From: Faunimonas pinastri
GTDB taxonomy: Bacteria > Pseudomonadota > Alphaproteobacteria > Rhizobiales > Afifellaceae
Assembly: GCF_900110915.1 (NCBI RefSeq)
Contig: NZ_FOFG01000013.1
Location: forward strand, 1 to 64,000
Reading direction: 5' to 3'
DNA: 64,000 bases
Numbering within the stretch: the stretch's first letter is position 1; every line of letters starts with the position of its first letter. Below, piece by piece: positions 1-64,000 of this stretch. A program made the position numbers and the translations under genes. The notes beneath the pieces are model-generated. The model searched no databases, was not told where the DNA came from, and saw only the letters and a list, made by a program, of their open reading frames with translations.

Positions 1-476
1 CGCGCATCGCCCAGATTGGCGTCGCAGGAATAGGAGAAGACGCGGCCGATCTCCTGCCCCAGTTCATGCGCCATGCCGCGAAGCTCGGCGGTGAAGGCCA
101 GCGAGCCCCGCCGGACCTCGCCGACATTGCCGGTCCGCATGATCACCGCCTGCCCCGGATCGGCCCAGTTGACGCGGCGAAGCTCGATCGCCGCATTGTC
201 CCAGAGGCCCGCCAGCAGGTCCGCTTCCGTCAGGCTGTCGGAGGAGAGCGCGCCGTCGACCTCCAGATCGTCGACGGAGAGCCCCAGCGAACTCTTCGCC
301 TCGGAAGCCGTGAAGCCGCTCGCCGCCGCGTACGTCACCCCCTCCACCGTGAGATCGCGGTCGTGGTCGGTGAAGCCCAGCACCACCCCATCGGTGCGCA
401 CCAGCTTCCAGCACCAGCACAGCGTCGTCGCACCGCCGTCCAGATGCGCCTGCAGGCCCAAAGGCAGCGTCTTCAT
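1..476 (-). CDS. GTA baseplate hub protein, DUF2163 family (partial; C-terminus beyond window)
   Basis: Only the first 158 residues are inside the window; the frame is open through base 1. The N-terminus (MKTLPLGLQAHLDGG) and the sequence around LGFTDHDRDL are typical of DUF2163, the family of RcGTA g13 (rcc01696), a hub component at the tail tip. The ATG at 476 overlaps the stop of the upstream DUF2460 gene in an ATGA junction, so the two are translationally coupled. The remaining tail-tip genes (NlpC/P60-like g14 and the large g15) would be expected just outside the left edge. Confidence 0.88.
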   Translation of the reverse strand, partial: MKTLPLGLQAHLDGGATTLCWCWKLVRTDGVVLGFTDHDRDLTVEGVTYAAASGFTASEAKSSLGLSVDDLEVDGALSSDSLTEADLLAGLWDNAAIELRRVNWADPGQAVIMRTGNVGEVRRGSLAFTAELRGMAHELGQEIGRVFSYSCDANLGDA

Positions 477-1105
477 AACCGGATCTCCACAATGGGAACG
501 CTCGGAGCCTCGCCGGCGGCGAAGCTGGAGAGGTCGATGGACAGGCTGTCGGTGTCGAAGCGGACGGGCACGTCGAAAAGGAAGCCGGCCGTGATCGCGA
601 CGCCGTTCGCGGGAGCCGCATCGAAGCTGACGAGGCCGGTGGTCGTCTCGACGGACCAGCCCGCGACCTGTTCGACCCCGCCCAACGCCACGCGGACCGA
701 CCCGTCGACCGGCTTGGCGATCGCCCGCATCCAGGGCGCGAAGCTCGCGCCGTAGACCTTGGCGAGCCGGAAGCTCTTCGTCGCTCCATCGCCTGTGCCA
801 AGCGTCTGGTCCGTCGGCTGTGGCTCCTTGTCCGGTGCACAGGACTTCCAGTCCGTCCGGTCGCGCCATCGGAAACCATAAAGCCGACCCCGCCGCTCCT
901 CGAAAAAGGCGGACAGCGTATGCAGGTCGGCCAGCGCATGGACGCCGGTGCCCGCATTGTAGCGGCGGCGGGAATCCGCCCAGCGCGCGTTCCGCTCCTC
1001 ATAGCCGGAATTCAGCGTGACGATTTCCGTCTGTCGCTCCGGCCCCCCGGTCGAGCCGAAGGCGATCGCCAGGGGGAAGCGTATCTCGTGAAAGTTCGCA
1101 GCCAT
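473..1105 (-). CDS. GTA distal tail protein, DUF2460 family
   Basis: This 210-residue protein starts MAANFHEIRFP and carries the family hallmark NSGYEERNARW near residue 32, followed by a FFEERRGRLYGFRW segment. It matches DUF2460, the family of RcGTA g12 (rcc01695), which forms the distal tail ring between tail tube and hub. It lies 3 bases after the tape measure stop and overlaps the hub gene by 4 bases. Length is normal for the family and no damage is seen. Confidence 0.92.
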   Translation of the reverse strand: MAANFHEIRFPLAIAFGSTGGPERQTEIVTLNSGYEERNARWADSRRRYNAGTGVHALADLHTLSAFFEERRGRLYGFRWRDRTDWKSCAPDKEPQPTDQTLGTGDGATKSFRLAKVYGASFAPWMRAIAKPVDGSVRVALGGVEQVAGWSVETTTGLVSFDAAPANGVAITAGFLFDVPVRFDTDSLSIDLSSFAAGEAPSVPIVEIRL

Positions 1106-1108
1106 GCC

Positions 1109-1675
1109 TCAGAGCCCCCGCTGACCGCGCTTCATCGTGCGCACCAGCATGGCCGAGAGATCGGTCTGCGAGCGGCGGAAGCTGTCGGCATCCCTGGTGG
1201 TTACGTTGAAGGTGACGTTGGATCCCGTTCCCCCGCCGGCGGTGCGAACGCCGAGGCTGCCATCGGAGCCGCGCGTCAGCGGCATGATCGCTTCCGATCC
1301 CGCCTCCCCCATCAGGCCTACGCCAGATCCCATCGGAAAAACCGTGGGCGAGGACACGACGCCGCCCGAGGCGAACTTGCTGACGACACCGCCCTTCGCG
1401 AAGGCCGTCCCGGTGATGCCGCCGAGAATGCTCGTGACCGCCGTACTGATGCCGCTGGAAATTGGCTGAAGGGCGGAGGTCAATGCCTTGGAGGAAAGCC
1501 GCTCGCCGACCGACTTGACGACGTCGTCGAGCTTCTTGCCTTCGGTGACGGACTGGCTGAACGCCTTCGTCATCGACTTGCCGAACGTATCGGCGACGCC
1601 CTGCAACCCGGAAAGCGAGTCCTGCAGCGACTTGGTGTCGACATTCACGCCGACATCGACGCTGTCATCGGCCAT
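1109..1675 (-). CDS. GTA tape measure protein (g11-like)
   Basis: The protein is 188 residues, short for a tape measure but in line with GTA particles, whose tails are about 50 nm. It has an N-terminal DVGVNVDTKSLQDSL segment, a central hydrophobic Gly/Ala/Ser-rich stretch (about residues 70-110) with AKGGVV and ASGGVV repeats, the motif GEAGSEAIMPL near residue 123, and a charged C-terminus. The GGxxx-GEAGxEAxxPL arrangement is shared by the C-terminal part of many phage tape measures. Its ATG lies inside the last codons of the rcc01693-like gene (11-base overlap). Confidence 0.88.
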   Translation of the reverse strand: MADDSVDVGVNVDTKSLQDSLSGLQGVADTFGKSMTKAFSQSVTEGKKLDDVVKSVGERLSSKALTSALQPISSGISTAVTSILGGITGTAFAKGGVVSKFASGGVVSSPTVFPMGSGVGLMGEAGSEAIMPLTRGSDGSLGVRTAGGGTGSNVTFNVTTRDADSFRRSQTDLSAMLVRTMKRGQRGL

Positions 1676-1847
1676 GGTTCGTGTCCTTTCGATCAGGGAA
1701 GCGCGCGAGAAGCTGGTTCAGTCCCGCCCGTGTGAAGGAGGTGCCCGCAGCGGCCGCATAGGGCCGGACGACGGCCTCGATCTCGCGCGGGGTCATGCTC
1801 CAGAAGTCGCTCGGGGCAAGCCGCAGCACCGCGAAGCCCAGCGTCAT
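1665..1847 (-). CDS. Second GTA tail assembly chaperone, rcc01693/TAC family (possibly expressed by frameshift)
   Basis: From the ATG at 1847 the product is 60 residues with RLAPSDFWSMTPREIEAVV, the core of the rcc01693-like tail assembly chaperone family (g10.1). An SD-like AAGGAG lies only about 4 bases before this ATG. The frame stays open upstream and there encodes a PWKEL segment that, from memory, belongs to the conserved N-terminal part of these proteins, yet no ATG, GTG or TTG is available there. That open stretch is in the -1 frame of the preceding gp10 gene, so this product may be made mainly as a gp10 fusion. The annotated start is therefore a minimum estimate. Confidence 0.8.
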   Translation of the reverse strand: MTLGFAVLRLAPSDFWSMTPREIEAVVRPYAAAAGTSFTRAGLNQLLARFPDRKDTNHGR

Positions 1848-1848
1848 C

Positions 1849-1881
1849 AGCTCCTTCCAGGGAAGCAGCTGAGGGGGAGCT
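1849..1881 (-). other. Hairpin that hides the ribosome site of the second chaperone gene
   Basis: Arms AGCTCC and GGAGCT (minus strand, 1881-1876 and 1854-1849) can pair, with an additional inner TTCC/GGAA. The right arm covers the AAGGAG in front of the ATG at 1847. It lies about 26 bases after the AAACCCT heptamer, further than the 5-9 bases usual for a frameshift stimulator, so a role in blocking independent initiation is the more direct reading. This is inference from base pairing only. Confidence 0.4.
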
Positions 1882-1882
1882 T

Positions 1883-2251
1883 CTAGTATGCGGCCTGCGG
1901 CGGCTGAGGGTTTGCGCCGGCCCCGCCCGCCTCCGGGTTGCCGGGATCGGAGAACGTCACGTCGATCAGATCCGCCACGATCCGGGCAAAGCCCGCCGCA
2001 CCGCCGTCGACGCGCATCGCCGCGACCTCGTCATCGGAGACGGGCTCGCCGGCCCCGCGCAGGGCAGAGCCGATGATGCGGATCATGTCGCGCGCGGAAA
2101 GCCGGCCTTCGCCAAAGCGCTGCGCCAGGCCAACGAGGTCGCCGGCGCCGAAGCTCGCCTCCAGTTCAGCCAGCGCGCCCAAGGTCAGGCAGAGCGTACG
2201 GCGTTGACCGTCGAGGACGGCATCGATCTCACCGCGTTGCCGGTTCGCCAT
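1883..2251 (-). CDS. GTA gp10-like protein (first tail assembly chaperone)
   Basis: A 122-residue protein beginning MANRQRGEIDAVLDGQRR with the pattern LGALAELEASFGAGDLVGLAQRF, matching the GTA gp10 family (rcc01692), grouped with phage tail assembly chaperones. Its ATG overlaps the stop of the tail tube gene (TGATG). The C-terminal 20 residues are Gly/Pro/Ala-rich and contain the frameshift candidate. Position between tail tube and tape measure is the canonical position of the phage chaperone pair. Confidence 0.92.
   Translation of the reverse strand: MANRQRGEIDAVLDGQRRTLCLTLGALAELEASFGAGDLVGLAQRFGEGRLSARDMIRIIGSALRGAGEPVSDDEVAAMRVDGGAAGFARIVADLIDVTFSDPGNPEAGGAGANPQPPQAAY
1907..1913 (-). 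promoter_or_regulatory. Candidate -1 ribosomal frameshift heptamer (A AAC CCT)
   Basis: Seen directly: on the minus strand the gp10 gene reads GCA AAC CCT in its own frame, giving an X XXY YYZ heptamer seven codons before its stop. A -1 slip puts ribosomes into the frame that runs without a stop for 20 codons into the ATG of the rcc01693-like gene. Many tailed phages join their two tail chaperones in this way (G and GT of lambda). AAACCCT is not among the best-known efficient heptamers. Confidence 0.5.
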
Positions 2252-2664
2252 CAGGCAGCCTCGAAGGCGATCGCACCGGCGGATTCCAGCGCGAGGTCGT
2301 AGGTGACTTCGCCGTCATGCTCGCCGGCATATTCCACGCTGGTGAGCTGGAACGGACCGGATACGGTGCCGAAATCCGGGATGACGATCTGCCAGGTGCG
2401 GATCGCGCCATCGAAGAAGAGTTCGCGAACGCTCGCATCGGACGAGGCGTCCTTGAAGAGCCCCGAGCCCGATACGCTGGCGCGGCGAACGCCGGCCCCG
2501 TCGAGGAGTTCGCGCCAGCGGCCGGCGCTGTCGGAATTGGTGATATCGACCGTCTCGGCATTGAAGGTCAGCTTGCGCGAGCGGATGCCCGCGACGGTAT
2601 TGAAGGTGCCGTCCTGCTCGAAATCGAGCTTCAGCAGCAGGTCCTTGCCTCTTTGCGCGCCCAT
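2251..2664 (-). CDS. GTA major tail (tube) protein
   Basis: The start MGAQRGKDLLLKLD at 2664 gives 137 residues, the usual size of the rcc01691/TP901-1-type GTA tail tube protein. Family features are the opening GKDLLLKL, the segment TFNAETVDITNSDSAGRWRE (about residues 29-48) and FQLTSVEYAGEHDG near the end. An open frame continues upstream but has no tail protein character. It lies 8 bases after the DUF3168 gene and overlaps gp10 by one base. Confidence 0.93.
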   Translation of the reverse strand: MGAQRGKDLLLKLDFEQDGTFNTVAGIRSRKLTFNAETVDITNSDSAGRWRELLDGAGVRRASVSGSGLFKDASSDASVRELFFDGAIRTWQIVIPDFGTVSGPFQLTSVEYAGEHDGEVTYDLALESAGAIAFEAA

Positions 2665-2672
2665 GGTTGCTC

Positions 2673-3089
2673 CTAGGTCTGCGGTTCGGTCACGGCGCGA
2701 AAGCGCACCAGCGTGCGCCGTCCCGCCGGCTTTTCCGCCCGCGATGTTTCGGTCTTCGTGTGACGGAGATTGACGAGCCGATGCCCGTCGAGCGGGAGAT
2801 CCGCCTCGTGCAACAGCTCTACCAGCCGCTCGGCGATGGCGAGGCCGGAGCTGCGGCCGGGATCGCGGGTCCACACGGCGTGCGCGAAGGCGATCTCCGC
2901 CCCCTCCTCCGTGCTCGTCGACCAGTCGCTGGCGGTCATTTCGCCCAGATGGACGTAAGGCGCCGCGGCATTGCGCGGGACCTCGTCATAGATCCGGCTG
3001 CCGCCGAGCAGCGTCACGAGGAGAGCGTCGCTGGAGAGAGCGGCATAGACGGCCTTCTGCAACGCCAGGCCTGCGAAGGTTCCGCTCAT
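2673..3089 (-). CDS. GTA tail terminator, DUF3168 family
   Basis: A 138-residue protein with ALQKAVYAALSSDALL at the start and PYVHLGEMTASDWSTS in the middle, diagnostic of DUF3168 (RcGTA g8, rcc01690). The family caps the end of the tail tube and joins it to the head. The ATG overlaps the stop of the stopper gene in an ATGA junction. Confidence 0.93.
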   Translation of the reverse strand: MSGTFAGLALQKAVYAALSSDALLVTLLGGSRIYDEVPRNAAAPYVHLGEMTASDWSTSTEEGAEIAFAHAVWTRDPGRSSGLAIAERLVELLHEADLPLDGHRLVNLRHTKTETSRAEKPAGRRTLVRFRAVTEPQT

Positions 3090-3436
3090 GGCGCGATCCC
3101 CCGTTCTTCCCGCGCGAGGCAGACGATGAAGCGCCCGTCCTCGGCCGGATCGGTGATCGCCTCGATCCAGAACAGGCGCTGGCCGAGCCTCAACCGGTCG
3201 CCGGCAGCAAGCCGCTGGCCGCCACGCAGCGTGATCTTGTGCGTGATGACGCTGGATGTGCCCTCCCCGACCGCCTGCTCGTCGGAGCCGGTCGGCACGA
3301 CCTCCGCCCAGAGCTTCGCGACGGTCTTCCAGCTGGACGACCGACCGCCCGCGCCATCGGATACGCCGGATGCTCTTTCAAGGGTGACGCGATGACCGAG
3401 CCGCCCCGGCGCGCTTGCGCCCGCCCGGCTCAGCAC
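3086..3436 (-). CDS. GTA head closure (stopper) protein, head-tail adaptor family
   Basis: I place the start at a GTG at 3436 (MLSRAGASAPGRLGHRV...), which overlaps the preceding stop by 7 bases and gives 116 residues, right for the family. The segments HRVTLERAS, WKTVAKLWAEV, ITLRGGQRL and LFWIEAITDP follow the pattern of phage head-tail adaptor/stopper proteins (RcGTA g7, rcc01689). Translating from upstream ATGs would run through the connector gene, so they are not credible. Confidence 0.88.
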   Translation of the reverse strand: MLSRAGASAPGRLGHRVTLERASGVSDGAGGRSSSWKTVAKLWAEVVPTGSDEQAVGEGTSSVITHKITLRGGQRLAAGDRLRLGQRLFWIEAITDPAEDGRFIVCLAREERGIAP

Positions 3437-3984
3437 AGCGCCATCCGGCGATAGGGCGCGACCAGCGGACGGTAGCCTTCCGGCGTGGAAGCCACGCTGT
3501 CGCCCAGGATGGTCGCGGAGCGATGCTCGTACCAGTGCGTCACAAGCATTCGCATGGCCTGCCGCAAGGGTTGCGGCACATCGAGCCCGGAGCGGCCGTA
3601 GCCGGCGGTGTAGTCGATCTCGAAGCCGCGGCCGTTCAGCGCGATGTCGCCGGGCAGCACGATGCCGGCACTTTCGTCCACTTCGAAGCTCGCCGGATCG
3701 AACGCGGTCGTCGTGCCGTCGAATCCGATCTGCCGGACCGCGTCGACCGAGAGCAGCGGCGGCACCGGCAAGAGGATGCCGTGGCGCGGCCAGTGCTCGA
3801 AGGCGATCCGCCATCGCTGCGAGATCAGCACGCGGCGGATCTCCGTTTCCACCGCCACGCGGGCGGCGGCGATCAGCGCGCCGACCAGGTCGTCCTCGTC
3901 ATGGCCGTCGAGGCGGAGATGCGCGTTCATCTCCGGCACCAGCAGCGGCTCGGTCACGGGACCGGACAGGAGCATGCGTTTCAT
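3430..3984 (-). CDS. GTA head-tail connector (adaptor) protein, gp6-like
   Basis: The ATG at 3984 (MKRMLLSGPVTEPL) has a GGAGAG ribosome site; 184 residues. LLVPEMNAHLRLD followed by EDDLVGALIAAARVAVE is the signature of the phage gp6-like connector family (RcGTA g6, rcc01688), and FEIDYTAGYG matches its central strand region. It sits between the capsid gene (108 bases upstream) and the stopper gene. Confidence 0.93.
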   Translation of the reverse strand: MKRMLLSGPVTEPLLVPEMNAHLRLDGHDEDDLVGALIAAARVAVETEIRRVLISQRWRIAFEHWPRHGILLPVPPLLSVDAVRQIGFDGTTTAFDPASFEVDESAGIVLPGDIALNGRGFEIDYTAGYGRSGLDVPQPLRQAMRMLVTHWYEHRSATILGDSVASTPEGYRPLVAPYRRMALC

Positions 3985-4092
3985 TGTTTCTCTCCGGAAA
4001 AGGAGCGGCCCGCCGAAGGGGATCGGCGGGCCGCGTTCAGCACGGTTCACCCCCGGTGGACGAAGGGCGACCGGAGGGAGGAGCGGGAGGGG

Positions 4093-5358
4093 TCAGACCG
4101 TGCCGAAGCGGATGAGCTTGATCGCGTCGAAGTCGAGCACGCCGCCGCCCACGCGCTTGGTCGTGTAGAAAAGGACGTAGGGCTTCTGGCTGTAGGGATC
4201 GCGGAGCACCCGCACGCCCAGCCGGTCGACGATCAGGTAGCCGCGGCTGAAGTCGCCGAACGCCACCGACGAACTTCCGGCAGCGAGGTCCGGCATGTCC
4301 TCCGCTTCCACGATCGGGAAGTTCATCAGCGTGGCGCGGGCATCGGCGGTGGAGGGCGGCGACCAGAGATAGTTGCCGTCGGCGTCCTTGAGCTTGCGGA
4401 TCTCCGCCTGCACCTTGCGGTTCATCACCCAATTGGCATTCTGGCGATAACCGGCCTTCAGCGCGTAGATCGCGTCGACCAGCACGTCGGAAGCATTCGA
4501 CGCGGCGAACTCGCCGGCCGCTCCGGTGGAGATCGTGCCGAGCGAACCCCAGGCCCAGGCGCTTTCGTCCACGGTCGGATAGCTCAGGAAGCCCTTCGGC
4601 TTCTTGTTGCCGTCACCGCTGACGAACGCCGCGCCTTCCTGCTCGGCGAAGGCGACATCCACCTCGCTCGCCAGCCACTGGTCGAGATCCACGGCGGAAT
4701 CGTCGAGCAGCGTCTGGGTCGCCGCCGGCATGGCGTAGAGCTCCATCACCGGGAATTCGAGATCCACCAGCGTCGGAGTGTCGGTCTGCGGGCGGCTTTC
4801 CGTCTCGCCGACCCAGCCGACCACCGTGCCGGAGGTGGCGAAGGGCTTGCGGTAAAGATTGGTGGAAACCTGCCGGACCTGCGCGATGGAGCGGATCGGC
4901 GAGATCGCGGCCAGCCGGCTGTCGATCTCGCTCGCCGTTTCCACCGGCACGAGATAGCCGCCGTCGGCATCGGCGCTGGCCGACATCGCCTTGGCTTCCA
5001 GCCGCTTCAGGCCGGCCATGTCGCCATGGCGGACATAGGCCTCGAAGGCCGCCTTGTGCTCGGACACGTCGACGGCGGAGCGGCCGGCACCGCCCAAGGC
5101 GGGGCGGCGGTTCTTCAGGACGAGGCGATCCAGCGTTTCCTTCTGCCGGTCGAGCGCCAGGCTGATGCGGGCGACCTTCTCCTCGGTAACCACATCGGTG
5201 CCGCCGATGCGGCGCTCGATCTGGCCGAGGCGCTCGTCGTTGGAATCCTTGAAGCTCTCGAAGGCCGACATGAACTCGTCGAAAGCGTTCACGACATCCA
5301 GAGAGGTCGGCGGCTCGGCGGCCTTGGTTTCGGGAGCGATGCTGTTGGCAAGGTTCAT
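4093..5358 (-). CDS. GTA major capsid protein, HK97 fold
   Basis: At 421 residues this fits the phage major capsid family (RcGTA g5, rcc01687). Residues 20-90 form a predicted coiled coil (the delta domain, removed by the protease in HK97-like phages), followed by the mature capsid region with SADADGGYLVP, an FATSGTVVGWVGET segment and the C-terminal FGDFSRGYLIVDRLGVRVLR region. It is 12 bases from the protease gene, the standard protease-capsid pairing. Confidence 0.96.
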   Translation of the reverse strand: MNLANSIAPETKAAEPPTSLDVVNAFDEFMSAFESFKDSNDERLGQIERRIGGTDVVTEEKVARISLALDRQKETLDRLVLKNRRPALGGAGRSAVDVSEHKAAFEAYVRHGDMAGLKRLEAKAMSASADADGGYLVPVETASEIDSRLAAISPIRSIAQVRQVSTNLYRKPFATSGTVVGWVGETESRPQTDTPTLVDLEFPVMELYAMPAATQTLLDDSAVDLDQWLASEVDVAFAEQEGAAFVSGDGNKKPKGFLSYPTVDESAWAWGSLGTISTGAAGEFAASNASDVLVDAIYALKAGYRQNANWVMNRKVQAEIRKLKDADGNYLWSPPSTADARATLMNFPIVEAEDMPDLAAGSSSVAFGDFSRGYLIVDRLGVRVLRDPYSQKPYVLFYTTKRVGGGVLDFDAIKLIRFGTV

Positions 5359-5370
5359 TCGTGTCTCCGT

Positions 5371-5922
5371 TCAGGATTGCATCAGGCGGGCGGCACGGCG
5401 GATCGTTGCCGCGAGCCGGGCTGATTGGGGGAACACCGCCTTGACGGCGGAGATGCGGGCCGAGGGCTGCATGGGGAACGTCACGACGGAGATCTCCCAG
5501 AGATCGACCTCCAGCAGGCGGCGAACACCGGACTTGGCGTCGGCGCGACTGCGGATCGTGCGGAAGCCGATGGAGAGCCCGTCCAGCGCGCCGGCCCGCA
5601 TCAGCGACAGCACCTCGCGCGCCTTGGCGGCTTCCACGGTGAGGCGTCCGCGCACGAAGAGGCCACGGGCATCCTCGCGGATCTCGTCCCAGACACCGAT
5701 CGGCTCGTTCGGATCGTGCTGAAACAGCATGCGGACGCCGGAAGCACCGCGCGCCGACAGCGACTTGGTGAACGCGCCGGGCATCACGACGTCGCGGCCG
5801 AGGTCCTCCTCGCCGAAGAGGCTGGCATAGCCGGAGAAGGTGCCATCCTGCTCCACGGCAGTGAGGTCGATCGGCGCGAACTTCACCTCGCGCGCGGATA
5901 TCTTTCGGGCGCGCCGGGTCAT
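5371..5922 (-). CDS. GTA prohead protease, HK97 family (S78)
   Basis: The 183-residue protein has GTFSGYASLFGEEDLGRDVV, the catalytic-His region LFQHDPNEPIGVW, the catalytic-Ser motif GALDGLSIGF and the EVDLWEISVVTFP strand, all in family order. It cleaves capsid precursors during head assembly (RcGTA g4, rcc01686). The ATG overlaps the stop of a possible 48-residue upstream frame (ATGA). Confidence 0.95.
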   Translation of the reverse strand: MTRRARKISAREVKFAPIDLTAVEQDGTFSGYASLFGEEDLGRDVVMPGAFTKSLSARGASGVRMLFQHDPNEPIGVWDEIREDARGLFVRGRLTVEAAKAREVLSLMRAGALDGLSIGFRTIRSRADAKSGVRRLLEVDLWEISVVTFPMQPSARISAVKAVFPQSARLAATIRRAARLMQS

Positions 5923-6065
5923 CGGACGATCCGGAAGCGCGGCGGGCGGATTTCGGCCGGCGGTTGCCGCGACATCACGATCCAGGCGAGCCGCAGCGAA
6001 AATTCGGCAAAGACGGATGAATGATCGACCGGCTTGCGCCGGAGCGACCTGAAAAACCGCATCAT
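5919..6065 (-). CDS. Possible small GTA-linked protein (48 aa), unknown function
   Basis: An ATG at 6065 opens a 48-codon frame (MMRFFRSLRRKPVDHSS...) rich in Arg, with a short hydrophobic stretch FSLRLAWIVM. It ends in an ATGA overlap with the protease gene, and a GGGAA ribosome-site candidate precedes it. It fills an otherwise empty 170-base gap in a tightly packed operon. I do not recognise it; the basic sequence could be a coupling leader for the protease rather than a functional protein. Confidence 0.45.
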   Translation of the reverse strand: MMRFFRSLRRKPVDHSSVFAEFSLRLAWIVMSRQPPAEIRPPRFRIVR

Positions 6066-6090
6066 TTGGGATTCCCGGTGTTGGGAGTGG

Positions 6091-6279
6091 TCAGGAATGG
6101 TCCCGGAAGACCTGGTTCAGCCGGGTGATCTCGTTGACGAAATGATCGAACCGGCGATTGGCGGCGGCGAGCTCCTTCAGCGCCCAGACCAGCAGGCCGG
6201 ACGAACTCGTGGCCCACAGAAAGAGCGCGAGATGGGCAAGGTCTCCCCGGTCGATGAAAGTCTGCGTCACGTCGGGCAT
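6091..6279 (-). CDS. GTA head-formation protein, rcc01685 (g3.5) family
   Basis: Starting at ATG 6279, behind a strong GGGAGGGG, the product is 62 residues with one membrane-like segment (about 17-33, HLALFLWATSSSGLLVW) followed by an amphipathic helix ANRRFDHFVNEI. Size, membrane segment and position between portal and protease match RcGTA g3.5 (rcc01685), which is needed for head production. Upstream in-frame sequence overlaps the portal gene and has no protein character. Confidence 0.8.
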   Translation of the reverse strand: MPDVTQTFIDRGDLAHLALFLWATSSSGLLVWALKELAAANRRFDHFVNEITRLNQVFRDHS

Positions 6280-6301
6280 GTCAGCCCCTCCCGAGGGTTC
6301 C

Positions 6302-7543
6302 TCAATCCTGCCCGGCCCGGCCGTAGCCCACGGCCTCTCGCTTCTCGTCGCGGCTGAGGAATTCGACCGCCTGCACCCGCGCCCACAACGCGTCCCGCTC
6401 GGAGGAGAGCGCCGGGATCTGGTCGGCGTCGTACCAGAGGCGGAGCCCGTCGCCGTAGGCGGGTCCGAGCCAGCCGCCGAGCGCCTGCGACGCACGGCCG
6501 ACCAGCGGCAGCACCGTCTGGCGCCAGAAGGCGACGTTCGCTTCCTTGTAGTTGGAGTAGGTGTTGTCGCCGGGAATGCCGAGCAGCATGGGCGGGATGC
6601 CGAAGGCCAGCGCGATTTCCCGCGCCGCGCCGTTCTTGGCCTCCATGAAGTCCATTTCCTGGGGGCTCAGGCTCATCGCCCGCCATTCCAGCCCGCCTTC
6701 CAGGAGCAGCGGACGGCCCGCATTGGCCGCGCCCTGGAAATTGGCTTCCAGCTCGTCGCGCAGACGTTCGAACTGTTCTTCCGAAAGGTTCGCCCCGTCC
6801 CGCCCCTCATAGACCAGCGCACCGGACGGGCGCGCCGCGTTGTCCAGGAGCGCCTTGTTCCAGAAGCTTGCCGCGTTGTGGGTATCCAGGCTCGTCTGCG
6901 CGGCTTCCAGCGGAGGAAAGCCGTAATGATCGTCGAGCGGATGAAACTGCATCACATGCAGGATCGGCGGGATCGCCCCGTCACCGTCCTGCTCGAAGCG
7001 GACGCTCTGGCCGTTGGCGCGGTATTCGAAGGCTGCCGGCCAGCCCTCCCCGTCCGGCACGATGGTCATCCGGTCCGGCCGCAGCGCGTGCAGCTCGCGA
7101 ACGTCGTCGCCCAGCGTCACCGCTTCGATATAGGCGTTGCCGGAAACGAGCAGGAAGCCGTAGACCGCCTCCAGGAAGTCGTTGCCGGACTGGCGGGTGT
7201 TGGGGCGCGAGAGCAGCGAGAGCAGCGGATGTTCGGTGATCTCCCGCCGCCCCTCGTAGAGCAGCCACGGAACAGATGCCGCCGCTTCCGAAATCATCCG
7301 CACGGCGCGATGCACCACGGGATTTCGCATGTAGCCAGCGCGGGCGAGCGCCGCGTAGTCGCGCGGCGTCCAGAGCGCCCGGCCCGTGCTGTAGACGGCG
7401 ATGGCCGGCCCGGCGCGGGAAGCTTTCGCCTCCGTTTGCGGTGACTGCCGCTCCTTTGCTGCCGTCTGCGGCGGTTGCCGCCCAAGCGGCGAAAGGCCGG
7501 ACGCGCTTGAGCGCGCCGGCCGCGAGGTCAACCAGCGGAGCAT
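6302..7543 (-). CDS. GTA portal protein, HK97-type
   Basis: I choose the second ATG (7543, MLRWLTSRP) because GGGAG lies at a better distance from it than from the ATG at 7555. The 413 residues include YMRNPVVHRAVRMISEAAAS, LLSRPNTRQSG, FLLVSGNAYIEAV, and the C-terminal FGIPPMLLGIPGDNTYSNY, all standard for phage portal family PF04860 (RcGTA g3, rcc01684). The portal forms the ring through which DNA is packed by the terminase encoded upstream. The first 40 residues are a Gln/Lys/Ala-rich linker of low complexity. Confidence 0.94.
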   Translation of the reverse strand: MLRWLTSRPARSSASGLSPLGRQPPQTAAKERQSPQTEAKASRAGPAIAVYSTGRALWTPRDYAALARAGYMRNPVVHRAVRMISEAAASVPWLLYEGRREITEHPLLSLLSRPNTRQSGNDFLEAVYGFLLVSGNAYIEAVTLGDDVRELHALRPDRMTIVPDGEGWPAAFEYRANGQSVRFEQDGDGAIPPILHVMQFHPLDDHYGFPPLEAAQTSLDTHNAASFWNKALLDNAARPSGALVYEGRDGANLSEEQFERLRDELEANFQGAANAGRPLLLEGGLEWRAMSLSPQEMDFMEAKNGAAREIALAFGIPPMLLGIPGDNTYSNYKEANVAFWRQTVLPLVGRASQALGGWLGPAYGDGLRLWYDADQIPALSSERDALWARVQAVEFLSRDEKREAVGYGRAGQD

Positions 7544-7611
7544 GATGTCTCCCATCTCCAGAAACAGAAAAGGCGGCCCGCGGCCGCCGTGTCGAACGTG
7601 TCGAAGCAGGT

Positions 7612-8970
7612 TCAGAGCCGTCGCAAGCGGACCTCCGCCTCGCGGCCGAGCATCAGCGACGTGGTCGCCCAGACCAGCGCGTCGAGCCGGTCCGGCGAGC
7701 GGCCAGAGGAGAGACCGCCCAACGAAAAATCACACATCTCGTCCTCCAGCGCGGGGAAAGCGCCGACATGGCGCATCCTGCCCTGTTCGTAGAGCGCGGC
7801 GACCGGTTCGGCCCGAAGCCACTTGCCCCTGGTCGCCCGAACCTTGGTGACAGACACGCTCTCGTCGGCCTGGCGGATCAGCGCCTCCACCATGTCGCCG
7901 CCCTGGTTCACCTCGGCGACGATGCGATCCGCATCCAGCCGGTGGCAGAGATCCACGGCGCGCCGAGCCCAGCCGGCGGGCGACAAGCCCTGCATGCTGG
8001 CATCGGCGAGCACGTAGCCGGTTCCGTCGGCCGCGATCCCGACCGCCACGATCCCGCAGGCGTCCGCCCGTTCCCCCGAGGTGGCGGGCGGATCGACGCC
8101 GACCACCACGCGAACGAGATCCGGCGCGCTCTTCACCCGCAGCGCCTCCAGCCGGTCGCGTTGCCAGAGCGCATCCGGCCGGTCGTTGATGATTTCGCCC
8201 GCAAGTTCCTGCCGGCCAAGCCGCGTGCCGCCATAGCGCTCGGTAACGGCCGTCAGGAAGGCCGCCGCCAGATGCTCGCGGTTGGCGTCCGTGCCGGCCC
8301 GGGAGATCACCGTCGCGGGGTCCTCGATCAGCCGCTTCAGAAGCGGGATGGGCCGCGGCGTCGAGGTCACGACCTGCCGGGGCCGGTCGCCCAGCCGCAA
8401 GCCGAACTGCAGCATGTCCCAGGTTTCCTCCGCATAGCGCCATTTCGCCAGCTCGTCGCACCAGGCCGCGCCGAATTGCGGGCCGCGCAGGCTTTCCGGA
8501 TCTTCCGAGGAGAAGGCCTGCGCGATGGAGCCGTTCGGCCATTCCAGGCGGCGGCGCGACGTGCTCCATTGCGGTCGCTCCCCCGGCGGATGGATGGCCA
8601 GGAGGCCGGAGATCCCGTCCACCATCACCTCACGGACGTCGCCCAGCGTCTCGCCCACCAGCGCGATACGACCGACGGGCGCGGCGGAGAACGGCGGCAG
8701 GCCGAGCGCCATGCCGCGGATCCATTCCGCCCCGGCCCGCGTCTTGCCGGCGCCGCGCCCGCCGAGCAGCATCCATGTCGTCCAGTCGCCGTCCGGCGGC
8801 AGCTGGTCGGACCGGGCCCAGAGAGACCAGCGAAAGAGCCAGTCCTCGATCTCGCCGTCAGTCTTTCCCGCCAGCAGCTCCTGCCAACCGGGCCGCGCCA
8901 CGAAGGCGCGCAAGTCGACGCTTGAGTTCGTCGCGCATCCAGGCTCGTTCTCCGGCGTCGTTGTCTCCAT
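7612..8970 (-). CDS. GTA large terminase (TerL)
   Basis: The protein has the Walker A motif LGGRGAGKTRAGAEW (about residues 70-84), IALVGETLGDVREVM, a Walker B-like region at FGAAWCDELAKW, and the nuclease region starting VVVGVDPPATSG. This is the RcGTA g2 (rcc01683) family, the DNA-packaging motor and headful nuclease. The ATG at 8970 gives 452 residues and a 113-base overlap with the small terminase; a GTG at 8898 would shorten the overlap, so the start is uncertain. Confidence 0.95.
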   Translation of the reverse strand: METTTPENEPGCATNSSVDLRAFVARPGWQELLAGKTDGEIEDWLFRWSLWARSDQLPPDGDWTTWMLLGGRGAGKTRAGAEWIRGMALGLPPFSAAPVGRIALVGETLGDVREVMVDGISGLLAIHPPGERPQWSTSRRRLEWPNGSIAQAFSSEDPESLRGPQFGAAWCDELAKWRYAEETWDMLQFGLRLGDRPRQVVTSTPRPIPLLKRLIEDPATVISRAGTDANREHLAAAFLTAVTERYGGTRLGRQELAGEIINDRPDALWQRDRLEALRVKSAPDLVRVVVGVDPPATSGERADACGIVAVGIAADGTGYVLADASMQGLSPAGWARRAVDLCHRLDADRIVAEVNQGGDMVEALIRQADESVSVTKVRATRGKWLRAEPVAALYEQGRMRHVGAFPALEDEMCDFSLGGLSSGRSPDRLDALVWATTSLMLGREAEVRLRRL

Positions 8971-9376
8971 GCTCAGGCTGCTGTCCCTTTGTCTTCCGGG
9001 ACGCGCCGGCGCCCTCGCGCGTGGCGGTTTCGAGCTTGCTCATCTGCGCCATGGCCTTGGCGATTTCCGCGACATGCCGCGCGTCGCCTTCGTCGAAACC
9101 GACATCGGCCTTCTCCTCCAGTTGTGAAAGCTGAGCTTCCAGCGAACGATAAAGACGCTCGTGGATGTCCTGCGGCGTGGCGGCCGCTTCCGGCGGAACC
9201 ACGGCCGCCGTCCCGGTCGGCTGCCGCCGCCATTCTTCCCGGGCGCGGCGGTAGCGGAATTGCCCTGCGCTGATGCCGAAGGTGCGGCAAAGTCCGGCGA
9301 TCGTGCCCTCGCGCGCCTCATAGGCACGGCGAAGCGCCGCCCAGTCGATTGCCTGTGCAGATGCCATGAACGCCAA
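8858..9376 (-). CDS. GTA small terminase (TerS, g1-like)
   Basis: The first 50 residues (AIDWAALRRAYEAREGTIAGL to GISAGQFRYRRAREEW) look like a helix-turn-helix DNA-binding domain. A central coiled-coil region (LYRSLEAQLSQLEEKADVGF and following) fits an oligomerising small terminase, and the C-terminus is Lys/Arg-rich. Position at the start of the cluster and architecture fit RcGTA g1 (rcc01682), shown in recent work to be the small terminase. ATGs at 9376 and 9367 are both possible starts. Confidence 0.85.
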   Translation of the reverse strand: MAFMASAQAIDWAALRRAYEAREGTIAGLCRTFGISAGQFRYRRAREEWRRQPTGTAAVVPPEAAATPQDIHERLYRSLEAQLSQLEEKADVGFDEGDARHVAEIAKAMAQMSKLETATREGAGASRKTKGQQPEHGDNDAGERAWMRDELKRRLARLRGAARLAGAAGGKD

Positions 9377-9438
9377 AAGCGGCCCGTGCCAGAAGCCGGT
9401 CCGCTCACCATCCAGAATGTCGGGGAAGCATGTGTCGC

Positions 9439-9454
9439 CAGACGCAACCGTCTG
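9439..9454 (-). other. Short hairpin in the GTA leader
   Basis: CAGACG and CGTCTG form a perfect 6-base stem with loop CAAC. If transcription starts near 9459 this would be the first element of the GTA mRNA, about 60 bases before the small terminase ATG. No T-run follows, so it is not a terminator. Confidence 0.4.
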
Positions 9455-9465
9455 ACCATGACCGA

Positions 9466-9494
9466 AACCTACAAAACCAGCGTACGCCGGTCAA
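9466..9494 (-). promoter_or_regulatory. Candidate sigma-70-type promoter of the GTA cluster
   Basis: On the minus strand TTGACC (9494-9489) and TAGGTT (9471-9466) are separated by 17 bases, a fair match to an alphaproteobacterial housekeeping promoter. The predicted start near 9459 would give an 80-base leader to the small terminase. It lies in the only sizeable gap (9377-9548) before the cluster. Confidence 0.45.
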
Positions 9495-9528
9495 GGACTT
9501 TCTTCCTATCGCTTCAAGAAAAAAGTCC
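9495..9528. promoter_or_regulatory. Inverted repeat beside the GTA promoter -35 box
   Basis: GGACTTT (9495-9501) and AAAGTCC (9522-9528) form a perfect 7-base inverted repeat, extended by CTT/AAG with three unpaired A bases. It abuts the TTGACC box. On the minus strand no U-tract follows the second arm, so it is a poor terminator for the upstream YcgN gene and is better read as a possible regulator site. Which protein would bind is unknown. Confidence 0.35.
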
Positions 9529-9548
9529 CAGAACTGGATCTCCCCTGC

Positions 9549-10052
9549 TTAGTCCTTGAGGGTACTCAGTTTTTCCTTCAGATCGGCCAGGCGGGGCCGT
9601 GCTTCCGTTTCTTCCGGCCAGGTCACGATCCGCTCTTCCAGCTCTTCGGCGGGGACAAGATCCTCGCTTATCGTGCGCCCGCGCACAGACATGCCGGCCG
9701 CGTGCACCGTATCGGCCTCTCCGGAAACCAGCGGGTGCCACCAATAAAGGTCCCGGCCTTCCGCCACGAGGCGGTAGCCGCAGGTGGGCGGCAGCCATGT
9801 CAGGCTGCGGACGGTTTCCGGGTTCAGCGGCACGCAGTCGGGAATGGCCTCCAGCCGGTTGTGGTAATCGGAACAGCGGCAGCTCTGGCCATCGAGCAGT
9901 CGGCAGGCGACATCCGTCCAGGCGATCTCCCCGGTTTCCCAGTCTTCCAGCTTGTTGAGGCAGCAGCGGCCGCAGCCGTCGCAGAGCGATTCCCACTCGG
10001 CGGGCGACATATCCTCAAGAGTCTTGGTTCGCCAGAAGCCTTGTTCAGTCAT
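9549..10052 (-). CDS. YcgN family cysteine cluster protein (UPF0260)
   Basis: The 167-residue protein begins [15 protein letters not shown] and has the metal-binding cluster [14 protein letters not shown] near residue 25, further cysteines at [15 protein letters not shown], and the closing [18 protein letters not shown]. These are the hallmarks of UPF0260/YcgN, a cytoplasmic protein family of unknown biochemical role, often assigned to the zinc/iron-chelating CxxCxxCC domain. It is on the same strand as the GTA cluster but separated by a 172-base gap with its own promoter signals. Confidence 0.95.
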
Positions 10053-10172
10053 CTTTCAAACCTGCCATGCCAGTCTGTCGCATCCGTACATTGCTTGCGT
10101 TCGACCTATTTATAGTCAAATTCAGGGCCGTGGGCTCGGCCGGCGTCTCCCACCGGCTCCCGGAGTGTCAAG

Positions 10173-12314
10173 ATGCGCGATCTTTTCAGAAGCCGTGGGA
10201 AACGACGCTGGTTTCGCGCACTCGAGTTCGACGCCTGGCTGGACTCCACCCTTTATGAAGGAGGCCAGTCGCTCGGCCGCAACTACGAGCGACTGGTTAT
10301 TTTCATGCGCCGCTTCCGCGTGCACGGATTTTCTCGCGCGCTGGCCGAAATCGCGTCGGAATCGGCAACCCTCGGCGTCGCCGGCCTCCTGGTGCTGCTC
10401 GCCTTCGCGCTGCCCGCCTTCGACGCGGTCAAGAAGGACTGGCGCAGTCAGGGCGAGTACGCCGTCACCTTTCTCGACCGCTACGGCAATGTGATCGGTC
10501 GCCGCGGCGTGCTGCAGGACAGCACCGTCCAGCTCGCCGATATCCCGGATAATTTCATCAAGGCGCTGCTGTCCACCGAGGACCGGCGCTTCTTCGACCA
10601 TTTCGGCATCGACATCATCGGCACGCTCCGCGCCATCAGCGAGGATGCGCGCGCGGGCGGCGTGGTGCAGGGCGGCTCCTCGCTGACGCAGCAGCTGGCC
10701 AAGAACGTCTTCCTCTCCAACGAACGAACGCTGGAGAGGAAGATCAAGGAAGCCTATCTGGCGCTCTGGCTGGAGGCCAACCTTTCCAAGCGCGAGATCC
10801 TGACGCTCTACCTGAACCGGGCCTACATGGGCGGCGGCACCTTCGGCGTCGCGGCAGCGGCCGACTTCTATTTCGGCAAGAAGGTGCAGGACCTGAGCCT
10901 TGCCGAATGCGCGATGCTGGCCGGCCTCTTCAAGGCACCGACGAAATACGCCCCGCATATCAACCTGCCGGCCGCCCGCGCGCGCGCCAACGACGTGCTC
11001 AGCAACATGGTCCAGGCCGGCTTCATGACGGAAGGACAGGTCATCGGCGCCCGTCTCAACCCTGCGACCCCCGTCCAGCGCACCGAAAGCTCGTCGCCGG
11101 ACTATTTCCTCGATTGGGCGTTCGACGAGGTGAAGAAGAACGTCACCGGCACGCAGAAGGTGTTGATCGCCCGCACCACCATCGACATGCGCTTGCAGAA
11201 GGCGGCGGAAGCGGCGATCGAATCCTCCTTGCGCGAAAAGGGCGAAGCCTACGACGTGAAGCAGGCGGCCATGGTTTCCATGGAGCCGGACGGCAGCGTG
11301 CGCGCCATGGTGGGCGGTCGGGACTACGGCGAATCCACCTTCAATCGCGCCGTGAACGCGCTTCGCCAGCCCGGCTCCTCGTTCAAGCCCTATGTCTACG
11401 CCACCGCGCTGGAGCAGGGCATGACGCCGGCGACCCCGATCGTCGACGCGCCCATCACCATCGGCAACTGGTCGCCCCAGAATTTCGAACACACCTACAT
11501 GGGGCACATCAACCTGAAGACCGGCCTCACCCACTCCATCAACACGGTCGCCGTGCGGCTTTCCACCATGACCGGCCGGCAGCCCATCGCCGACCTCGCG
11601 AAGAGGATGGGCGTCGCCACGCCGATCCGCGTCACGCGCTCGCTGCCGCTGGGCACCTCGGAGGTTTCCGTCCTCGATCAGGCGACCGGCTATTCCGTCT
11701 TCGCCAATGGCGGCTTCCGCATCACGCCCCACGCCCTGATCGATGTCCGCACGCCGGATGGAAAGATCGTCTGGAATGCCGGCAAGGACCTGCCGGCGCC
11801 GGTCCGGGTGCTGAAGCCCTCCACCGTGCTCGGCATGGTGGATATGATGCACAATGTCGTGGAAAACGGCACCGCGCGGCGCGCCCACCTGCCCGGCATC
11901 AATGCCGCCGGCAAGACCGGCACGGCGCAGGATTATCGCGACGCCTGGTTCTGCGGCTATACCGGCAATTACGTGACCACCGTCTGGTTCGGCAACGACA
12001 ACTACAAGAAGATGAACCGGATGACCGGCGGCACGCTTCCGGCGGAGACCTGGCAGAAATACATGCGCGTCGCCCATGCCTATGTGGAGATCAAGCCGCT
12101 GCCCGGCCTTGCACCGCCATCGGATGCCCGCGAGGACGCGGCAACCGCCAATGCCTCCATGCCGGCGTTGAACGGCGGCGAACAGATCGGCGTCGCGCGC
12201 CTGCCCGCACCGCTGGTCGGAACCCTCGGCCAGATGGAGCAGCAGTTCCGTCGTGCCGCCAGGACCCCTCCCCCCCTGAGGGAAGCGGCTCTCCAGCTTC
12301 CGACCGCAGACTAG
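10173..12314 (+). CDS. Bifunctional penicillin-binding protein, PBP1A family (transglycosylase/transpeptidase)
   Basis: A 713-residue inner-membrane protein: one transmembrane segment (about 70-88), a GT51 transglycosylase domain with the catalytic-Glu motif STEDRRFFDHFGID and GGSSLTQQLAKN, then a transpeptidase domain with SSFK (active serine), SIN and KTGTAQ motifs in order. It polymerises and cross-links peptidoglycan. The N-terminal cytoplasmic region of about 65 residues (Arg/Tyr-rich, LYEGGQSLGRNYERL) is a feature of rhizobial PBP1 variants. GGAG precedes the ATG by 7 bases. It is followed closely by the DUF1214/DUF1254 pair. Confidence 0.95.
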   Translation: MRDLFRSRGKRRWFRALEFDAWLDSTLYEGGQSLGRNYERLVIFMRRFRVHGFSRALAEIASESATLGVAGLLVLLAFALPAFDAVKKDWRSQGEYAVTFLDRYGNVIGRRGVLQDSTVQLADIPDNFIKALLSTEDRRFFDHFGIDIIGTLRAISEDARAGGVVQGGSSLTQQLAKNVFLSNERTLERKIKEAYLALWLEANLSKREILTLYLNRAYMGGGTFGVAAAADFYFGKKVQDLSLAECAMLAGLFKAPTKYAPHINLPAARARANDVLSNMVQAGFMTEGQVIGARLNPATPVQRTESSSPDYFLDWAFDEVKKNVTGTQKVLIARTTIDMRLQKAAEAAIESSLREKGEAYDVKQAAMVSMEPDGSVRAMVGGRDYGESTFNRAVNALRQPGSSFKPYVYATALEQGMTPATPIVDAPITIGNWSPQNFEHTYMGHINLKTGLTHSINTVAVRLSTMTGRQPIADLAKRMGVATPIRVTRSLPLGTSEVSVLDQATGYSVFANGGFRITPHALIDVRTPDGKIVWNAGKDLPAPVRVLKPSTVLGMVDMMHNVVENGTARRAHLPGINAAGKTGTAQDYRDAWFCGYTGNYVTTVWFGNDNYKKMNRMTGGTLPAETWQKYMRVAHAYVEIKPLPGLAPPSDAREDAATANASMPALNGGEQIGVARLPAPLVGTLGQMEQQFRRAARTPPPLREAALQLPTAD

Positions 12315-12327
12315 GCCGTTCGTTCTC

Positions 12328-12909
12328 GTGCGTCTGCGTATCCTGATCCCCTGTATCGCCGCCCTCCTCCTGTCCCTGTTCCTGGGGCTGGGGTCGGCGT
12401 GGCTGACCGTCCGCTCGCCGACGCCGATCGATGCCATCAGCATCGGCCCCTGGCAGGCCTGGCCGCGTTCCGGCACCGACGAAGCCGATCCTTATTCCGA
12501 GGCGCGCGCCGCCCGCACCGGCGAGGTGCCGCTCGGCCCCGGCGAGGGCCTGTCGCTTCTGGCGCGCACCGACAGTTCCGGCCAGCCGATCGACGGCGCC
12601 TGCACCTACCGTGTGCATGGCACCACCCCGCCGGCGCGGCTGTGGACGATGACGGTGGAGAACGAGAACGGCAGTCCGGCCGACGGCTCGTCCGACCTCG
12701 TCCACTCCATCGGCAGCGACGCGATCCTGCGCGCGTCCGACGGGTCGTTCAGCATCGCGCTTTCCTCCGCGCCGCAATCCGGCAACTGGCTCTCGACCAG
12801 CGGCACCGGACGGATCCGCCTCGTCTTCCGGCTCTACGATACCACCGCCCGCGTGGTGACCGCGCTGACGACCCTTGTCATGCCCGATGTCGAGCGCGTC
12901 CATTGCTGA
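12328..12909 (+). CDS. DUF1214 domain-containing membrane-anchored protein
   Basis: A GTG at 12328 starts a 193-residue protein with an N-terminal membrane anchor (about 5-27), then a beta-rich domain with GPWQAWPRSGTDEADPYSEA, RTGEVPLGPGEGL and TPPARLWTMTVEN, matching DUF1214. The family usually occurs beside or fused to DUF1254 and is predicted to act in the periplasm; no reaction is established here. It lies 13 bases after the penicillin-binding protein gene and overlaps the DUF1254 gene by 7 bases, so all three may form one transcript. Confidence 0.88.
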   Translation: MRLRILIPCIAALLLSLFLGLGSAWLTVRSPTPIDAISIGPWQAWPRSGTDEADPYSEARAARTGEVPLGPGEGLSLLARTDSSGQPIDGACTYRVHGTTPPARLWTMTVENENGSPADGSSDLVHSIGSDAILRASDGSFSIALSSAPQSGNWLSTSGTGRIRLVFRLYDTTARVVTALTTLVMPDVERVHC

Positions 12910-13718
12910 GCCTTGCACAGAACTGGCGCAGCGCCAGCAATCGATCCCGCCGGCTGGAAGCCGCAGCGCGCCGCCTCCCCCGCCCGAGCCTTGCCTCGCG
13001 GGTCACCGCTCGCATCGCGGTCTTCACGGTCGCGGTGCTGCTTCTCTCCGGCATCATCCATCTCGCGACGATCTTCCTGATCCCGCCTTATTCACCCGCG
13101 GGGGTCTGGGCGCGGCTTGCGGTCTATGCCAAGGCGGGCGGCTTTGCCGAAGTGCCGGAAGCCAAGAACTGGCTGGAGCCGGTTCCGGGGCTGGATCCCC
13201 TCTTCGTCTACGGCTCCTGCCGGGTCTCGCTGGCCGCCAGCCCGGTGCATCTCTCGTTCAGGAGCAGCGACCGGTTCTGGTCGGTGGCCTTGCTCCGCAA
13301 GAGCGGCAGCGTCTTCTACAGCGTCAACGATCGGACCGCCGTCGGCGGTCAGCTCGACATGACGATCGCCGATCCCGTGCAGAGCGAGCAGATGCGCGCC
13401 GCGGCGCCCGACGACCGCAACCGTCTCATCCTGGTACAAAGCCCCGATGAAGACGTGATCGCCCTGCTCCGGCTCTACGCGCCGACGGACGCCGCCCGCA
13501 CGCAAGCCCGCGATATCCTGAAGACCGCCACCTGCCATCCGATCGAGGTCCCGCCCGCCGCCCGGCCGCAGACCGGCGGCCAGGCAGACGGAACGACGCC
13601 TCCCGGTTCGGCACCGGGCACGGACAGCGACAATCCTCTTGGCGCGCCGCAGATGCGCATCCCGACCGCGCGGCCACTTATGCCCGGAAAGCCCGTCAGG
13701 CCGCCGGGCCGGGGCTAA
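12903..13718 (+). CDS. DUF1254 domain-containing membrane-anchored protein
   Basis: The only reasonable start is TTG at 12903, overlapping the DUF1214 stop (TTGCTGA); 271 residues. There is a transmembrane segment around TARIAVFTVAVLLLSGIIHL, then the DUF1254 core (YGSCRVSLAASPVHLSF, FWSVALLRKSGSVFYSVND). The last 60 residues are Pro/Gly/Thr-rich and look disordered. Both partners face the periplasm. Its 3' end overlaps a small gene on the other strand by 23 bases. Confidence 0.85.
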   Translation: MLSLAQNWRSASNRSRRLEAAARRLPRPSLASRVTARIAVFTVAVLLLSGIIHLATIFLIPPYSPAGVWARLAVYAKAGGFAEVPEAKNWLEPVPGLDPLFVYGSCRVSLAASPVHLSFRSSDRFWSVALLRKSGSVFYSVNDRTAVGGQLDMTIADPVQSEQMRAAAPDDRNRLILVQSPDEDVIALLRLYAPTDAARTQARDILKTATCHPIEVPPAARPQTGGQADGTTPPGSAPGTDSDNPLGAPQMRIPTARPLMPGKPVRPPGRG

Positions 13719-13890
13719 GCTGGTTTTCCGGGGCGCCGTTGCGGATACCGTTTCGCGGGTCCGGAGCACGCCAGCCCGGGTGATATTCGACCCGTATGCC
13801 GGGGAAGATGATGACTTCGGCGCGGATTTCCCGCGTATCCCGGCTGCGTGGGCGGGGCACCTGAGGCCTGAACGACAAAATCTGAGCCAT
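13696..13890 (-). CDS. Conserved small protein (64 aa), unknown function
   Basis: An excellent AAGGAGG ribosome site 7 bases before the ATG at 13890 supports this start (MAQILSFRPQ). The conserved-looking core is REIRAEVIIFPGIRVEYHPGW. Similar short proteins with an IIFPGIRYE-type motif occur in other Rhizobiales from memory, but no function is known. It overlaps the DUF1254 3' end in a tail-to-tail arrangement. Confidence 0.7.
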   Translation of the reverse strand: MAQILSFRPQVPRPRSRDTREIRAEVIIFPGIRVEYHPGWRAPDPRNGIRNGAPENQLSPGPAA

Positions 13891-13967
13891 GACCGGTCCT
13901 CCTTGATCGGGCCCGATACTGCACGGCCTAGTTGTCACCGGGGATAGTTAAGCGATTGTAAACGCCG

Positions 13968-14357
13968 CTAGGCCATCGGGTCCGGGATGACTTCGATGAA
14001 GGGTCGCCCTTCGTTGTCGTCGATATCGACCTGCCAGAGATCGCTGTCGAAGCGCGTCTCCGAATCCATTCGATCCGCCACGGCCAGCGCATCGGCGCCC
14101 GCCAGCACCGGCATGAAACGGCGCTCGCCGTCATCGTCGAGCATCGCCTGTGGTGCGGGCGCATAGAGGTCGATGGACCGGTCCGGACGGTAGACCGCGA
14201 CGAAAATCGCCCCGCTTTCCGACGCGCCTTTCCGCGCGATGGTCGCGAAGGCGCCCGCTTGCTGGGCACGGCGGATCAACGCCGCGATCCAGAAATCCGT
14301 TCTGAGGCGCAGCTTAGTTCTCGCTGATGGCGTGAGACGTACGGAGGGCGGCCACAA
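13968..14357 (-). CDS. DUF1491 family protein
   Basis: The core LRTDFWIAALIRRAQQAGAFA followed by ESGAIFVAVYRPDRSIDLYAPAP is the DUF1491 pattern, a cytoplasmic alphaproteobacterial family of unknown function. The ATG at 14357 (MWPPSVRL...) gives 129 residues and overlaps the peptidoglycan-binding gene by 44 bases; family members usually begin close to the LRLRTDFW segment, where only CTG codons occur, so the true start is unclear. Confidence 0.85.
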   Translation of the reverse strand: MWPPSVRLTPSARTKLRLRTDFWIAALIRRAQQAGAFATIARKGASESGAIFVAVYRPDRSIDLYAPAPQAMLDDDGERRFMPVLAGADALAVADRMDSETRFDSDLWQVDIDDNEGRPFIEVIPDPMA

Positions 14358-15174
14358 GCCGGTCGTCGATCTCGCCGGTGGCCGGCAGATGCCGGTCCTT
14401 CTGGAAGCGGGCGATCGCTTCCCGCGTCTGCGGACCCATCATGCCGTCGGCCGTAAGAGGTCCGTAGGAGGTGTGCGACAGCGCCTGCTGGACGGTGCGG
14501 ATCAGCGCCGTGTCCGCCGTCGGGGTCGCGGCCGAGGGTTCGGCCCGCGCGCGCGGCAGCGATCCGGTCGCGGCTGGAGCCGGGGCTGTCTGCGCGGTGG
14601 TCGGACTTGCCGGCGCGGGAGCGACGGAAGCGATCTGGCCGCGCGCGTTTTGGATCGCCACCAGGAGATCCGGCGTTGCGACGCCCGTCACCACGAAGCC
14701 TGACTTCTTCTGGAAGTCGCCTATCGCGGCGCGCGTGGCCGGGCCGTAAAGGCCGTCGGTCGGGCCGGTATAGGCACCGGATTTGGCAAGAGCCCGCTGG
14801 ACCAGTTCCACCATGGCATCCGGCTGGGCCGGTGCGGTCGTGGCGGGTGCGCTCGTCCTGGCTGGCGCGGACGCAACAGAGGCGGCATGCCCGCCCCCGA
14901 ACAAAGGCGCGGACCGGCGTCCGCCCTGCATCCACACTGCATTCGTGACGATCGCCAGCGTGATCAGCGACAGGCTGCCCACGGCGGCGGCGCGCCGGGT
15001 GGCCATGCGTGCGAGGACGATCAGGGCGACACGCTTGCCGAGCCCTGCTGCCTGCTTCTTCGATGCGTTCTTTCTGGACGACCTAGACGAGGGGGAGCCG
15101 GATACTGACGACCAACCCCTTGTCTGCGCCGTTCTTGAGAACGATGCTGCCACCACATTCCTCCACGAGATCAT
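14314..15174 (-). CDS. Peptidoglycan-binding domain membrane protein
   Basis: One transmembrane segment (SLITLAIVTNAVWM) separates a basic cytoplasmic N-terminus from a periplasmic part with two peptidoglycan-binding-1 domains: VQRALAKSGAYTGPTDGLYGPATRAAIGDFQ and VQQALSHTSYGPLTADGMMGPQTREAI regions, linked by an Ala/Pro/Thr-rich spacer. The protein probably tethers the inner membrane to the cell wall. The start is uncertain: the ATG at 15174 overlaps the kinase-like gene by 92 bases; tandem GTGs at 15156/15153 behind GGAGG and an ATG at 15006 are alternatives. Confidence 0.85.
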   Translation of the reverse strand: MISWRNVVAASFSRTAQTRGWSSVSGSPSSRSSRKNASKKQAAGLGKRVALIVLARMATRRAAAVGSLSLITLAIVTNAVWMQGGRRSAPLFGGGHAASVASAPARTSAPATTAPAQPDAMVELVQRALAKSGAYTGPTDGLYGPATRAAIGDFQKKSGFVVTGVATPDLLVAIQNARGQIASVAPAPASPTTAQTAPAPAATGSLPRARAEPSAATPTADTALIRTVQQALSHTSYGPLTADGMMGPQTREAIARFQKDRHLPATGEIDDRLVAALRTSHAISEN

Positions 15175-16279
15175 TCACGATGGACAGGCCGAGGCCCGTC
15201 CCCGGTTCGTCCGTCGCCCCCCGGTAATAGGGCACCAACACGGTAGCACAGTCTTCGTTGCTGAGCCCCGGACCTTCATCGACCACTTGTACCAGCACTG
15301 TGCCTTTCATGCGACGCACGAGGACGTTGACCGTGCTGTCGCGGCCGCCGAACTTGATCGCATTGCCCACGAGATTGAGAAGAATCTGCCGGCAGACCCG
15401 CTCGTCGCAGCCGGCATCCACCTGTTCCTCCGCCTGCTGGACGAGGCGGACATTCCGGCTTGCGGCCTCATGCGCCAGCAGGCGAAAGGCGAAATCGACC
15501 TGTTCGTTGACATTGCAGCGACCCTGCTCGTCCCGGTCCCCGGGAGCGTTGCCGGGAGCTTCCTCTTCTCGCTCCGGCGTGGCGGGCGCGGCATCGTCCG
15601 CGGAACTCTGGGCGATGTCCGAAGCGCCGGTATCAAGACGAGCGGCAATCGCGGGAAGGGAGGTCACCGCCTCGATCCGCAGCGTCACCGCAGGATCCTG
15701 GATGGAGCGGATCTCGAGGTCGGGCGGAACGACATCCGGCGCAACCTGATGGGTAAATGACGAGAAGCTTCGATCCACGCCTTTGCTTTCCTCCTGCGAT
15801 GCGGCGGTTTTCAGGCTTTCGGCGCCGGAGGATGCGGCGCGCACCGGGGCTTGCCCCACATGCAGCAGCAGGGTCGGCAAGGCGGCCAGAAGCAGCGCCA
15901 TCGCGGTCATGGCGAGGCGCACCGGAACGGGACCGTGCGTGATGGCCATCGAGGCCAACGCCCAGGCGACCAGCAGGGCCGGCACGGCCATGGCGACCAG
16001 CCACCCCGCGCTCGCCTGCCCTGCCTTGCGCACGGACGGGAGAAGATAAAAGCAGCCGATCAGGCAGGCGCCAGCGGCCGGCGCCTCGAAGGAAGCGGAG
16101 GCGATCAGGCTGAGCGGCAGCGCCAGCAGCGCGGCAAGGCCCGACAGGCGCAGGGCGCGCGCGAGATCGGGCCGGGTTTCGCCGGTAAGGCCATCCGTCA
16201 GCCAGGTCACACCCGACGCGTAGGAGCCCTGGAAGGCGGTCCGCTCAAAGCGGCTTTGCAGAGGCATGTCGGCGTTCAT
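15083..16279 (-). CDS. Degenerate sensor histidine kinase (ATPase domain, no phosphoacceptor domain seen)
   Basis: From ATG 16279 (MNADMPLQ, with AAGGGAC upstream) the protein has 398 residues. The N-terminal half has about four hydrophobic segments (LALPLSLIASASF, LIGCFYLLP, LVAMAVPALLVAWAL, LAMTAMALLLAALPTLLL). The C-terminal 120 residues are a good HATPase domain with N box NLVGNAIKFG, G1 VVDEGPGLS and G2 GTGLGLSIV. Between them no H-box (HELRTPL-like) is present; that stretch is acidic and low in complexity. It may sense and bind ATP but cannot autophosphorylate in the usual way. Confidence 0.85.
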   Translation of the reverse strand: MNADMPLQSRFERTAFQGSYASGVTWLTDGLTGETRPDLARALRLSGLAALLALPLSLIASASFEAPAAGACLIGCFYLLPSVRKAGQASAGWLVAMAVPALLVAWALASMAITHGPVPVRLAMTAMALLLAALPTLLLHVGQAPVRAASSGAESLKTAASQEESKGVDRSFSSFTHQVAPDVVPPDLEIRSIQDPAVTLRIEAVTSLPAIAARLDTGASDIAQSSADDAAPATPEREEEAPGNAPGDRDEQGRCNVNEQVDFAFRLLAHEAASRNVRLVQQAEEQVDAGCDERVCRQILLNLVGNAIKFGGRDSTVNVLVRRMKGTVLVQVVDEGPGLSNEDCATVLVPYYRGATDEPGTGLGLSIVNDLVEECGGSIVLKNGADKGLVVSIRLPLV

Positions 16280-16552
16280 CCGACGGTCCCTTGAAGCTCG
16301 TTCGTTCGAGCAACAGGAATGCATTCACCTCTTTAATGAACCCTGAAGTAACTCTGGCATGTTGCCGAAATACATCACACCAGAAGGAGAACCCGCCGCC
16401 ATGGTTAAGAAACGGTATATCCAGAACATGCTTAATTTTTGGAAAGGATAACAGAGACCAACCGGGGTCTATCGATTCGAATTCTTTCGACTTACCGGTT
16501 CTTATCGAAACACGGGCTAATATTGATTGTTGTTCATCGTGGATTGGCAACG

Positions 16553-16975
16553 ATGTTTTTTATCGCGCGCTCACTCTTCTGGCTCGGGCTGATCGTCATG
16601 ATTCTCCCCGCCTCTCCCGACGGCGCCATTCCGGCGCCACGGGTCAGCCTGCTTCGTTCCGCCTTTGCTGCCCGTGACCTGCTGGCGGACGTCACCGATG
16701 TGTGCTCCCGCGAGCCGCAGGCTTGCGCGACCAGCCGTGAGACGCTTGTGCTTTTCGGCCGCAAGCTCGGCACCGCCGCTAGCATCGTTTCGGCCGGGCT
16801 GAGTACTGCGTCGGACACAGTGGCCGGACATGACGAGGAAACCGCGACCGCCGATGCCGTCGCGGCGAATGCCGCCGGGACGGGTGCTCAGTCCCAGGGC
16901 GAACCGGCCTTGCTGGGCACCCTCACCCCCTCGGATCTTGCGCCACGCTGGACGGCATCCGCTCATCGGAGCTGA
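16553..16975 (+). CDS. DUF5330 domain-containing small exported/membrane protein
   Basis: The start ATG at 16553 opens with MFFIARSLFWLGLIVMILPA, one membrane segment or uncleaved signal, followed by RDLLADVTDVCSREPQAC with two cysteines and a SRETLVLFGRKL segment. This is the DUF5330 pattern of Rhizobiales; function unknown. The C-terminal 60 residues are Ala/Thr-rich. The preceding 16325-16552 gap is markedly AT-rich for this genome and probably holds divergent promoters for this gene and the kinase-like gene; I could not fix boxes with confidence. Confidence 0.82.
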   Translation: MFFIARSLFWLGLIVMILPASPDGAIPAPRVSLLRSAFAARDLLADVTDVCSREPQACATSRETLVLFGRKLGTAASIVSAGLSTASDTVAGHDEETATADAVAANAAGTGAQSQGEPALLGTLTPSDLAPRWTASAHRS

Positions 16976-17084
16976 TCGGCACCGGACCGGACGAAAAATT
17001 TCCGGCGGCGCGACGATCGCCGGCGCAGCCCTTGGCGGCCCGCGCCCGCGTGCCTATTCTCCGCCCAAACGGACGGACACCATC

Positions 17085-17510
17085 ATGAGCATCGAATCCC
17101 TGATCGACGATTTTTCGCTTCTGGACGATTGGGAGGATCGCTACCGCTACGTCATCGAACTCGGCAAGGCACTGCCGCCTTTGCCGGAGGAAGACCGGAC
17201 CGAGCGCAACAAGGTGCGCGGCTGCGCCAGCCAGGTCTGGCTGGTGCCGGACAGCGAAGCGGACGGCACCCTGCGTTTTCGCGGCGACAGCGACGCCCAC
17301 ATCGTGCGCGGGCTGGTCGCGATCCTTCTCGATCTTTATTCCAACCGTTCCCCGCGCGAGATCCTCGACCTCGATGCGGAGAAGATCTTCGGCGAACTCG
17401 GCCTGCGCGAACACCTGACATCGCAGCGCGCCAACGGGCTTTCCTCCATGGTGGAGCGCATCCGCCACGATGCACGCCGGGCGTTTGAAAAGGAGCGCGC
17501 GCAGGCCTGA
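17085..17510 (+). CDS. sufE: SufE family cysteine desulfuration protein
   Basis: The 141-residue product has LIDDFSLLDDWEDRYRYVIE at its start and VRGCASQVWLV, whose cysteine accepts sulfur from the SufS desulfurase for Fe-S cluster assembly. LRFRGDSDAHIVRGLVAIL and SPREILDLDAE complete the fold. The ATG at 17085 is the family start; upstream in-frame sequence is not conserved. No other suf genes are in the window. Confidence 0.95.
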   Translation: MSIESLIDDFSLLDDWEDRYRYVIELGKALPPLPEEDRTERNKVRGCASQVWLVPDSEADGTLRFRGDSDAHIVRGLVAILLDLYSNRSPREILDLDAEKIFGELGLREHLTSQRANGLSSMVERIRHDARRAFEKERAQA

Positions 17511-17532
17511 GGCACCTCGGCCGCTCACCCCG

Positions 17533-18372
17533 TCAGATCAGCGGCCGGTAATCGTCCGTTCCCCAATGCCGCGTCCGACTGTGGCTTCGCCCCTCCGCAA
17601 GGGAAGAAAGGCCGTAGTGCCGGGCGAGCGCGTCCAGCGCCATGCGGAGCACGACCTTGGCGGAACGCGCCGGCATCTCGCCATCCTTCTCCACCGCTTC
17701 CAGTCCTTTCAGGAAGCAGCAGACATCGACGGCGATATCGACGAAGCCCGGATCGATGGCGTCGAGTGCCCGTTGAAATCGGATGCGGGCCGCCAGCGCC
17801 GCGTCCGTCAGGTCTCCGACGCCACCCGCATCGCCGGATCGTCGGCTGGCCTTCGGCGTCGGCGACCAGCTCGCCGTCACGCTCGGCCGCATCTGGCCCC
17901 GCTCGAAGTCGGAACGCAACCGCTCCCCCGCCTGCACCGCCGCGGGGGACAGAAACGGCGATCCGTCGCGGTCCTTGCGCCGGGCGAGCGTCGCAACCGG
18001 GCTTTCGTCCCGGTCGACCGTCACGGTCGTGAACCGGTCGTCGACCAGTATCCGCTCCCGGCCGAGCGTCACGTGCTGGCTGAGGTAAGCGGAAGCGCCA
18101 CCCTCGCCCCCCTCCCCGTTGCCGCCCTTTGCGTTGCGCCTCAGCCAACTGATCGCCGAAGCGTCCGCGTTCACCACACCATCAGCGCTCTTTCGTAACA
18201 ACCCGCGCGACACCAGCCCGTCGACCAGCAAAGCCGGCAATTCCTGCCGGGGCATACCATCGACCATCAGCCGGTAGGCTCCCCCCGCAGTCCGGTGCAG
18301 CGATGCCTCTCCTTTTCCGCAAAGAAGCCCGAGCAGGCGGCCGATCGCCGCTTCCACGCTGCGGTCCGCCAT
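17533..18372 (-). CDS. DUF6456 domain-containing protein
   Basis: The ATG at 18372 overlaps the stop of the HTH gene (TGATG). The 279-residue protein has an N-terminal winged-helix-like segment (LLVDGLVSRGLLRKSADG), then ESPVATLARRKDRDGSPFLSP and the closing DVCCFLKGLEAVEKDGEMPARSAKVVLRMAL region, typical of DUF6456. In rhizobia this gene is regularly coupled to the DnaA-domain-IV-like gene, suggesting a joint DNA-binding role; that is inference from context. Confidence 0.85.
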   Translation of the reverse strand: MADRSVEAAIGRLLGLLCGKGEASLHRTAGGAYRLMVDGMPRQELPALLVDGLVSRGLLRKSADGVVNADASAISWLRRNAKGGNGEGGEGGASAYLSQHVTLGRERILVDDRFTTVTVDRDESPVATLARRKDRDGSPFLSPAAVQAGERLRSDFERGQMRPSVTASWSPTPKASRRSGDAGGVGDLTDAALAARIRFQRALDAIDPGFVDIAVDVCCFLKGLEAVEKDGEMPARSAKVVLRMALDALARHYGLSSLAEGRSHSRTRHWGTDDYRPLI

Positions 18373-18743
18373 CAGCCTGCACTCCCGAGAAAGGTGTCCT
18401 GCCAGGTGACGAGCGCCGCCTCCAGACAGTTCAGGATGCGGTCGACCTTGGGATCGTCGCGGCGATCCTCGACGACCGCGCAACCATGCGAGACGGTTGT
18501 CCGGTCGCGCCGGAAGAGCTTGCCCACCTCCGTCGGCGAGAGCCCCAGCCCGACATGCGCCAGATACATCGCGCACTGGCGGGCAAAGGCGATTTCAGCA
18601 CGGCCCCGCGTGCCACCCCGCAAGTCGGAGAGGCTCACCCCAAGCGCCGTTCCGACGAGGCCTTCGATCGCCCGACAGGCGCTCATCGCATCGGCCTTCA
18701 GCCGCTCCGGACGGCGCACTTCTCCAGAAATAACCCGCTCCAC
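18372..18743 (-). CDS. DnaA domain IV-like helix-turn-helix protein
   Basis: In this 123-residue protein the region LGLSPTEVGKLFRRDRTTVSHGC followed by VVEDRRDDPK resembles the DnaA-box-binding domain of DnaA (GRDHTTVLHA-type motif), without the AAA+ ATPase part. ARQCAMYLAHVGL is the helix before it. It may bind DnaA-box-like sites or regulate its own operon with the DUF6456 gene. A 6-4-6 palindrome lies 17 bases before its ATG. Confidence 0.88.
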   Translation of the reverse strand: MERVISGEVRRPERLKADAMSACRAIEGLVGTALGVSLSDLRGGTRGRAEIAFARQCAMYLAHVGLGLSPTEVGKLFRRDRTTVSHGCAVVEDRRDDPKVDRILNCLEAALVTWQDTFLGSAG

Positions 18744-18759
18744 AACTCGCTCCCAGGTT

Positions 18760-18775
18760 TAGGAATATGTTCCTA
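18760..18775. promoter_or_regulatory. Perfect palindrome upstream of the HTH gene (operator candidate)
   Basis: TAGGAA-TATG-TTCCTA is a perfect 6-4-6 inverted repeat located 17-32 bases before the HTH gene ATG and about 110 bases before the divergent gene at 18886. Its position near the expected transcription start suits a repressor site, possibly for autoregulation. It does not match the alphaproteobacterial LexA box (GTTC-N7-GTTC). Confidence 0.5.
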
Positions 18776-18885
18776 GTTACAACCGAAAGCTGCGAGAGGG
18801 GATAAGTTCCGGCAGGACCAGGGGAGCTTCGGCGAAGATATCCCCAACCGCCCGAACGACGCGAGGATCGCTGCATCGAGACCAC

Positions 18886-19266
18886 ATGCAGCAGGACACG
18901 ATGTTTGAAGCGGAAGCTGGGAATGCGCTCGCGAAAGCCGAGCAACGCCTGAAAGAAGAAGCGAAGCGGACCGTGGAGCGCGCCCTCCAGGCGGGGGCGC
19001 AGGCCTATGATCGCACCCGCGACCTGCCGGGGCTCATCCGCGCCGAGGCGACGGCTGAGATGCTGGGCAGCGAAGAGGGGGTGGCCGAAATCCTGGCTCG
19101 ACTGGAGCGGGCGCTCCGCTCGGAAAGGCGCAAGGCACGGGCGGCGCATTGGACATATGACCTGAACCGCCATATCGCGCTGAGGCAGGCCTATCTCGCC
19201 GAACAGGAAACGCTGGAGCGGATAAGAAAAAGGCGTCGGCCTTTCAGCCGACGCCTGGAACAGTGA
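18886..19266 (+). CDS. Conserved cytoplasmic protein (126 aa), unknown function
   Basis: The protein is mostly charged helix: ALAKAEQRLKEEAKRTVERAL at the start, then AYDRTRDLPGL, a central ILARLERALRSERRKARAAHW and YDLNRHIALRQAYLAE. No membrane segment or cysteine. The YDLNRHIAL pattern seems conserved in rhizobia from memory, but I cannot name a family. Its last 12 codons (RKRRRPFSRRLEQ) are also the sequence of the mucR terminator on the opposite strand. Confidence 0.7.
   Translation: MQQDTMFEAEAGNALAKAEQRLKEEAKRTVERALQAGAQAYDRTRDLPGLIRAEATAEMLGSEEGVAEILARLERALRSERRKARAAHWTYDLNRHIALRQAYLAEQETLERIRKRRRPFSRRLEQ
19226..19256 (-). terminator. Rho-independent terminator of mucR, inside the convergent gene
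   Basis: AGGCGTCGGC and GCCGACGCCT form a perfect 10-base stem with loop CTTTCA (19231-19256); on the minus strand it is followed by TTTTTCTT. It ends the mucR transcript 24 bases after its stop and lies wholly within the coding end of the gene at 18886. Confidence 0.85.
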
Positions 19267-19279
19267 TCGTTTGGCTGGA

Positions 19280-19690
19280 TCAGCCGATGCGCTTCTGACC
19301 GAGTCCCATATCCTTCGCGAGTTTGGAGCGGGCCTTGGCATAGTTCGGCGCGACCATCGGGTAGTCGGCGGGCAGGCCCCACTTCTCGCGGTACTCTTCC
19401 GGCGTGAGATTGTAGTGGGTGCGCAGGTGCCGCTTCAGCGACTTGAACTTCTTGCCATCCTCCAGGCAGATGATGAAATCGGAATTGACCGACTTCTTCA
19501 CCGGCACGGCGGGACGCTGCGGCTCCGGCTCGGGCTCGAAGGTTCCGCCAGCAGTACGCTGCAGGGCGGCATGGACGTCGTTGATCAGATTGGACAAGTC
19601 CGCTGAAGCGATGCTGTTGTTGCTAACATACGCCGACACAATCTCAGCGGTGAGCTCGATCAAATTATCCTGCTCCAAGTTGTCCACCAT
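19280..19690 (-). CDS. mucR: MucR/Ros family zinc-finger transcriptional regulator
   Basis: A 136-residue protein: an N-terminal oligomerisation part ([29 protein letters not shown]) and the DNA-binding zinc finger [19 protein letters not shown] with [17 protein letters not shown]. MucR is a global H-NS-like silencer in Rhizobiales that binds AT-rich DNA with T-A steps and represses its own gene. The upstream AT-rich region with nested inverted repeats is a natural target for autoregulation. Confidence 0.96.
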
Positions 19691-20057
19691 ATTATTCCTC
19701 TTTCTAATGCGCGGTGCAGCGCAAATTCATGATCGCCGCGCGGGCGATGATTCATTTAGTGGGAAGGACAGTATTCTGCCAGTGTTTTTTCTGCGACAAA
19801 CCTGCGAATAAAAAAGGTTTCACGAATTAGTCGCAGGTCGGCAAGACGTTTAGCCAATCAGGAAAGATCTCGCAACATAGACGAGCCTGACCGTGCCCCC
19901 GTTTTCCCCGGTTCACAAAATTATGATGCCGGCTGACGTTCATGTTTCCCGCTCCGAGCGAAAAGCTTCCGGGCCGGTTGAATGTCACCGCTTGCGTACG
20001 CTGCCCTCCAACCTACTTCTCCGTTGAGGCAAAACACGCAAAAAGGTCGAGAAAAAG
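19691..20057. other. AT-rich intergenic region between divergent mucR and msrB
   Basis: The 367 bases hold no gene I can support. The part next to mucR (19691-19840) is unusually AT-rich with T-A steps and A/T runs, as in MucR-silenced promoters, and contains the nested inverted repeat at 19791-19836. The msrB side is closer to average composition. Confidence 0.6.
19791..19836. promoter_or_regulatory. Nested inverted repeats upstream of mucR
   Basis: CTGCGAC (19791-19797) pairs with GTCGCAG (19830-19836), and inside it AAACCT (19798-19803) pairs with AGGTTT (19815-19820). The left arms are contiguous while the right arms are 9 bases apart. It lies 100-146 bases before the mucR ATG. It could be an operator cluster or an RNA hairpin; no U-tract suggests a terminator. 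Confidence 0.45.
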
Positions 20058-20465
20058 ATGACGGACAAAATCCAGAAGAGTGAGGCCCAGTGGCAAGAGC
20101 AGCTCACGCCTGAGCAGTATCAGGTCACGCGCGGCCACGGCACGGAGCGGCCCTTTACTCATCCGTACAATTCGGTGAAGGGCGAAGGCGTCTTTCATTG
20201 CGTCTGCTGCGGCGCCCCGCTCTTCGATGCCGATACCAAATACGAATCGGGCAGCGGCTGGCCGAGTTTCTTCAAGCCGATCTCGCCGGATGCGGTGGAC
20301 GAGCACACCGACCGCTCGTTGCTGATGACGCGCACCGAGGTGCGCTGCGCCAAGTGCGACGCCCATCTGGGCCATGTCTTCCCGGACGGCCCCGCGCCCA
20401 CGGGCCTTCGCTATTGCATGAACGGGGTTGCCCTGGATTTCGAGCCGGGTCAGGAACAGGGCTGA
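20058..20465 (+). CDS. msrB: Peptide-methionine (R)-S-oxide reductase MsrB
   Basis: The 135-residue product carries both zinc-binding CxxC pairs ([10 protein letters not shown] and [14 protein letters not shown]), the [11 protein letters not shown] motif and the catalytic cysteine in LRYCMNG. It reduces methionine-R-sulfoxide in proteins using thioredoxin. It is followed 22 bases later by oligopeptidase B, so the two may be co-transcribed. Confidence 0.97.
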
Positions 20466-20487
20466 GCGAACCAGCCGGGAGTTGAGG

Positions 20488-22566
20488 ATGAAGCCGCCGA
20501 TCGCCGCGAAGCGGCCGCTGACCGTGACCCGTCACGGGCTTGAGCGGACGGACGATTATGCCTGGCTGCGGGCCGACAACTGGCAGGAGGTGATGCGCAA
20601 TCCTGCCGTCCTCGCTCCCGATATTCGCGCCTATCTTGAGGCCGAGAACGCATACTTCGCCGCCGGGACGGCGGACGAGGCCGACCTCCGGGAAAAGCTC
20701 TTCCGCGAGATGCGCGGCCGCATCAAGGAAGACGATTCCAGCGTTCCTTCCCCCGATGGGCCGTATACCTACGCTGTCCGCACGATCGAAGGCGGGCAGC
20801 ATCCGCTCTACGCCCGCGCGCCACGCGACGGCGGGGCTGAGGAAATCATGCTCGACGGCAATGCGCTGGCCGAGGGCAAGGCGTACTTCAAGATCGGCGG
20901 CGCCGCGCATTCCCCGGATCACCGGCTGCTCGCCTGGTCCTATGACGATGCGGGTTCCGAATTCCACACCATCTCCATCCGCGACCTCGCCAGCGGCACC
21001 GATTCGGCGGAGTTGATCCCGGATACCACGGGCGCCGCGGTCTGGACCGAGGACTGCGCGCACGTCTTCTATACGCGCCTTGACGAAAACCACCGGTCGT
21101 CCAGAACCTTCCGCCACCGCCTCGGCACGCCGGGAAGCGAGGACGTGCTGGTCTATGACGAGCCCGACCAGGGCTTCTTCACCGGCGTCGGCGAAACCCA
21201 GTCCAAGCGGTTCGTCGTCATCGATTCGCACGACCATGAAACGTCCGAGATCCGGCTGATCCCGGCCGATGCGCCCGGTGCCGAGCCGATCCTCGTGGCC
21301 GTGCGCGAAACCGGCGTGGAATACGAGATCGATGAGGCGCATGGCACGCTCTACATCCTGACCAATGCCGGTGGCGCCAAGGACTTCAAGATCGTCACGG
21401 CCCCGGCGGAGCGTCCGGGTCGCGAGAACTGGACAGACCTCGTGCCGCACGAGCCCGGCCGGCTGATCCTTTCCCACTCCGTCACCGCCCGCCATCTCGT
21501 CCGGCTGGAGCGGTTCGAGGGTCTTCCCCGCATCGTGATCCGCCGCCTCGCGGACGGCGCGGAACATGTGATCGCCTTCGACGAGGAAGCCTATTCGCTG
21601 AGCCTTCAGGGCGGCTACGAGTTCGACACGGACAGTCTCCGCTTCGCTTATTCCTCCATGACGACGCCCTCGCGGGTCTACGATTACGACATGGAGACGC
21701 GGGAGCGGGTGCTTCGCAAGGAGCAGGAAGTCCCTTCCGGCCACGATCCGGAAGCCTATGAGACGCGCCGCGTCATGGCGCCCGCCCCCGATGGCGAACT
21801 GGTGCCGGTCTCGCTGCTCTACCGCAAGGACACTCCGCTGGACGGCACCGCGCCGTGCCTGCTCTACGGCTACGGCTCCTACGGCATCACCATCCCCGCA
21901 TCGTTCAGCGTGACCCGGCTCTCGCTCGTGGATCGCGGCTTCGTCTACGCCATCGCCCATATTCGCGGCGGCAAGGACAAGGGTTATTCCTGGTACGAGG
22001 ACGGCAAGCGGGAGAAGAAGCCCAACACCTTCACCGATTTCATCGCAGCCGGCGAGCATCTCGTGGGCGAAGGCTTCACCTCGCGCGGCCGCATCGTCGC
22101 GGAAGGCGGCTCCGCCGGCGGCATGCTGATGGGCGCGGTCGCCAACATGGCGCCGGACCTCTTTTCCGGCATCATCGCGGTCGTGCCCTTCGTCGACGTG
22201 CTGAACACGATGCTGGACGACACGCTGCCGCTGACCCCGCCGGAATGGCCGGAATGGGGCAACCCTATCGCGCGCGAGAAGGACTACAGGACGATCCTCG
22301 CCTACTCTCCCTATGACAATGTCAGCGCGCAGGACTATCCCGCGATGCTGGTCATGGCTGGCCTCACCGATCCCCGCGTGACCTACTGGGAGCCGGCGAA
22401 GTGGGTGGCCCGCCTCCGTGCCACCAGAACCGATGACAAACTGCTCCTGTTGCGCACCAACATGGATGCCGGCCACGCCGGAGCCGCCGGTCGTTTCGAT
22501 GCCCTGAAGGAAACGGCGATCGAGCTCGCCTTCGCCCTTCGCGTCAGCGGACGGACACAGGCCTGA
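20488..22566 (+). CDS. ptrB: Oligopeptidase B (S9A prolyl oligopeptidase family)
   Basis: From ATG 20488 (MKPPIAAKRP, behind GGGAG) the protein has 692 residues: an N-terminal beta-propeller and a C-terminal alpha/beta hydrolase. The catalytic serine is in EGGSAGGMLMG, the aspartate in AGLTDPRV and the histidine in DAGHAG. The glutamates for basic-residue preference lie in the usual region of the family. It cleaves short peptides after Arg/Lys in the cytoplasm. In-frame sequence before 20488 overlaps msrB and is not part of it. Confidence 0.96.
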   Translation: MKPPIAAKRPLTVTRHGLERTDDYAWLRADNWQEVMRNPAVLAPDIRAYLEAENAYFAAGTADEADLREKLFREMRGRIKEDDSSVPSPDGPYTYAVRTIEGGQHPLYARAPRDGGAEEIMLDGNALAEGKAYFKIGGAAHSPDHRLLAWSYDDAGSEFHTISIRDLASGTDSAELIPDTTGAAVWTEDCAHVFYTRLDENHRSSRTFRHRLGTPGSEDVLVYDEPDQGFFTGVGETQSKRFVVIDSHDHETSEIRLIPADAPGAEPILVAVRETGVEYEIDEAHGTLYILTNAGGAKDFKIVTAPAERPGRENWTDLVPHEPGRLILSHSVTARHLVRLERFEGLPRIVIRRLADGAEHVIAFDEEAYSLSLQGGYEFDTDSLRFAYSSMTTPSRVYDYDMETRERVLRKEQEVPSGHDPEAYETRRVMAPAPDGELVPVSLLYRKDTPLDGTAPCLLYGYGSYGITIPASFSVTRLSLVDRGFVYAIAHIRGGKDKGYSWYEDGKREKKPNTFTDFIAAGEHLVGEGFTSRGRIVAEGGSAGGMLMGAVANMAPDLFSGIIAVVPFVDVLNTMLDDTLPLTPPEWPEWGNPIAREKDYRTILAYSPYDNVSAQDYPAMLVMAGLTDPRVTYWEPAKWVARLRATRTDDKLLLLRTNMDAGHAGAAGRFDALKETAIELAFALRVSGRTQA

Positions 22567-22599
22567 CCCGATTAACGGAAGCAATCGCCCATTCGGCGG

Positions 22600-22627
22600 T
22601 TGCTCCCTGCCGATGCTTCGCTAGATA
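22600..22627 (+). promoter_or_regulatory. Candidate sodB promoter
   Basis: TTGCTC (22600-22605) and TAGATA (22622-22627) are spaced by 16 bases. Transcription would start near 22634, exactly at the base of the hairpin described next, 54 bases before the sodB ATG. The -35 box overlaps the right arm of another hairpin (GCAATCGCC / GGCGGTTGC) that may end the upstream transcript. Confidence 0.45.
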
Positions 22628-22633
22628 GGGAAA

Positions 22634-22660
22634 GGAACCGGCGCGCAGGCGCGCTGTTCC
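22634..22660 (+). other. Stem-loop at the predicted 5' end of sodB mRNA
   Basis: GGAAC and GCGCGC on the left pair with GCGCGC and GTTCC on the right, with a one-base bulge and tiny loop. The predicted transcription start falls at its first base. A hairpin at the extreme 5' end typically protects mRNA from pyrophosphohydrolase and RNase E attack. The AGGAG ribosome site follows unpaired. Confidence 0.5.
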
Positions 22661-22687
22661 CCATGGGATCCAATCAGGAGCTATCAG

Positions 22688-23287
22688 ATGGCCTTTTCCT
22701 TGCCGGAACTCCCCTATGCCTACGATGCGCTCAATCCGCACATGTCCGCGGAGACGCTCGAATTCCATCACGACAAGCATCACAAGGCGTATCTCGACGC
22801 CATGACGCCGATGATCGAAGGCACTGAATATGCCTCGATGCCCATCGAAGAGATCGTAAAGAAGAGCTACTCGGACAATCCCAAACTCTTCAACCAGGCG
22901 GGGCAGTACTACAACCACCTGCACTTCTGGAACTGGATGAAGCCGAATGGCGGCGGCCGCAGCCTGCCGGGCCAGCTTGAGCAGCAGATCAATTCCGATC
23001 TCGGCTCCTTCGACGAATTCCGCACAAAGTTCATCGATGCCGGCAAGACGCAGTTCGGCTCCGGCTGGGCGTGGCTCGCACTGAAGGACGGCAAGCTCGT
23101 CGTCATGAACTCGCCGAACGGCGAAAACCCGCTGGTCCATGGCGGCGTGCCGCTGCTCGGCGTCGACGTGTGGGAGCATTCCTACTACATCGACTACCGC
23201 AATCTCCGGCCGAAGTACCTGGAGACCTGGTTCGATAATCTCATCAACTGGGATTACGTCGCCGAGCTCTACGAGAAGGCCCGCTAA
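22688..23287 (+). CDS. sodB: Superoxide dismutase [Fe]
   Basis: The 199-residue enzyme has the metal ligands in HHDKHHKAYL, YNHLHFWNWM and DVWEHSYYID, and FGSGWAWL near the active site. The glutamine in AGQYYNH occupies the position typical of iron rather than manganese enzymes. It converts superoxide to peroxide in the cytoplasm. AGGAG precedes the ATG by 8 bases and a terminator follows 28 bases after the stop, so it is monocistronic. Confidence 0.96.
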   Translation: MAFSLPELPYAYDALNPHMSAETLEFHHDKHHKAYLDAMTPMIEGTEYASMPIEEIVKKSYSDNPKLFNQAGQYYNHLHFWNWMKPNGGGRSLPGQLEQQINSDLGSFDEFRTKFIDAGKTQFGSGWAWLALKDGKLVVMNSPNGENPLVHGGVPLLGVDVWEHSYYIDYRNLRPKYLETWFDNLINWDYVAELYEKAR

Positions 23288-23315
23288 GCGGCCCTCGTCG
23301 TTTCTCCGAAAGCGA

Positions 23316-23342
23316 AGCCCCGGCAGGACCGGGGCTTTTCTT
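23316..23342 (+). terminator. Rho-independent terminator of sodB
   Basis: AGCCCCGG and CCGGGGCT form an 8-base stem with loop CAGGA, followed by TTTCTTT. It lies between sodB and the convergent gene at 23358. Confidence 0.85.
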
Positions 23343-23357
23343 TGCGCTATGGCTGGC

Positions 23358-23693
23358 TCAGCGTGCGCCGCCGACCAGCTTGCAACTCATCAGGCCCGGC
23401 AGTTCCGCCACGCTCTGCGTCTCGTTAAGCCAGCGCCGGCAATCGAATTCGTTGGTGAAGCACGCCTTCTCGTAGACCGGTTCGAGCCGCTCGTTGAAGA
23501 ACGTTTCCCGCCGGCCGGAGAATTCGCCGCGCCAGACCGGCCGCCCCTGCGCCTGTGTCATGATGGATTTACAATCCGGCGCGGCGGGCAGCGGGTAATT
23601 GTTGGCCGCTTCGGCGAACTGGGTAAGTGCCCCAAGCGCCAGTCCCGCCGCCAACACCCGCGCCGCCAGTAATCGAATCATCGTTCGTGACAT
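23358..23693 (-). CDS. Exported cysteine-containing protein (111 aa), unknown function
   Basis: A signal peptide is clear (RLLAARVLAAGLALGALTQFAEA, cleavage near residue 29). The mature part has four cysteines (DCKSIM, KACFT, DCRRW, SCKL), probably two disulfides, and the segment RPVWRGEFSGRRETFFNERL. A periplasmic role is likely. I recognise it only as a conserved hypothetical of rhizobia. The 280 bases upstream (to 23973) hold no gene I can support. Confidence 0.8.
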   Translation of the reverse strand: MSRTMIRLLAARVLAAGLALGALTQFAEAANNYPLPAAPDCKSIMTQAQGRPVWRGEFSGRRETFFNERLEPVYEKACFTNEFDCRRWLNETQSVAELPGLMSCKLVGGAR

Positions 23694-23973
23694 CTTGTCT
23701 TTCCCTGATGCGTCCGCTTCCCACCAACGGACGGAAACGGACCGGCCGGGGTTTGGTTCTGATCGAAGGCGGTGGAGCGGGTTTAATCGCGCTCATCCCG
23801 GTCAAGGGCCCGAGATCGCGAGAAACCTGGCGCGGTCGACAGCCCTCCCCGAGGTCACAAAGCCTATCGGTTAAAGGTAAGGCCGCCAATCTGTCTCCTT
23901 GACAACCTCACGGTAAAACCTGAAACGCAGCGTCAGAATAGCGCATCTTCGCGTATGCAGTCGTGAGTGAATC

Positions 23974-24618
23974 ATGTCCCGCCAAACCTTGCCGATGCTG
24001 GCCATGGATGTCGCCGTGGGGCTTCTGCTGCTCGTCGTCGCCGCCGCCCCGTTCCTCCTCTGGAGCGACGTCTCCAATTTTCGCGAGAACGGACCGGCCG
24101 AGGGACCGCAGAGCATCTTCCTGCTCTGCGCCACCGTGTTCTTCCTGTTCACGCTGGCGCGCTCGCACCGACTGACACGGCTTGAGATCGCCGGCATCTC
24201 GCTGTTCTGCTTCAACCTTTTTATTCGGGAAACCGACATCCGGCACACCTGGGCCGAGCCGATCCTGGGCAGCCACTTCACCAAGCAGGCCTTTGTCGTG
24301 CTGGCGGTGGCCTGGCTCGTCGTGGTCGGGTTTTCCCTGCTCCGCTTCAAGCAGACCGCCACCGATCTCCTGCGCTGGCTGATCTCGCCCGCCGGCATCC
24401 TGATGATCGCGGGCCTGCTTCTTTATCTGTCCGGCGACCGTGCGGAAAAGCACGGCTTCTTCCCCGATGCGGACCGTAGCGAATCGCTGGAGGAATCGCT
24501 GGAGCTCTACGGCTCATTCGTCATCTTCCTGTCCGGCTATGTCTGGTTCCGTCTTTCGGCCCCCGCCGCCAGGACCGCGGCCGTCACCGGCGATCTTCGA
24601 ACCGCCGGGCAACACTGA
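23974..24618 (+). CDS. Multi-pass membrane protein (214 aa), unknown function
   Basis: At least five hydrophobic helices are visible (VAVGLLLLVVAAAPFLLW, IFLLCATVFFLFTLA, IAGISLFCFNLFI, FVVLAVAWLVVVGFSLL, ILMIAGLLLYLSG, and a last one at FVIFLSGYVWFRL). A conserved-looking FIRETDIRHTW loop with charged residues follows the third helix. No enzymatic motif is recognised. A strong terminator follows directly after the stop. Confidence 0.8.
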   Translation: MSRQTLPMLAMDVAVGLLLLVVAAAPFLLWSDVSNFRENGPAEGPQSIFLLCATVFFLFTLARSHRLTRLEIAGISLFCFNLFIRETDIRHTWAEPILGSHFTKQAFVVLAVAWLVVVGFSLLRFKQTATDLLRWLISPAGILMIAGLLLYLSGDRAEKHGFFPDADRSESLEESLELYGSFVIFLSGYVWFRLSAPAARTAAVTGDLRTAGQH

Positions 24619-24620
24619 CA

Positions 24621-24649
24621 AAAAGGGGCGGCCATTGGCCGCCCCTTTT
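24621..24649. terminator. Bidirectional terminator between convergent genes
   Basis: AAAAGGGGCGGCC and GGCCGCCCCTTTT form a 13-base stem with loop ATT. A- and T-runs flank it on both sides, so it can end both the membrane protein transcript and the glutathione transferase transcript. Confidence 0.88.
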
Positions 24650-24675
24650 CGCTTGGCTCAACCGGTTTCCGGCGC

Positions 24676-25380
24676 TCACCGCGCCCGCTGGTTGAAGAGC
24701 ATCTTCTGCGCGTCCTTGTCCTCGGCGAGGTTCATCGTCTCGGGGGCTTTCAGCTCGAACGCCTTCTGCACGGCCGGACGCGCCATCAGCCCGTCCATCC
24801 AGCGCTTCACGTTGGGGAATTCGACGAGGTCCATGCCCTGCCGTTCCCAGCCTCGCGCCCAGCCGAGGCTCGCCATGTCCGCGATGGAATAGTCGCCGCA
24901 GATGAACTCACGGCCTTCCAGGCGCTTGTTCAGGACGCCGTAAAGGCGGTGCGTCTCGTCCCGGTAACGCTTGATCGCGTAGGGCAGCTTTTCCGGCGCA
25001 TAGATCGCGAAGTGGTGATTCTGGCCGAGCATCGGGCCGAAACCGCCCATCTGCCACATCACCCATTCCTCCACCTCGACGCGCTTGCGCTCCTCGGTCG
25101 GGTAGAACTTGCCGAACTTGCGGCCCAAATAGAGCAGGATCGCACCGGACTCGAAGACGGAGATCGGCTGTCCGCCCGGCCCTTCGGGATCGACGATCGC
25201 CGGCATCTTGTTGTTCGGCGAGATCTCCAGGAACTCCGGCTTGAACTGGTCGCCCTTGCCGATGTTCACGAACTTCACGTCGTAGGGGACGCCCGCTTCC
25301 TCCAGGAACATGCTGATCTTGAAGCCATTGGGGGTCGGCCAGAAATAAAGCTCGATAGGCTTGGTCTGCGTGGCGCTCAT
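24676..25380 (-). CDS. Glutathione S-transferase family protein (YfcG/YghU-like, Nu class)
   Basis: The 234-residue protein has the thioredoxin-fold start ELYFWPTPNGFKISMFLEEAG, with the TPNG motif of Nu-class disulfide-reducing transferases, then NNKMPAIVDPEG and the ESGAILLYLGRKFGKFYP glutathione-binding part, and the C-terminal helical domain with GDYSIADMASLGW. These proteins reduce disulfides or peroxides with glutathione. Single gene with its own terminator. Confidence 0.95.
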   Translation of the reverse strand: MSATQTKPIELYFWPTPNGFKISMFLEEAGVPYDVKFVNIGKGDQFKPEFLEISPNNKMPAIVDPEGPGGQPISVFESGAILLYLGRKFGKFYPTEERKRVEVEEWVMWQMGGFGPMLGQNHHFAIYAPEKLPYAIKRYRDETHRLYGVLNKRLEGREFICGDYSIADMASLGWARGWERQGMDLVEFPNVKRWMDGLMARPAVQKAFELKAPETMNLAEDKDAQKMLFNQRAR

Positions 25381-25472
25381 GATGCCTCCGGAAGGTGCTC
25401 AGGTTCGCCTTGCAAACTAGGGCGTCAGCCGAACCTGAGCAACCAGTCGAGACCGTCAGGAGTAATCGTGCC

Positions 25473-26759
25473 TCACACCTTCCGGCGAAGCAGCGCCAGG
25501 AAGAACCCGTCCGTCCCGCTGCGATGCGGCGACAGAAGCAGGTTTCCGCCCGGAAAGGCGGGAGCAGCAACCCCGGGCAGCGCCTTGGCCCAGGCTTCCG
25601 CCATGGAGGCCGGCTCGAAATCGGGATGGGCCATCAGGAACGCCTCGACCCGCTCGCCGTCCTCGGCGGCAAACAAGGAGCAGGTGGCATAGGCAAGCAG
25701 GCCGCCCGGGCGCACGAAGCGGGACGCATCGCGCAGCACCGTATCCTGCTCTTCCAGCCGGCGGGCGAGGGAGTCGGCCGTCAGCTTCCATTTCGCGTCC
25801 GGCCGCCGTCGCCACGTGCCGGAGCCGCTGCAGGGAGCATCGACGAGGACGCGGTCCATCCGCTCGACAATATCCTCCAGCGCATCGGGAGCGGGCGAAC
25901 GGACCTGGACGTTGCGTACGTCGGCCCGCTTCAGCCGGTCGTAAATCGGAGCCAGGCGGCTCCGGTCGGAATCATAGGCGAAGATCTGGCCGCGATTTCC
26001 CATCGCGGCCGCCAGAGCCAGGGTCTTGCCGCCGGCCCCGGCGCAGAAATCCAGCACCTGCTCGCCCGGTTCGGCGCCCACCAGGAGCGCGCAGAGCTGG
26101 CTGCCTTCGTCCTGGATCTCGATCCGTCCGCGCTGGAAGGCCTCTTCCACCTGCACGTTGGGATGGCGACGTCCCGCCTCGGCCGGCGGAATGCGCAGCC
26201 CCACCGGCGAAAGCGGGGTCGGTTCCACGCCCAGCCGCGCCAGTTGCGAAACGGCCTTGGCGCGCCCGCCCTTGAGTGTGTTCACCCGGATATCGAGCGG
26301 CGGCCTTCCGCCGAGCGCGGCGGCCTCCTCCACCCAGCTGTCGCCGAAAACGTCGCGGAGATTGGCGACGCACCATTCCGGCACATCGGCCCGGACATGA
26401 TCCGGCGCCTCGGCCAGAGTGTCCTCGCCGAGCCTGAGGATCGTCTCCTCCGAAATCGCAGCCGGGCCATGCCGGTCCTCGGCGAAGGCCGCGTTCAGCG
26501 CGGCCGGCTCCTCGCCCCATTCCAGCACGGCGGCGCCTACGGCCAGGCCCCAGGAGCTTTCCACACCCATGCGCCAGCCGAGCGACAGCTTGCGACGGAG
26601 CGCGTCATAGACGAGGTTGCCGATCGCCGCGCGGTCGCCCGCCCCGGCGAAGCGGTGCGACAGGCCCCAGTCGCGCAATGCTTCCGACACCGGGCGGTGG
26701 CGCGCTTGGATATCGTCGAGAATTTCGATCGCGGCGGCGATCCGTCCGGGCAGGCGCAT
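25473..26759 (-). CDS. RsmB/NOP family rRNA cytosine-C5 methyltransferase
   Basis: A 428-residue S-adenosylmethionine-dependent enzyme: N-terminal NusB-like helical domain (AAIEILDDIQARHRPVSEAL), then the methyltransferase with FCAGAGGKTLALAAAM (cofactor site), VLVDAPCSGSGTWRRRPD and the catalytic-cysteine motif YATCSLF. It methylates cytosine in ribosomal RNA. It follows the MAPEG gene by 6 bases on the same strand. Confidence 0.94.
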   Translation of the reverse strand: MRLPGRIAAAIEILDDIQARHRPVSEALRDWGLSHRFAGAGDRAAIGNLVYDALRRKLSLGWRMGVESSWGLAVGAAVLEWGEEPAALNAAFAEDRHGPAAISEETILRLGEDTLAEAPDHVRADVPEWCVANLRDVFGDSWVEEAAALGGRPPLDIRVNTLKGGRAKAVSQLARLGVEPTPLSPVGLRIPPAEAGRRHPNVQVEEAFQRGRIEIQDEGSQLCALLVGAEPGEQVLDFCAGAGGKTLALAAAMGNRGQIFAYDSDRSRLAPIYDRLKRADVRNVQVRSPAPDALEDIVERMDRVLVDAPCSGSGTWRRRPDAKWKLTADSLARRLEEQDTVLRDASRFVRPGGLLAYATCSLFAAEDGERVEAFLMAHPDFEPASMAEAWAKALPGVAAPAFPGGNLLLSPHRSGTDGFFLALLRRKV

Positions 26760-26765
26760 GTCGTT

Positions 26766-27194
26766 CTAGATTCCGTAAGCGGCGAGACGCAGCACGATCA
26801 CGATCCACATCGCGATCAGGCAGAGCAGACCCACGAAGTAGGCCCCGAAGCGCGGGCGCAGGTCGTTGCTGGTCAGGTGGACGCCCGCATGAACGAGGCG
26901 TGTCAGCACATAGATCCAGGCCAGCGCCTGCATGACGATGTTGGTCGCGTTGATATGCCAGGCGATGAGGCACAGCACATAAAAGAGGACCGGCGTCTCG
27001 AACTGGTTGGAGAAGTTGTTGGACGCCTGCCGCGCGCGGTCGGGCCAGGCATCGCCGGAAAGGCGGGCGCGGTCGAGCGGCACCTCGCCCCGGCCATAAG
27101 CGGCAAAGCGGAGACGGCCCATGACGAAGCAGACCACGAAGGTGATCAGGATCTGCGCCAGCATGGGCCAGGCAAGAGCGGTGGTCGCGTGCAC
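26766..27194 (-). CDS. MAPEG family membrane protein
   Basis: Four hydrophobic helices within 142 residues, with the family motif FSNQFETPVLFYVLCL (E and N of the glutathione-related site) and LVHAGVHLTSNDLRPRFG. MAPEG proteins are trimeric membrane enzymes or remnants acting with glutathione; the bacterial substrate is unknown. It forms a pair with the RsmB-type gene. Confidence 0.92.
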   Translation of the reverse strand: MHATTALAWPMLAQILITFVVCFVMGRLRFAAYGRGEVPLDRARLSGDAWPDRARQASNNFSNQFETPVLFYVLCLIAWHINATNIVMQALAWIYVLTRLVHAGVHLTSNDLRPRFGAYFVGLLCLIAMWIVIVLRLAAYGI

Positions 27195-27306
27195 GGGAAG
27201 CTCCTCGGGTCAGGATGCCGGCTGACGGACCGGGAGGAACGTCATTGCCACGGCCCCGCCGCGGCGGCAAGAGAGCAGAGTTGCCGCGCCAAGGGCGCGG
27301 CCTCCC

Positions 27307-28032
27307 TTATTCCTCGTCGTCCCTCTGCACCGGGGTCCGTCGGCCGCGAAAATCCATCGCCAGCAGATAGAGCTCGGAGCTGTCGGGCCGGCTCGCCGGC
27401 GGCTTGACGTGGTGGACGCGGGCAAAGTCGCGCTTGAGATCGGCGAGCAGGGCATTCTCCGCCCCACCCCGAAACACCTTGCACAGGAAGTGGCCACCCG
27501 GCACCAGTACGGAGCGGGCGAACTCGACCGCCACTTCGCAAAGCCCGATGATCCGCAGGTGATCCGTCGCCTTGTGCCCGGTTGTGGGTGCCGCCATGTC
27601 GGAAAGCACGATGTTGGCGCGATGACCGCCCAGCGCCGCATCCAGCGCGGCCGGCGAGTCCTCGTCGAGGAAGTCCTTTTCCAGCACGGTCACGCCGGCC
27701 AGCGGATCCACGCCGAGATAATCGATGCCGACGACACGGATGTCCGCATCGGTGGAACCGACCTTCTTGGCCGCCACCTGCAGCCAGCCGCCGGGGGCCG
27801 CGCCGAGATCCACGACCCGCATCCCCTTCTTCAGCAGGTGGTAGCGCTCGTCGATCTCCATGAGCTTGTAGGCCGCGCGCGAGCGATAGCCCTCCTGCTT
27901 GGAGCGGGCGACATAGGGATCGTTCAGCTGGCGCGCGAGCCAGCGCTGCGACGAAACCTTCAGTTTGCGCGCCTTCTTGACGCGCTCGTGCATGCCGCGA
28001 TGGCCCGAGCCACCGCCGGGGGACGGGCTCAT
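27307..28032 (-). CDS. rlmE: 23S rRNA (uridine-2'-O)-methyltransferase RlmE/FtsJ
   Basis: The ATG at 28032 (MSPSPGGG) overlaps the Ppx/GppA stop (ATGA) and gives 241 residues. [61 protein letters not shown] and [10 protein letters not shown] supply the K-D-K-E catalytic tetrad. It methylates U2552 in the ribosome A loop. An Arg/Lys-rich stretch near residue 20 is usual. A GCCGCGCC/GGCGCGGC hairpin lies just after the stop without a U-tract. Confidence 0.95.
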
Positions 28033-29258
28033 GCTCGCGTCCGCACGGTTCGTGAATTGCTGGGCTGGCTGCGGTGACGCAGATGCCCGTCGGAGCGCAT
28101 GAGTTGCAGCAGGATCCCTTCCCTCAGGCCACGGTCGGCGACGCGCAGGCGCGGGCACGCCCACTCCCGGCGAATCGCCTCGAAGATCGCGCAGCCGGCC
28201 AGCACCAGATCGGCGCGTTCCCGCCCGATGCAAGGGTTGGCGACGCGCGCCGGATAATCCATGGACCTGATCTTCCTCATCATCAAATCGATATCGTCCT
28301 GCTCCATCCAGAGCCCGTCGACATAGCGACGGTCGTAGCGCCCCAGTCCGAGATGGACGCCTGCCAGCGTCGTAACCGTTCCCGAGGTGCCGAGAAAGTG
28401 GAACGAGCGGTGTTTCAGCGCTTCCTTGAGCGCGTCGCGCGCATTGAAGCGAACGAACTCGGCCCGCACGTCGGCGACCATCGCCTCGAAAACCTCGTCC
28501 GTGACGTCGACACCGCCATGCCGCTCAGCCAGGGTCACCACGCCCACGGGAAGCGAGACCCAGGCCCGCATCAGCCCGTTCCGCTTGCGCGAGCGCTTGC
28601 GGTCCAGCCAGACGATCTCGGAGGAGCCGCCGCCGATATCGAACAGCACCGCGCCGTCGGACTTCGGATCGAGAAGCGAGAAGCAACCGGCGACCGCCAG
28701 CGAGGCCTCGGTGCGCCGGTCGATGATCTCGAAATTGAGCCCGAGTTCGTGGCGGACGCGATCCATGAAAGCCGCGCCGTTCAGCGCTCGACGGCACGCT
28801 TCCGTGGCGATCAGGCGCGTTCCCGCGAGCCGCCTCTCCGCCAGCTTCTGCCGGCAGATGCGCAACGCGCCGAAGGCCCGCTCCATGGCGTCGTGGTTCA
28901 GGAGCCCGCTCTGCGCGACGCCCTCTCCCAGCCGTACGATCCGCGAAAACGAATCGACGATATGGAAACTCTCCCCCCGCGGCTCCGCGATCAGCAACCG
29001 GCAGTTATTGGTGCCGAGATCGATCGCTGCGTAGAATGGCCCGCGCTCATGCGCGCGGGAGCGGCTGCGTCCGGCCCTGTGCCGTTCAGTCGCGTGATCC
29101 CGTTTCGATGCCTCGGCACCGGGGGTCGCGGGAACGGTTTTAGGCGGGTCCGAAGATTTCGACGCCGGTGTGAATTGCTCTTTTCGCGCCTCTGTCGAAC
29201 TTCCATCCGCCGAACCGAGCACAGACGCAGGACAGATGTCGTCCGCGACCTTGCTCAT
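28029..29258 (-). CDS. Ppx/GppA family phosphatase
   Basis: A 409-residue protein whose first 75 residues are Ser/Pro/Arg-rich and look disordered, followed by the sugar-kinase-like fold: [48 protein letters not shown] and [17 protein letters not shown]. These are the phosphate-binding loops of exopolyphosphatase/pppGpp phosphatases. Coupled to rlmE, an arrangement common in rhizobia. A shorter start inside the N-terminal extension cannot be excluded. Confidence 0.93.
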
Positions 29259-29597
29259 CTTGATCTCACTTCACCGGGTGCTCGTCACACCCGCTCAGTT
29301 CATGTTGGTGGCAGGATAGCAGCAGCCAAGGTCATTTGGGAAGTGAGCCTTGCGACATAAAGCGCAGCAATTCATCCCGCGCGATATTCAGGCATTCCGG
29401 ACACCTCTGGCGCAGGTGTGATCGACGCGGCGGCCCGAGACTCTTTTCCTCATGCTGCAGCGCACTATCATGAGGATTCGGGCCGACGCGCCTGACCCAT
29501 CATCCGGCGCCCTTCGCGCGCCGTGCCCCTCGGGGTTTCACCGAAGCCATGCCCCGCTTTGCCGGGGTTGCCAAGAGAAGACCGATCGAGTTTGCGC
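29259..29597. other. Intergenic region between divergent ppx/gppA-like and lipoprotein genes
   Basis: The 339 bases contain no convincing gene. Small inverted repeats are present (for example CACCT/AGGTG near 29401-29420, and CCCCG/CGGGG near 29551-29568), but none has a U-tract. Both neighbouring genes read outward, so promoters for both should be here. Confidence 0.5.
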
Positions 29598-30320
29598 ATG
29601 AGCTTCCGCCCATTGCTTCGCAGCAGCCTGACCTGGCCAGCCCTCGCCACCCTTCTCGTAACGGCTGGCTGCGTCCCCAATCCGGTCAGCCCGGTCGAGG
29701 ATGCGAGGACACAGCTGATCGGCCTGCGCCAGAACGACATCCGGATGTGCGCGGGCTTCCCGACCAAGGTCTTCACCGAAGGCGACGTCGATATCTGGAG
29801 CTACGAGAAGTCGCAGCCCTCGTCCGCCGGCGTCAGCGTGCCCGTGCTGCCGAACCTCGTGGGCGCTTCGGTAAGCCTGAACGGCGGGGGCGATTGTCGC
29901 CTTCAGGTGCGCTTCGACAAGGGACGCGTGACGCGGATCGCCTATGCGGGCGACAGCAACGCCGTCTCCGGCCGCAATGCCGTCTGCACGCCGCTGATCG
30001 CCGGCTGCGTCCGCTTTGCTCGCGGCGATCTCGGCCAGGCGGCGAAAACCGCGCCCATCCACCACGCCCCGCCGCCGGAAATGCCGGTGCCGCCTGCCCC
30101 TGCTCCCATTACGAAAACGCCGGAGAAGCCGTCCGCCGCGCCGGCCGAGGCGAAGCCGCAAACCTCGGCGGCCGCGCCCGCGCCTGCCGCTGCCGCACCG
30201 ACGCAGTCCGACACGGCGGGCGACAAGGCCCCCCCTTCAGCCGCAAGTGCCCCGGCTTCTGCGGCCAGCGAACAGGCCACGCCCGCCAAGATCCCGGCGC
30301 AGACCGCGCAGACGCCATAG
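29598..30320 (+). CDS. Lipoprotein with Pro/Ala-rich tail, unknown function
   Basis: The ATG at 29598 gives 240 residues with a lipobox LLVTAGC, lipidated cysteine 25. The mature N-terminal domain (residues 26-135) includes VEDARTQLIGLRQNDIRMCAGFPTK, WSYEKS, CRLQVRFDKGRVTRIAYAG; this resembles small outer-membrane-assembly-type lipoprotein folds but I cannot assign a family. The last 100 residues are low-complexity Pro/Ala/Lys, likely a periplasm-spanning linker. Confidence 0.8.
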   Translation: MSFRPLLRSSLTWPALATLLVTAGCVPNPVSPVEDARTQLIGLRQNDIRMCAGFPTKVFTEGDVDIWSYEKSQPSSAGVSVPVLPNLVGASVSLNGGGDCRLQVRFDKGRVTRIAYAGDSNAVSGRNAVCTPLIAGCVRFARGDLGQAAKTAPIHHAPPPEMPVPPAPAPITKTPEKPSAAPAEAKPQTSAAAPAPAAAAPTQSDTAGDKAPPSAASAPASAASEQATPAKIPAQTAQTP

Positions 30321-30354
30321 AGCGCTCTCGTTCACTGGACCCGCGCCCCAAACG

Positions 30355-30384
30355 AAAAGGCTCCCCTGCCATCGCAGAGGAGCC
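30355..30384 (-). terminator. Terminator of the sdhCDAB operon
   Basis: GGCTCCCCTGC and GCAGAGGAGCC pair (one G-U) with loop CATC; on the minus strand TTTT follows. It lies 25 bases after the sdhB stop, between convergent transcripts. Confidence 0.75.
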
Positions 30385-30408
30385 CTTCATGTGCAGGAAC
30401 CGTGAGCG

Positions 30409-31188
30409 TCAGAGGCGCCGTTCGACCATCATCTTCTTGATCTCGGCGATCGCCTTGGCGGGGTTCAGTCCCTTGGGGCAGGTCTGCGCGCAGTTCATGA
30501 TGGTGTGGCAACGGTAAAGCCGGAACGGATCGTCGAGATCGTTCAGCCGCTCGCCCGTCGCCTCGTCGCGGCTGTCGATCAGCCAGCGATAGGCCTGCAG
30601 CAGTGCCGCGGGGCCGAGATACTTGTCGCCGTTCCACCAGTAGCTCGGGCAGGACGTGGTGCAGCAGGCGCAGAGGATGCACTCGTAGAGGCCGTCGAGT
30701 TTCTCGCGATCGGCACGCGACTGCAGCCATTCCTTCTGCGGCGTCGGCGAAACCGTATGCAGCCACGGCTCGATGAAGGCATGCTGGGCATAGAAGCCGG
30801 TGAGGTCCGGCACCAGGTCCTTGACGACGGGCATGTGCGGCAGCGGGTAGATCTTCACCGCGCCCTTCACCTCGTCGTAGCCCTTGGTGCAGGCCAGCGT
30901 ATTCATGCCATCGATGTTCATCGCGCAGGAGCCGCAGATGCCTTCGCGGCAGGAGCGGCGGAGCGTCAGCGTCGCGTCGACCTTGTTCTTGATCCACAAG
31001 AGCGCATCGAGAACCATCGGCCCGCAATCCTCGGTGTCGACGTAGAACGTGTCCATCCGAGGATTGCCGCCCGCTTCCGGATCCCAGCGATAGATCCGGA
31101 ATTCCCGGAGCGCGGACGCGCTGTCGGGCTTCGGCCAGACCTTGCCTTCGGTAATTCTGGAGTTCTTGGGAAGGGTCAGTTGAACCAT
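30409..31188 (-). CDS. sdhB: Succinate dehydrogenase iron-sulfur subunit
   Basis: The 259-residue subunit has the plant-type ferredoxin cysteines in [13 protein letters not shown] and the two cluster-binding runs [17 protein letters not shown] and [17 protein letters not shown] for the [4Fe-4S] and [3Fe-4S] centres. It passes electrons from SdhA to quinone at the membrane. Last gene of the sdhC-sdhD-sdhA-sdhB operon. Confidence 0.98.
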
Positions 31189-31246
31189 CTGTTTCGTCCC
31201 TAGGTCCCGGCGGCGGCACGGGACCGGAAGTGATCGGGCAGTATCC

Positions 31247-33082
31247 TCAGTAAACGCGCTTGCGGGGCTCGATGTACTGGATGTCGTTCGACATCGTATA
31301 GGTATGCACTGGACGGTAATCGATCGAGACCGACTGGTTTTCCACGTCGGCGAAAGCCAGTGTGTGCTTCATCCAGTTCTGGTCGTCGCGATCCGGGAAA
31401 TCCTCGCGGGCGTGCGCCCCACGGCTTTCCTTCCGGTTGGCGGCCGATTCCATCGTGACGACCGCCTGCGAGATCAGGTTCTGGTACTCCAGCGTCTCAA
31501 TGAGGTCGGAGTTCCAGATGAGCCCGCGGTCGGAAACCTGGATGTCGTCGGAGCCGCGCCACACATCGTGGATCAGGCCCTGGCCCTCCTCCAGCACTTC
31601 ACCGGTGCGGAACACCGCGCAATTGTTCTGCATCACGCGCTGCATGTTGCCGCGCAACTCCGCCGTACGGGTGGAACCCTTGGCGTAGCGGGCGCGGTCG
31701 AGGCGGGAAATCGCCATCTCGTCGGCCGACTTCGGCAGATCGGGGTGACGCTCGCCCGGCTCCACCGTCTCGGCGCAGCGCCGGCCGGCGGCGCGGCCGA
31801 AGACCACGAGGTCGACCAGCGAATTGGAACCGAGGCGATTGGCGCCGTGCACGGACACGCAGGCCGCCTCGCCGACAGCCATCAGGCCGGGCACCACCGA
31901 GTCCGGATCGCCGTCGAGCTTGGTCACGACCTCGCCGTGGAAGTTCGTCGGGATGCCGCCCATGTTGTAGTGCACGGTGGGCAGGATCGGGATCGGCTCG
32001 CGCGTGACGTCCACGCCGGCGAAGATCTTCGCCGTTTCCGAGATACCGGGAAGGCGCTCGTGCAGGACGGCGGGATCCAGATGCTCCAGGTGGAGGTGGA
32101 TGTGATCCTTGCCCTTGCCGACGCCACGGCCCTCGCGGATCTCCATGGTGGAGGCGCGGGAGACGACATCGCGCGACGCGAGATCCTTGGCCGAGGGGGC
32201 GTAACGCTCCATGAAGCGCTCACCCTCGGAATTGGTGAGATAACCGCCCTCGCCGCGCGCGCCTTCGGTGATCAGGCAGCCCGACCCGTAGATGCCGGTC
32301 GGGTGGAACTGGACGAACTCCATGTCCTGCAGCGGCAGGCCGGCGCGCAGCACCATGGCGTTGCCGTCACCGGTGCAGGTATGCGCGGAGGTGCAGGAGA
32401 AGTAGGCGCGGCCATACCCGCCGGTCGCCAGGATGGTCTTGTGGGCGCGGAAACGGTGGATCGAGCCGTCATCCATGGAAATCGCGATCACGCCACGGCA
32501 GGCGCCATCTTCCATGATCAGGTCGATCGCGAAATATTCCACGAAGAAGGTCGCGGAATGCTTCAGCGACTGGCCGTACATGGTGTGCAGCATCGCGTGG
32601 CCGGTGCGGTCGGCCGCCGCGCAGGTGCGCTGCGCCGTGCCCTGGCCGAAATGCGTGGTCATGCCGCCGAAGGGACGCTGGTAGATGCGTCCTTCCTCCG
32701 TGCGGGAGAACGGCACGCCCCAATGCTCCAGTTCGTAGACCACTTCCGGCGCGTTGCGCACGAGGTACTCGATCGCATCCTGGTCGCCCAGCCAGTCCGA
32801 CCCCTTGACGGTGTCGTACATGTGCCAGCGCCAGTCGTCCTCGCTCATGTTGCCGAGCGAGGCGGCGATGCCGCCCTGCGCCGCGACCGTGTGGGAGCGC
32901 GTCGGGAACACCTTGGTGATGCAGGCGGTCTTCAGTCCCGATTCGCTGGCGCCCAGCGTGGCGCGAAGGCCGGCGCCGCCGGCGCCGACCACGACGACGT
33001 CATACGTATGGTCGATGATTTCGTAGGCGCGACCGCCTGCTGCCGGCGACGCTGCCGCCCCGTTGCTTGCCTGTGCGGCCAT
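31247..33082 (-). CDS. sdhA: Succinate dehydrogenase flavoprotein subunit
   Basis: At 611 residues it has [16 protein letters not shown] (FAD binding), the histidine that carries covalent FAD in [15 protein letters not shown], and [18 protein letters not shown] near the C-terminal part. It oxidises succinate to fumarate in the TCA cycle. The start follows the sdhD stop by 3 bases. Confidence 0.98.
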
Positions 33083-33085
33083 GGC

Positions 33086-33466
33086 TCAGCCTCCGAACGC
33101 AATCTTGAGAATAGCGAAAATGCACACGATCCCGATCGCCGCCGCGTAGAGGTTGTTCAGCGCGATGGCGATGATCTTGGACAGATCGCCATGGATGTAG
33201 TCTTCGAGGACGACCTGCATGCCGAGGCGCATATGGTTCGCGACGGAGAGCATGAGGGCGAGAATGATCAGCGCCGGCAGGGGCGAAGCCAGCGTGGCGC
33301 GCACTTCGACGTAGGGCTTGCCGGTGAGGCTCACGATCAGCACGATAAAGGCGATCACCAGGAACACGTTGGCGATCGCGGTGAAGCGCTGCACCATGAA
33401 GTGGGCGGTGCCCTGTCCGGCCGTGCCGCGGCCGCGCACCTGGCCGAGAGATGTCCGCATCGTCAT
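33086..33466 (-). CDS. sdhD: Succinate dehydrogenase hydrophobic membrane anchor subunit
   Basis: GGAGG before ATG 33466 fixes the start (MTMRTSLGQVRGRGTAG); 126 residues with three membrane helices. The family motif GTAHFMVQRFTAIANV and the haem/quinone-region HMRLGMQVVLEDYIH are present. It lies 11 bases after sdhC and 3 bases before sdhA. Confidence 0.94.
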   Translation of the reverse strand: MTMRTSLGQVRGRGTAGQGTAHFMVQRFTAIANVFLVIAFIVLIVSLTGKPYVEVRATLASPLPALIILALMLSVANHMRLGMQVVLEDYIHGDLSKIIAIALNNLYAAAIGIVCIFAILKIAFGG

Positions 33467-33477
33467 ATCAGACCTCC

Positions 33478-33876
33478 TCAACGAACCAGGATGCCGACGA
33501 TCCACACGATGATCGTCAGGGAAATGGAGCCGATCAGCGTAGCCCAGGCGAGGGCGTTGCGACTGGCGCGATCAAAGCCGGCGCCCGTGTCCCAATACAG
33601 GTGGCGGATGCCGCCGAGCATGTGGTGCAGCAGGATCCAGGTGTAGACGAACAGGAAGAGCACGCCGATCCAGGAAGAGAAGAACCAGCTGGCATAGAAG
33701 AACGCGTCCGGCCCCGCCGCGATAGCCAGCAGCCACCAGGCAAGGATCAGCGTGCCGAAATAAAGTCCGCAGCCGGTGATTCGATGAACGATGGACATCA
33801 CCATCGTCATCAGCGGTCGGAAAACGGAAAGATGAGGCGAGAGCGGCCTTGCGGCCCTTATGTCTGCCTGCGCCAT
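33478..33876 (-). CDS. sdhC: Succinate dehydrogenase cytochrome b556 subunit
   Basis: The ATG at 33876 (MAQADIRAARPLSPHL) has AGGAG at good spacing; a TTG at 33903 is a less likely start. RPLSPHLSVFR and SIVHRITGCGLYFG are family signatures, and the histidine in LLHHMLGGIRHLYWD region is the expected haem ligand side. Three membrane helices. First gene of the operon. Confidence 0.94.
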   Translation of the reverse strand: MAQADIRAARPLSPHLSVFRPLMTMVMSIVHRITGCGLYFGTLILAWWLLAIAAGPDAFFYASWFFSSWIGVLFLFVYTWILLHHMLGGIRHLYWDTGAGFDRASRNALAWATLIGSISLTIIVWIVGILVR

Positions 33877-34046
33877 GCCTGGGGACTCCTGCCGGCGGGT
33901 CAATGATCACCCCGTCCATAGCAGCGAACCTGACATGATTTCAAACAGGTTCGCAGCCGCAGGGCAGAGTTTCCGCCCCGCGACATTTTCGCTTCACCTG
34001 CAATGCGATGGCAGCGGCGGCAGATCCGGCGCTTCGAGCCGGGTCC

Positions 34047-34265
34047 TCAGACCTTGCCGAGCTTGAAATCTTCCGAAAGCATCTCTTCCGTCCACTCGCC
34101 CTCGACTTCCTTCACCACGGCCTGACCGCAGCTTAGCCGGGCATTGGCCATGTCGTAGCCGAGACTGGGCGAGCCATGGAGGGTCCAGCCCTTGTTAAGG
34201 GCCTCCGTTACCCGCTTGCAGAACGAGGCGTCGTCCGGCCCGGTGATAAAACGATATGCTTTCAA
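34047..34265 (-). CDS. DUF1737 domain-containing protein
   Basis: A TTG at 34265 with AAAGGAC upstream overlaps the stop of the CitE-like gene (TTGA) and begins LKAYRFITGPDDASFCKRV, the usual DUF1737 start; 72 residues. EALNKGWTLHGSPSLGYD and CGQAVVKEV complete the family pattern. An ATG at 34286 is possible but lies inside the upstream gene and adds non-conserved residues. Function unknown, cytoplasmic. Confidence 0.85.
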   Translation of the reverse strand: MKAYRFITGPDDASFCKRVTEALNKGWTLHGSPSLGYDMANARLSCGQAVVKEVEGEWTEEMLSEDFKLGKV

Positions 34266-35137
34266 CGCCTGTCCTTTCGCTCGCACGCCTGCGCCATGTC
34301 GAGGATGCGCTGCGCCGCTCCGAGATGAAGACGTTCGATCATCCGACCGTCCATCGCAAGCACCCCCTTCCCCTTATTTTCCGGCAAAGTGAAGGCGGCG
34401 GCGACCGCCCCGGCCCAGGCAACCTCCTGCGGCGCCGGCCGGAACACGGCGTTGGCCACGGCGATCTGCCCGGGATGGATCAGGCTCTTGCCGTCCATTC
34501 CGAGAGATCGGGCCTGCAGACATTCGCTCCTGAGCAACGCCTCGTCGCGAAAATCGTTGAGCACGCCGTCGATCACGTCGAGCCTCTGCGTCCGCGCGGC
34601 CGCTACGATCTGCATGAACCACGGGACGTAGGCGGCGCGGCCCGGTTCCAGCGGCACGCGTGTCTCCAGAGCAAGGTCGTTGGTGCCGATGACGAGGCAA
34701 CGGAGACGAACGCCCGCCATGCAGCAGCCGGCGATCGCGCCGGCTGCAAGAAGAGCTTCCGGCGTCTCGATCATCGCCCACAGCGCGATTTCCGCTCCCG
34801 CGCTTCCACCGTCGATTCGTTCCTGCACATGCTGGAGGTCGGCGGCGGAGCGAACTTTCGGCACGAGCACGGCGTCCGGGCGGGCCGCCAGGACGGCCTC
34901 CGCTTCTCCGGGGTCGGACATCCCGGCAGAGCCGACGCGAATCACGAACTCCCTGCCGGGGAAGCTGTCACGAGAGAGCGCGGCCAGCGTTTCGCGGGCG
35001 GCGGCTTTCGCCTCGGGCGCGACCGCGTCCTCCAGGTCGAGAACGACGGTGTCGCAGTCGAGCCCCCTCGCCTTCTCGATGGCGCGAGGCTTGTCGGCGG
35101 GAACGTAGAGGACGGAGCGTCGGGGACGAATGGGCAT
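34262..35137 (-). CDS. CitE-like HpcH/HpaI aldolase/citrate lyase family protein
   Basis: From ATG 35137 (MPIRPRRSVLYVPADKPRA, GGGAG upstream), 291 residues. DTVVLDLEDAVAPEAK, the metal-binding EIALWAMIETPEALL and GMDGKSLIHPGQI are the TIM-barrel motifs of CitE/malyl-CoA lyase-like enzymes, which cleave or hydrolyse CoA thioesters such as malyl-CoA or citramalyl-CoA. No citrate lyase alpha or gamma subunit is nearby, so a true citrate lyase is unlikely. Confidence 0.92.
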   Translation of the reverse strand: MPIRPRRSVLYVPADKPRAIEKARGLDCDTVVLDLEDAVAPEAKAAARETLAALSRDSFPGREFVIRVGSAGMSDPGEAEAVLAARPDAVLVPKVRSAADLQHVQERIDGGSAGAEIALWAMIETPEALLAAGAIAGCCMAGVRLRCLVIGTNDLALETRVPLEPGRAAYVPWFMQIVAAARTQRLDVIDGVLNDFRDEALLRSECLQARSLGMDGKSLIHPGQIAVANAVFRPAPQEVAWAGAVAAAFTLPENKGKGVLAMDGRMIERLHLGAAQRILDMAQACERKDRR

Positions 35138-35170
35138 CGTCTCCCGTAACGCGGCCGCGGGGGAGCGCAC

Positions 35171-35210
35171 AAAGAAAAACCGCGAGTCGCTGGAGGGCGG
35201 CTCGCGGTTT
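35171..35210 (-). terminator. Terminator after the tandem small exported protein genes
   Basis: AAACCGCGAG and CTCGCGGTTT form a 10-base stem with a 13-base loop; on the minus strand TTTTTCTTT follows. It lies about 75 bases after the stop of the last copy. Confidence 0.8.
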
Positions 35211-35285
35211 CATGTCCGGCCTGAGGAGGCACGGCCGGACGTCGCCGGGCGAGGGGGGAGCCCGGCGGGGGTCTGTGGCCGAGCC

Positions 35286-35540
35286 TTAGTGGGTCTCGGT
35301 CTGGCCGTGGACGAAGTAGGGAGCGCCGTAGGAATTGGCGGTCTCCTGCTGGCCGGCATACTGGTTCACGACGCGCTTCTGGCCGTTCTGGTCCATGAAC
35401 AGAAGGAAGCCCTTGGAGACGTGCGACGACGCCGGGTAGGTGCCGGAGGTGTCGGCCTGGATGGCCGGGATGCCGGCAGCGTTGGCGACGCCAGCGGAGA
35501 GAAGCCCAAGGGCGGCGGCGGCGAAAATGATCTTACGCAT
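35286..35540 (-). CDS. Small exported protein, tandem copy 1 (84 aa), unknown function
   Basis: Signal peptide MRKIIFAAAALGLLSAGVANA, then a mature chain of about 63 residues without cysteine. The last 45 residues (VSKGFLLF, DQNGQKRVVNQYAG, ETANSYGAPYFVHGQTET) are almost identical in the three tandem copies. This copy is the most diverged before that block (ADTSGTYPASSH, one residue shorter). It lies 74 bases after copy 2, a gap filled by a terminator-like hairpin, so it may be expressed only by read-through. No known family is recognised. Confidence 0.85.
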   Translation of the reverse strand: MRKIIFAAAALGLLSAGVANAAGIPAIQADTSGTYPASSHVSKGFLLFMDQNGQKRVVNQYAGQQETANSYGAPYFVHGQTETH

Positions 35541-35572
35541 GATGAACGTCCTGAAGAAGGAAGCGGCGGCCC

Positions 35573-35615
35573 AAAAAGCGGACCTGCCGAAAGGAGGCTG
35601 AGATCGCGGTCCGCT
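35573..35615 (-). terminator. Terminator-like hairpin between copies 2 and 1 (possible attenuator)
   Basis: AGCGGACC and GGTCCGCT (35577-35584, 35608-35615) form an 8-base stem followed on the minus strand by TTTTT. The stem starts at the last base of the copy 2 stop codon. Read-through past it is the only evident way to transcribe copy 1, unless a promoter is hidden in the remaining 30 bases. Confidence 0.7.
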
Positions 35616-35872
35616 TAGCGGGTCTCGGTCTGGCCATGGACGAAGTACGGAGCGCCGTAGGAGTTGGCGGTCTCGTGCTGGCCCGCATACTGGTTCACGA
35701 CGCGCTTCTGGCCGTTCTGGTCGGTGAAGAGCAGGAAGCCCTTGGAGACCTGGCCGGCGACGGCCGGATACGTGCCCTCGTTCTGCTGCTGCAGGGAGGG
35801 AATGCCGGCGGCGTTGGCGGCGCCAGCGGAGAGAAGGCCAAGAGCGGCGGCGGCGAAAATGATCTTGCGCAT
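35615..35872 (-). CDS. Small exported protein, tandem copy 2 (85 aa), unknown function
   Basis: Signal peptide MRKIIFAAAALGLLSAGAANA and mature chain with EGTYPAVAGQVSKGFLLF, then the invariant block DQNGQKRVVNQYAGQ and YGAPYFVHGQTET. The signal peptide differs by one residue from copy 1 and the mature part is closer to copy 3. It has its own 189-base upstream region with a CGGTTACGGAT motif shared with copy 3. Confidence 0.85.
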   Translation of the reverse strand: MRKIIFAAAALGLLSAGAANAAGIPSLQQQNEGTYPAVAGQVSKGFLLFTDQNGQKRVVNQYAGQHETANSYGAPYFVHGQTETR

Positions 35873-35909
35873 AATAGTACCCCGATAGTCAGTTCTTAGA
35901 AGGCACCCG

Positions 35910-35920
35910 ATCCGTAACCG
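35910..35920 (-). promoter_or_regulatory. Shared leader motif CGGTTACGGAT, copy 2
   Basis: The 11-mer CGGTTACGGAT occurs 38-48 bases before the copy 2 ATG and again at 36383-36393 before copy 3. Flanking sequence differs, so it is not simply duplicated context. It could be a regulator site or part of a core promoter. Copy 1 lacks it. Confidence 0.4.
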
Positions 35921-36018
35921 GAAGGAGGTTCGTTATTGCCTTCTGATGATGTCCATATAATTCGCATCCGATTAATTACTAGACACAAAATGGTGACGTA
36001 ATGTTCACCCGATGCGTT

Positions 36019-36049
36019 CCAACCGGAAGAGACTCGCCCTGCCGGTTGG
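36019..36049 (-). other. Hairpin after copy 3
   Basis: CCAACCGG (36019-36026) and CCGGTTGG (36042-36049) form a perfect 8-base stem 12 bases after the copy 3 stop. No U-tract follows, so it may be an RNA-stabilising 3' hairpin or a weak terminator. Confidence 0.45.
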
Positions 36050-36061
36050 GAAGTTCGATCC

Positions 36062-36319
36062 TCAGTGGGTCTCGGTCTGGCCGTGAACGAAGTACGGAGC
36101 GCCATAGGAGTTGGCGGTCTCGGACTGGCCGGCATACTGGTTGACCACACGCTTCTGGCCGTTCTGGTCGGTGAAGAGCAGGAAGCCCTTGGAAACCTGG
36201 CCGGCGACGGCCGGGTACGTGCCGGCATTCTGCTGTTCCAGCGAAAGAGCGCCGGCAGCGTTGGCGGCGCCGGCAGTCAGAAGGCCAAACGCGGCCGTGG
36301 CGAAAAGAAGCTTACGCAT
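36062..36319 (-). CDS. Small exported protein, tandem copy 3 (85 aa), unknown function
   Basis: Signal peptide MRKLLFATAAFGLLTAGAANA, mature chain AGALSLEQQNAGTYPAVAG and the same invariant block ending YGAPYFVHGQTETH. A GGAG ribosome site lies 8 bases before the ATG. Conservation is highest in the mature C-terminal half, while the signal peptide and first 10 mature residues vary, as expected if the C-terminal block carries the function. The protein is hydrophilic, without cysteines, and probably periplasmic or secreted. Confidence 0.85.
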   Translation of the reverse strand: MRKLLFATAAFGLLTAGAANAAGALSLEQQNAGTYPAVAGQVSKGFLLFTDQNGQKRVVNQYAGQSETANSYGAPYFVHGQTETH

Positions 36320-36342
36320 GTTGAATTCTCCATCCTCAATCG

Positions 36343-36384
36343 ATAGCGAACCGCATCGGTACTCAACTCAAATGCGGTTCCTAT
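36343..36384 (-). promoter_or_regulatory. Inverted repeat in the leader of copy 3
   Basis: GAACCGCAT (36348-36356) and ATGCGGTTC (36372-36380) are perfect 9-base arms; ATAG and CTAT extend the stem by four pairs past one unpaired C. It ends 24 bases before the copy 3 ATG, just ahead of the ribosome site. It may be a structured leader RNA or a regulator operator. Confidence 0.5.
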
Positions 36385-36393
36385 CCGTAACCG
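36383..36393 (-). promoter_or_regulatory. Shared leader motif CGGTTACGGAT, copy 3
   Basis: This is the second occurrence of the 11-mer, directly upstream of the inverted repeat and 64-74 bases before the copy 3 ATG. See the copy 2 occurrence. Confidence 0.4.
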
Positions 36394-36490
36394 ATGATCT
36401 CTATGTAATCGGCCCCGCGAACTTTGCCACCCCCATTTTCGAAACGGTGCGTTTCCGAAATGGCATGGCTCGGCAGAGGTGACGGAGTGC

Positions 36491-36522
36491 GGCAGGCGGG
36501 GGCGGCGGCAGGCGGGGGCGGC
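36491..36522 (+). repeat. Two exact tandem copies of a 16-bp G-rich unit
   Basis: GGCAGGCGGGGGCGGC occurs twice in succession, followed by a partial third copy. The G-runs could form a quadruplex on the plus strand. It lies in the 305-base gap between the small protein copy 3 and the carbonic anhydrase gene, about 100 bases before the latter; otherwise I see no gene in that gap. Confidence 0.6.
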
Positions 36523-36624
36523 GGCAGCGCCCCTGCCCCGTCGGGAAGGACGAAGCTGCGGTAAAACGCGCCTTGGCAAACCTGCCCACTTGCCTCCCGC
36601 CGCGCGCGGCAGCATGAGACAGGC

Positions 36625-37281
36625 ATGAGCGCCTTTCCCCAGTTCCTGATCGACGGCTACCACCACTTCGCGGCCAACCGTTACGAGACCGAGCAGACCC
36701 GCTATCGCAAGCTGGCTGAAGCCGGGCAGAAGCCTTCGACCCTTCTCATCGGCTGCTGCGATTCGCGAGCGGCGCCCGAGACCATCTTCGATGTCGGGCC
36801 CGGCGAACTCTTCGTCATCCGCAACGTGGCCAATCTCGTGCCGCCTTACGAGCCCGACGCCCAGTATCACTCCACCAGTTCGGCGCTGGAATTCGGCGTC
36901 CGCGCACTGGAAGTGCAGCATATCGTCGTCATGGGCCACGGTCGTTGCGGCGGCATCGGCGCCGCTCTGGACAGCAATCCGCAGCCGCTTTCCCCCGGCG
37001 ATTTCATCGGCAACTGGATGCGGTTGCTGAAGCCTTCGGCGGAAAGCATCGCGGGCAACGAATTGATGACTCCGGCTGAGAGGCAGACCGCGCTGGAGCG
37101 GATTTCCATTCGCTTCTCGCTTCGCAATCTCCTCACCTTCCCTTTTATCGAGGAAGCGGTCAGCGCCGGCCGCCTCACCCTGCACGGGGCCTGGTTCGAC
37201 ATCGCCCTGGGCGAACTCTGGATCATGAACGACGAGACGGGCGACTTCATCCGCCCCGTCCCGGACGTTACGCCGGAATAA
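36625..37281 (+). CDS. Beta-class carbonic anhydrase
   Basis: The 218-residue enzyme has zinc ligands in CCDSRAAPE and GHGRCGGIGA (Cys, His, Cys with the Asp-Arg dyad), and VIRNVANLVPP. It interconverts CO2 and bicarbonate in the cytoplasm. ALEFGVRALEVQHIVVMGHG is the usual core strand. Separate transcription unit; 152 bases separate it from the Nramp gene. Confidence 0.96.
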   Translation: MSAFPQFLIDGYHHFAANRYETEQTRYRKLAEAGQKPSTLLIGCCDSRAAPETIFDVGPGELFVIRNVANLVPPYEPDAQYHSTSSALEFGVRALEVQHIVVMGHGRCGGIGAALDSNPQPLSPGDFIGNWMRLLKPSAESIAGNELMTPAERQTALERISIRFSLRNLLTFPFIEEAVSAGRLTLHGAWFDIALGELWIMNDETGDFIRPVPDVTPE

Positions 37282-37372
37282 TCCTCGCCCCCTGGGCTTC
37301 CACGAACACCCTCCCCCGTCCCGTTGCGATCATGTCGCAGCGGGTTTTCGGCTGCGCGCTCGCCGACCGCAG

Positions 37373-37400
37373 TTGACAGCCATACGCGGCGACTTAGATT
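37373..37400 (+). promoter_or_regulatory. Promoter of the Nramp transporter gene
   Basis: TTGACA (37373-37378) and TAGATT (37395-37400) with 16-base spacing are the best promoter boxes in the window. The start would fall near 37407, inside the palindromic box and about 27 bases before the ATG. Confidence 0.65.
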
Positions 37401-37420
37401 GCGAATAATTCTCATTCGCA
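37400..37420 (+). promoter_or_regulatory. Palindromic metal-regulator box (Mur/Fur/Irr-like)
   Basis: TGCGAAT-N7-ATTCGCA is a perfect 7-7-7 inverted repeat overlapping the -10 box and start point of the Nramp gene. In Rhizobiales mntH is repressed by Mur, a Fur-family manganese sensor, through AT-rich palindromes of similar layout at this position. Assignment to Mur rather than Irr or MntR is inference. Confidence 0.65.
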
Positions 37421-37433
37421 GATCCCGAGGCAG

Positions 37434-38792
37434 ATGCGTCATTTTCCGGAAGAAACGGCTGCCGACGGACAACCCGCCTGGCGCGAAGAGGAAGGTGCGC
37501 CGACACTGGACGAAGCCCATTCCAGCATTCCGACAAAGCGGACGGGCGGCTTCTTCCGGCGTCTGATTTCCTTCCTTGGCCCCGGCTATCTCGTGGCCGT
37601 CGGCTACATGGACCCCGGAAACTGGGCGACATCGCTCTCCGGCGGCTCGCATTACGGCTACGCGCTGCTTTTCGTGATCATGCTGTCCAGCGTCATGGCG
37701 ATGATCCTGCAGGCGCTCTGCACGCGATTGGGCATCGCCACCGGGCGCGATCTGGCGCAGGCCTGCCGCGACGCCTATCCCCGGCCCGTCGCCATCGGCC
37801 TCTGGATCCTGGCGGAGCTGGCGATCTGCGCCACCGATCTTGCCGAAGTGATCGGCACGGCGATCGGTCTGCAGTTGCTCTTCGGCATTCCGCTGTCGCT
37901 GGGCGTGGTGATCACCATGCTGGACGTGCTGCTCGTCCTCTACATGCAGTCGCGAAGCTTTCGTGCCACAGAGATCCTGGTCGTGGCGCTCCTGATGGTG
38001 ATCGCGATCTGCTTCGTGGCGCAGATCGTGCTGGCGCGGCCGGACTGGGCTGCCGTGTTCGGCGGCCTCGTGCCTCACTCGGAGGCGGTGCGCGATCCCG
38101 CGATGCTCTACCTCGCGATGGGCATCATCGGCGCGACCGTCATGCCGCACAATCTCTATCTCCACACCGGCATCGTCCAGACCCGCGCGGTCGGCCGCTC
38201 GCCGGAGGAGAGACGCGAGGCGGTGCGCTTCACCACGATCGACTCCACCGTCGCCCTGAGCTTCGCGTTTCTCGTCAATGCCGCTATCCTGGTGCTCGCC
38301 GGCGCAGCCTTCAACCGGCCGGGGCAAACCCCGGTGGACGATCTCGGCCAGGCCTATGCATTGCTGGCGCCGCTGCTCGGCTCCACGCTGGCGCCGAGCC
38401 TCTTTGCCGTCGCCCTTCTCTGCTGCGGCCTGAATTCGGCGATCACCGCCACCATGGCGGGCCAGATCGTCATGGAAGGCTTCGTCCACATGCGGCTGCA
38501 GCCGTGGCTTCGTCGACTGATCACCCGCGGCCTCGCGGTGATCCCCGCGGTGATCGTGACGATCCTCTATGGCGAGCACGGCACGTCGCAGCTCCTGATC
38601 CTGAGCCAGGTCGTGCTCAGCCTGCAGCTTCCCTTTGCCGTGATCCCGCTGGTCATGTTCACCGCCGACCGCCGCAAGATGGGGGAACTCCGCGCGCCCG
38701 TCTGGATGACGACGCTGGCCAGCGTCATCGCCGTCATAATCGTCGGCCTCAATCTCAAGCTGGTGATCGACCTGGCACGCGGGATCGGCTGA
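37434..38792 (+). CDS. mntH: Nramp family divalent metal (manganese) transporter
   Basis: A 452-residue protein with about eleven membrane helices. The metal-binding motifs are [10 protein letters not shown] in the first helix and [11 protein letters not shown] in the sixth. It takes up Mn2+ (and perhaps Fe2+) by proton symport across the inner membrane. The first 45 residues are a charged cytoplasmic extension. Regulation through the box over its promoter fits manganese or iron control, and the neighbouring sodB and oxidative stress genes fit a metal-demand theme. Confidence 0.95.
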
Positions 38793-38853
38793 CCTTCCCT
38801 CCGCGTCCCCTGGCTTCTATGTCTCCCCGCATCGACATCGATCTGGAAACAAG

Positions 38854-39249
38854 ATGGCCAAGGCAATCCACAGCATGGTGCGCGTCCTCGACGAGGCGCG
38901 CTCCCTCGATTTCTACCAGCGGGCATTCGAGCTTGAGATCGCCGCCCGGCTGGACTTCGACACCTTCACGCTGATCTACCTCAGCAATGCCGAAAGCGGG
39001 TTCGAGCTGGAACTGACGGTCAACAAGGGCACGAGCGAGCCGTACGACCTCGGCAACGGCTACGGCCACATGGCCTTTTCGGTGGACGACATCGAGGCCG
39101 AACACAGCCGCTTTTCCGGCCTGGGTTTCGAGCCGACGCCGATCCGCCCGCTGGCAAAGGACGGCAAGGAACTCGCACGCTTCTTCTTCGTCAGCGATCC
39201 CGACGGCTACAAGATCGAAGTGATCCAGCGCGGCGGTCGATATCTCTGA
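38854..39249 (+). CDS. gloA: Lactoylglutathione lyase (glyoxalase I), VOC family
   Basis: The 131-residue enzyme has the His-Glu-His-Glu metal set at His6 (AKAIHSMVRV), Glu51/53 (FELELTV), His72 (GYGHMAFSV) and Glu122 (YKIEVIQRGG), at the same spacing as E. coli GloA. It converts the methylglyoxal-glutathione adduct to lactoylglutathione. The array of mini-hairpins follows directly after its stop. Confidence 0.93.
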   Translation: MAKAIHSMVRVLDEARSLDFYQRAFELEIAARLDFDTFTLIYLSNAESGFELELTVNKGTSEPYDLGNGYGHMAFSVDDIEAEHSRFSGLGFEPTPIRPLAKDGKELARFFFVSDPDGYKIEVIQRGGRYL

Positions 39250-39250
39250 T

Positions 39251-39350
39251 CGACGAAGTCGTATCTCTGACGTCCGACCGGCGAAGCCGTGTCCCGACCG
39301 GCGAAGCCGTGTCCCGACCGACGAAGTCGTGTCGCAGACCGACGAAGCTC
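39251..39350 (+). repeat. Tandem mini-hairpin repeats, period about 20 bp, with compensating stem changes
   Basis: Copies start at 39251, 39279, 39299, 39319 and 39340. The core is CGACGAAGTCG or CGGCGAAGCCG: a 4-base stem around GAA in which A-T and G-C pairs replace each other (C-G-A-C/G-T-C-G versus C-G-G-C/G-C-C-G), so pairing is preserved. The fifth copy is degenerate. Between cores is a spacer like TGTCCCGAC. It sits between the gloA stop and the bidirectional terminator. Confidence 0.8.
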
Positions 39351-39364
39351 CCGCGTCGCTCAAC

Positions 39365-39394
39365 AAAAAAGCCCCGGTCGATGCCGGGGCTTTT
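39365..39394. terminator. Bidirectional terminator between gloA and asd
   Basis: GCCCCGG and CCGGGGC form a 7-base stem with loop TCGATG, flanked by six A bases on the left and four T bases on the right, so it can stop transcripts from both sides. Confidence 0.88.
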
Positions 39395-39404
39395 GATGTT
39401 CGGA

Positions 39405-40436
39405 TCAGGCCGCCTTCTTGGCCTGGATGAGATGGCGGTTCACCAGGAGTTCCGCGATCTGCACCGCGTTCAGCGCCGCTCCCTTGCGGAGATTGTCGGA
39501 GACGACCCAGATGTTCAGGCCGTTATCGAGCGTCGAATCCTCGCGGATGCGGGAGATGTAGGTCGCGTCCTCTCCGGCGATTTCCTGCGGCGTGACGTAG
39601 CCGCCGTCCTCGTGCTTGTCGATGACGAGGCAGCCCGGCGCCTCGCGCAGGATCTCGCGGGCCTCGTCTGCGGTGATCGGCTCCTCGAACTCGATGTTCA
39701 CGGCTTCCGAATGGCCGATGAAGACCGGCACGCGGACGGCCGTCGCGGTCAGCTTGATCTTGGGATCCAGGATCTTCTTGGTCTCCGCCACCATCTTCCA
39801 CTCTTCCTTCGTGGAGCCGTCTTCCATGAAGACGTCGATGTGCGGGATGACGTTGAAGGCGATCCGCTTGGTGAACTTCTTGCTCTCCACCGGGTCGGCC
39901 ACGAAGACCGCGCGCGTCTGGTTGAAGAGCTCGTCCATGCCGTCCTTGCCGGCGCCCGATACCGACTGATAGGTCGCCACGACGACGCGCTTGATCTTGG
40001 CGCGGTCATGCAGCGGCTTCAGCGCGACGACGAGCTGCGCGGTGGAGCAGTTCGGGTTGGCGATGATGTTACGCTTGCGGAAGCCTTCCACCGCGTCGGC
40101 ATTCACTTCCGGCACGATCAGCGGGACGTCCATGTCGTAGCGCCAGGCGGAGGAATTATCGATGACGACGCAGCCCTGCGCGCCGATCTTCGGGGCCCAT
40201 TCCTTGGCGACCGAGCCGCCGGCCGACATCAGCGCGATATCCGTGCCGGTGAAATCGTAGTTTTCCAGCGCCTGGACCTTGAGGATCTTGTCGCCAAAGG
40301 AAACTTCCGTGCCCTGGCTGCGGCGCGAGGCCAGCGCCACGACTTCGTCGGCCGGAAAACCGCGCTCGTCCAGCACTTCCAGGATCTCGCGCCCGACATT
40401 TCCGGTCGCGCCGATGACAGCAATCTTGAAACCCAT
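39405..40436 (-). CDS. asd: Aspartate-semialdehyde dehydrogenase
   Basis: From ATG 40436 (MGFKIAVIGATGNVGREIL) the enzyme has 343 residues: NADP-binding GATGNVG, catalytic cysteine in IIANPNCSTAQLVVAL, and the substrate region RVPVFIGHSEAVNIEF. It reduces aspartyl phosphate in lysine, threonine, methionine and diaminopimelate synthesis, the pathway also served by dapF in this window. Confidence 0.97.
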   Translation of the reverse strand: MGFKIAVIGATGNVGREILEVLDERGFPADEVVALASRRSQGTEVSFGDKILKVQALENYDFTGTDIALMSAGGSVAKEWAPKIGAQGCVVIDNSSAWRYDMDVPLIVPEVNADAVEGFRKRNIIANPNCSTAQLVVALKPLHDRAKIKRVVVATYQSVSGAGKDGMDELFNQTRAVFVADPVESKKFTKRIAFNVIPHIDVFMEDGSTKEEWKMVAETKKILDPKIKLTATAVRVPVFIGHSEAVNIEFEEPITADEAREILREAPGCLVIDKHEDGGYVTPQEIAGEDATYISRIREDSTLDNGLNIWVVSDNLRKGAALNAVQIAELLVNRHLIQAKKAA

Positions 40437-40610
40437 GTCCTGTCCCTCCTGCCCTCTCCCGGCAAATTCGCGATAGCCGTCACTCCCCACCCCGGGGAGA
40501 GCGGGGCGGAGGGGTCAGATCGTCGTTTTGGTCTTTACTGGGATCATGGCGCGGCTGGTTCTAATCCTCCCGGCAGCCATGTCAATCATCCAGCGGCACG
40601 CGAAAGCCGA

Positions 40611-41045
40611 TCAGCCGGATTTCCGGGCCGCCTCGGCGCGGCGCATCGGCATGGCGTCGATCAGGCCGAAGACCTCGTTCATCGCCACCGGTTCGCTCCA
40701 GCGGCCCTTCTCGCCGCCATCCTTGCCGATCAGCACGATCTGAAAACCCGGTTCGGCCGGAGCGGTGCGGAACGAAGCCACGGCCCCCTTCGGTGCGGAG
40801 CCATAAAGCAGCTCGGGCTCGGCAGCACCGACCTGCGCGATCACGACCATGTCGCGGTCCGCGAGCTCGGCGTGGGCGGAGGCAATCCGCCGCTTCTCCT
40901 CGGCGAGCCGGGAATCGTCCGCAGCCCCCGCGTGGATCAGGAGAACGCGGTTGTTCCAGCGCAGAGAAACCAAGGGCGCGGCACCGGCGGCGGCAATACC
41001 CAAACCCAGTGTGGCGGCGGCAGCAATGGTGACGGAGCGAAGCAT
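40611..41045 (-). CDS. DUF4174 domain-containing exported protein
   Basis: The ATG at 41045 gives 144 residues with a signal peptide (MLRSVTIAAAATLGLGIAAAG). The mature domain WNNRVLLIHAGAADDSRLAEE ... GFQIVLIGKDGGEKGRWSEP is thioredoxin-like in pattern and matches DUF4174, without a CxxC. It probably acts in the periplasm; function unknown. The 174 bases to asd contain no gene. Confidence 0.87.
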   Translation of the reverse strand: MLRSVTIAAAATLGLGIAAAGAAPLVSLRWNNRVLLIHAGAADDSRLAEEKRRIASAHAELADRDMVVIAQVGAAEPELLYGSAPKGAVASFRTAPAEPGFQIVLIGKDGGEKGRWSEPVAMNEVFGLIDAMPMRRAEAARKSG

Positions 41046-41098
41046 GGCCCCGAGATGGCGCTGCCGCCGGCTCTTTTCAACAGGCGAAGGCCCCGCGA

Positions 41099-42202
41099 TC
41101 AGCCCCGGAACTTGGCCAGGATCGCCGCACCCATTTCGCGCGTGCCGACCTCGCGCGCGCCCTCCGACATGATGTCCTTGGTGCGCAGGCCGTCGTTCAG
41201 CGTATCGGAGATCGCCTTCTCCAGCCGGTCGGCGAGCTCGACCATGCCGAACGAATAGCGCAGGCACATGGCGAGCGACGCGATCATGGCGATCGGGTTG
41301 GCGATGCCCTGGCCGGCGATATCCGGCGCCGAACCGTGCACGGGCTCGTACATGGCCTTGCGCTTGCCCGAACGCTCGTCCGGCGCGCCGAGGGATGCCG
41401 ACGGCAGCATGCCGAGCGAACCCGTCAGCATCGCCGCGATATCGGAGAGGAGATCGCCGAACAGGTTATCGGTGACGATGACGTCGAACTGCTTGGGCCA
41501 GCGGACGAGCTGCATGCCGCCGGAATCGGCCAGCATGTGATCGAGCTTCACGTCGGAATATTCCTCACGGCCGACGCGGGTCATGACCTCGTTCCAGAGG
41601 ACGCCCGACTTCATGACGTTGCGCTTTTCCATCGACGTCACCTTGTTGCCGCGCGTGCGGGCAAGCTCGAAGGCGACGCGACCGATGCGCTCGATCTCGT
41701 AGGTCTCGTAGACCTGCGTATCGACGCCGCGCTTCTGGCCGTTGCCGAGGTCGGTGATCTCCTTGGGCTCGCCGAAATAGACGCCGCCGGTCAGTTCGCG
41801 GACGATCAGGATATCGAGGCCTTCCACCACCTCATGCTTCAGCGAAGACGCGGCCGCGAGCGCCGGATAGCAGATCGCCGGGCGGAGGTTGGCGAACAGG
41901 GCCAGATCCTTGCGCAGGCGCAGCAGGCCCGCCTCGGGGCGCACCTCGTAGGGCACGCCGTCCCACTTCGGGCCGCCGACCGCGCCGAACAGCACCGCGT
42001 CGGACTCGGTGGCGAGCTTCATGTGCTCTTCGGAAATCGCCTTGCCGTGCGCGTCGTAGGCGCTACCGCCGACAAGCCCCTCCTCCGTCTCGAAGGAGGC
42101 GAGGCCCTCCTCGTTCATGAAGGACACGATGGCCTTGACCTCCTCCATGGTCTCGACGCCGATGCCGTCGCCGGGCAGGAGAAGCAGCTTGTGGGTGGTC
42201 AT
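41099..42202 (-). CDS. leuB: 3-isopropylmalate dehydrogenase
   Basis: The 367-residue enzyme shows [26 protein letters not shown]-type [11 protein letters not shown], the [11 protein letters not shown] substrate loop, and [28 protein letters not shown], with [17 protein letters not shown] for NAD binding. It catalyses the oxidative decarboxylation step of leucine synthesis. It follows leuD and a RidA gene on the same strand. Confidence 0.97.
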
Positions 42203-42247
42203 TTCAGTGCCTTCGATAGGTGATGATGTGCCGCGAGGTTGGCGGGA

Positions 42248-42637
42248 TTAGCGGGACGGCCGGTAGGCCGTCGCCTCGATCTCGAATTTCATGTCGGGGC
42301 GCACGAGTTCGGCCACGATCATGGTCGCCGCCGGTCGGATGTCGCCGAAGAAGGTGCCGAGCACCTTGAAGGCCGGCCCGACATGCTCGTTATGCGTCAC
42401 GATGTAGTTCACGCGCACGACATCGGAGAGCGAGAACCCACCCTCATCAAGGCTCTTCGCAACCGTGTTCACGGCGTTGCGGACCTGATCCTCGATCGCG
42501 TCGGGCATGGTCATCGTGGAATAATCGTAGCCGGTCGTGCCGGCCACGAAGCAGAAGTCGCCGAGCACGACGGCGCGGGAATAGCCGGCCTCCTTTTCGA
42601 AGGGAGAACCGGAGGAGATCAGGCGGCGCTCGCTCAT
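42248..42637 (-). CDS. RidA/YjgF family enamine/imine deaminase
   Basis: A 129-residue protein with AGYSRAVVLGDFCFVAGTTG, AVNTVAKSLDEGGFSLSDVV and the C-terminal motif AATMIVAELVRPDMKFEIEATA, containing the conserved arginine and glutamate. RidA proteins hydrolyse reactive enamines/imines released by PLP enzymes, including threonine dehydratase of branched-chain amino-acid synthesis, which suits its place between leuD and leuB. Start is 5 bases after the leuD stop. Confidence 0.93.
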   Translation of the reverse strand: MSERRLISSGSPFEKEAGYSRAVVLGDFCFVAGTTGYDYSTMTMPDAIEDQVRNAVNTVAKSLDEGGFSLSDVVRVNYIVTHNEHVGPAFKVLGTFFGDIRPAATMIVAELVRPDMKFEIEATAYRPSR

Positions 42638-42641
42638 CGGT

Positions 42642-43247
42642 TCAGATCCACGGCCGGTCGTTCTGGAGCTTGCCTTCGAAGGAAGCGATCTCGTCCTGCT
42701 TCTGCATGGTGAGGCCGATGCCGTCGAGCCCGTTCAGCATGCAATGCTTCTTGAAGGGATCGATCTCGAAGTGGATGACGCCGCCATCCGGCCCGCGGAT
42801 CTCCTGGGCTTCCAGGTCCACGCTGATCGTGGCGTTGGCGCCCCGCGAGGCGTCGTCCAGCAGCTTCTCCAGGTTCTCCGGCGAGACCACGATCGGCAGC
42901 AGGCCGTTCTGGAAGGAGTTGTTGTAGAAGATGTCGGCGAAGCTGGTGGAGATGATGCAGCTGATGCCGAAATCCTTCAGCGCCCACGGGGCATGCTCGC
43001 GCGACGAACCGCAGCCGAAATTATCGCCAGCAACAAGAATTTCCGCATTGCGGTACGCCGGCTTGTTCAGGACGAAGTCGGGGTTCTCCGTGCCGTCCTC
43101 GTTGTAGCGCATCTCCGAAAACAGGGCGACGCCGAGACCGGTGCGCTTGATGGTCTTCAGGTACTGCTTGGGAATGATCATGTCCGTGTCGATATTGACG
43201 ATGGGCATGGGCGCGGCGACCGCGGTCAGCTTGGTAAACTTGTCCAT
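42642..43247 (-). CDS. leuD: 3-isopropylmalate dehydratase small subunit
   Basis: At 201 residues it has [18 protein letters not shown], the swivelling-domain motif [21 protein letters not shown], and [17 protein letters not shown]. It pairs with LeuC to isomerise isopropylmalate. leuC is not adjacent but lies about 900 bases away on the same strand with two unrelated genes between. Confidence 0.97.
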
Positions 43248-43289
43248 TGATGTCTCCCTCGGTGCTCGTTGGGAAATTCGTTTGCCGGA

Positions 43290-43709
43290 CTAATCCGATC
43301 CGGCCTCGATGTCTTCCATGTCGTCGTCGGACAGGCCGAAATGGTGGCCGATCTCGTGGATCAGGACGTGGGTGATGATCGCGCCCAGCGTCTCCTCGTG
43401 CTCCGCCCAATAGTCCAGGATGGGCCGGCGATAGAGCCAGATGCTGTTCGGCATGGCGCCGGTGGGCGCGATGGCCGAGGCATGGGCGAGGCCGACGCCC
43501 TGGAAGAGGCCGAGAAGGTCGAACTCGCTCTCCGCCCCCAGGCTGTCCAGCACGTCCTCCTCCGGGAATTCGGAGATGGTGATCGTGACTTCGCCGGCCA
43601 GGTCCCGGAACTCGCGCGGCAGCTCCGCATAGGCGCGCAACGCCATGGCTTCGAAGTCGTCGAGCCCCGGCGCCTGCCGCTTCACCCAGAAATTCGCCTC
43701 GTCGCTCAT
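43290..43709 (-). CDS. Metallopeptidase family protein (minimal zincin, MMP type)
   Basis: The 139-residue protein ends with the zinc motif HVLIHEIGHHFGLSDDDMEDIE, an HExxHxxGxxD metzincin-like site. EVTITISEFPEEDVLDSL and NSIWLYRRPILDYWAE are typical of the small DUF1025-type family. Substrate unknown; the protein may be a protease or only zinc-binding. Same strand as leuD, 42 bases before it. Confidence 0.92.
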   Translation of the reverse strand: MSDEANFWVKRQAPGLDDFEAMALRAYAELPREFRDLAGEVTITISEFPEEDVLDSLGAESEFDLLGLFQGVGLAHASAIAPTGAMPNSIWLYRRPILDYWAEHEETLGAIITHVLIHEIGHHFGLSDDDMEDIEAGSD

Positions 43710-43812
43710 GTCCGCCCGTTCCCGTCCGTCGCTGCGGCGGCTTCCGTCCGTTCAGGAACGGGAGCGCCCTGTCGTGTGTTCTCTGGCCGGGACCGCATTC
43801 AGGAGATCTCTC

Positions 43813-44088
43813 ATGAGTTCTGCAGAAAAGATCACCGACCACAAGAAGATCAGGAAGTGGGCGGAAGACCGGGGCGGCCGCCCCTCCGTCGCCAAGGGCA
43901 CGGAGAAGGGTGGCGAAGGCGCCGGCGTTCTTCGCTTCGACTTCGGCCCGAAGGAGGACAGCCTGGAAGAAATCGACTGGGATGCCTTCTTCGAGACCTT
44001 CGAGGAAAAGAAGCTTGCCTTGCTCGCCCAGGAAAAGACCGCCGACGGCAAGGAAAGCCGCTTCTTCAAGTTCGTCGAGCGCGACTGA
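43813..44088 (+). CDS. Conserved small cytoplasmic protein (91 aa)
   Basis: From ATG 43813 (GAGATC upstream) the protein contains KITDHKKIRKWAEDRGGRP, AGVLRFDFG, LEEIDWDAFFETFEEKKLAL and a closing TADGKESRFFKFVERD. This matches a widespread small family usually left as hypothetical, sometimes wrongly labelled a glucan-branching enzyme. Acidic and basic patches alternate; no catalytic motif is seen. It is the only plus-strand gene among the leu genes. Confidence 0.85.
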   Translation: MSSAEKITDHKKIRKWAEDRGGRPSVAKGTEKGGEGAGVLRFDFGPKEDSLEEIDWDAFFETFEEKKLALLAQEKTADGKESRFFKFVERD

Positions 44089-44097
44089 CCCCACGTC

Positions 44098-44122
44098 GTG
44101 AAGGCCCTTCCGGGGCCTTCAC
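44098..44122 (+). other. Hairpin after the 91-aa gene
   Basis: GTGAAGGCC and GGCCTTCAC form a perfect 9-base stem with a 7-base loop 9 bases after the stop. No clear T-run follows, so it is a weak or factor-assisted terminator for the convergent pair (leuC ends at 44173). Confidence 0.5.
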
Positions 44123-44172
44123 CGAATTCCGACCCTCGTGCCTGACCGTCCGGCCCGACTAGCTGGCTCCGC

Positions 44173-45579
<1,407 letters not shown>

Positions 45580-45643
45580 GGTGAGTCCCTGAATGGAATC
45601 GTCGCGTTCGAAGAGGATGAATGATGGCGCAAAGCGCCGGACG

Positions 45644-45805
45644 TCAGCGACGAAGGAGCGAGCCGTCGGCAGCGTTCAGCTTGGCAAAGAAGCGCGCGGG
45701 CAGGCGCGCATGGTCGTCGATGGACGCAAACGCCATCGTCGTATGCGCGGCAAGCGCCGGTCGGATTCGGTATCCGCCGTTATGTGCCTTGCGAAGGTCT
45801 GCCAT
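45644..45805 (-). CDS. Small protein (53 aa), probably leaderless, unknown function
   Basis: ATG 45805 opens [20 protein letters not shown], then [20 protein letters not shown]. No ribosome site precedes it, but a good promoter places the transcription start at the A of the ATG, so the mRNA would be leaderless. It ends 64 bases before leuC. Its Leu content (6 of 53, scattered) does not resemble an attenuation leader peptide. No known family recognised. Confidence 0.6.
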
Positions 45806-45811
45806 GCGCGG

Positions 45812-45840
45812 GATATAGCAGAGGCTTGGAACGGTTACAA
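45812..45840 (-). promoter_or_regulatory. Promoter of the leaderless small gene (and possibly leuC)
   Basis: On the minus strand TTGTAA (45840-45835), 17 bases, TATATC (45817-45812), then six bases to the ATG. This is a strong housekeeping-type promoter. Transcripts could continue through the small gene into leuC, as no terminator is visible between. Confidence 0.65.
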
Positions 45841-45980
45841 TCAAAGAGAGCGGCCCGCCAGCGGCAGACGGGCGCACCGGCGCGGCGGAAAATCCCGCCG
45901 CCGTACGGCGATCTTCGCCGCTCTCCGGCTCCCCATTCCGGCCGACTTGTCGCCCCCGCACCGGAATCGTATGACGTGAC

Positions 45981-46889
45981 ATGACCCTCGAGCAACTCCG
46001 GATCTTCGTGGCAGTCGCCGAGCGGCAGCACGTGACGCGTGCGGCCGAAGCGCTCAACCTGACGCAGTCCGCCGTCAGCGCCGCCATTTCCGCCCTGGAG
46101 AACCGGCATGCCGTCTCGCTCTTCGACCGGGTGGGCCGCCGGATCGAGCTTACCGAGGCGGGCCGCCTGTTCCTCGGCGAGGCCAAGGCCCTGCTCGCCC
46201 GCGCCGCCGATGCGGAAACCGTGCTGGCGGATCTTGCCGGACTGAAAACCGGGTCGCTGGCCATCAGCGCCAGCCAGACCATCGCGAGTTACTGGTTGCC
46301 GGTGCATCTGGCCGCCTTCCGCCGCCGCCATCCCGAGGTGAGCCTCCATGTGCGGATCGGCAATACCGCGCAGGTCGCCCACTCGCTGATCGAGGGCGAA
46401 ACCCAGCTGGGTTTCGTGGAAGGTCAGGTGGACGAGCCGGCGCTGACGGGCACAACCGTCGGGACGGATCGGCTGGTGCTGATCGTCGCCCCGGATCACC
46501 CCTGGGCCGGGCGCGGCCGCGTGGAGCCGGCGGACATCGCGGCGAGCGACTGGGTGCTGCGCGAACAAGGCTCGGGGACGCGCTCGGAATTCGAGGCGGA
46601 TCTCGCCCGGGCCGGGGTGGACCTGAAGGCCTTGCGCATCGCGATGGAGTTGCCCTCCAATGAGGCGGTGCGAGCGGCGGTCGAGGCCGGGCTCGGCGCC
46701 AGTGCCATTTCCGGCATCGTGGTGGAATCCGGCATCAGGGCCGGATCGCTCGCGCCGGTCGCTTTCCCGCTATCGTCCCGGAGCTTCCGCGTGCTGCATC
46801 ACAGGCAGCGGAAGGTGAGCCGGGCGGCGGAAGCCTTCCTCGCCTGCATCGACGCCGCAGACGGTCGGGACACCGAATCACGGACATGA
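45981..46889 (+). CDS. LysR family transcriptional regulator
   Basis: The 302-residue protein has the N-terminal winged helix MTLEQLRIFVAVAERQHVTR with AAEALNLTQSAVSAAISALE, and a C-terminal effector-binding domain (LAISASQTIASYWLP, GFVEGQVDEPAL, GLGASAISGIVV). It is divergent from the leuC-side small gene with 175 bases between the starts, the classic layout for LysR regulators, so that gene or leuC may be a target. The effector is unknown. Confidence 0.93.
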   Translation: MTLEQLRIFVAVAERQHVTRAAEALNLTQSAVSAAISALENRHAVSLFDRVGRRIELTEAGRLFLGEAKALLARAADAETVLADLAGLKTGSLAISASQTIASYWLPVHLAAFRRRHPEVSLHVRIGNTAQVAHSLIEGETQLGFVEGQVDEPALTGTTVGTDRLVLIVAPDHPWAGRGRVEPADIAASDWVLREQGSGTRSEFEADLARAGVDLKALRIAMELPSNEAVRAAVEAGLGASAISGIVVESGIRAGSLAPVAFPLSSRSFRVLHHRQRKVSRAAEAFLACIDAADGRDTESRT

Positions 46890-46912
46890 AAAAGGGCGGC
46901 CGGGCCGCCCTT
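46889..46912 (-). terminator. Terminator of the rplS transcript
   Basis: AAGGGCGGC and GCCGCCCTT pair around loop CGG; on the minus strand TTTTTC follows. It also overlaps the end of the convergent LysR gene by one base and can stop it poorly in the other direction. Confidence 0.78.
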
Positions 46913-46936
46913 CGCATTCAAGCCTGAGGCTGCCGA

Positions 46937-47380
46937 CTACTCGGCAGCAGCAGGAGCCGGGGCAGCCGCGTTCTGCGCCTTCGTGGCGGCACGGGCCGCG
47001 TCGTTGAGGCGACGGGCGCGGACGCTGGTCTTCTCGACGATACGGGCGGACTTGCCGGTCAGGCCACGCAGATAATAAAGCTTGGCGCGACGCACCTTGC
47101 CGCGACGCACCACTTCGACCTTCTCGACGGCCGGCGAATACATCGGGAACACGCGCTCAACGCCTTCGCCATACGAAATCTTGCGGACGGTGAAGCTCTC
47201 CTGGATGCCGCCACCCTTGCGGGCGATCACGACACCTTCATAGGCCTGCAGACGCGTACGGGCGCCTTCCGTGACGCGAACGTGGACGCGAACCGTGTCG
47301 CCGGCTTCGAATTCCGGAATCTCGCGCTTGGCGGCGATGCCGGCCATCTCGGCCTGCTCGATCTCTTGGATCAGGTTCAT
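46937..47380 (-). CDS. rplS: 50S ribosomal protein L19
   Basis: The L19 core ([77 protein letters not shown]) occupies the first 115 residues. The remaining 30 residues are an Ala-rich tail seen in many rhizobial L19 proteins. Last gene of the ffh-rpsP-rimM-trmD-rplS cluster, 148 bases after trmD. Confidence 0.98.
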
Positions 47381-47528
47381 TTCTCAATACCTCGTGACAT
47401 TCGCGCCCGCTTGGCTTCGGGCCGAGGCGCGGCCTAACTCAATCGACAGATGGTCGGAAGTTGGTGGGCATATACTCTTCATCCGGTGTTTTGTCGATGG
47501 TCGCGGCTGAAAAAATGAAGACTTGGCA

Positions 47529-48275
47529 TCACTTCCCGCCGGGACGTTTCGACTCCGCTCCCGTGAGAAGATCGGCCCCCGTGAGAAGATCGGGCCCCCC
47601 GAGAAGATCTGGACGGCGATCGCGCGTAAGCCGTTCCGCCTCGCTCCGCCGCCAGGCGGCGATCTTCGCATGGTGACCGGAACCGAGCGTGGCGGGAATC
47701 GGCCGCCCCTCCCATTCCGCCGGCCGGGTATAATGCGGATATTCCAGGAGCCCGCCCTCGAAGCTTTCGTCCTCGCCCGATTCGAACTTGCCCATGACGC
47801 CGGGCAGGAGCCGCACGCAGGCATCCATCAGCACCATGGCCGCGAGTTCGCCACCAGACAGGATGTAGTCGCCGATCGAGACTTCGCGGAGGCCCCTGCC
47901 CTCGATCACCCGCTCGTCCACGCCCTCGAAGCGACCGCAGACGATCATCGCGCCCGGTCCTTCCGCCAGCGCCCGGACATCCGCCTGCTTCAGCGGCCGC
48001 CCGCGCGGGCTCATCAGCAGGCGGGGACGCTCGTCGTCCGACACCGTCGCCGCGTCGATCGCCGCCGCCAGCACGTCGGCGCGCAGCACCATGCCGGCGC
48101 CGCCGCCGGCGGGCGTGTCGTCCACCGCCCGGTGAACGCCGATGCCGTGGTCACGGATATTCCGCGCCTCAAACGACCAGGTGCCCCGCTCCAGCGCCTT
48201 GCCGGAAAGGCTTTGCCCGAGGGGCCCCGGGAACATCTCCGGATAAAGCGTGAGGACGGTCGCGCTCCAGCTCAC
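47529..48275 (-). CDS. trmD: tRNA (guanine37-N1)-methyltransferase
   Basis: The 248-residue SPOUT enzyme begins with [18 protein letters not shown] and has the trefoil-knot cofactor region [19 protein letters not shown] and [19 protein letters not shown]. It methylates G37 next to the anticodon. Its last 30 residues contain three copies of a PDLLTG-like hexapeptide from an 18-bp tandem repeat. The start overlaps rimM by 4 bases. Confidence 0.97.
47563..47612 (+). repeat. 18-bp tandem repeat (3 copies) inside the trmD 3' end
   Basis: Units starting GTGAGAAGATCGG at 47563 and 47581, and CCGAGAAGATCTGG at 47599, recur every 18 bp. On the minus strand this encodes the hexapeptides [12 protein letters not shown] and ADLLTG at the TrmD C-terminus. 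The period keeps the reading frame, so copy number may vary without harm. Confidence 0.75.
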
Positions 48276-48835
48276 GATTCGGCCTCGTCGGCAGGTTTCC
48301 CTTCCCCACCCTCGCTATCCTCGTCGCGCTCGGAAATCTCCGGCGGCGGCACGACGACGACACGACCGGCGGCGATGTCGATCACCGGCACGGCCGCTTG
48401 CGTGAAGGGCACCAGCAGCGTCTGTCCCTGCGGCGGCGCCACTTCCACCATTTCACCGGCGCCGTGATCGTGGAAGGCGACGATCGTCCCGAACGGCTCG
48501 CCGCTTTCCAGCATGGCGGCCAGGCCGATCAGGTCGGCATGGTAGAACTCGTCCTCGTCCGGCTCCGGCAAGGCCTCGCGGGACACGAAAATCCGGGTGC
48601 CGTTCAGCGCCTCGGCCGCGTTGCGGTCGTCCAGGCCGCGGAACTTCACGACCAGTACGTCCTTTGCCGGGCGCAGGCGCTCCACGACGAAAAGCCGCCC
48701 GTCCCTTGAGACGAGCGGCTTGTAGTCGCGAAGTGCGAGCGGATCGGCGGTGAAGCTCTTGACCCGGACCTCGCCCCGCACGCCATGCGGCGCGCCGATC
48801 TGGGCGAGGAGGATCTTGTCGGCTTCGTCAGCCAA
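48272..48835 (-). CDS. rimM: Ribosome maturation factor RimM
   Basis: The PRC-barrel protein begins close to [21 protein letters not shown]; the best start is TTG at 48835 (187 residues), as no ATG is available; TTG at 48859 is an alternative. [20 protein letters not shown] and [20 protein letters not shown] are the second-domain signatures. It assists 30S head assembly with S19. The C-terminal 20 residues are acidic. Confidence 0.93.
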
Positions 48836-48861
48836 GCCCGACGCTCTCGAAGCGGCCAAGC

Positions 48862-49227
48862 TTACTCGGCTTCGGCCGGAGCGTTGGCGGCTTCCTCGTG
48901 CTGGCGGCGAGCCTCGGCGCGTTCCTTGGCCTTGGTGCCCGGCTCGGCCTTGTTCGGGTTGGAACGGGTCGAACGGGTGAGCACGCCGGCGGCATCCAGG
49001 AAGCGCAGGACGCGGTCGGTCGGCTGGGCGCCGTGGGCGAGCCAATGCTTGGCGCGCTCGACGTCGAGCGTCACGCGCTGCTCGTTGTCGTCGGCCAGCA
49101 GCGGGTTGAACGTGCCGATCTTCTCGATGAAGCGGCCGTCACGCGGAGCGCGCTCGTCGGCGATCACGATGCGGTAGAACGGACGCTTCTTGGCACCGCC
49201 ACGCGCGAGCCGGATCTTCACTGCCAT
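48862..49227 (-). CDS. rpsP: 30S ribosomal protein S16
   Basis: From ATG 49227 ([20 protein letters not shown]) the protein has 121 residues: S16 core ([41 protein letters not shown]) and an Ala/Glu/Lys-rich tail of about 30 residues usual in alphaproteobacteria. It lies between ffh and rimM in the conserved translation cluster. Confidence 0.97.
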
Positions 49228-49282
49228 TTCAGTCTTCCTTCCTTGATCATTTCGGCCGGATGCTCCGGCGCAAACACTCAAT

Positions 49283-49325
49283 TCCAAGCGGCGAGGCCGC
49301 CGTCTCATCCAAGCGGCGAGGCCGC
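49283..49325. repeat. Pair of direct-repeat mini-hairpins between rpsP and ffh
   Basis: TCCAAGCGGCGAGGCCGC occurs at 49283-49300 and 49308-49325, period 25. Each contains a 5-base stem GCGGC/GCCGC around GAG. The second copy reaches into the ffh stop codon. Stem plus purine triloop resembles the array at 39251-39350, suggesting one repeat family. Confidence 0.65.
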
Positions 49326-50866
49326 TATTTCTTCTTCGGCCCCTTGCCGAAACCGGGCATTCCGGGGAAACCACCGCCGAGGCCGCCAAGCCCCCTGGGC
49401 AGGCCCGGAGGCAGGCCACCGCCGCCAAGACCGCCGAGGCCACCGAGCCCGCCGGGAAGCCCGCCGCCCATGTTGCCGAGGCCGCCGCCCTTGGCCATTT
49501 CCTCAAGCATCGCGGGATCGGGCTGCGGCATGCCGCCACCGCCGAAGAGGCCGGCGAGGCCGCCCTTGGTCTTGCCGATCTTCTTCATCATGTCCGACAT
49601 CTGCCGGTGCATCTTCAGAAGCTTGTTCACATCCTGAACGTCGAGGCCGCAGCCGGAAGCCACGCGCTTCTTGCGGCTCGCGTTCATCAGAGCGGGCTTG
49701 CGCCGCTCCTCCCGCGTCATGGAGGAGATGATGGCGAGCTGGCGCTTGACGATGCGGTCGTCGATGCCGGCCGCGTCGAGCTGCTTCTTCACCTTGCCGA
49801 TGCCGGGCATCATGCCGAGAATGCCGGACATGCCGCCGATCTTCTGCATCTGCTTCAGCTGGCCGGCGAGGTCTTCGAGGTCGAACTCGCCCTTCTTCAG
49901 CTTGGCTGCGGCGGCCTTGGCCTGCTCGGCATCGATGTTCTCGGCCGCGCGCTCGACGAGCGAGACGATGTCGCCCATGCCGAGGATGCGGTCGGCGATA
50001 CGGCCGGGGTGGAAATCCTCCAGCGCATCCATCTTCTCGCCGGTACCGATCAGCTTGATCGGCTTGCCGGTGACGGTGCGCATGGAAAGCGCCGCGCCGC
50101 CACGACCGTCGCCGTCGACGCGGGTCAGCACGATACCGGAAACGCCGACACGCTCGTCGAAGGAGCGGGCGACGTTGACCGCGTCCTGGCCGGTGAGAGA
50201 ATCGGCCACCAGCAGGATCTCGTGCGGACGGGTGGCCGCCTTGATCTCCTGCATCTCGATCATCAGCGGTTCGTCGATATGCGTTCGGCCGGCGGTGTCG
50301 AGCATGACGACGTCGTAGCCGCCGAGGCGCGCGGCGGTCATCGCGCGATTGGCGATCTCGACCGGCCCCTGCCCCGCCACGATCGGCAGCGTGGCGACGC
50401 CCACCTGCTCGCCGAGGATGCGAAGCTGCTCCTGCGCCGCGGGCCTTCGCGTATCCAGCGAGGCCATCAGCACTTTCTTCTTCTGCCGCTCCGTCAGCCG
50501 CTTGGCGAGCTTGGCGGTCGTCGTCGTCTTGCCGGAGCCCTGCAGGCCCACCATCATCAGCGGAACGGGCGCTGCCGCCTGCAGGCTGACGGGAACCGTC
50601 TCCTCGCCCAGCATCTCCACGAGCTGGTCGTGGACGATCTTGACGACCATCTGGCCCGGCTTGACGGCCCGGATGACCTCCGCACCGACGGCGCGGTTAC
50701 GCACCTTGTCGGTAAAGGAGCGAACAACGTCCAGCGCCACGTCGGCTTCCAGCAGCGCGCGGCGGATCTCGCGCATGGCGTCGTTGACGTCGGCTTCCGA
50801 AAGCGCGCCGCGGCCGGTGATCTTGTCGAATATGCCGCCAAGGCGGTCGGAAAGGGACTCGAACAA
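49325..50866 (-). CDS. ffh: Signal recognition particle protein Ffh
   Basis: The 513-residue GTPase has the N domain ([18 protein letters not shown]), [31 protein letters not shown], the SRP box [16 protein letters not shown], and a methionine-rich M domain with [18 protein letters not shown] and [20 protein letters not shown]. It targets membrane proteins with 4.5S RNA and FtsY (also in the window). The last 60 residues are an unusual Gly/Leu/Pro-rich tail ([13 protein letters not shown]). Confidence 0.98.
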
Positions 50867-51242
50867 GCAAACCTCAATGCGTTATCGCTCCCGCGGGCGA
50901 ACATCGCTGGCGGGAGTTGACCTCCGGGCGCTCTTTATACCTTCGCGGGGCCCGGTCGGCTGGTCGATGAAGACCGTTTCGGAATTTCGGGTTCGCCTAC
51001 CGGTAAATCAAGTCGCTGTCAAGAACAGGCCGGGTCATCGGCCTCCGTCCGTTCCTTCCAGATCCTTTGTGCCCGGATATTTGCATCGCGAAAATATGCT
51101 CAACTTGCTTAAACATGAGTCTTGACCCTGCCGTCGTTGTGCCCAATTCACAACAGGTACCCGCAGCGGCGACATGGAAGCCGCCACGGGGTCGGCCACA
51201 GGGACGGCGTGTAACCGTGCGTATCGACAGGAGAATGAGCCG
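50867..51242. other. Intergenic region between divergent ffh and the HWE kinase gene
   Basis: 376 bases without a supported gene. A perfect inverted repeat GTTGTG-N7-CACAAC lies at 51136-51154, about 90 bases before the kinase start, a possible regulator site. The section 51080-51120 is AT-rich (ATATTTGCATCGCGAAAATA). An in-frame ATG at 51174 could extend the kinase by 23 residues. Confidence 0.5.
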
Positions 51243-52748
51243 TTGAACGATCTGCAGCCGGATTTCCAGGCGCTTTTCGATGCCTCTCCCAACGCATACG
51301 TTCTTCTAGACCCTGACTTCCACATCGTCGACGCCAACGAGGCCTACCTGACGACGGTGGAACGCCCCCTGCCGGAGCTTGCCGGGCAAAGCATATTCGA
51401 GGCCTTTCCGAGCTCGGGTGCCAGCCTGGAGATGCTGAAAGCCTCACTGGAACGCGTCAGGACGACCCGCGCGCGCGACACGCTGGCCCTGATCAAATAC
51501 GACATTCCCGTCTCCGGACCGGATGGCGAGGCATGGGAGGAGCGTTTCTGGAGCGCCACGCATACGCCCCTGCTCGACGAGCGCGGCGAAGTCGTCTTCA
51601 TCCTTCAGCACACTGTCGACGTGACGGACCTGCAGCGCCTCCGCCAGGCCGCAGACGACGCGGGGATCAGTCTGGCGCCCGAACAGATCGAGGAAGGCGT
51701 GTTGGAACGCGCCCGCCATGTGCAGGAAACCAACAAGACGCTGGACGGCGAGCGACGGCGGCTGATGCACCTCTTCCAGCAGGCGCCCGGCTTCATGTGC
51801 GTCCTGCGGGGGCCGGACCACGTCTACGAACTGCTGAACAACGCCTATCTCGAAGCGGTCGGACACAGGGATCTGCTCGGCAAAACGGTCCGCAAGGCGC
51901 TGCCGGAAGTGGCGTCCCAGGGAATTATCGACCTTCTCGACCGGGTCTATCGGACCGGCGAGGCGTTCCTTGCCGACGCCCTGCCGCTGGAACTGGCCCG
52001 GACCGCAGGCATGCCGCCGGAGCTGCGCTATCTCGATTTCGTCTATCAGCCCATCGTGGAGGATGACGGCTCCATCTCCGGGATCTTCGTTCAGGGCCAC
52101 GATGTCACCGAGCGCAAGCGCACCGAGCAGCAGCGCGAACTTCTCGTTGCCGAACTGAACCATCGCGTGAAGAACACCCTCGCGATCGTTCAGTCCGTCG
52201 CCGTGCAGACCGTGCGCACCGCTCCCGCCCCCGAAACATTCAGGCGCGCTTTCCAGGCCCGGATCATCGCTCTCTCCAACACCCACGACACGTTGACCCG
52301 CGGCCATTGGGAGAGCGCCGATTTCCGAGAGCTCCTGGAGCAGGAGCTGAAGCCCTATGGCTCCGACCGCGTGCGCCTGACGGGTCCGCGCGTGCGGTTG
52401 CCTCCCAATTCCACCTTCACCGTCGGCATGGCGATCCACGAGCTTGCGGTGAATGCCTCCAAATATGGCGCCCTCTCGCTGGCCGACGGAATGGTGACGG
52501 TGGAGTGGCAGCCCCGCCTCGGCCTGAAGGGCGAATCCTGGGTGGATGTCACATGGCGCGAGCGCGGCGGGCCGCCGGTGGCGGAGCCGGCCCGGAAGGG
52601 ATTCGGCTCCCGGCTGATCGAGAGCGGCATCGCCGGCCAACTCGGCGGCAAGGCCTCCATCGCCTTCGACCCCGAGGGCATCACCTGCGTCTTTGCCGTT
52701 CCGCTGACGGTGGCCACCCCCGAGCGGACCGACAGTTCCGCCGCCTGA
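51243..52748 (+). CDS. PAS domain-containing HWE family sensor histidine kinase
   Basis: I prefer the TTG at 51243 behind AGGAG (LNDLQPDFQALFDASPNAYV), giving 501 residues. Two PAS domains (about 1-130 and 165-305, with APGFMCVLRGPDHVYELLNN and VYQPIVEDDGSISGIFVQGHDV) precede the phosphoacceptor LLVAELNHRVKNTLAIVQ, the HWE-type RGHWESADF, and an ATPase domain with IHELAVNASKYGALS and FGSRLIESGI. Cytoplasmic, without membrane helices. Such kinases feed the PhyR general stress or light pathways, but no partner is encoded nearby. Confidence 0.92.
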   Translation: MNDLQPDFQALFDASPNAYVLLDPDFHIVDANEAYLTTVERPLPELAGQSIFEAFPSSGASLEMLKASLERVRTTRARDTLALIKYDIPVSGPDGEAWEERFWSATHTPLLDERGEVVFILQHTVDVTDLQRLRQAADDAGISLAPEQIEEGVLERARHVQETNKTLDGERRRLMHLFQQAPGFMCVLRGPDHVYELLNNAYLEAVGHRDLLGKTVRKALPEVASQGIIDLLDRVYRTGEAFLADALPLELARTAGMPPELRYLDFVYQPIVEDDGSISGIFVQGHDVTERKRTEQQRELLVAELNHRVKNTLAIVQSVAVQTVRTAPAPETFRRAFQARIIALSNTHDTLTRGHWESADFRELLEQELKPYGSDRVRLTGPRVRLPPNSTFTVGMAIHELAVNASKYGALSLADGMVTVEWQPRLGLKGESWVDVTWRERGGPPVAEPARKGFGSRLIESGIAGQLGGKASIAFDPEGITCVFAVPLTVATPERTDSSAA

Positions 52749-52846
52749 AGGCTGGACGCCGGGCCCCGGAGACGGCATAGCCCTTCTGGAAACGGTCGCG
52801 GCGAAGGTCCATATCCTTCACCGAGGCTGCAGCACGGAATACGGCG

Positions 52847-53725
52847 ATGACCGGCATGATCCCCTTTCGCAAGATGAACGGCCTCGGCAACGACTTTGCC
52901 GTGGTGGATGCGCGACAGGCGCCCGTGCGTCCGGCGCCGGAGATCATCGCCCGCCTCGCCGACCGCGCGAACGGCATCGGCTTCGATCAGTTCATCACCC
53001 TTGAATCCACCCGCTCCGGCGCGGACGTGTTCATGCGCATCGACAATGCCGATGGCGGCGAGGTCGCGGCCTGCGGCAACGCCACGCGCTGCGTCGGCTG
53101 GCTCGTCATGCAGGAAAGCGGCGAGCGGACCGCGCTGATCGAGACGCGCGCGGGGCTCCTCGGCGCGCGACAGGGCGAAGACACCTTCACCATCTCGGTC
53201 GACATGGGCGAACCGAAGTTAGACTGGCGCGACATTCCGCTGGCCGAAGCCTTCGCCGATACGCGCGCCATCGAATTGCAGGTCGGCCCCATCGACGCGC
53301 CCGTGCTCCATTCGCCCTCCGTGGTGAATGTGGGCAATCCCCACGCGATCTTCTGGGTGGACGATATCTGGGCGCATGATCTGGAGCGCTTCGGCCCGCT
53401 CCTGGAAAACCACCCGATCTTCCCCGAGCGGGCCAATATCTCGCTCGCCCATGTGACGGCTGACGACGCCATCACGATGCGGACCTGGGAGCGCGGCGTC
53501 GGCATCACGCGGGCTTGCGGCACCGCCGCCTGCGCCACCATGGTCTGTGCCGCCCGCACCCGCCGCACCGGCCGCAAGGCGACGATCACCCAGCCCGGCG
53601 GCATTCTGGATATGGCCTGGGACGAGCGCGACCACATCTGGATGACTGGCCCCGTGGAGCAGGAATTCACCGGGTTTCTCAACCCGGAAACCGGCCGCTT
53701 CACCCGCGAAGCGCAGGCGGCCTGA
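52847..53725 (+). CDS. dapF: Diaminopimelate epimerase
   Basis: The 292-residue enzyme has KMNGLGNDFAVVDAR, the first catalytic cysteine in VAACGNATRCVGWL and the second in TRACGTAACATMVCA. It makes meso-diaminopimelate for peptidoglycan and lysine. It heads a plus-strand run dapF-mtaB-ftsY-yciB with gaps of 8, then overlaps of 1 and 4 bases. Confidence 0.97.
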   Translation: MTGMIPFRKMNGLGNDFAVVDARQAPVRPAPEIIARLADRANGIGFDQFITLESTRSGADVFMRIDNADGGEVAACGNATRCVGWLVMQESGERTALIETRAGLLGARQGEDTFTISVDMGEPKLDWRDIPLAEAFADTRAIELQVGPIDAPVLHSPSVVNVGNPHAIFWVDDIWAHDLERFGPLLENHPIFPERANISLAHVTADDAITMRTWERGVGITRACGTAACATMVCAARTRRTGRKATITQPGGILDMAWDERDHIWMTGPVEQEFTGFLNPETGRFTREAQAA

Positions 53726-53733
53726 GCGCCTGG

Positions 53734-55002
53734 ATGGCGATCGACGTTGTCACCTTCGGCTGCCGGCTCAACTCCTATGAATCGGAGGTGATGAAGGAGA
53801 AGGCGGAAGCCGCCGGGCTGTCTGACGCCATTCTCGTCAACACCTGCGCCGTCACCGGCGAGGCCGTGCGGCAGGCCCGCCAGACGATCCGGCGCGCCCA
53901 CCGCGACCAGCCGGGGCGTCCGATCATCGTCACCGGCTGCGCCGCGCAGACCGACCCGGAAAGCTTCGCCGGGATCGAGGGCGTCACGCGCGTCCTCGGC
54001 AACGAGGAGAAGCTGACCGTCGGCGGCTATAACGGCGTGCCTGACTTCGGCATCGGCGCCGCGCCGGAACTCCTCGTCAACGACATCATGAGCGTGCGCG
54101 AGCAGGCCCTGCACATGGTCGAAGGTCTGGGCACGCGCGCCCGCGCCTTCGTGCAGGTGCAGAACGGCTGCGACCATCGCTGCACCTTCTGCATCATCCC
54201 CTTCGGTCGCGGCAATTCGCGCTCCGTGCCGATGGGTGCGGTCGTGGACCAGGTGAAGCGTCTTTCCGCCAACGGCTACCGCGAGGTGGTGGTGACGGGC
54301 GTCGACATCACCTCCTATGGCGACGACCTGCCCGGGCGGCCGCGCCTCGGTACGCTCGTGCGCGCGATCCTGAAGCACGTGCCGGAACTGGAACGGTTGC
54401 GGCTTTCCTCCATCGATTCCGTCGAGGCCGACCCGGACCTCCTGCGCGCCATCGGCGAGGAAGAGCGGTTGATGCCGCATTTCCACCTTTCGCTGCAATC
54501 GGGCGACGACATGATCCTGAAGCGCATGAAGCGCCGGCATCTCCGAGCCGACGCGATCGGCTTTTGCGATGAGGTGCGGCGGCTCAGGCCCGACGTGGTC
54601 TTCGGCGCAGACCTGATCGCCGGCTTCCCGACAGAGAGCGAGGCGATGTTCGCCAATTCGCTCCGAATCGTTGAGGACTGCGGCATCACCTATCTCCACG
54701 TCTTTCCCTTCTCTCCCCGTCCCGGCACCCCGGCCGCGCGCATGCCACAGGTCAACGGCGCGATCGCCCGCGAGCGAGCCGCGCGCCTGCGCGCCGCCGG
54801 CGACGAGGCGCTTGCCCGCCGACTGAGCTCCGAGGTGGGCAGGCTGCGGAACGTGCTGGTGGAAGGCCCTGAATTCGGCCGAACGGAACATTTCGCGCCC
54901 GTTCGGCTTGGCGCAAACAAGCATGGGTCCCTTGTGCCCGTGCGAATCGTGGGTGCGAACGCGACGGAACTCGTCGGTGAAGCGCTCCAGGAGGCAGCAT
55001 AA
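53734..55002 (+). CDS. mtaB: tRNA t6A37 methylthiotransferase MtaB
   Basis: From ATG 53734 (MAIDVVTFGCRLNSYESE) the enzyme has 422 residues: N-terminal cluster cysteines at FGCRLN, VNTCAVT and VTGCAAQ, and the radical-SAM motif NGCDHRCTFCIIPFGRG, then a TRAM domain. The FGCRLNSYE opening distinguishes MtaB from MiaB (usually GCQMN). It converts t6A to ms2t6A in tRNA. The stop overlaps the ftsY ATG (TAATG). Confidence 0.94.
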   Translation: MAIDVVTFGCRLNSYESEVMKEKAEAAGLSDAILVNTCAVTGEAVRQARQTIRRAHRDQPGRPIIVTGCAAQTDPESFAGIEGVTRVLGNEEKLTVGGYNGVPDFGIGAAPELLVNDIMSVREQALHMVEGLGTRARAFVQVQNGCDHRCTFCIIPFGRGNSRSVPMGAVVDQVKRLSANGYREVVVTGVDITSYGDDLPGRPRLGTLVRAILKHVPELERLRLSSIDSVEADPDLLRAIGEEERLMPHFHLSLQSGDDMILKRMKRRHLRADAIGFCDEVRRLRPDVVFGADLIAGFPTESEAMFANSLRIVEDCGITYLHVFPFSPRPGTPAARMPQVNGAIARERAARLRAAGDEALARRLSSEVGRLRNVLVEGPEFGRTEHFAPVRLGANKHGSLVPVRIVGANATELVGEALQEAA

Positions 55003-56438
55003 TGGCAGAAGAGAAGAAGGGATTTTTCGGCCGTCTCTTCGGCGGCGGCAGCGACAAGGCGGATGTCTACAAGCGCCCGACCTCCGACGCGCCGATGCAG
55101 GACGAAGCCCGGGCGATCAAGACGGACATTCCGGTCCACAACACCGACATGCACGAGCCGGACGAGCACGGCGTGGCGGCGGCCGGAACGTCGGCCGACG
55201 AGGAAGCGGGGGCCAGCGCCGCCGGCGATGACGATAGCGGCGGCATCGAGCCGCTGGATCGAACGCGCGGGCCGGAGGAGACCCCTCCGGCCGTTCTTCT
55301 CACGAAGCAGGCCCCGGATCTGACCCCGAGACTGGCACCGGAGCCGGTTCGGGAGCCGATCCCCCAGCCTTCCCCCCAGCCTTCCCCCCAGTCGGGCCCC
55401 CAGTCGGGGCCCCAGTCGGGCCCACAGTTGGGCTCCGAGCCTTCCTCCCAGCCGGAGCAGGAACCGCGCTGGACGGACTGGAACGGCGATTCCACTCCGG
55501 CGACGACGGAACAGGCCCGTGGTGGCTGGCTTCGCCGTCTGACGTCCGGGCTCTCCCGATCCTCCAACGCGCTGTCGAATAACATCGCGGGCAGCTTCAC
55601 CGGCCGCCTGCTGGACGATCAGACGCTGCAGGATCTGGAAGACATCCTGATCCAGGCCGATCTCGGCGTGGAAACCTCCGCGCGGGTGGCGGAGGAGTTG
55701 TCGCGCGAGCGCTTCAACCGGGCGGTCAGCGCCGACGACGTTCGCACCGTGATGGCGCGCGAGGTGGAAAAGGTGTTGGGCCCCGTCGCCCAGCCCTTCC
55801 GCATCGACCGCAACCACCTGCCCTATGTCGTGCTCATGGTCGGCGTGAACGGCACGGGCAAGACCACGACGATCGGCAAGCTGGCCGCCAAGTTCCGCGC
55901 ATCGGGCTTCAAGGTGATGATGGCGGCGGGCGACACGTTCCGCGCGGCCGCCATCGAGCAGCTCAAGGTCTGGGGCGAGCGCACCGGCACGCCTGTCATT
56001 TCCCGTGAGGGAGGGGCAGATGCCGCGGGGCTCGCCTTCGACGCGCTGACGGAAGCCAAGCGGCAGGGTTCGCACATCCTGCTGATCGACACGGCCGGCC
56101 GGCTGCAGAACCGCATCGAACTGATGGCCGAGCTCACGAAGATCATCCGCGTCATCAAGAAGCATGATCCGAGCGCACCCCATGCGGTGCTGTTGACGCT
56201 CGACGCCACGACCGGGCAGAACGCGCTGTCGCAGGTGGAGATCTTCCGTGAGCAGGCCGGCGTCACCGGCCTCATCATGACCAAGCTGGATGGCACGGCG
56301 CGCGGCGGCATTCTCGTCGCCATCGCGGAGAAGAGCGGACTACCCGTGCATTTCATCGGCGTCGGCGAAGGCGTCGACGATCTCGAACCTTTCGCGGCGC
56401 GCGATTTCGCGCGGGCGATCGCAGGACTGGATAAATGA
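55002..56438 (+). CDS. ftsY: Signal recognition particle receptor FtsY
   Basis: A 478-residue protein with an acidic, low-complexity A domain (residues 1-165) that includes a Pro/Gln/Ser repeat ([14 protein letters not shown]), then the NG GTPase domain: [50 protein letters not shown] and [17 protein letters not shown]. It docks SRP-ribosome complexes at the inner membrane and pairs with Ffh encoded at 49325. Confidence 0.97.
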
Positions 56439-57031
56439 GCATCTTCGAACCGGCCCCCGACCACGAGGGACGGACGCAGCATCCCTATCTCAAGCTGGCG
56501 CTCGAACTCGGGCCCCTGCTGGTCTTCTTCATCACTAATTCCAGGTTCGGCATCTTCACGGGAACGGCGGTCTTCATGGTCGCCACGATCCTGGCGCTCG
56601 CCGCATCATGGTTCCTGATGCGTCGCCTCGCCGTCATGCCGGTCGTGACGGCGGTCGTCGTGGTGATCTTCGGATCGCTGACGCTGATGTTCCACGACGA
56701 CGTCTTCATCAAGATGAAGCCCACCATCGTGAACACCCTGTTCGGGGCCACGCTGCTGATCGGGCTCGCCTTCGGCAAGTCGCTGCTGGGCTACGTCTTC
56801 GACAGCGTCTTCAAGCTGGACGAGAGGGGCTGGAAGCAACTGAGCCTGCGCTTCGGCCTGTTCTTCCTGTTCCTGGCGGTGCTGAACGAGGTGATCTGGC
56901 GCTCCTTCTCCACGGAGTTCTGGATCTCGTTCAAGGTGTTCGGGACCATGCCGCTCACCTTCGTCTTCATGCTGCTGCAACTGCCGCTGGTCCAGCGCCA
57001 CGGCATCGAGGAACCGGGAAAGCAGGCGTAA
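56435..57031 (+). CDS. yciB: Septation protein A (YciB/IspZ family) membrane protein
   Basis: The 198-residue protein has five membrane helices and the family segments [40 protein letters not shown] and [20 protein letters not shown], then [19 protein letters not shown]. YciB proteins act in cell envelope synthesis and septation. The ATG overlaps the ftsY stop. Confidence 0.95.
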
Positions 57032-57048
57032 ACCGCCGCTCGCCGCCC

Positions 57049-57071
57049 GGCGCAGCCTTCAGGGCTGCGCC
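57049..57071. other. Hairpin at the junction of convergent yciB and ccmG
   Basis: GGCGCAGCC and GGCTGCGCC form a perfect 9-base stem with loop TTCAG, overlapping the ccmG stop and last codons. No T-run follows on either strand; it may serve as a shared 3' end in RNA. Confidence 0.5.
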
Positions 57072-57685
57072 AGCGCCTTCTCGATTGCCGGCATCAGTTG
57101 CGCCTGTAGCGACTGCGGGCTGAGCGGTCCGACGAACTTGTAGACGATAGTGCCGTTCTTCACGACGAAGGTCTCGGGCACACCGTAGACGCCCCAGTCG
57201 ATGGCAGACCGCCCCGTGCGGTCCGCGCCGATGCGGGCGAAGGGATTTCCGAGCGCGCCCAGATAGTTCACGGCGTTGTCGGGCACGTCCTTGTAGTTGA
57301 TCCCGACCAGCGAGAAGCGCTTGTCCTTCGCCAGATCCAGCAGGATCGGGTGCTCTTCCCTGCAGGGCGCGCACCAGGACGCGAAGATGTTCACGACGTG
57401 CACGCCGGTTGCCAGTGCCGTCGTATCGAGGCCACCTGCGTCGCCTCCCCCGCCCGATGCGCCCTCCAGCGCCGGCAGGCTGAATTGCGGCACGGGCTTG
57501 TCGATCAGCGGCGACGGCACCGCCGAGGGATCGCGACCTGATTCCAGCTGCACCATGAAGAGCACGGCAAGCGCCACGAAGGCGACGACCGGCAGGACCA
57601 GCCAGAAGCGCAGGCCGGACCGGGGCGCCTGCCCGGCTTCGTTTTCCGTGGCGGGATCCGCCTGCCGATCGGGCATATCCGTCAT
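57059..57685 (-). CDS. ccmG: Thiol:disulfide interchange protein CcmG/DsbE
   Basis: A membrane anchor (about 27-45, FWLVLPVVAFVALAVLFMV) is followed by a periplasmic thioredoxin fold with the active site ASWCAPCREEHP and the family segment WGVYGVPETFVVKNG. It keeps apocytochrome c cysteines reduced for haem attachment. An insert of about 15 Gly/Asp-rich residues (GASGGGGDAGG) before the active site is unusual. Coupled to ccmD by ATGA. Confidence 0.96.
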   Translation of the reverse strand: MTDMPDRQADPATENEAGQAPRSGLRFWLVLPVVAFVALAVLFMVQLESGRDPSAVPSPLIDKPVPQFSLPALEGASGGGGDAGGLDTTALATGVHVVNIFASWCAPCREEHPILLDLAKDKRFSLVGINYKDVPDNAVNYLGALGNPFARIGADRTGRSAIDWGVYGVPETFVVKNGTIVYKFVGPLSPQSLQAQLMPAIEKALAQP

Positions 57686-57843
57686 GCCGCCGGCCTCCGG
57701 GAGCGACGGCGCGTGCCGTCCCGGTCGAGCCGGGCGAGCTTGCGCTTCTGCGCGGCGAGGTCGAGCCAGACCCAGAGGATCAATCCGACGATCACGATGA
57801 ACGCCGCGCCATAGGCGGCAAGGATGTAGCCGAGATGGGTCAT
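57682..57843 (-). CDS. ccmD: Heme exporter protein CcmD
   Basis: A 53-residue protein: MTHLGYILAAYGAAFIVIVG, one membrane helix to about residue 28, then a basic tail (AQKRKLARLDRDGTRRRSRR). This is the standard CcmD layout; it helps release holo-CcmE from the CcmABC complex. It starts 4 bases after the ccmC stop and overlaps ccmG by 4 bases. Confidence 0.93.
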   Translation of the reverse strand: MTHLGYILAAYGAAFIVIVGLILWVWLDLAAQKRKLARLDRDGTRRRSRRPAA

Positions 57844-57847
57844 GCGG

Positions 57848-58636
57848 TCAGGATGCCGAAGCCGGCGACGCGGCGGCGGACACGGGCGTTGCGGCGGCGA
57901 CGCTCGCTCGTGGCCGCGCGGCCACGAGCTGTGCCGTGCGCACGCGGCGGCGATAGATCTCCGCCCGCATCGCGCCCATCAGCAGCGTGGCGAAGAGCAG
58001 GCCGAAGCCGCCCAGCATCAGGAAAAGCGGGCGCAGCATGGAGGGATCGATGGTCGGGCCGCCCATGCGGAAGATGCTCTCCGACTGGTGCAGCGTGTTC
58101 CACCAGTCCACCGAGAACTTGATGATCGGGATATTCACGAAGCCGACCAGGATCAGCACGGCGACGATCCGCGAGGCGCGGGCGGGATCGTCGAAGGCGC
58201 GCCAGAGGGCGATCAGGCCGAGATACATGATGAAGAGCACGAGGAAGGACGTGAGCCGCGCGTCCCAGACCCACCAGGCGCCCCACATGGGCTTGCCCCA
58301 GACGGACCCGGTGATCAGCCCCAGCAGCGTGAAGGCCGCACCGATGGGCGCCGCCGAACGGGCCGCCACGTCGGCCAGCGGATGCCGCCAGACCAGCGTG
58401 CCCAGCGCCGAGGCTGCCATCAGCGTGTAGCACCCCATGGCAAGCATGGCGGCCGGCACGTGGATATACATGATCCGCACCGTATCGCCCTGCTGGTAGT
58501 CCGGCGGCGAGGCGAAAAGCCCGTAATAAAGCCCGACCGCCAGCACGATGGCGGCGGCCGCGGCGAACCACGGGATCAGCTTGCCCGAGAAATCGAGAAA
58601 GCGGGTCGGATTGGCAAGCTGGGTCAGGCTCGGCAT
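57848..58636 (-). CDS. ccmC: Heme exporter protein CcmC
   Basis: The 262-residue membrane protein has six helices and the tryptophan-rich haem-handling motif WGKPMWGAWWVWDARLTS, with flanking histidines in IMYIHVPAAMLAM and WWNTLHQSESI. It loads haem onto CcmE. The C-terminal 30 residues are a low-complexity Ala-rich tail. Confidence 0.96.
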   Translation of the reverse strand: MPSLTQLANPTRFLDFSGKLIPWFAAAAAIVLAVGLYYGLFASPPDYQQGDTVRIMYIHVPAAMLAMGCYTLMAASALGTLVWRHPLADVAARSAAPIGAAFTLLGLITGSVWGKPMWGAWWVWDARLTSFLVLFIMYLGLIALWRAFDDPARASRIVAVLILVGFVNIPIIKFSVDWWNTLHQSESIFRMGGPTIDPSMLRPLFLMLGGFGLLFATLLMGAMRAEIYRRRVRTAQLVAARPRASVAAATPVSAAASPASAS

Positions 58637-58690
58637 GACGTCCTCATACGCCCCGACCGCAGCGGCGGCAATGCGGCGCGATGGGCCACC

Positions 58691-59359
58691 TCACTCCACC
58701 GAGAGCTTCAACGCCGCCGCCGCCGCGATCGGGGCGAGTACGAGGGCGGCCAGTGTACAGGCGCAGAGGATCAGGAAGGGCGGCAGGAACGGTGCGGGAT
58801 CGGAGATCGCACCCGCAGTCGCGGAAATGCCGAAGATCAGCACCGGGATCGTCAGCGGGATGATCAGCACGGCGATCAGCATGCCGCCACGCGCGAGCCC
58901 CGCCGTCAACGCCGCGCCGACCGTGCCGATCAGCGTCAGCGCCGGCGAGCCGACGAGAAGCGTCAGCGTCACGGCCGCGAGCCCCACCGGCTCCACGTTG
59001 AGAAGCAGGCCGAGCACGGGCGCGGCGATCACCAGCGGCAGGCCGGTCGCCAGCCAGTGGCCGATCGCCCGGCCGATCACCACCAGCATCATCGGCTGGC
59101 CGGAGATGATGAAGAGATCCAGGGAGCCGTCCTCGCGGTCGGCGCCGAAAAGCCGGTCGAGGCCCAGCAAGGAGGCGAGCAGCGCGCCGATCCAGAGAAT
59201 GGCCGGACCGATTCGCGCCAGCAGCTTCAGGTCGGGACCGACGCCGAAGGGAATCACGGTGACCACCGCCAGAAAGAAGACAAGGCCCACGACCGCGCCG
59301 CCGCCGGCGCGCAGGCCGAGACGAAGGGTTTGCCCGATGATAGCGAGAAGCGCGCTCAT
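58691..59359 (-). CDS. ccmB: Heme exporter ABC transporter permease CcmB
   Basis: A 222-residue protein with six helices; FFLAVVTVIPFGVGPDLKLL, LARIGPAILWIGALLASLLG and RLFGADREDGSLDLF are CcmB signatures. It forms the CcmAB ABC complex that drives release of haem-CcmE. It overlaps ccmA by 4 bases and precedes ccmC by 54 bases. Confidence 0.96.
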   Translation of the reverse strand: MSALLAIIGQTLRLGLRAGGGAVVGLVFFLAVVTVIPFGVGPDLKLLARIGPAILWIGALLASLLGLDRLFGADREDGSLDLFIISGQPMMLVVIGRAIGHWLATGLPLVIAAPVLGLLLNVEPVGLAAVTLTLLVGSPALTLIGTVGAALTAGLARGGMLIAVLIIPLTIPVLIFGISATAGAISDPAPFLPPFLILCACTLAALVLAPIAAAAALKLSVE

Positions 59360-60015
59360 GCGAGGACCACGTCCTGCGGCGCCATGTCGAGCGTGGCGTC
59401 CGGGACGATCGGCAAATCGAGGTGAGTGGCGACGAGGATCGAGCCGCCGGCCGCCAGATGATCGCGCATCGCTTCCCCGAGAAGCCCCTCGCCGTCGCGG
59501 TCCAGCGCGGAGGTCGGCTCGTCCATCAGCCAGAGCGGCCTGGGCATCAGGATCAGCCGCGCAAGCCCGGCCCGGCGCCGCTGCCCGGCGGACAGCGCAC
59601 CGATCGGCAGGTCCGTCGCATGGGCGAGCCCGACCCTGTCGATCGCGTCCAGGATTGCGTCCTCATCGGGAGCCGGTTCGTCCAATGCGTAGACCCGGCA
59701 CCAGAAGGCCAGCGTTTCGAGCAAGGTAAGCGATGCCTTGAAGGCGTCGAGATGGCCGAGATAGTGCATCCGCCCCGCATCGGCCCCCTGCCCGCCCACT
59801 TCGAAGCGGACATGACCGTCGACGGGCCGGATCAGGCCCGCGACCAGCCTGAGCAGGCTGGATTTGCCCGAGCCGTTCGGGCCGCGAAGCGCCAGAGAGC
59901 GCCCTGGCTCCAGCCGAAAGCTCACCCCGGAAAAGATGAGGCGACCTCCCCTTTCGCAGGAGAGATCGTCGGCCACCAGCAATGAAGGAGGCAGTCCGGT
60001 CGGATGATTGTTCAA
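59356..60015 (-). CDS. ccmA: Heme exporter ABC transporter ATPase CcmA
   Basis: At 219 residues it has Walker [19 protein letters not shown], the signature [14 protein letters not shown], Walker [16 protein letters not shown] and the switch histidine in [11 protein letters not shown]. First gene of the ccmABCDG run. The genes ccmE, ccmF and ccmH are not in the window. Confidence 0.96.
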
Positions 60016-60218
60016 AACCTGCGCATTCCGTAGTTTGGATCGTCTCTAGACTCTGGTCTCGGCCGGGGAAATACACTATATGCCGCGTGACCGACGACGG
60101 TAGGCGCTCCTTCTCGTCGGACCATGCAAAGATTACGATTGCGCCGCTGCGCGCTGACGCCCCGACCTTGAATCGGTGGCGCCGCCGGGTGCGACCATCG
60201 TGCCTTGGGAGCCTCACC

Positions 60219-62918
<2,700 letters not shown>

Positions 62919-62940
62919 TCCCCGCAGCTCCCAAAAACAA

Positions 62941-62967
62941 GGCCGCGCTCCCGAGCGCGGCCTTTTT
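62941..62967 (+). terminator. Rho-independent terminator of acnA
   Basis: GGCCGCGCTC and GAGCGCGGCC form a perfect 10-base stem around CC, followed by five T bases and preceded by AAAAACAA, so it can also serve the convergent esterase gene. Confidence 0.9.
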
Positions 62968-63006
62968 CATGTCAGGCATCCGAATGCGGCCAGCCGACCG
63001 GCATCG

Positions 63007-63891
63007 TCACTGCGGAGCGGCGGTCCCCTGCGTGTTCGCGGGCCCCTGCGTCGTCGCCCCGGCCGGAGCCGGGGTGGCCGGGACTGGAGTAGCAGGAGCG
63101 GCTGCGGCCGGAGCCGGCGCATTCGCGCTGGGAGCGGCAGGAGCCGGTGCGTTCCCGGCGGGAGCGGCAGCATCCGGCGGCGCGCTGTCGGCGGCGCTGT
63201 CGTCGTCATCGTCGTCTTCGTCCTTGGGCGCGAGGGCCGCTTTCACGAGCGCCTCGGCATAGGGCGTGATGCGCTTGACGATCTTGGCGATGCCTTCCGC
63301 CGTCGGATGGATGCCGTCGGACTGGGTCACGAGGTCGTCCGCAGCGACACCTTCCAGGAAGAAGGGATAAAGGCCGACCCGCTCTTCCGCCGCGACCTGG
63401 ATGAAGATCCTGTTGAAGGCGCGGGCAAAGTCCGGCCCCATGTTCGGGGGCGCCTTCATACCGGCGAGAAGCACGTCCTGGTCGCGTTCCGTCAGCTTGT
63501 CGAGGATCGCGGTGAGGTTCTTGCGCGTCACCTCCGGGTCGATGCCGCGCAGCGCGTCGTTGCCGCCGAGTTCGACGATGACAGCCTGCGCATCCTTCGG
63601 CACCGACCAGTCGACACGGGCGAGCGCAGCCGTGGTCGTGTCGCCGGAGACGCCGGCATTGTCCACCTTCACGTCATAGCCCTTGGCCTTCAGCGCCGCT
63701 TCCAGCTGCTCGGGGAAGGACTGTCCCGGGCCAAGCCCGTAGCCCGCCGTCAGGCTGTCGCCGAAGGCCACGATGTGCACGGGATCGGCCAGAGCGGCGG
63801 AGCCCGGCCCCATCAGCCCGAGCGCTGTGCCGAACAGAGCGGCGGCCGCCCAAGGCGCGTTTCCGGGAAGCCGGTTCGCTTTCATTCTCAT
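63007..63891 (-). CDS. Arylesterase / SGNH hydrolase (TesA family), exported
   Basis: ATG 63891 (or GTG 63897) starts a 294-residue protein with a signal peptide ending near SAALA. SGNH blocks are visible: Ser in VAFGDSLTAGYG, Gly/Asn in VELGGNDALRG, and Asp/His in SDGIHPTAEG. It hydrolyses esters or thioesters in the periplasm. The last 75 residues (an acidic DEDDDDDDS run and Ala/Pro repeats) are an added tail absent from E. coli TesA. Confidence 0.94.
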   Translation of the reverse strand: MRMKANRLPGNAPWAAAALFGTALGLMGPGSAALADPVHIVAFGDSLTAGYGLGPGQSFPEQLEAALKAKGYDVKVDNAGVSGDTTTAALARVDWSVPKDAQAVIVELGGNDALRGIDPEVTRKNLTAILDKLTERDQDVLLAGMKAPPNMGPDFARAFNRIFIQVAAEERVGLYPFFLEGVAADDLVTQSDGIHPTAEGIAKIVKRITPYAEALVKAALAPKDEDDDDDDSAADSAPPDAAAPAGNAPAPAAPSANAPAPAAAAPATPVPATPAPAGATTQGPANTQGTAAPQ

Positions 63892-63975
63892 CGTCACGAA
63901 TCCCTTGTCCTGCTGTCCACCCGGTCTCTGTCCCTGAACCCTGCACGACGATCCGAACGCTCGGAAAGGGTTTTC

Positions 63976-64000
63976 GTGACGACGACGCGCGGCATGCCCG
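63976..64000 (+). CDS. Possible start of a divergent gene (cut by window edge)
   Basis: A GTG at 63976 with AAAGGG 5-6 bases before it opens VTTTRGMP up to the edge. TesA genes in proteobacteria often face an ABC transporter ATPase gene, so this may be its start. With only eight codons visible this is a guess from context. Confidence 0.3.

Follow-up and report, generated by a model that had tools for sequence, protein, structure and literature searches.

In the 64,000-nucleotide stretch of Faunimonas pinastri DNA analyzed here (the window), the paired tail assembly chaperone genes of a gene transfer agent (GTA), a virus-like particle by which bacteria share DNA, are arranged such that a single protein, joining the gp10-like chaperone to the TAC_6 domain of the rcc01693-like chaperone, is very likely made by -1 programmed frameshifting, as judged from the sequence and its relatives. 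The gp10-like frame carries a slippery heptamer near its end, the second gene lacks a start codon at the junction, and these two features occur together across related loci.

A chaperone pair with an in-phase slippery heptamer

The pair lies on the minus strand in a head-tail cluster, only part of which is present, as the window starts inside it. By its genes, the cluster is of RcGTA type in content and order: large terminase, portal, prohead protease, capsid, connector, tail completion, tail tube, gp10-like, rcc01693-like, a 188-amino acid ORF, DUF2460 and the hub genes. The tail tube gene (PF06199) is directly upstream of the gp10-like gene. The 188-amino acid ORF (1675-1109, minus strand) has no Pfam match and is a putative tape measure gene from its position only. 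The other head-tail genes are intact, with strong Pfam matches in nine of ten proteins tested.

The gp10-like gene, encoding tail assembly chaperone 1 (1883..2251, minus strand; 122 amino acids; PF11836, E 1.3e-31), defines the 0 frame and ends at a TAG at 1883..1885. The sole in-phase XXXYYYZ of this ORF is A_AAC_CCT at 1913-1907, where AAC and CCT are gp10 codons. No stop interrupts the -1 frame between a TGA at 2033 and the end of the second chaperone gene. Within it, the transframe stretch SAAAGRILEAPPQLLPWKEL (1848..1907, minus strand) consists of 20 codons without ATG, GTG or TTG, has the conserved PW segment at its end, and leads directly into an ATG at 1845..1847. An earlier note on this DNA had pointed out both the phase of the heptamer and the open approach to this ATG, and the sequence reads as it described. 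The TAC_6 (rcc01693-family) domain and the end of the second chaperone occupy 1665..1865 of the minus strand in the -1 frame, with PF09550 model positions 1-58 at 1865-1689; the protein also matches TIGR02216, the rcc01693 family, at 60.3 bits (cut-off 56.1). No ATG, GTG or TTG of the second gene overlaps the gp10 stop. A -1 shift would produce a predicted gp10-TAC_6 fusion of 195 residues, with IVADLIDVTFSDPGNPEAGGAGANPSAAAGR as the predicted transframe peptide across A_AAC_CCT and ILEAPPQLLPWK as a predicted peptide encoded wholly upstream of ATG 1847.

An AlphaFold2 model of the gp10-like protein is ordered to residue 100. From about there on, the protein is a tail of low sequence complexity, modeled at low confidence (pLDDT 55-74 per block), and it is here that the shift signals are encoded. 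A fold search of the PDB with gp10 returned 21 matches at E <= 10, none significant (Z 2.3 at best on a second look), and a PDB sequence search gave nothing significant. Against BFVD, one of 200 structure matches had E <= 0.001, and among the 50 matches listed, eight are named tail assembly chaperone protein and five tail tube protein.

Heptamers accompany the absence of a start codon

Profile searches with PF09550 found the second chaperone in 101 of 150 genomes from the same order, in 7 of 11 from the family and in 37 of 289 from the class; a control search gave a match in one Caulobacter genome. Further loci came from searching public genomes and viral contigs for sequence patterns (two of these searches contributed 80 of 243 and 80 of 304 loci) and from two phage records. 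For the derivation set, 311 loci were read; gp10 and TAC_6 were found together in 301, the other 10 being dropped for want of gp10, and removal of 93 pairs that were at least 85% identical left 208. A held-out set of 88 further loci, for which predictions were written first, was reduced to 54 non-redundant loci by dropping 34 that were too similar to earlier loci or to each other. The combined set thus runs from 399 fetched loci through 389 gp10/TAC_6 pairs to 262 non-redundant loci. Several genomes (G142, G004 and G155:C153) have a second or further PF09550 match besides the GTA copy; the match in G155:C153 (L045) has no adjoining gp10.

The second gene is in the -1 frame relative to gp10 in 186 of the 208 derivation loci (+1 in 13, 0 in 9) and in 235 of the 262 combined loci (+1 in 17, 0 in 10). 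This relation is uninformative by itself, because ATGA overlaps give it too: loci in which the second gene has its own ATG in such an overlap share it. An ATG, GTG or TTG overlaps the gp10 stop in 98 of the 186 -1 derivation loci, and in the combined set the overlapping codon is ATG in 50, GTG in 27 and TTG in 32, all with the common frame relation. We therefore rejected the conserved -1 relation as evidence by itself. Loci were compared by the presence or absence of a start, those being called start-less with no start codon from 12 nucleotides before the gp10 stop to the domain. The start-less class comprises 116 of the 262 loci, the window locus among them.

Generic XXXYYYZ was used for the heptamer counts in all three sets, scored in the derivation set over the last 45 nucleotides of gp10. 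An in-phase heptamer is present in 90 of the 116 start-less loci (8 and 7 out of phase) and in 3 of the 50 ATG-overlap loci (1 and 1). The interpretation put forward in the earlier note, that the GTA may keep the -1 mechanism, is largely supported. The derivation set alone gave 61 in-phase heptamers in 78 start-less loci (5 and 4 in other phases) and counts of 3, 1 and 1 by phase in 46 ATG-overlap loci, an association with a Fisher p of 7e-16, computed on rows that are not independent. Within gp10 of the -1 loci, in-phase XXXYYYZ occurs at 170 of 3,055 codon positions in the last 45 nucleotides versus 28 of 21,394 in the body. The main kinds are AAACCCT/C, CCCTTTC with overlapping TTTCCCT, CCCTTTG and GGGAAAG.

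All four pre-written predictions held on the held-out loci, two of them resting on four control loci only. Heptamers were in phase in 29 of 38 start-less loci (3 and 3 out of phase) versus none of four ATG-overlap loci; mean pairing energy with the anti-Shine-Dalgarno (anti-SD) sequence was -9.3 (25 loci) versus -4.6 (the four ATG-overlap loci); and the median gp10 tail was 27 residues in start-less versus 3 in ATG-overlap loci. A similar length difference holds for the tail after the (A/V)TF motif, with a median of 22 amino acids in start-less loci with a heptamer versus 5 in ATG-overlap loci.

An in-phase XXXYYYZ is lacking in 26 of the 116 start-less loci. A post hoc search found in-phase C_CCT in 20 of these 26 (2 and 1 in the other phases), leaving six without either, versus none of the 47 ATG-overlap loci without a heptamer. 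Counted together, again post hoc, heptamer or in-phase C_CCT is present in 110 of 116 start-less and 3 of 50 ATG-overlap loci. The ATG-overlap loci supply the case that would speak against the mechanism, a clear start before the PW segment, and they make up 50 of the 262 relatives; 47 of these 50 have no heptamer. Frameshifting is thus not universal in the family. The three ATG-overlap loci that do have a heptamer count against the mechanism.

Among 61 families, as given by family code, start-less loci with a heptamer occur in 30 and without one in 13, and ATG-overlap loci without a heptamer in 14 and with one in 2. The gp10 and TAC_6 sequences are too short for a well-supported tree, and a tree-based pair test found only two supported independent pairs; for this reason the association between heptamer and start may in part reflect phylogeny. 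The best tree has 44 changes of heptamer state and 20 between ATG-overlap and start-less. These many changes and the family table argue against a single inherited coincidence, without replacing the pair test.

The 27 loci in other frames (for example L012, L014, L032, L059, L076, L080 and L082) all but one lack an in-phase heptamer, and several of those in frame +1 have an ATG 8-11 nucleotides before the gp10 stop. Three loci (L009, L050 and L065) have about 260-300 nucleotides between the gp10 stop and the TAC_6 domain; in L009 and L050 the spacer is repeat-like and open in the -1 frame, with a GTG overlapping the gp10 stop. In L022 and L161 the TAC_6 domain begins 70 nucleotides before the gp10 stop, gp10 overlapping the domain deeply in another frame. 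No in-frame natural gp10-TAC_6 fusion was found among the loci; one candidate, L126, was rejected as a long overlap in another frame.

Nucleotide signals around the shift site

Codon usage at the end of gp10 points to constraint on the nucleotides themselves. Among 28 Asn-Pro pairs in the last 60 nucleotides of gp10 in start-less loci, 22 follow an A and 20 have CCT for proline; among 22 such pairs in loci whose start is not ATG, the numbers are 21 and 22. Elsewhere, A takes 9.0% of third positions and CCT accounts for 99 of 1,326 proline codons.

For each of the three main heptamer kinds, anti-SD pairing peaks upstream of the site, and ATG-overlap loci show no such peak at matched offsets; the kinds used for this and for the downstream-structure analysis were chosen post hoc, after data inspection. 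The best pairing energy between -24 and -7 averages -8.8 kcal/mol in 82 heptamer loci, versus -5.0 in codon-shuffled tails and -2.7 in ATG-overlap loci. Compared with their own codon shuffles, 76 of the 82 pair more strongly than the mean shuffle and 47 fall in the top 10%. In the window, the Shine-Dalgarno (SD)-like stretch GGAGGCGGGCGGGG (1921..1934, minus strand) pairs at -10.1 kcal/mol, a value matched by 2% of its own codon shuffles. Its GGAGG ends 16 nucleotides before the heptamer, at the long end for such spacing, and its GGGG 7 nucleotides before. Downstream structure near the shift site is modest: mean z is -0.93 for the AAACCC type and -0.31 for the two other types, versus -0.22 and -0.08 for controls; the window itself has -0.47. 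The upstream SD-like stretch is a better candidate for a stimulator than a hairpin.

The start of the second chaperone

Apart from frameshifting, the second chaperone could start independently at ATG 1847, leaving the PW segment untranslated. This ATG is preceded by an SD-like AAGGAG (-5.5 kcal/mol), and the resulting 60-amino acid ORF still scores 60.6 bits with PF09550. Such a start is nonetheless very unlikely. It lies inside the domain, at residue 27 of the second-chaperone reading P0001 and six positions past the domain start at 1865, so that the product would cover only PF09550 positions 7-58, as compared with 1-58 when read from further upstream. It would also lose a tryptophan at domain position 3 that is kept in 73 of 78 derivation start-less loci. 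Two of the pattern searches used words containing FPW, so we recounted on loci found by profile: of 93 start-less loci found in this way, 89 have the tryptophan (the profile includes that position). The earlier note had expected homologues to keep a PW-containing segment. The NCBIfam rcc01693 model has the proline of this segment at its position 3. In an AlphaFold2 model of the second chaperone (mean pLDDT 77, pTM 0.44), helix 1 spans residues 23-33 and begins at the conserved tryptophan; initiation at the internal methionine 27 would thus be predicted to cut the helix.

Whether or not a locus has an upstream start makes little difference to the strength of the SD-like sequence at the internal methionine (-3.65 where it does, n=79; -4.00 in start-less loci, n=55), which for this reason looks coding-driven. 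The earlier note had further suggested that a hairpin over this ribosome site limits separate initiation. A hairpin is predicted there (1847..1881, minus strand; inner stem about 1872-1847, outer pairs from 1881, the outermost closing a few bases beyond this interval), and it is not unusual for its composition (z -0.47 and -0.34 versus dinucleotide shuffles), which argues little for such a role. Among relatives, 15 of 78 start-less loci reach domain position 9 with no ATG, GTG or TTG, and a heptamer lies within 60 nucleotides in 13 of them. All seven genomes of the window's family that have the gene carry AAACCCT in gp10 phase, and in three of the seven the first start codon, scanning from 60 nucleotides before the gp10 stop, comes at position 24 of the 58 in the domain. 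Afifella marina DSM 2698 (L196) has this layout, its first start codon likewise lying at position 24. An annotation that begins the second gene at the first available start codon very probably yields too short a protein. The expectation that a heptamer, the -1 relation and the protein sequence ahead of the ATG would be conserved across gp10/rcc01693 loci is borne out in start-less loci on all three counts, though the frame relation is not evidence in itself.

Alternatively, the -1 relation could be a relic of an ATGA overlap, with the second gene translationally coupled from a lost or non-canonical start such as ATA or CTG. Start codons overlapping the stop in one frame relation (the 50 ATG, 27 GTG and 32 TTG) fit this explanation, as do near-cognate codons in 26 of 78 start-less loci. 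We regard it as very unlikely: only 7 of the 78 have a near-cognate codon whose SD reaches -5 or better. The ATA and CTG codons in the window's transframe stretch have anti-SD energies of -2.0, -0.2 and -3.3 kcal/mol. The position of the SD-like sequence also speaks against it. In ATG-overlap loci without a heptamer, the best-pairing window (-4 or better, here and in the following) is at a median of 6 nucleotides before the ATG, as for initiation, but in start-less loci it is at a median of 13 nucleotides before the heptamer, and in TTG-overlap loci with a heptamer at a median of 18 before the TTG, with 0 of 17 within 3-10 nucleotides. Initiation would not work over eighteen nucleotides, and in most cases the TTG simply arises where CCT meets TGA. 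Coupling from a non-canonical start leaves the in-phase heptamers unexplained, and neither near-cognate starts nor SD strength at the internal methionine, both of which were tested, account for the pattern.

That the frames were broken by sequencing error or by decay, conceivable because the element is not self-propagating, found no support and is extremely unlikely given an AAACCCT arrangement common to all seven family genomes with the gene and strong Pfam matches in nine of the ten other head-tail proteins. Transcriptional slippage is not favored either, because the window site has no long homopolymer.

A model for expression of the pair

Under -1 frameshifting, most ribosomes would stop at the TAG at 1885-1883 and release the short, 122-amino acid chaperone, and a fraction would slip back one base on A_AAC_CCT. 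tRNA-Pro(GGG) may re-pair from CCU, which it reads by wobble, to CCC, where its pairing would be better, while tRNA-Asn(GUU) may re-pair from AAC towards AAA. Genes for both tRNAs were found in the genome (8 of 44 tRNA matches have no assigned type). The slip from A_AAC to AAA leaves a G34-A mismatch, which counts against the mechanism. The upstream GGAGG..GGGG could pair with 16S rRNA and keep the ribosome at the shift site, and slipped ribosomes would read the 20 start-less codons into the TAC_6 domain to complete the 195-residue fusion. If the analogy with lambda gpG/gpGT extends to function, the short form may act as a coat on the tape measure protein, and the rare fusion may recruit the tail tube protein.

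A broader proposal, to which we give an even chance, is that one alphaproteobacterial GTA chaperone pair has two modes of expression, a -1 fusion or an ATGA-started protein, with the relative frame unchanged. The gp10 tail would then serve solely to hold the shift signal, an SD-like stretch plus a C_CCU core; the tRNA-Pro(GGG) slip from CCU to CCC would suffice without a tandem heptamer; and the fusion would be dispensable or ratio-tuned in some lineages.

If frameshifting holds, a protein of a widespread GTA is annotated short or as a separate gene, as in two phage records, and work in which g10 and g10.1 count as independent genes deals with only half of a fusion. GTA tail assembly would have a lambda-type translational control of chaperone ratio; synonymous changes could break this control, which could therefore be tested without altering the gp10 protein. 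The family would also offer many related loci in which one mode of expression, frameshifting or separate initiation, takes the place of the other while the frame relation stays the same.

Comparison with known frameshift systems

In phage tail chaperones, -1 frameshifting is already known; its use by GTAs would be new, as a search of the open-access literature found no earlier report for GTA chaperones. The word 'frameshift' is absent from PMC11409702, PMC9765227, PMC7296036, PMC10883770, PMC6209664 and PMC6821227. For Wolbachia GTA, PMC10299305 suggests a +1 shift, which affects a hydrolase rather than the chaperones. The phage literature describes tail chaperone frameshifts as annotated by the thousands in phage collections (PMC10885494) and usual in R. 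capsulatus phages (PMC8601537), with 6-7% frameshifting measured in an HK97-like cluster (PMC3711429). The lambda gpG/gpGT shift (Levin 1993 and Xu 2004, cited in PMC5009743) is low-level, at a ratio of about 30:1, according to PMC5009743.

The window locus resembles lambda G/GT in having two chaperone ORFs after the tail tube gene, the second in the -1 frame, and an in-phase XXXYYYZ near the end of the first ORF. Some relatives of the window locus carry G_GGA_AAG, the lambda heptamer. Unlike lambda, the window pair belongs to PF11836 and PF09550, uses A_AAC_CCT with an upstream SD-like stretch and is part of a host-encoded GTA, and some of its relatives use a separate ATG.

A heptamer with an upstream SD stimulator is also the arrangement of E. 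coli dnaX (PMC5009743; PMC10885494, on PRFect). There, however, the heptamer is A_AAA_AAG, the downstream stem-loop is strong and the shift yields the shorter product, whereas in the window it would yield the longer one and the structure is modest.

RcGTA, which we compared by published descriptions, has the same two families in the same gene order. Its g10 and g10.5 are tail chaperones 1 and 2 in PMC11409702, and g10.1 (also called g10.5) is a separate short gene in PMC9765227; unlike our reading of the window, both sources treat g10 and g10.1 as separate genes.

Two phages from sewage and freshwater, MW091529 and MW462191, have a gp10/TAC_6 pair with in-phase AAACCCT directly before TGA. In both records (MW462191, L134, 2178-2740; MW091529, L135, 2124-2686) the pair contains AAACCCTTGA and the second CDS is annotated from a late start. 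Unlike the fusion proposed here, the two CDS are annotated without a join, separated by gaps of 44 and 68 nucleotides.
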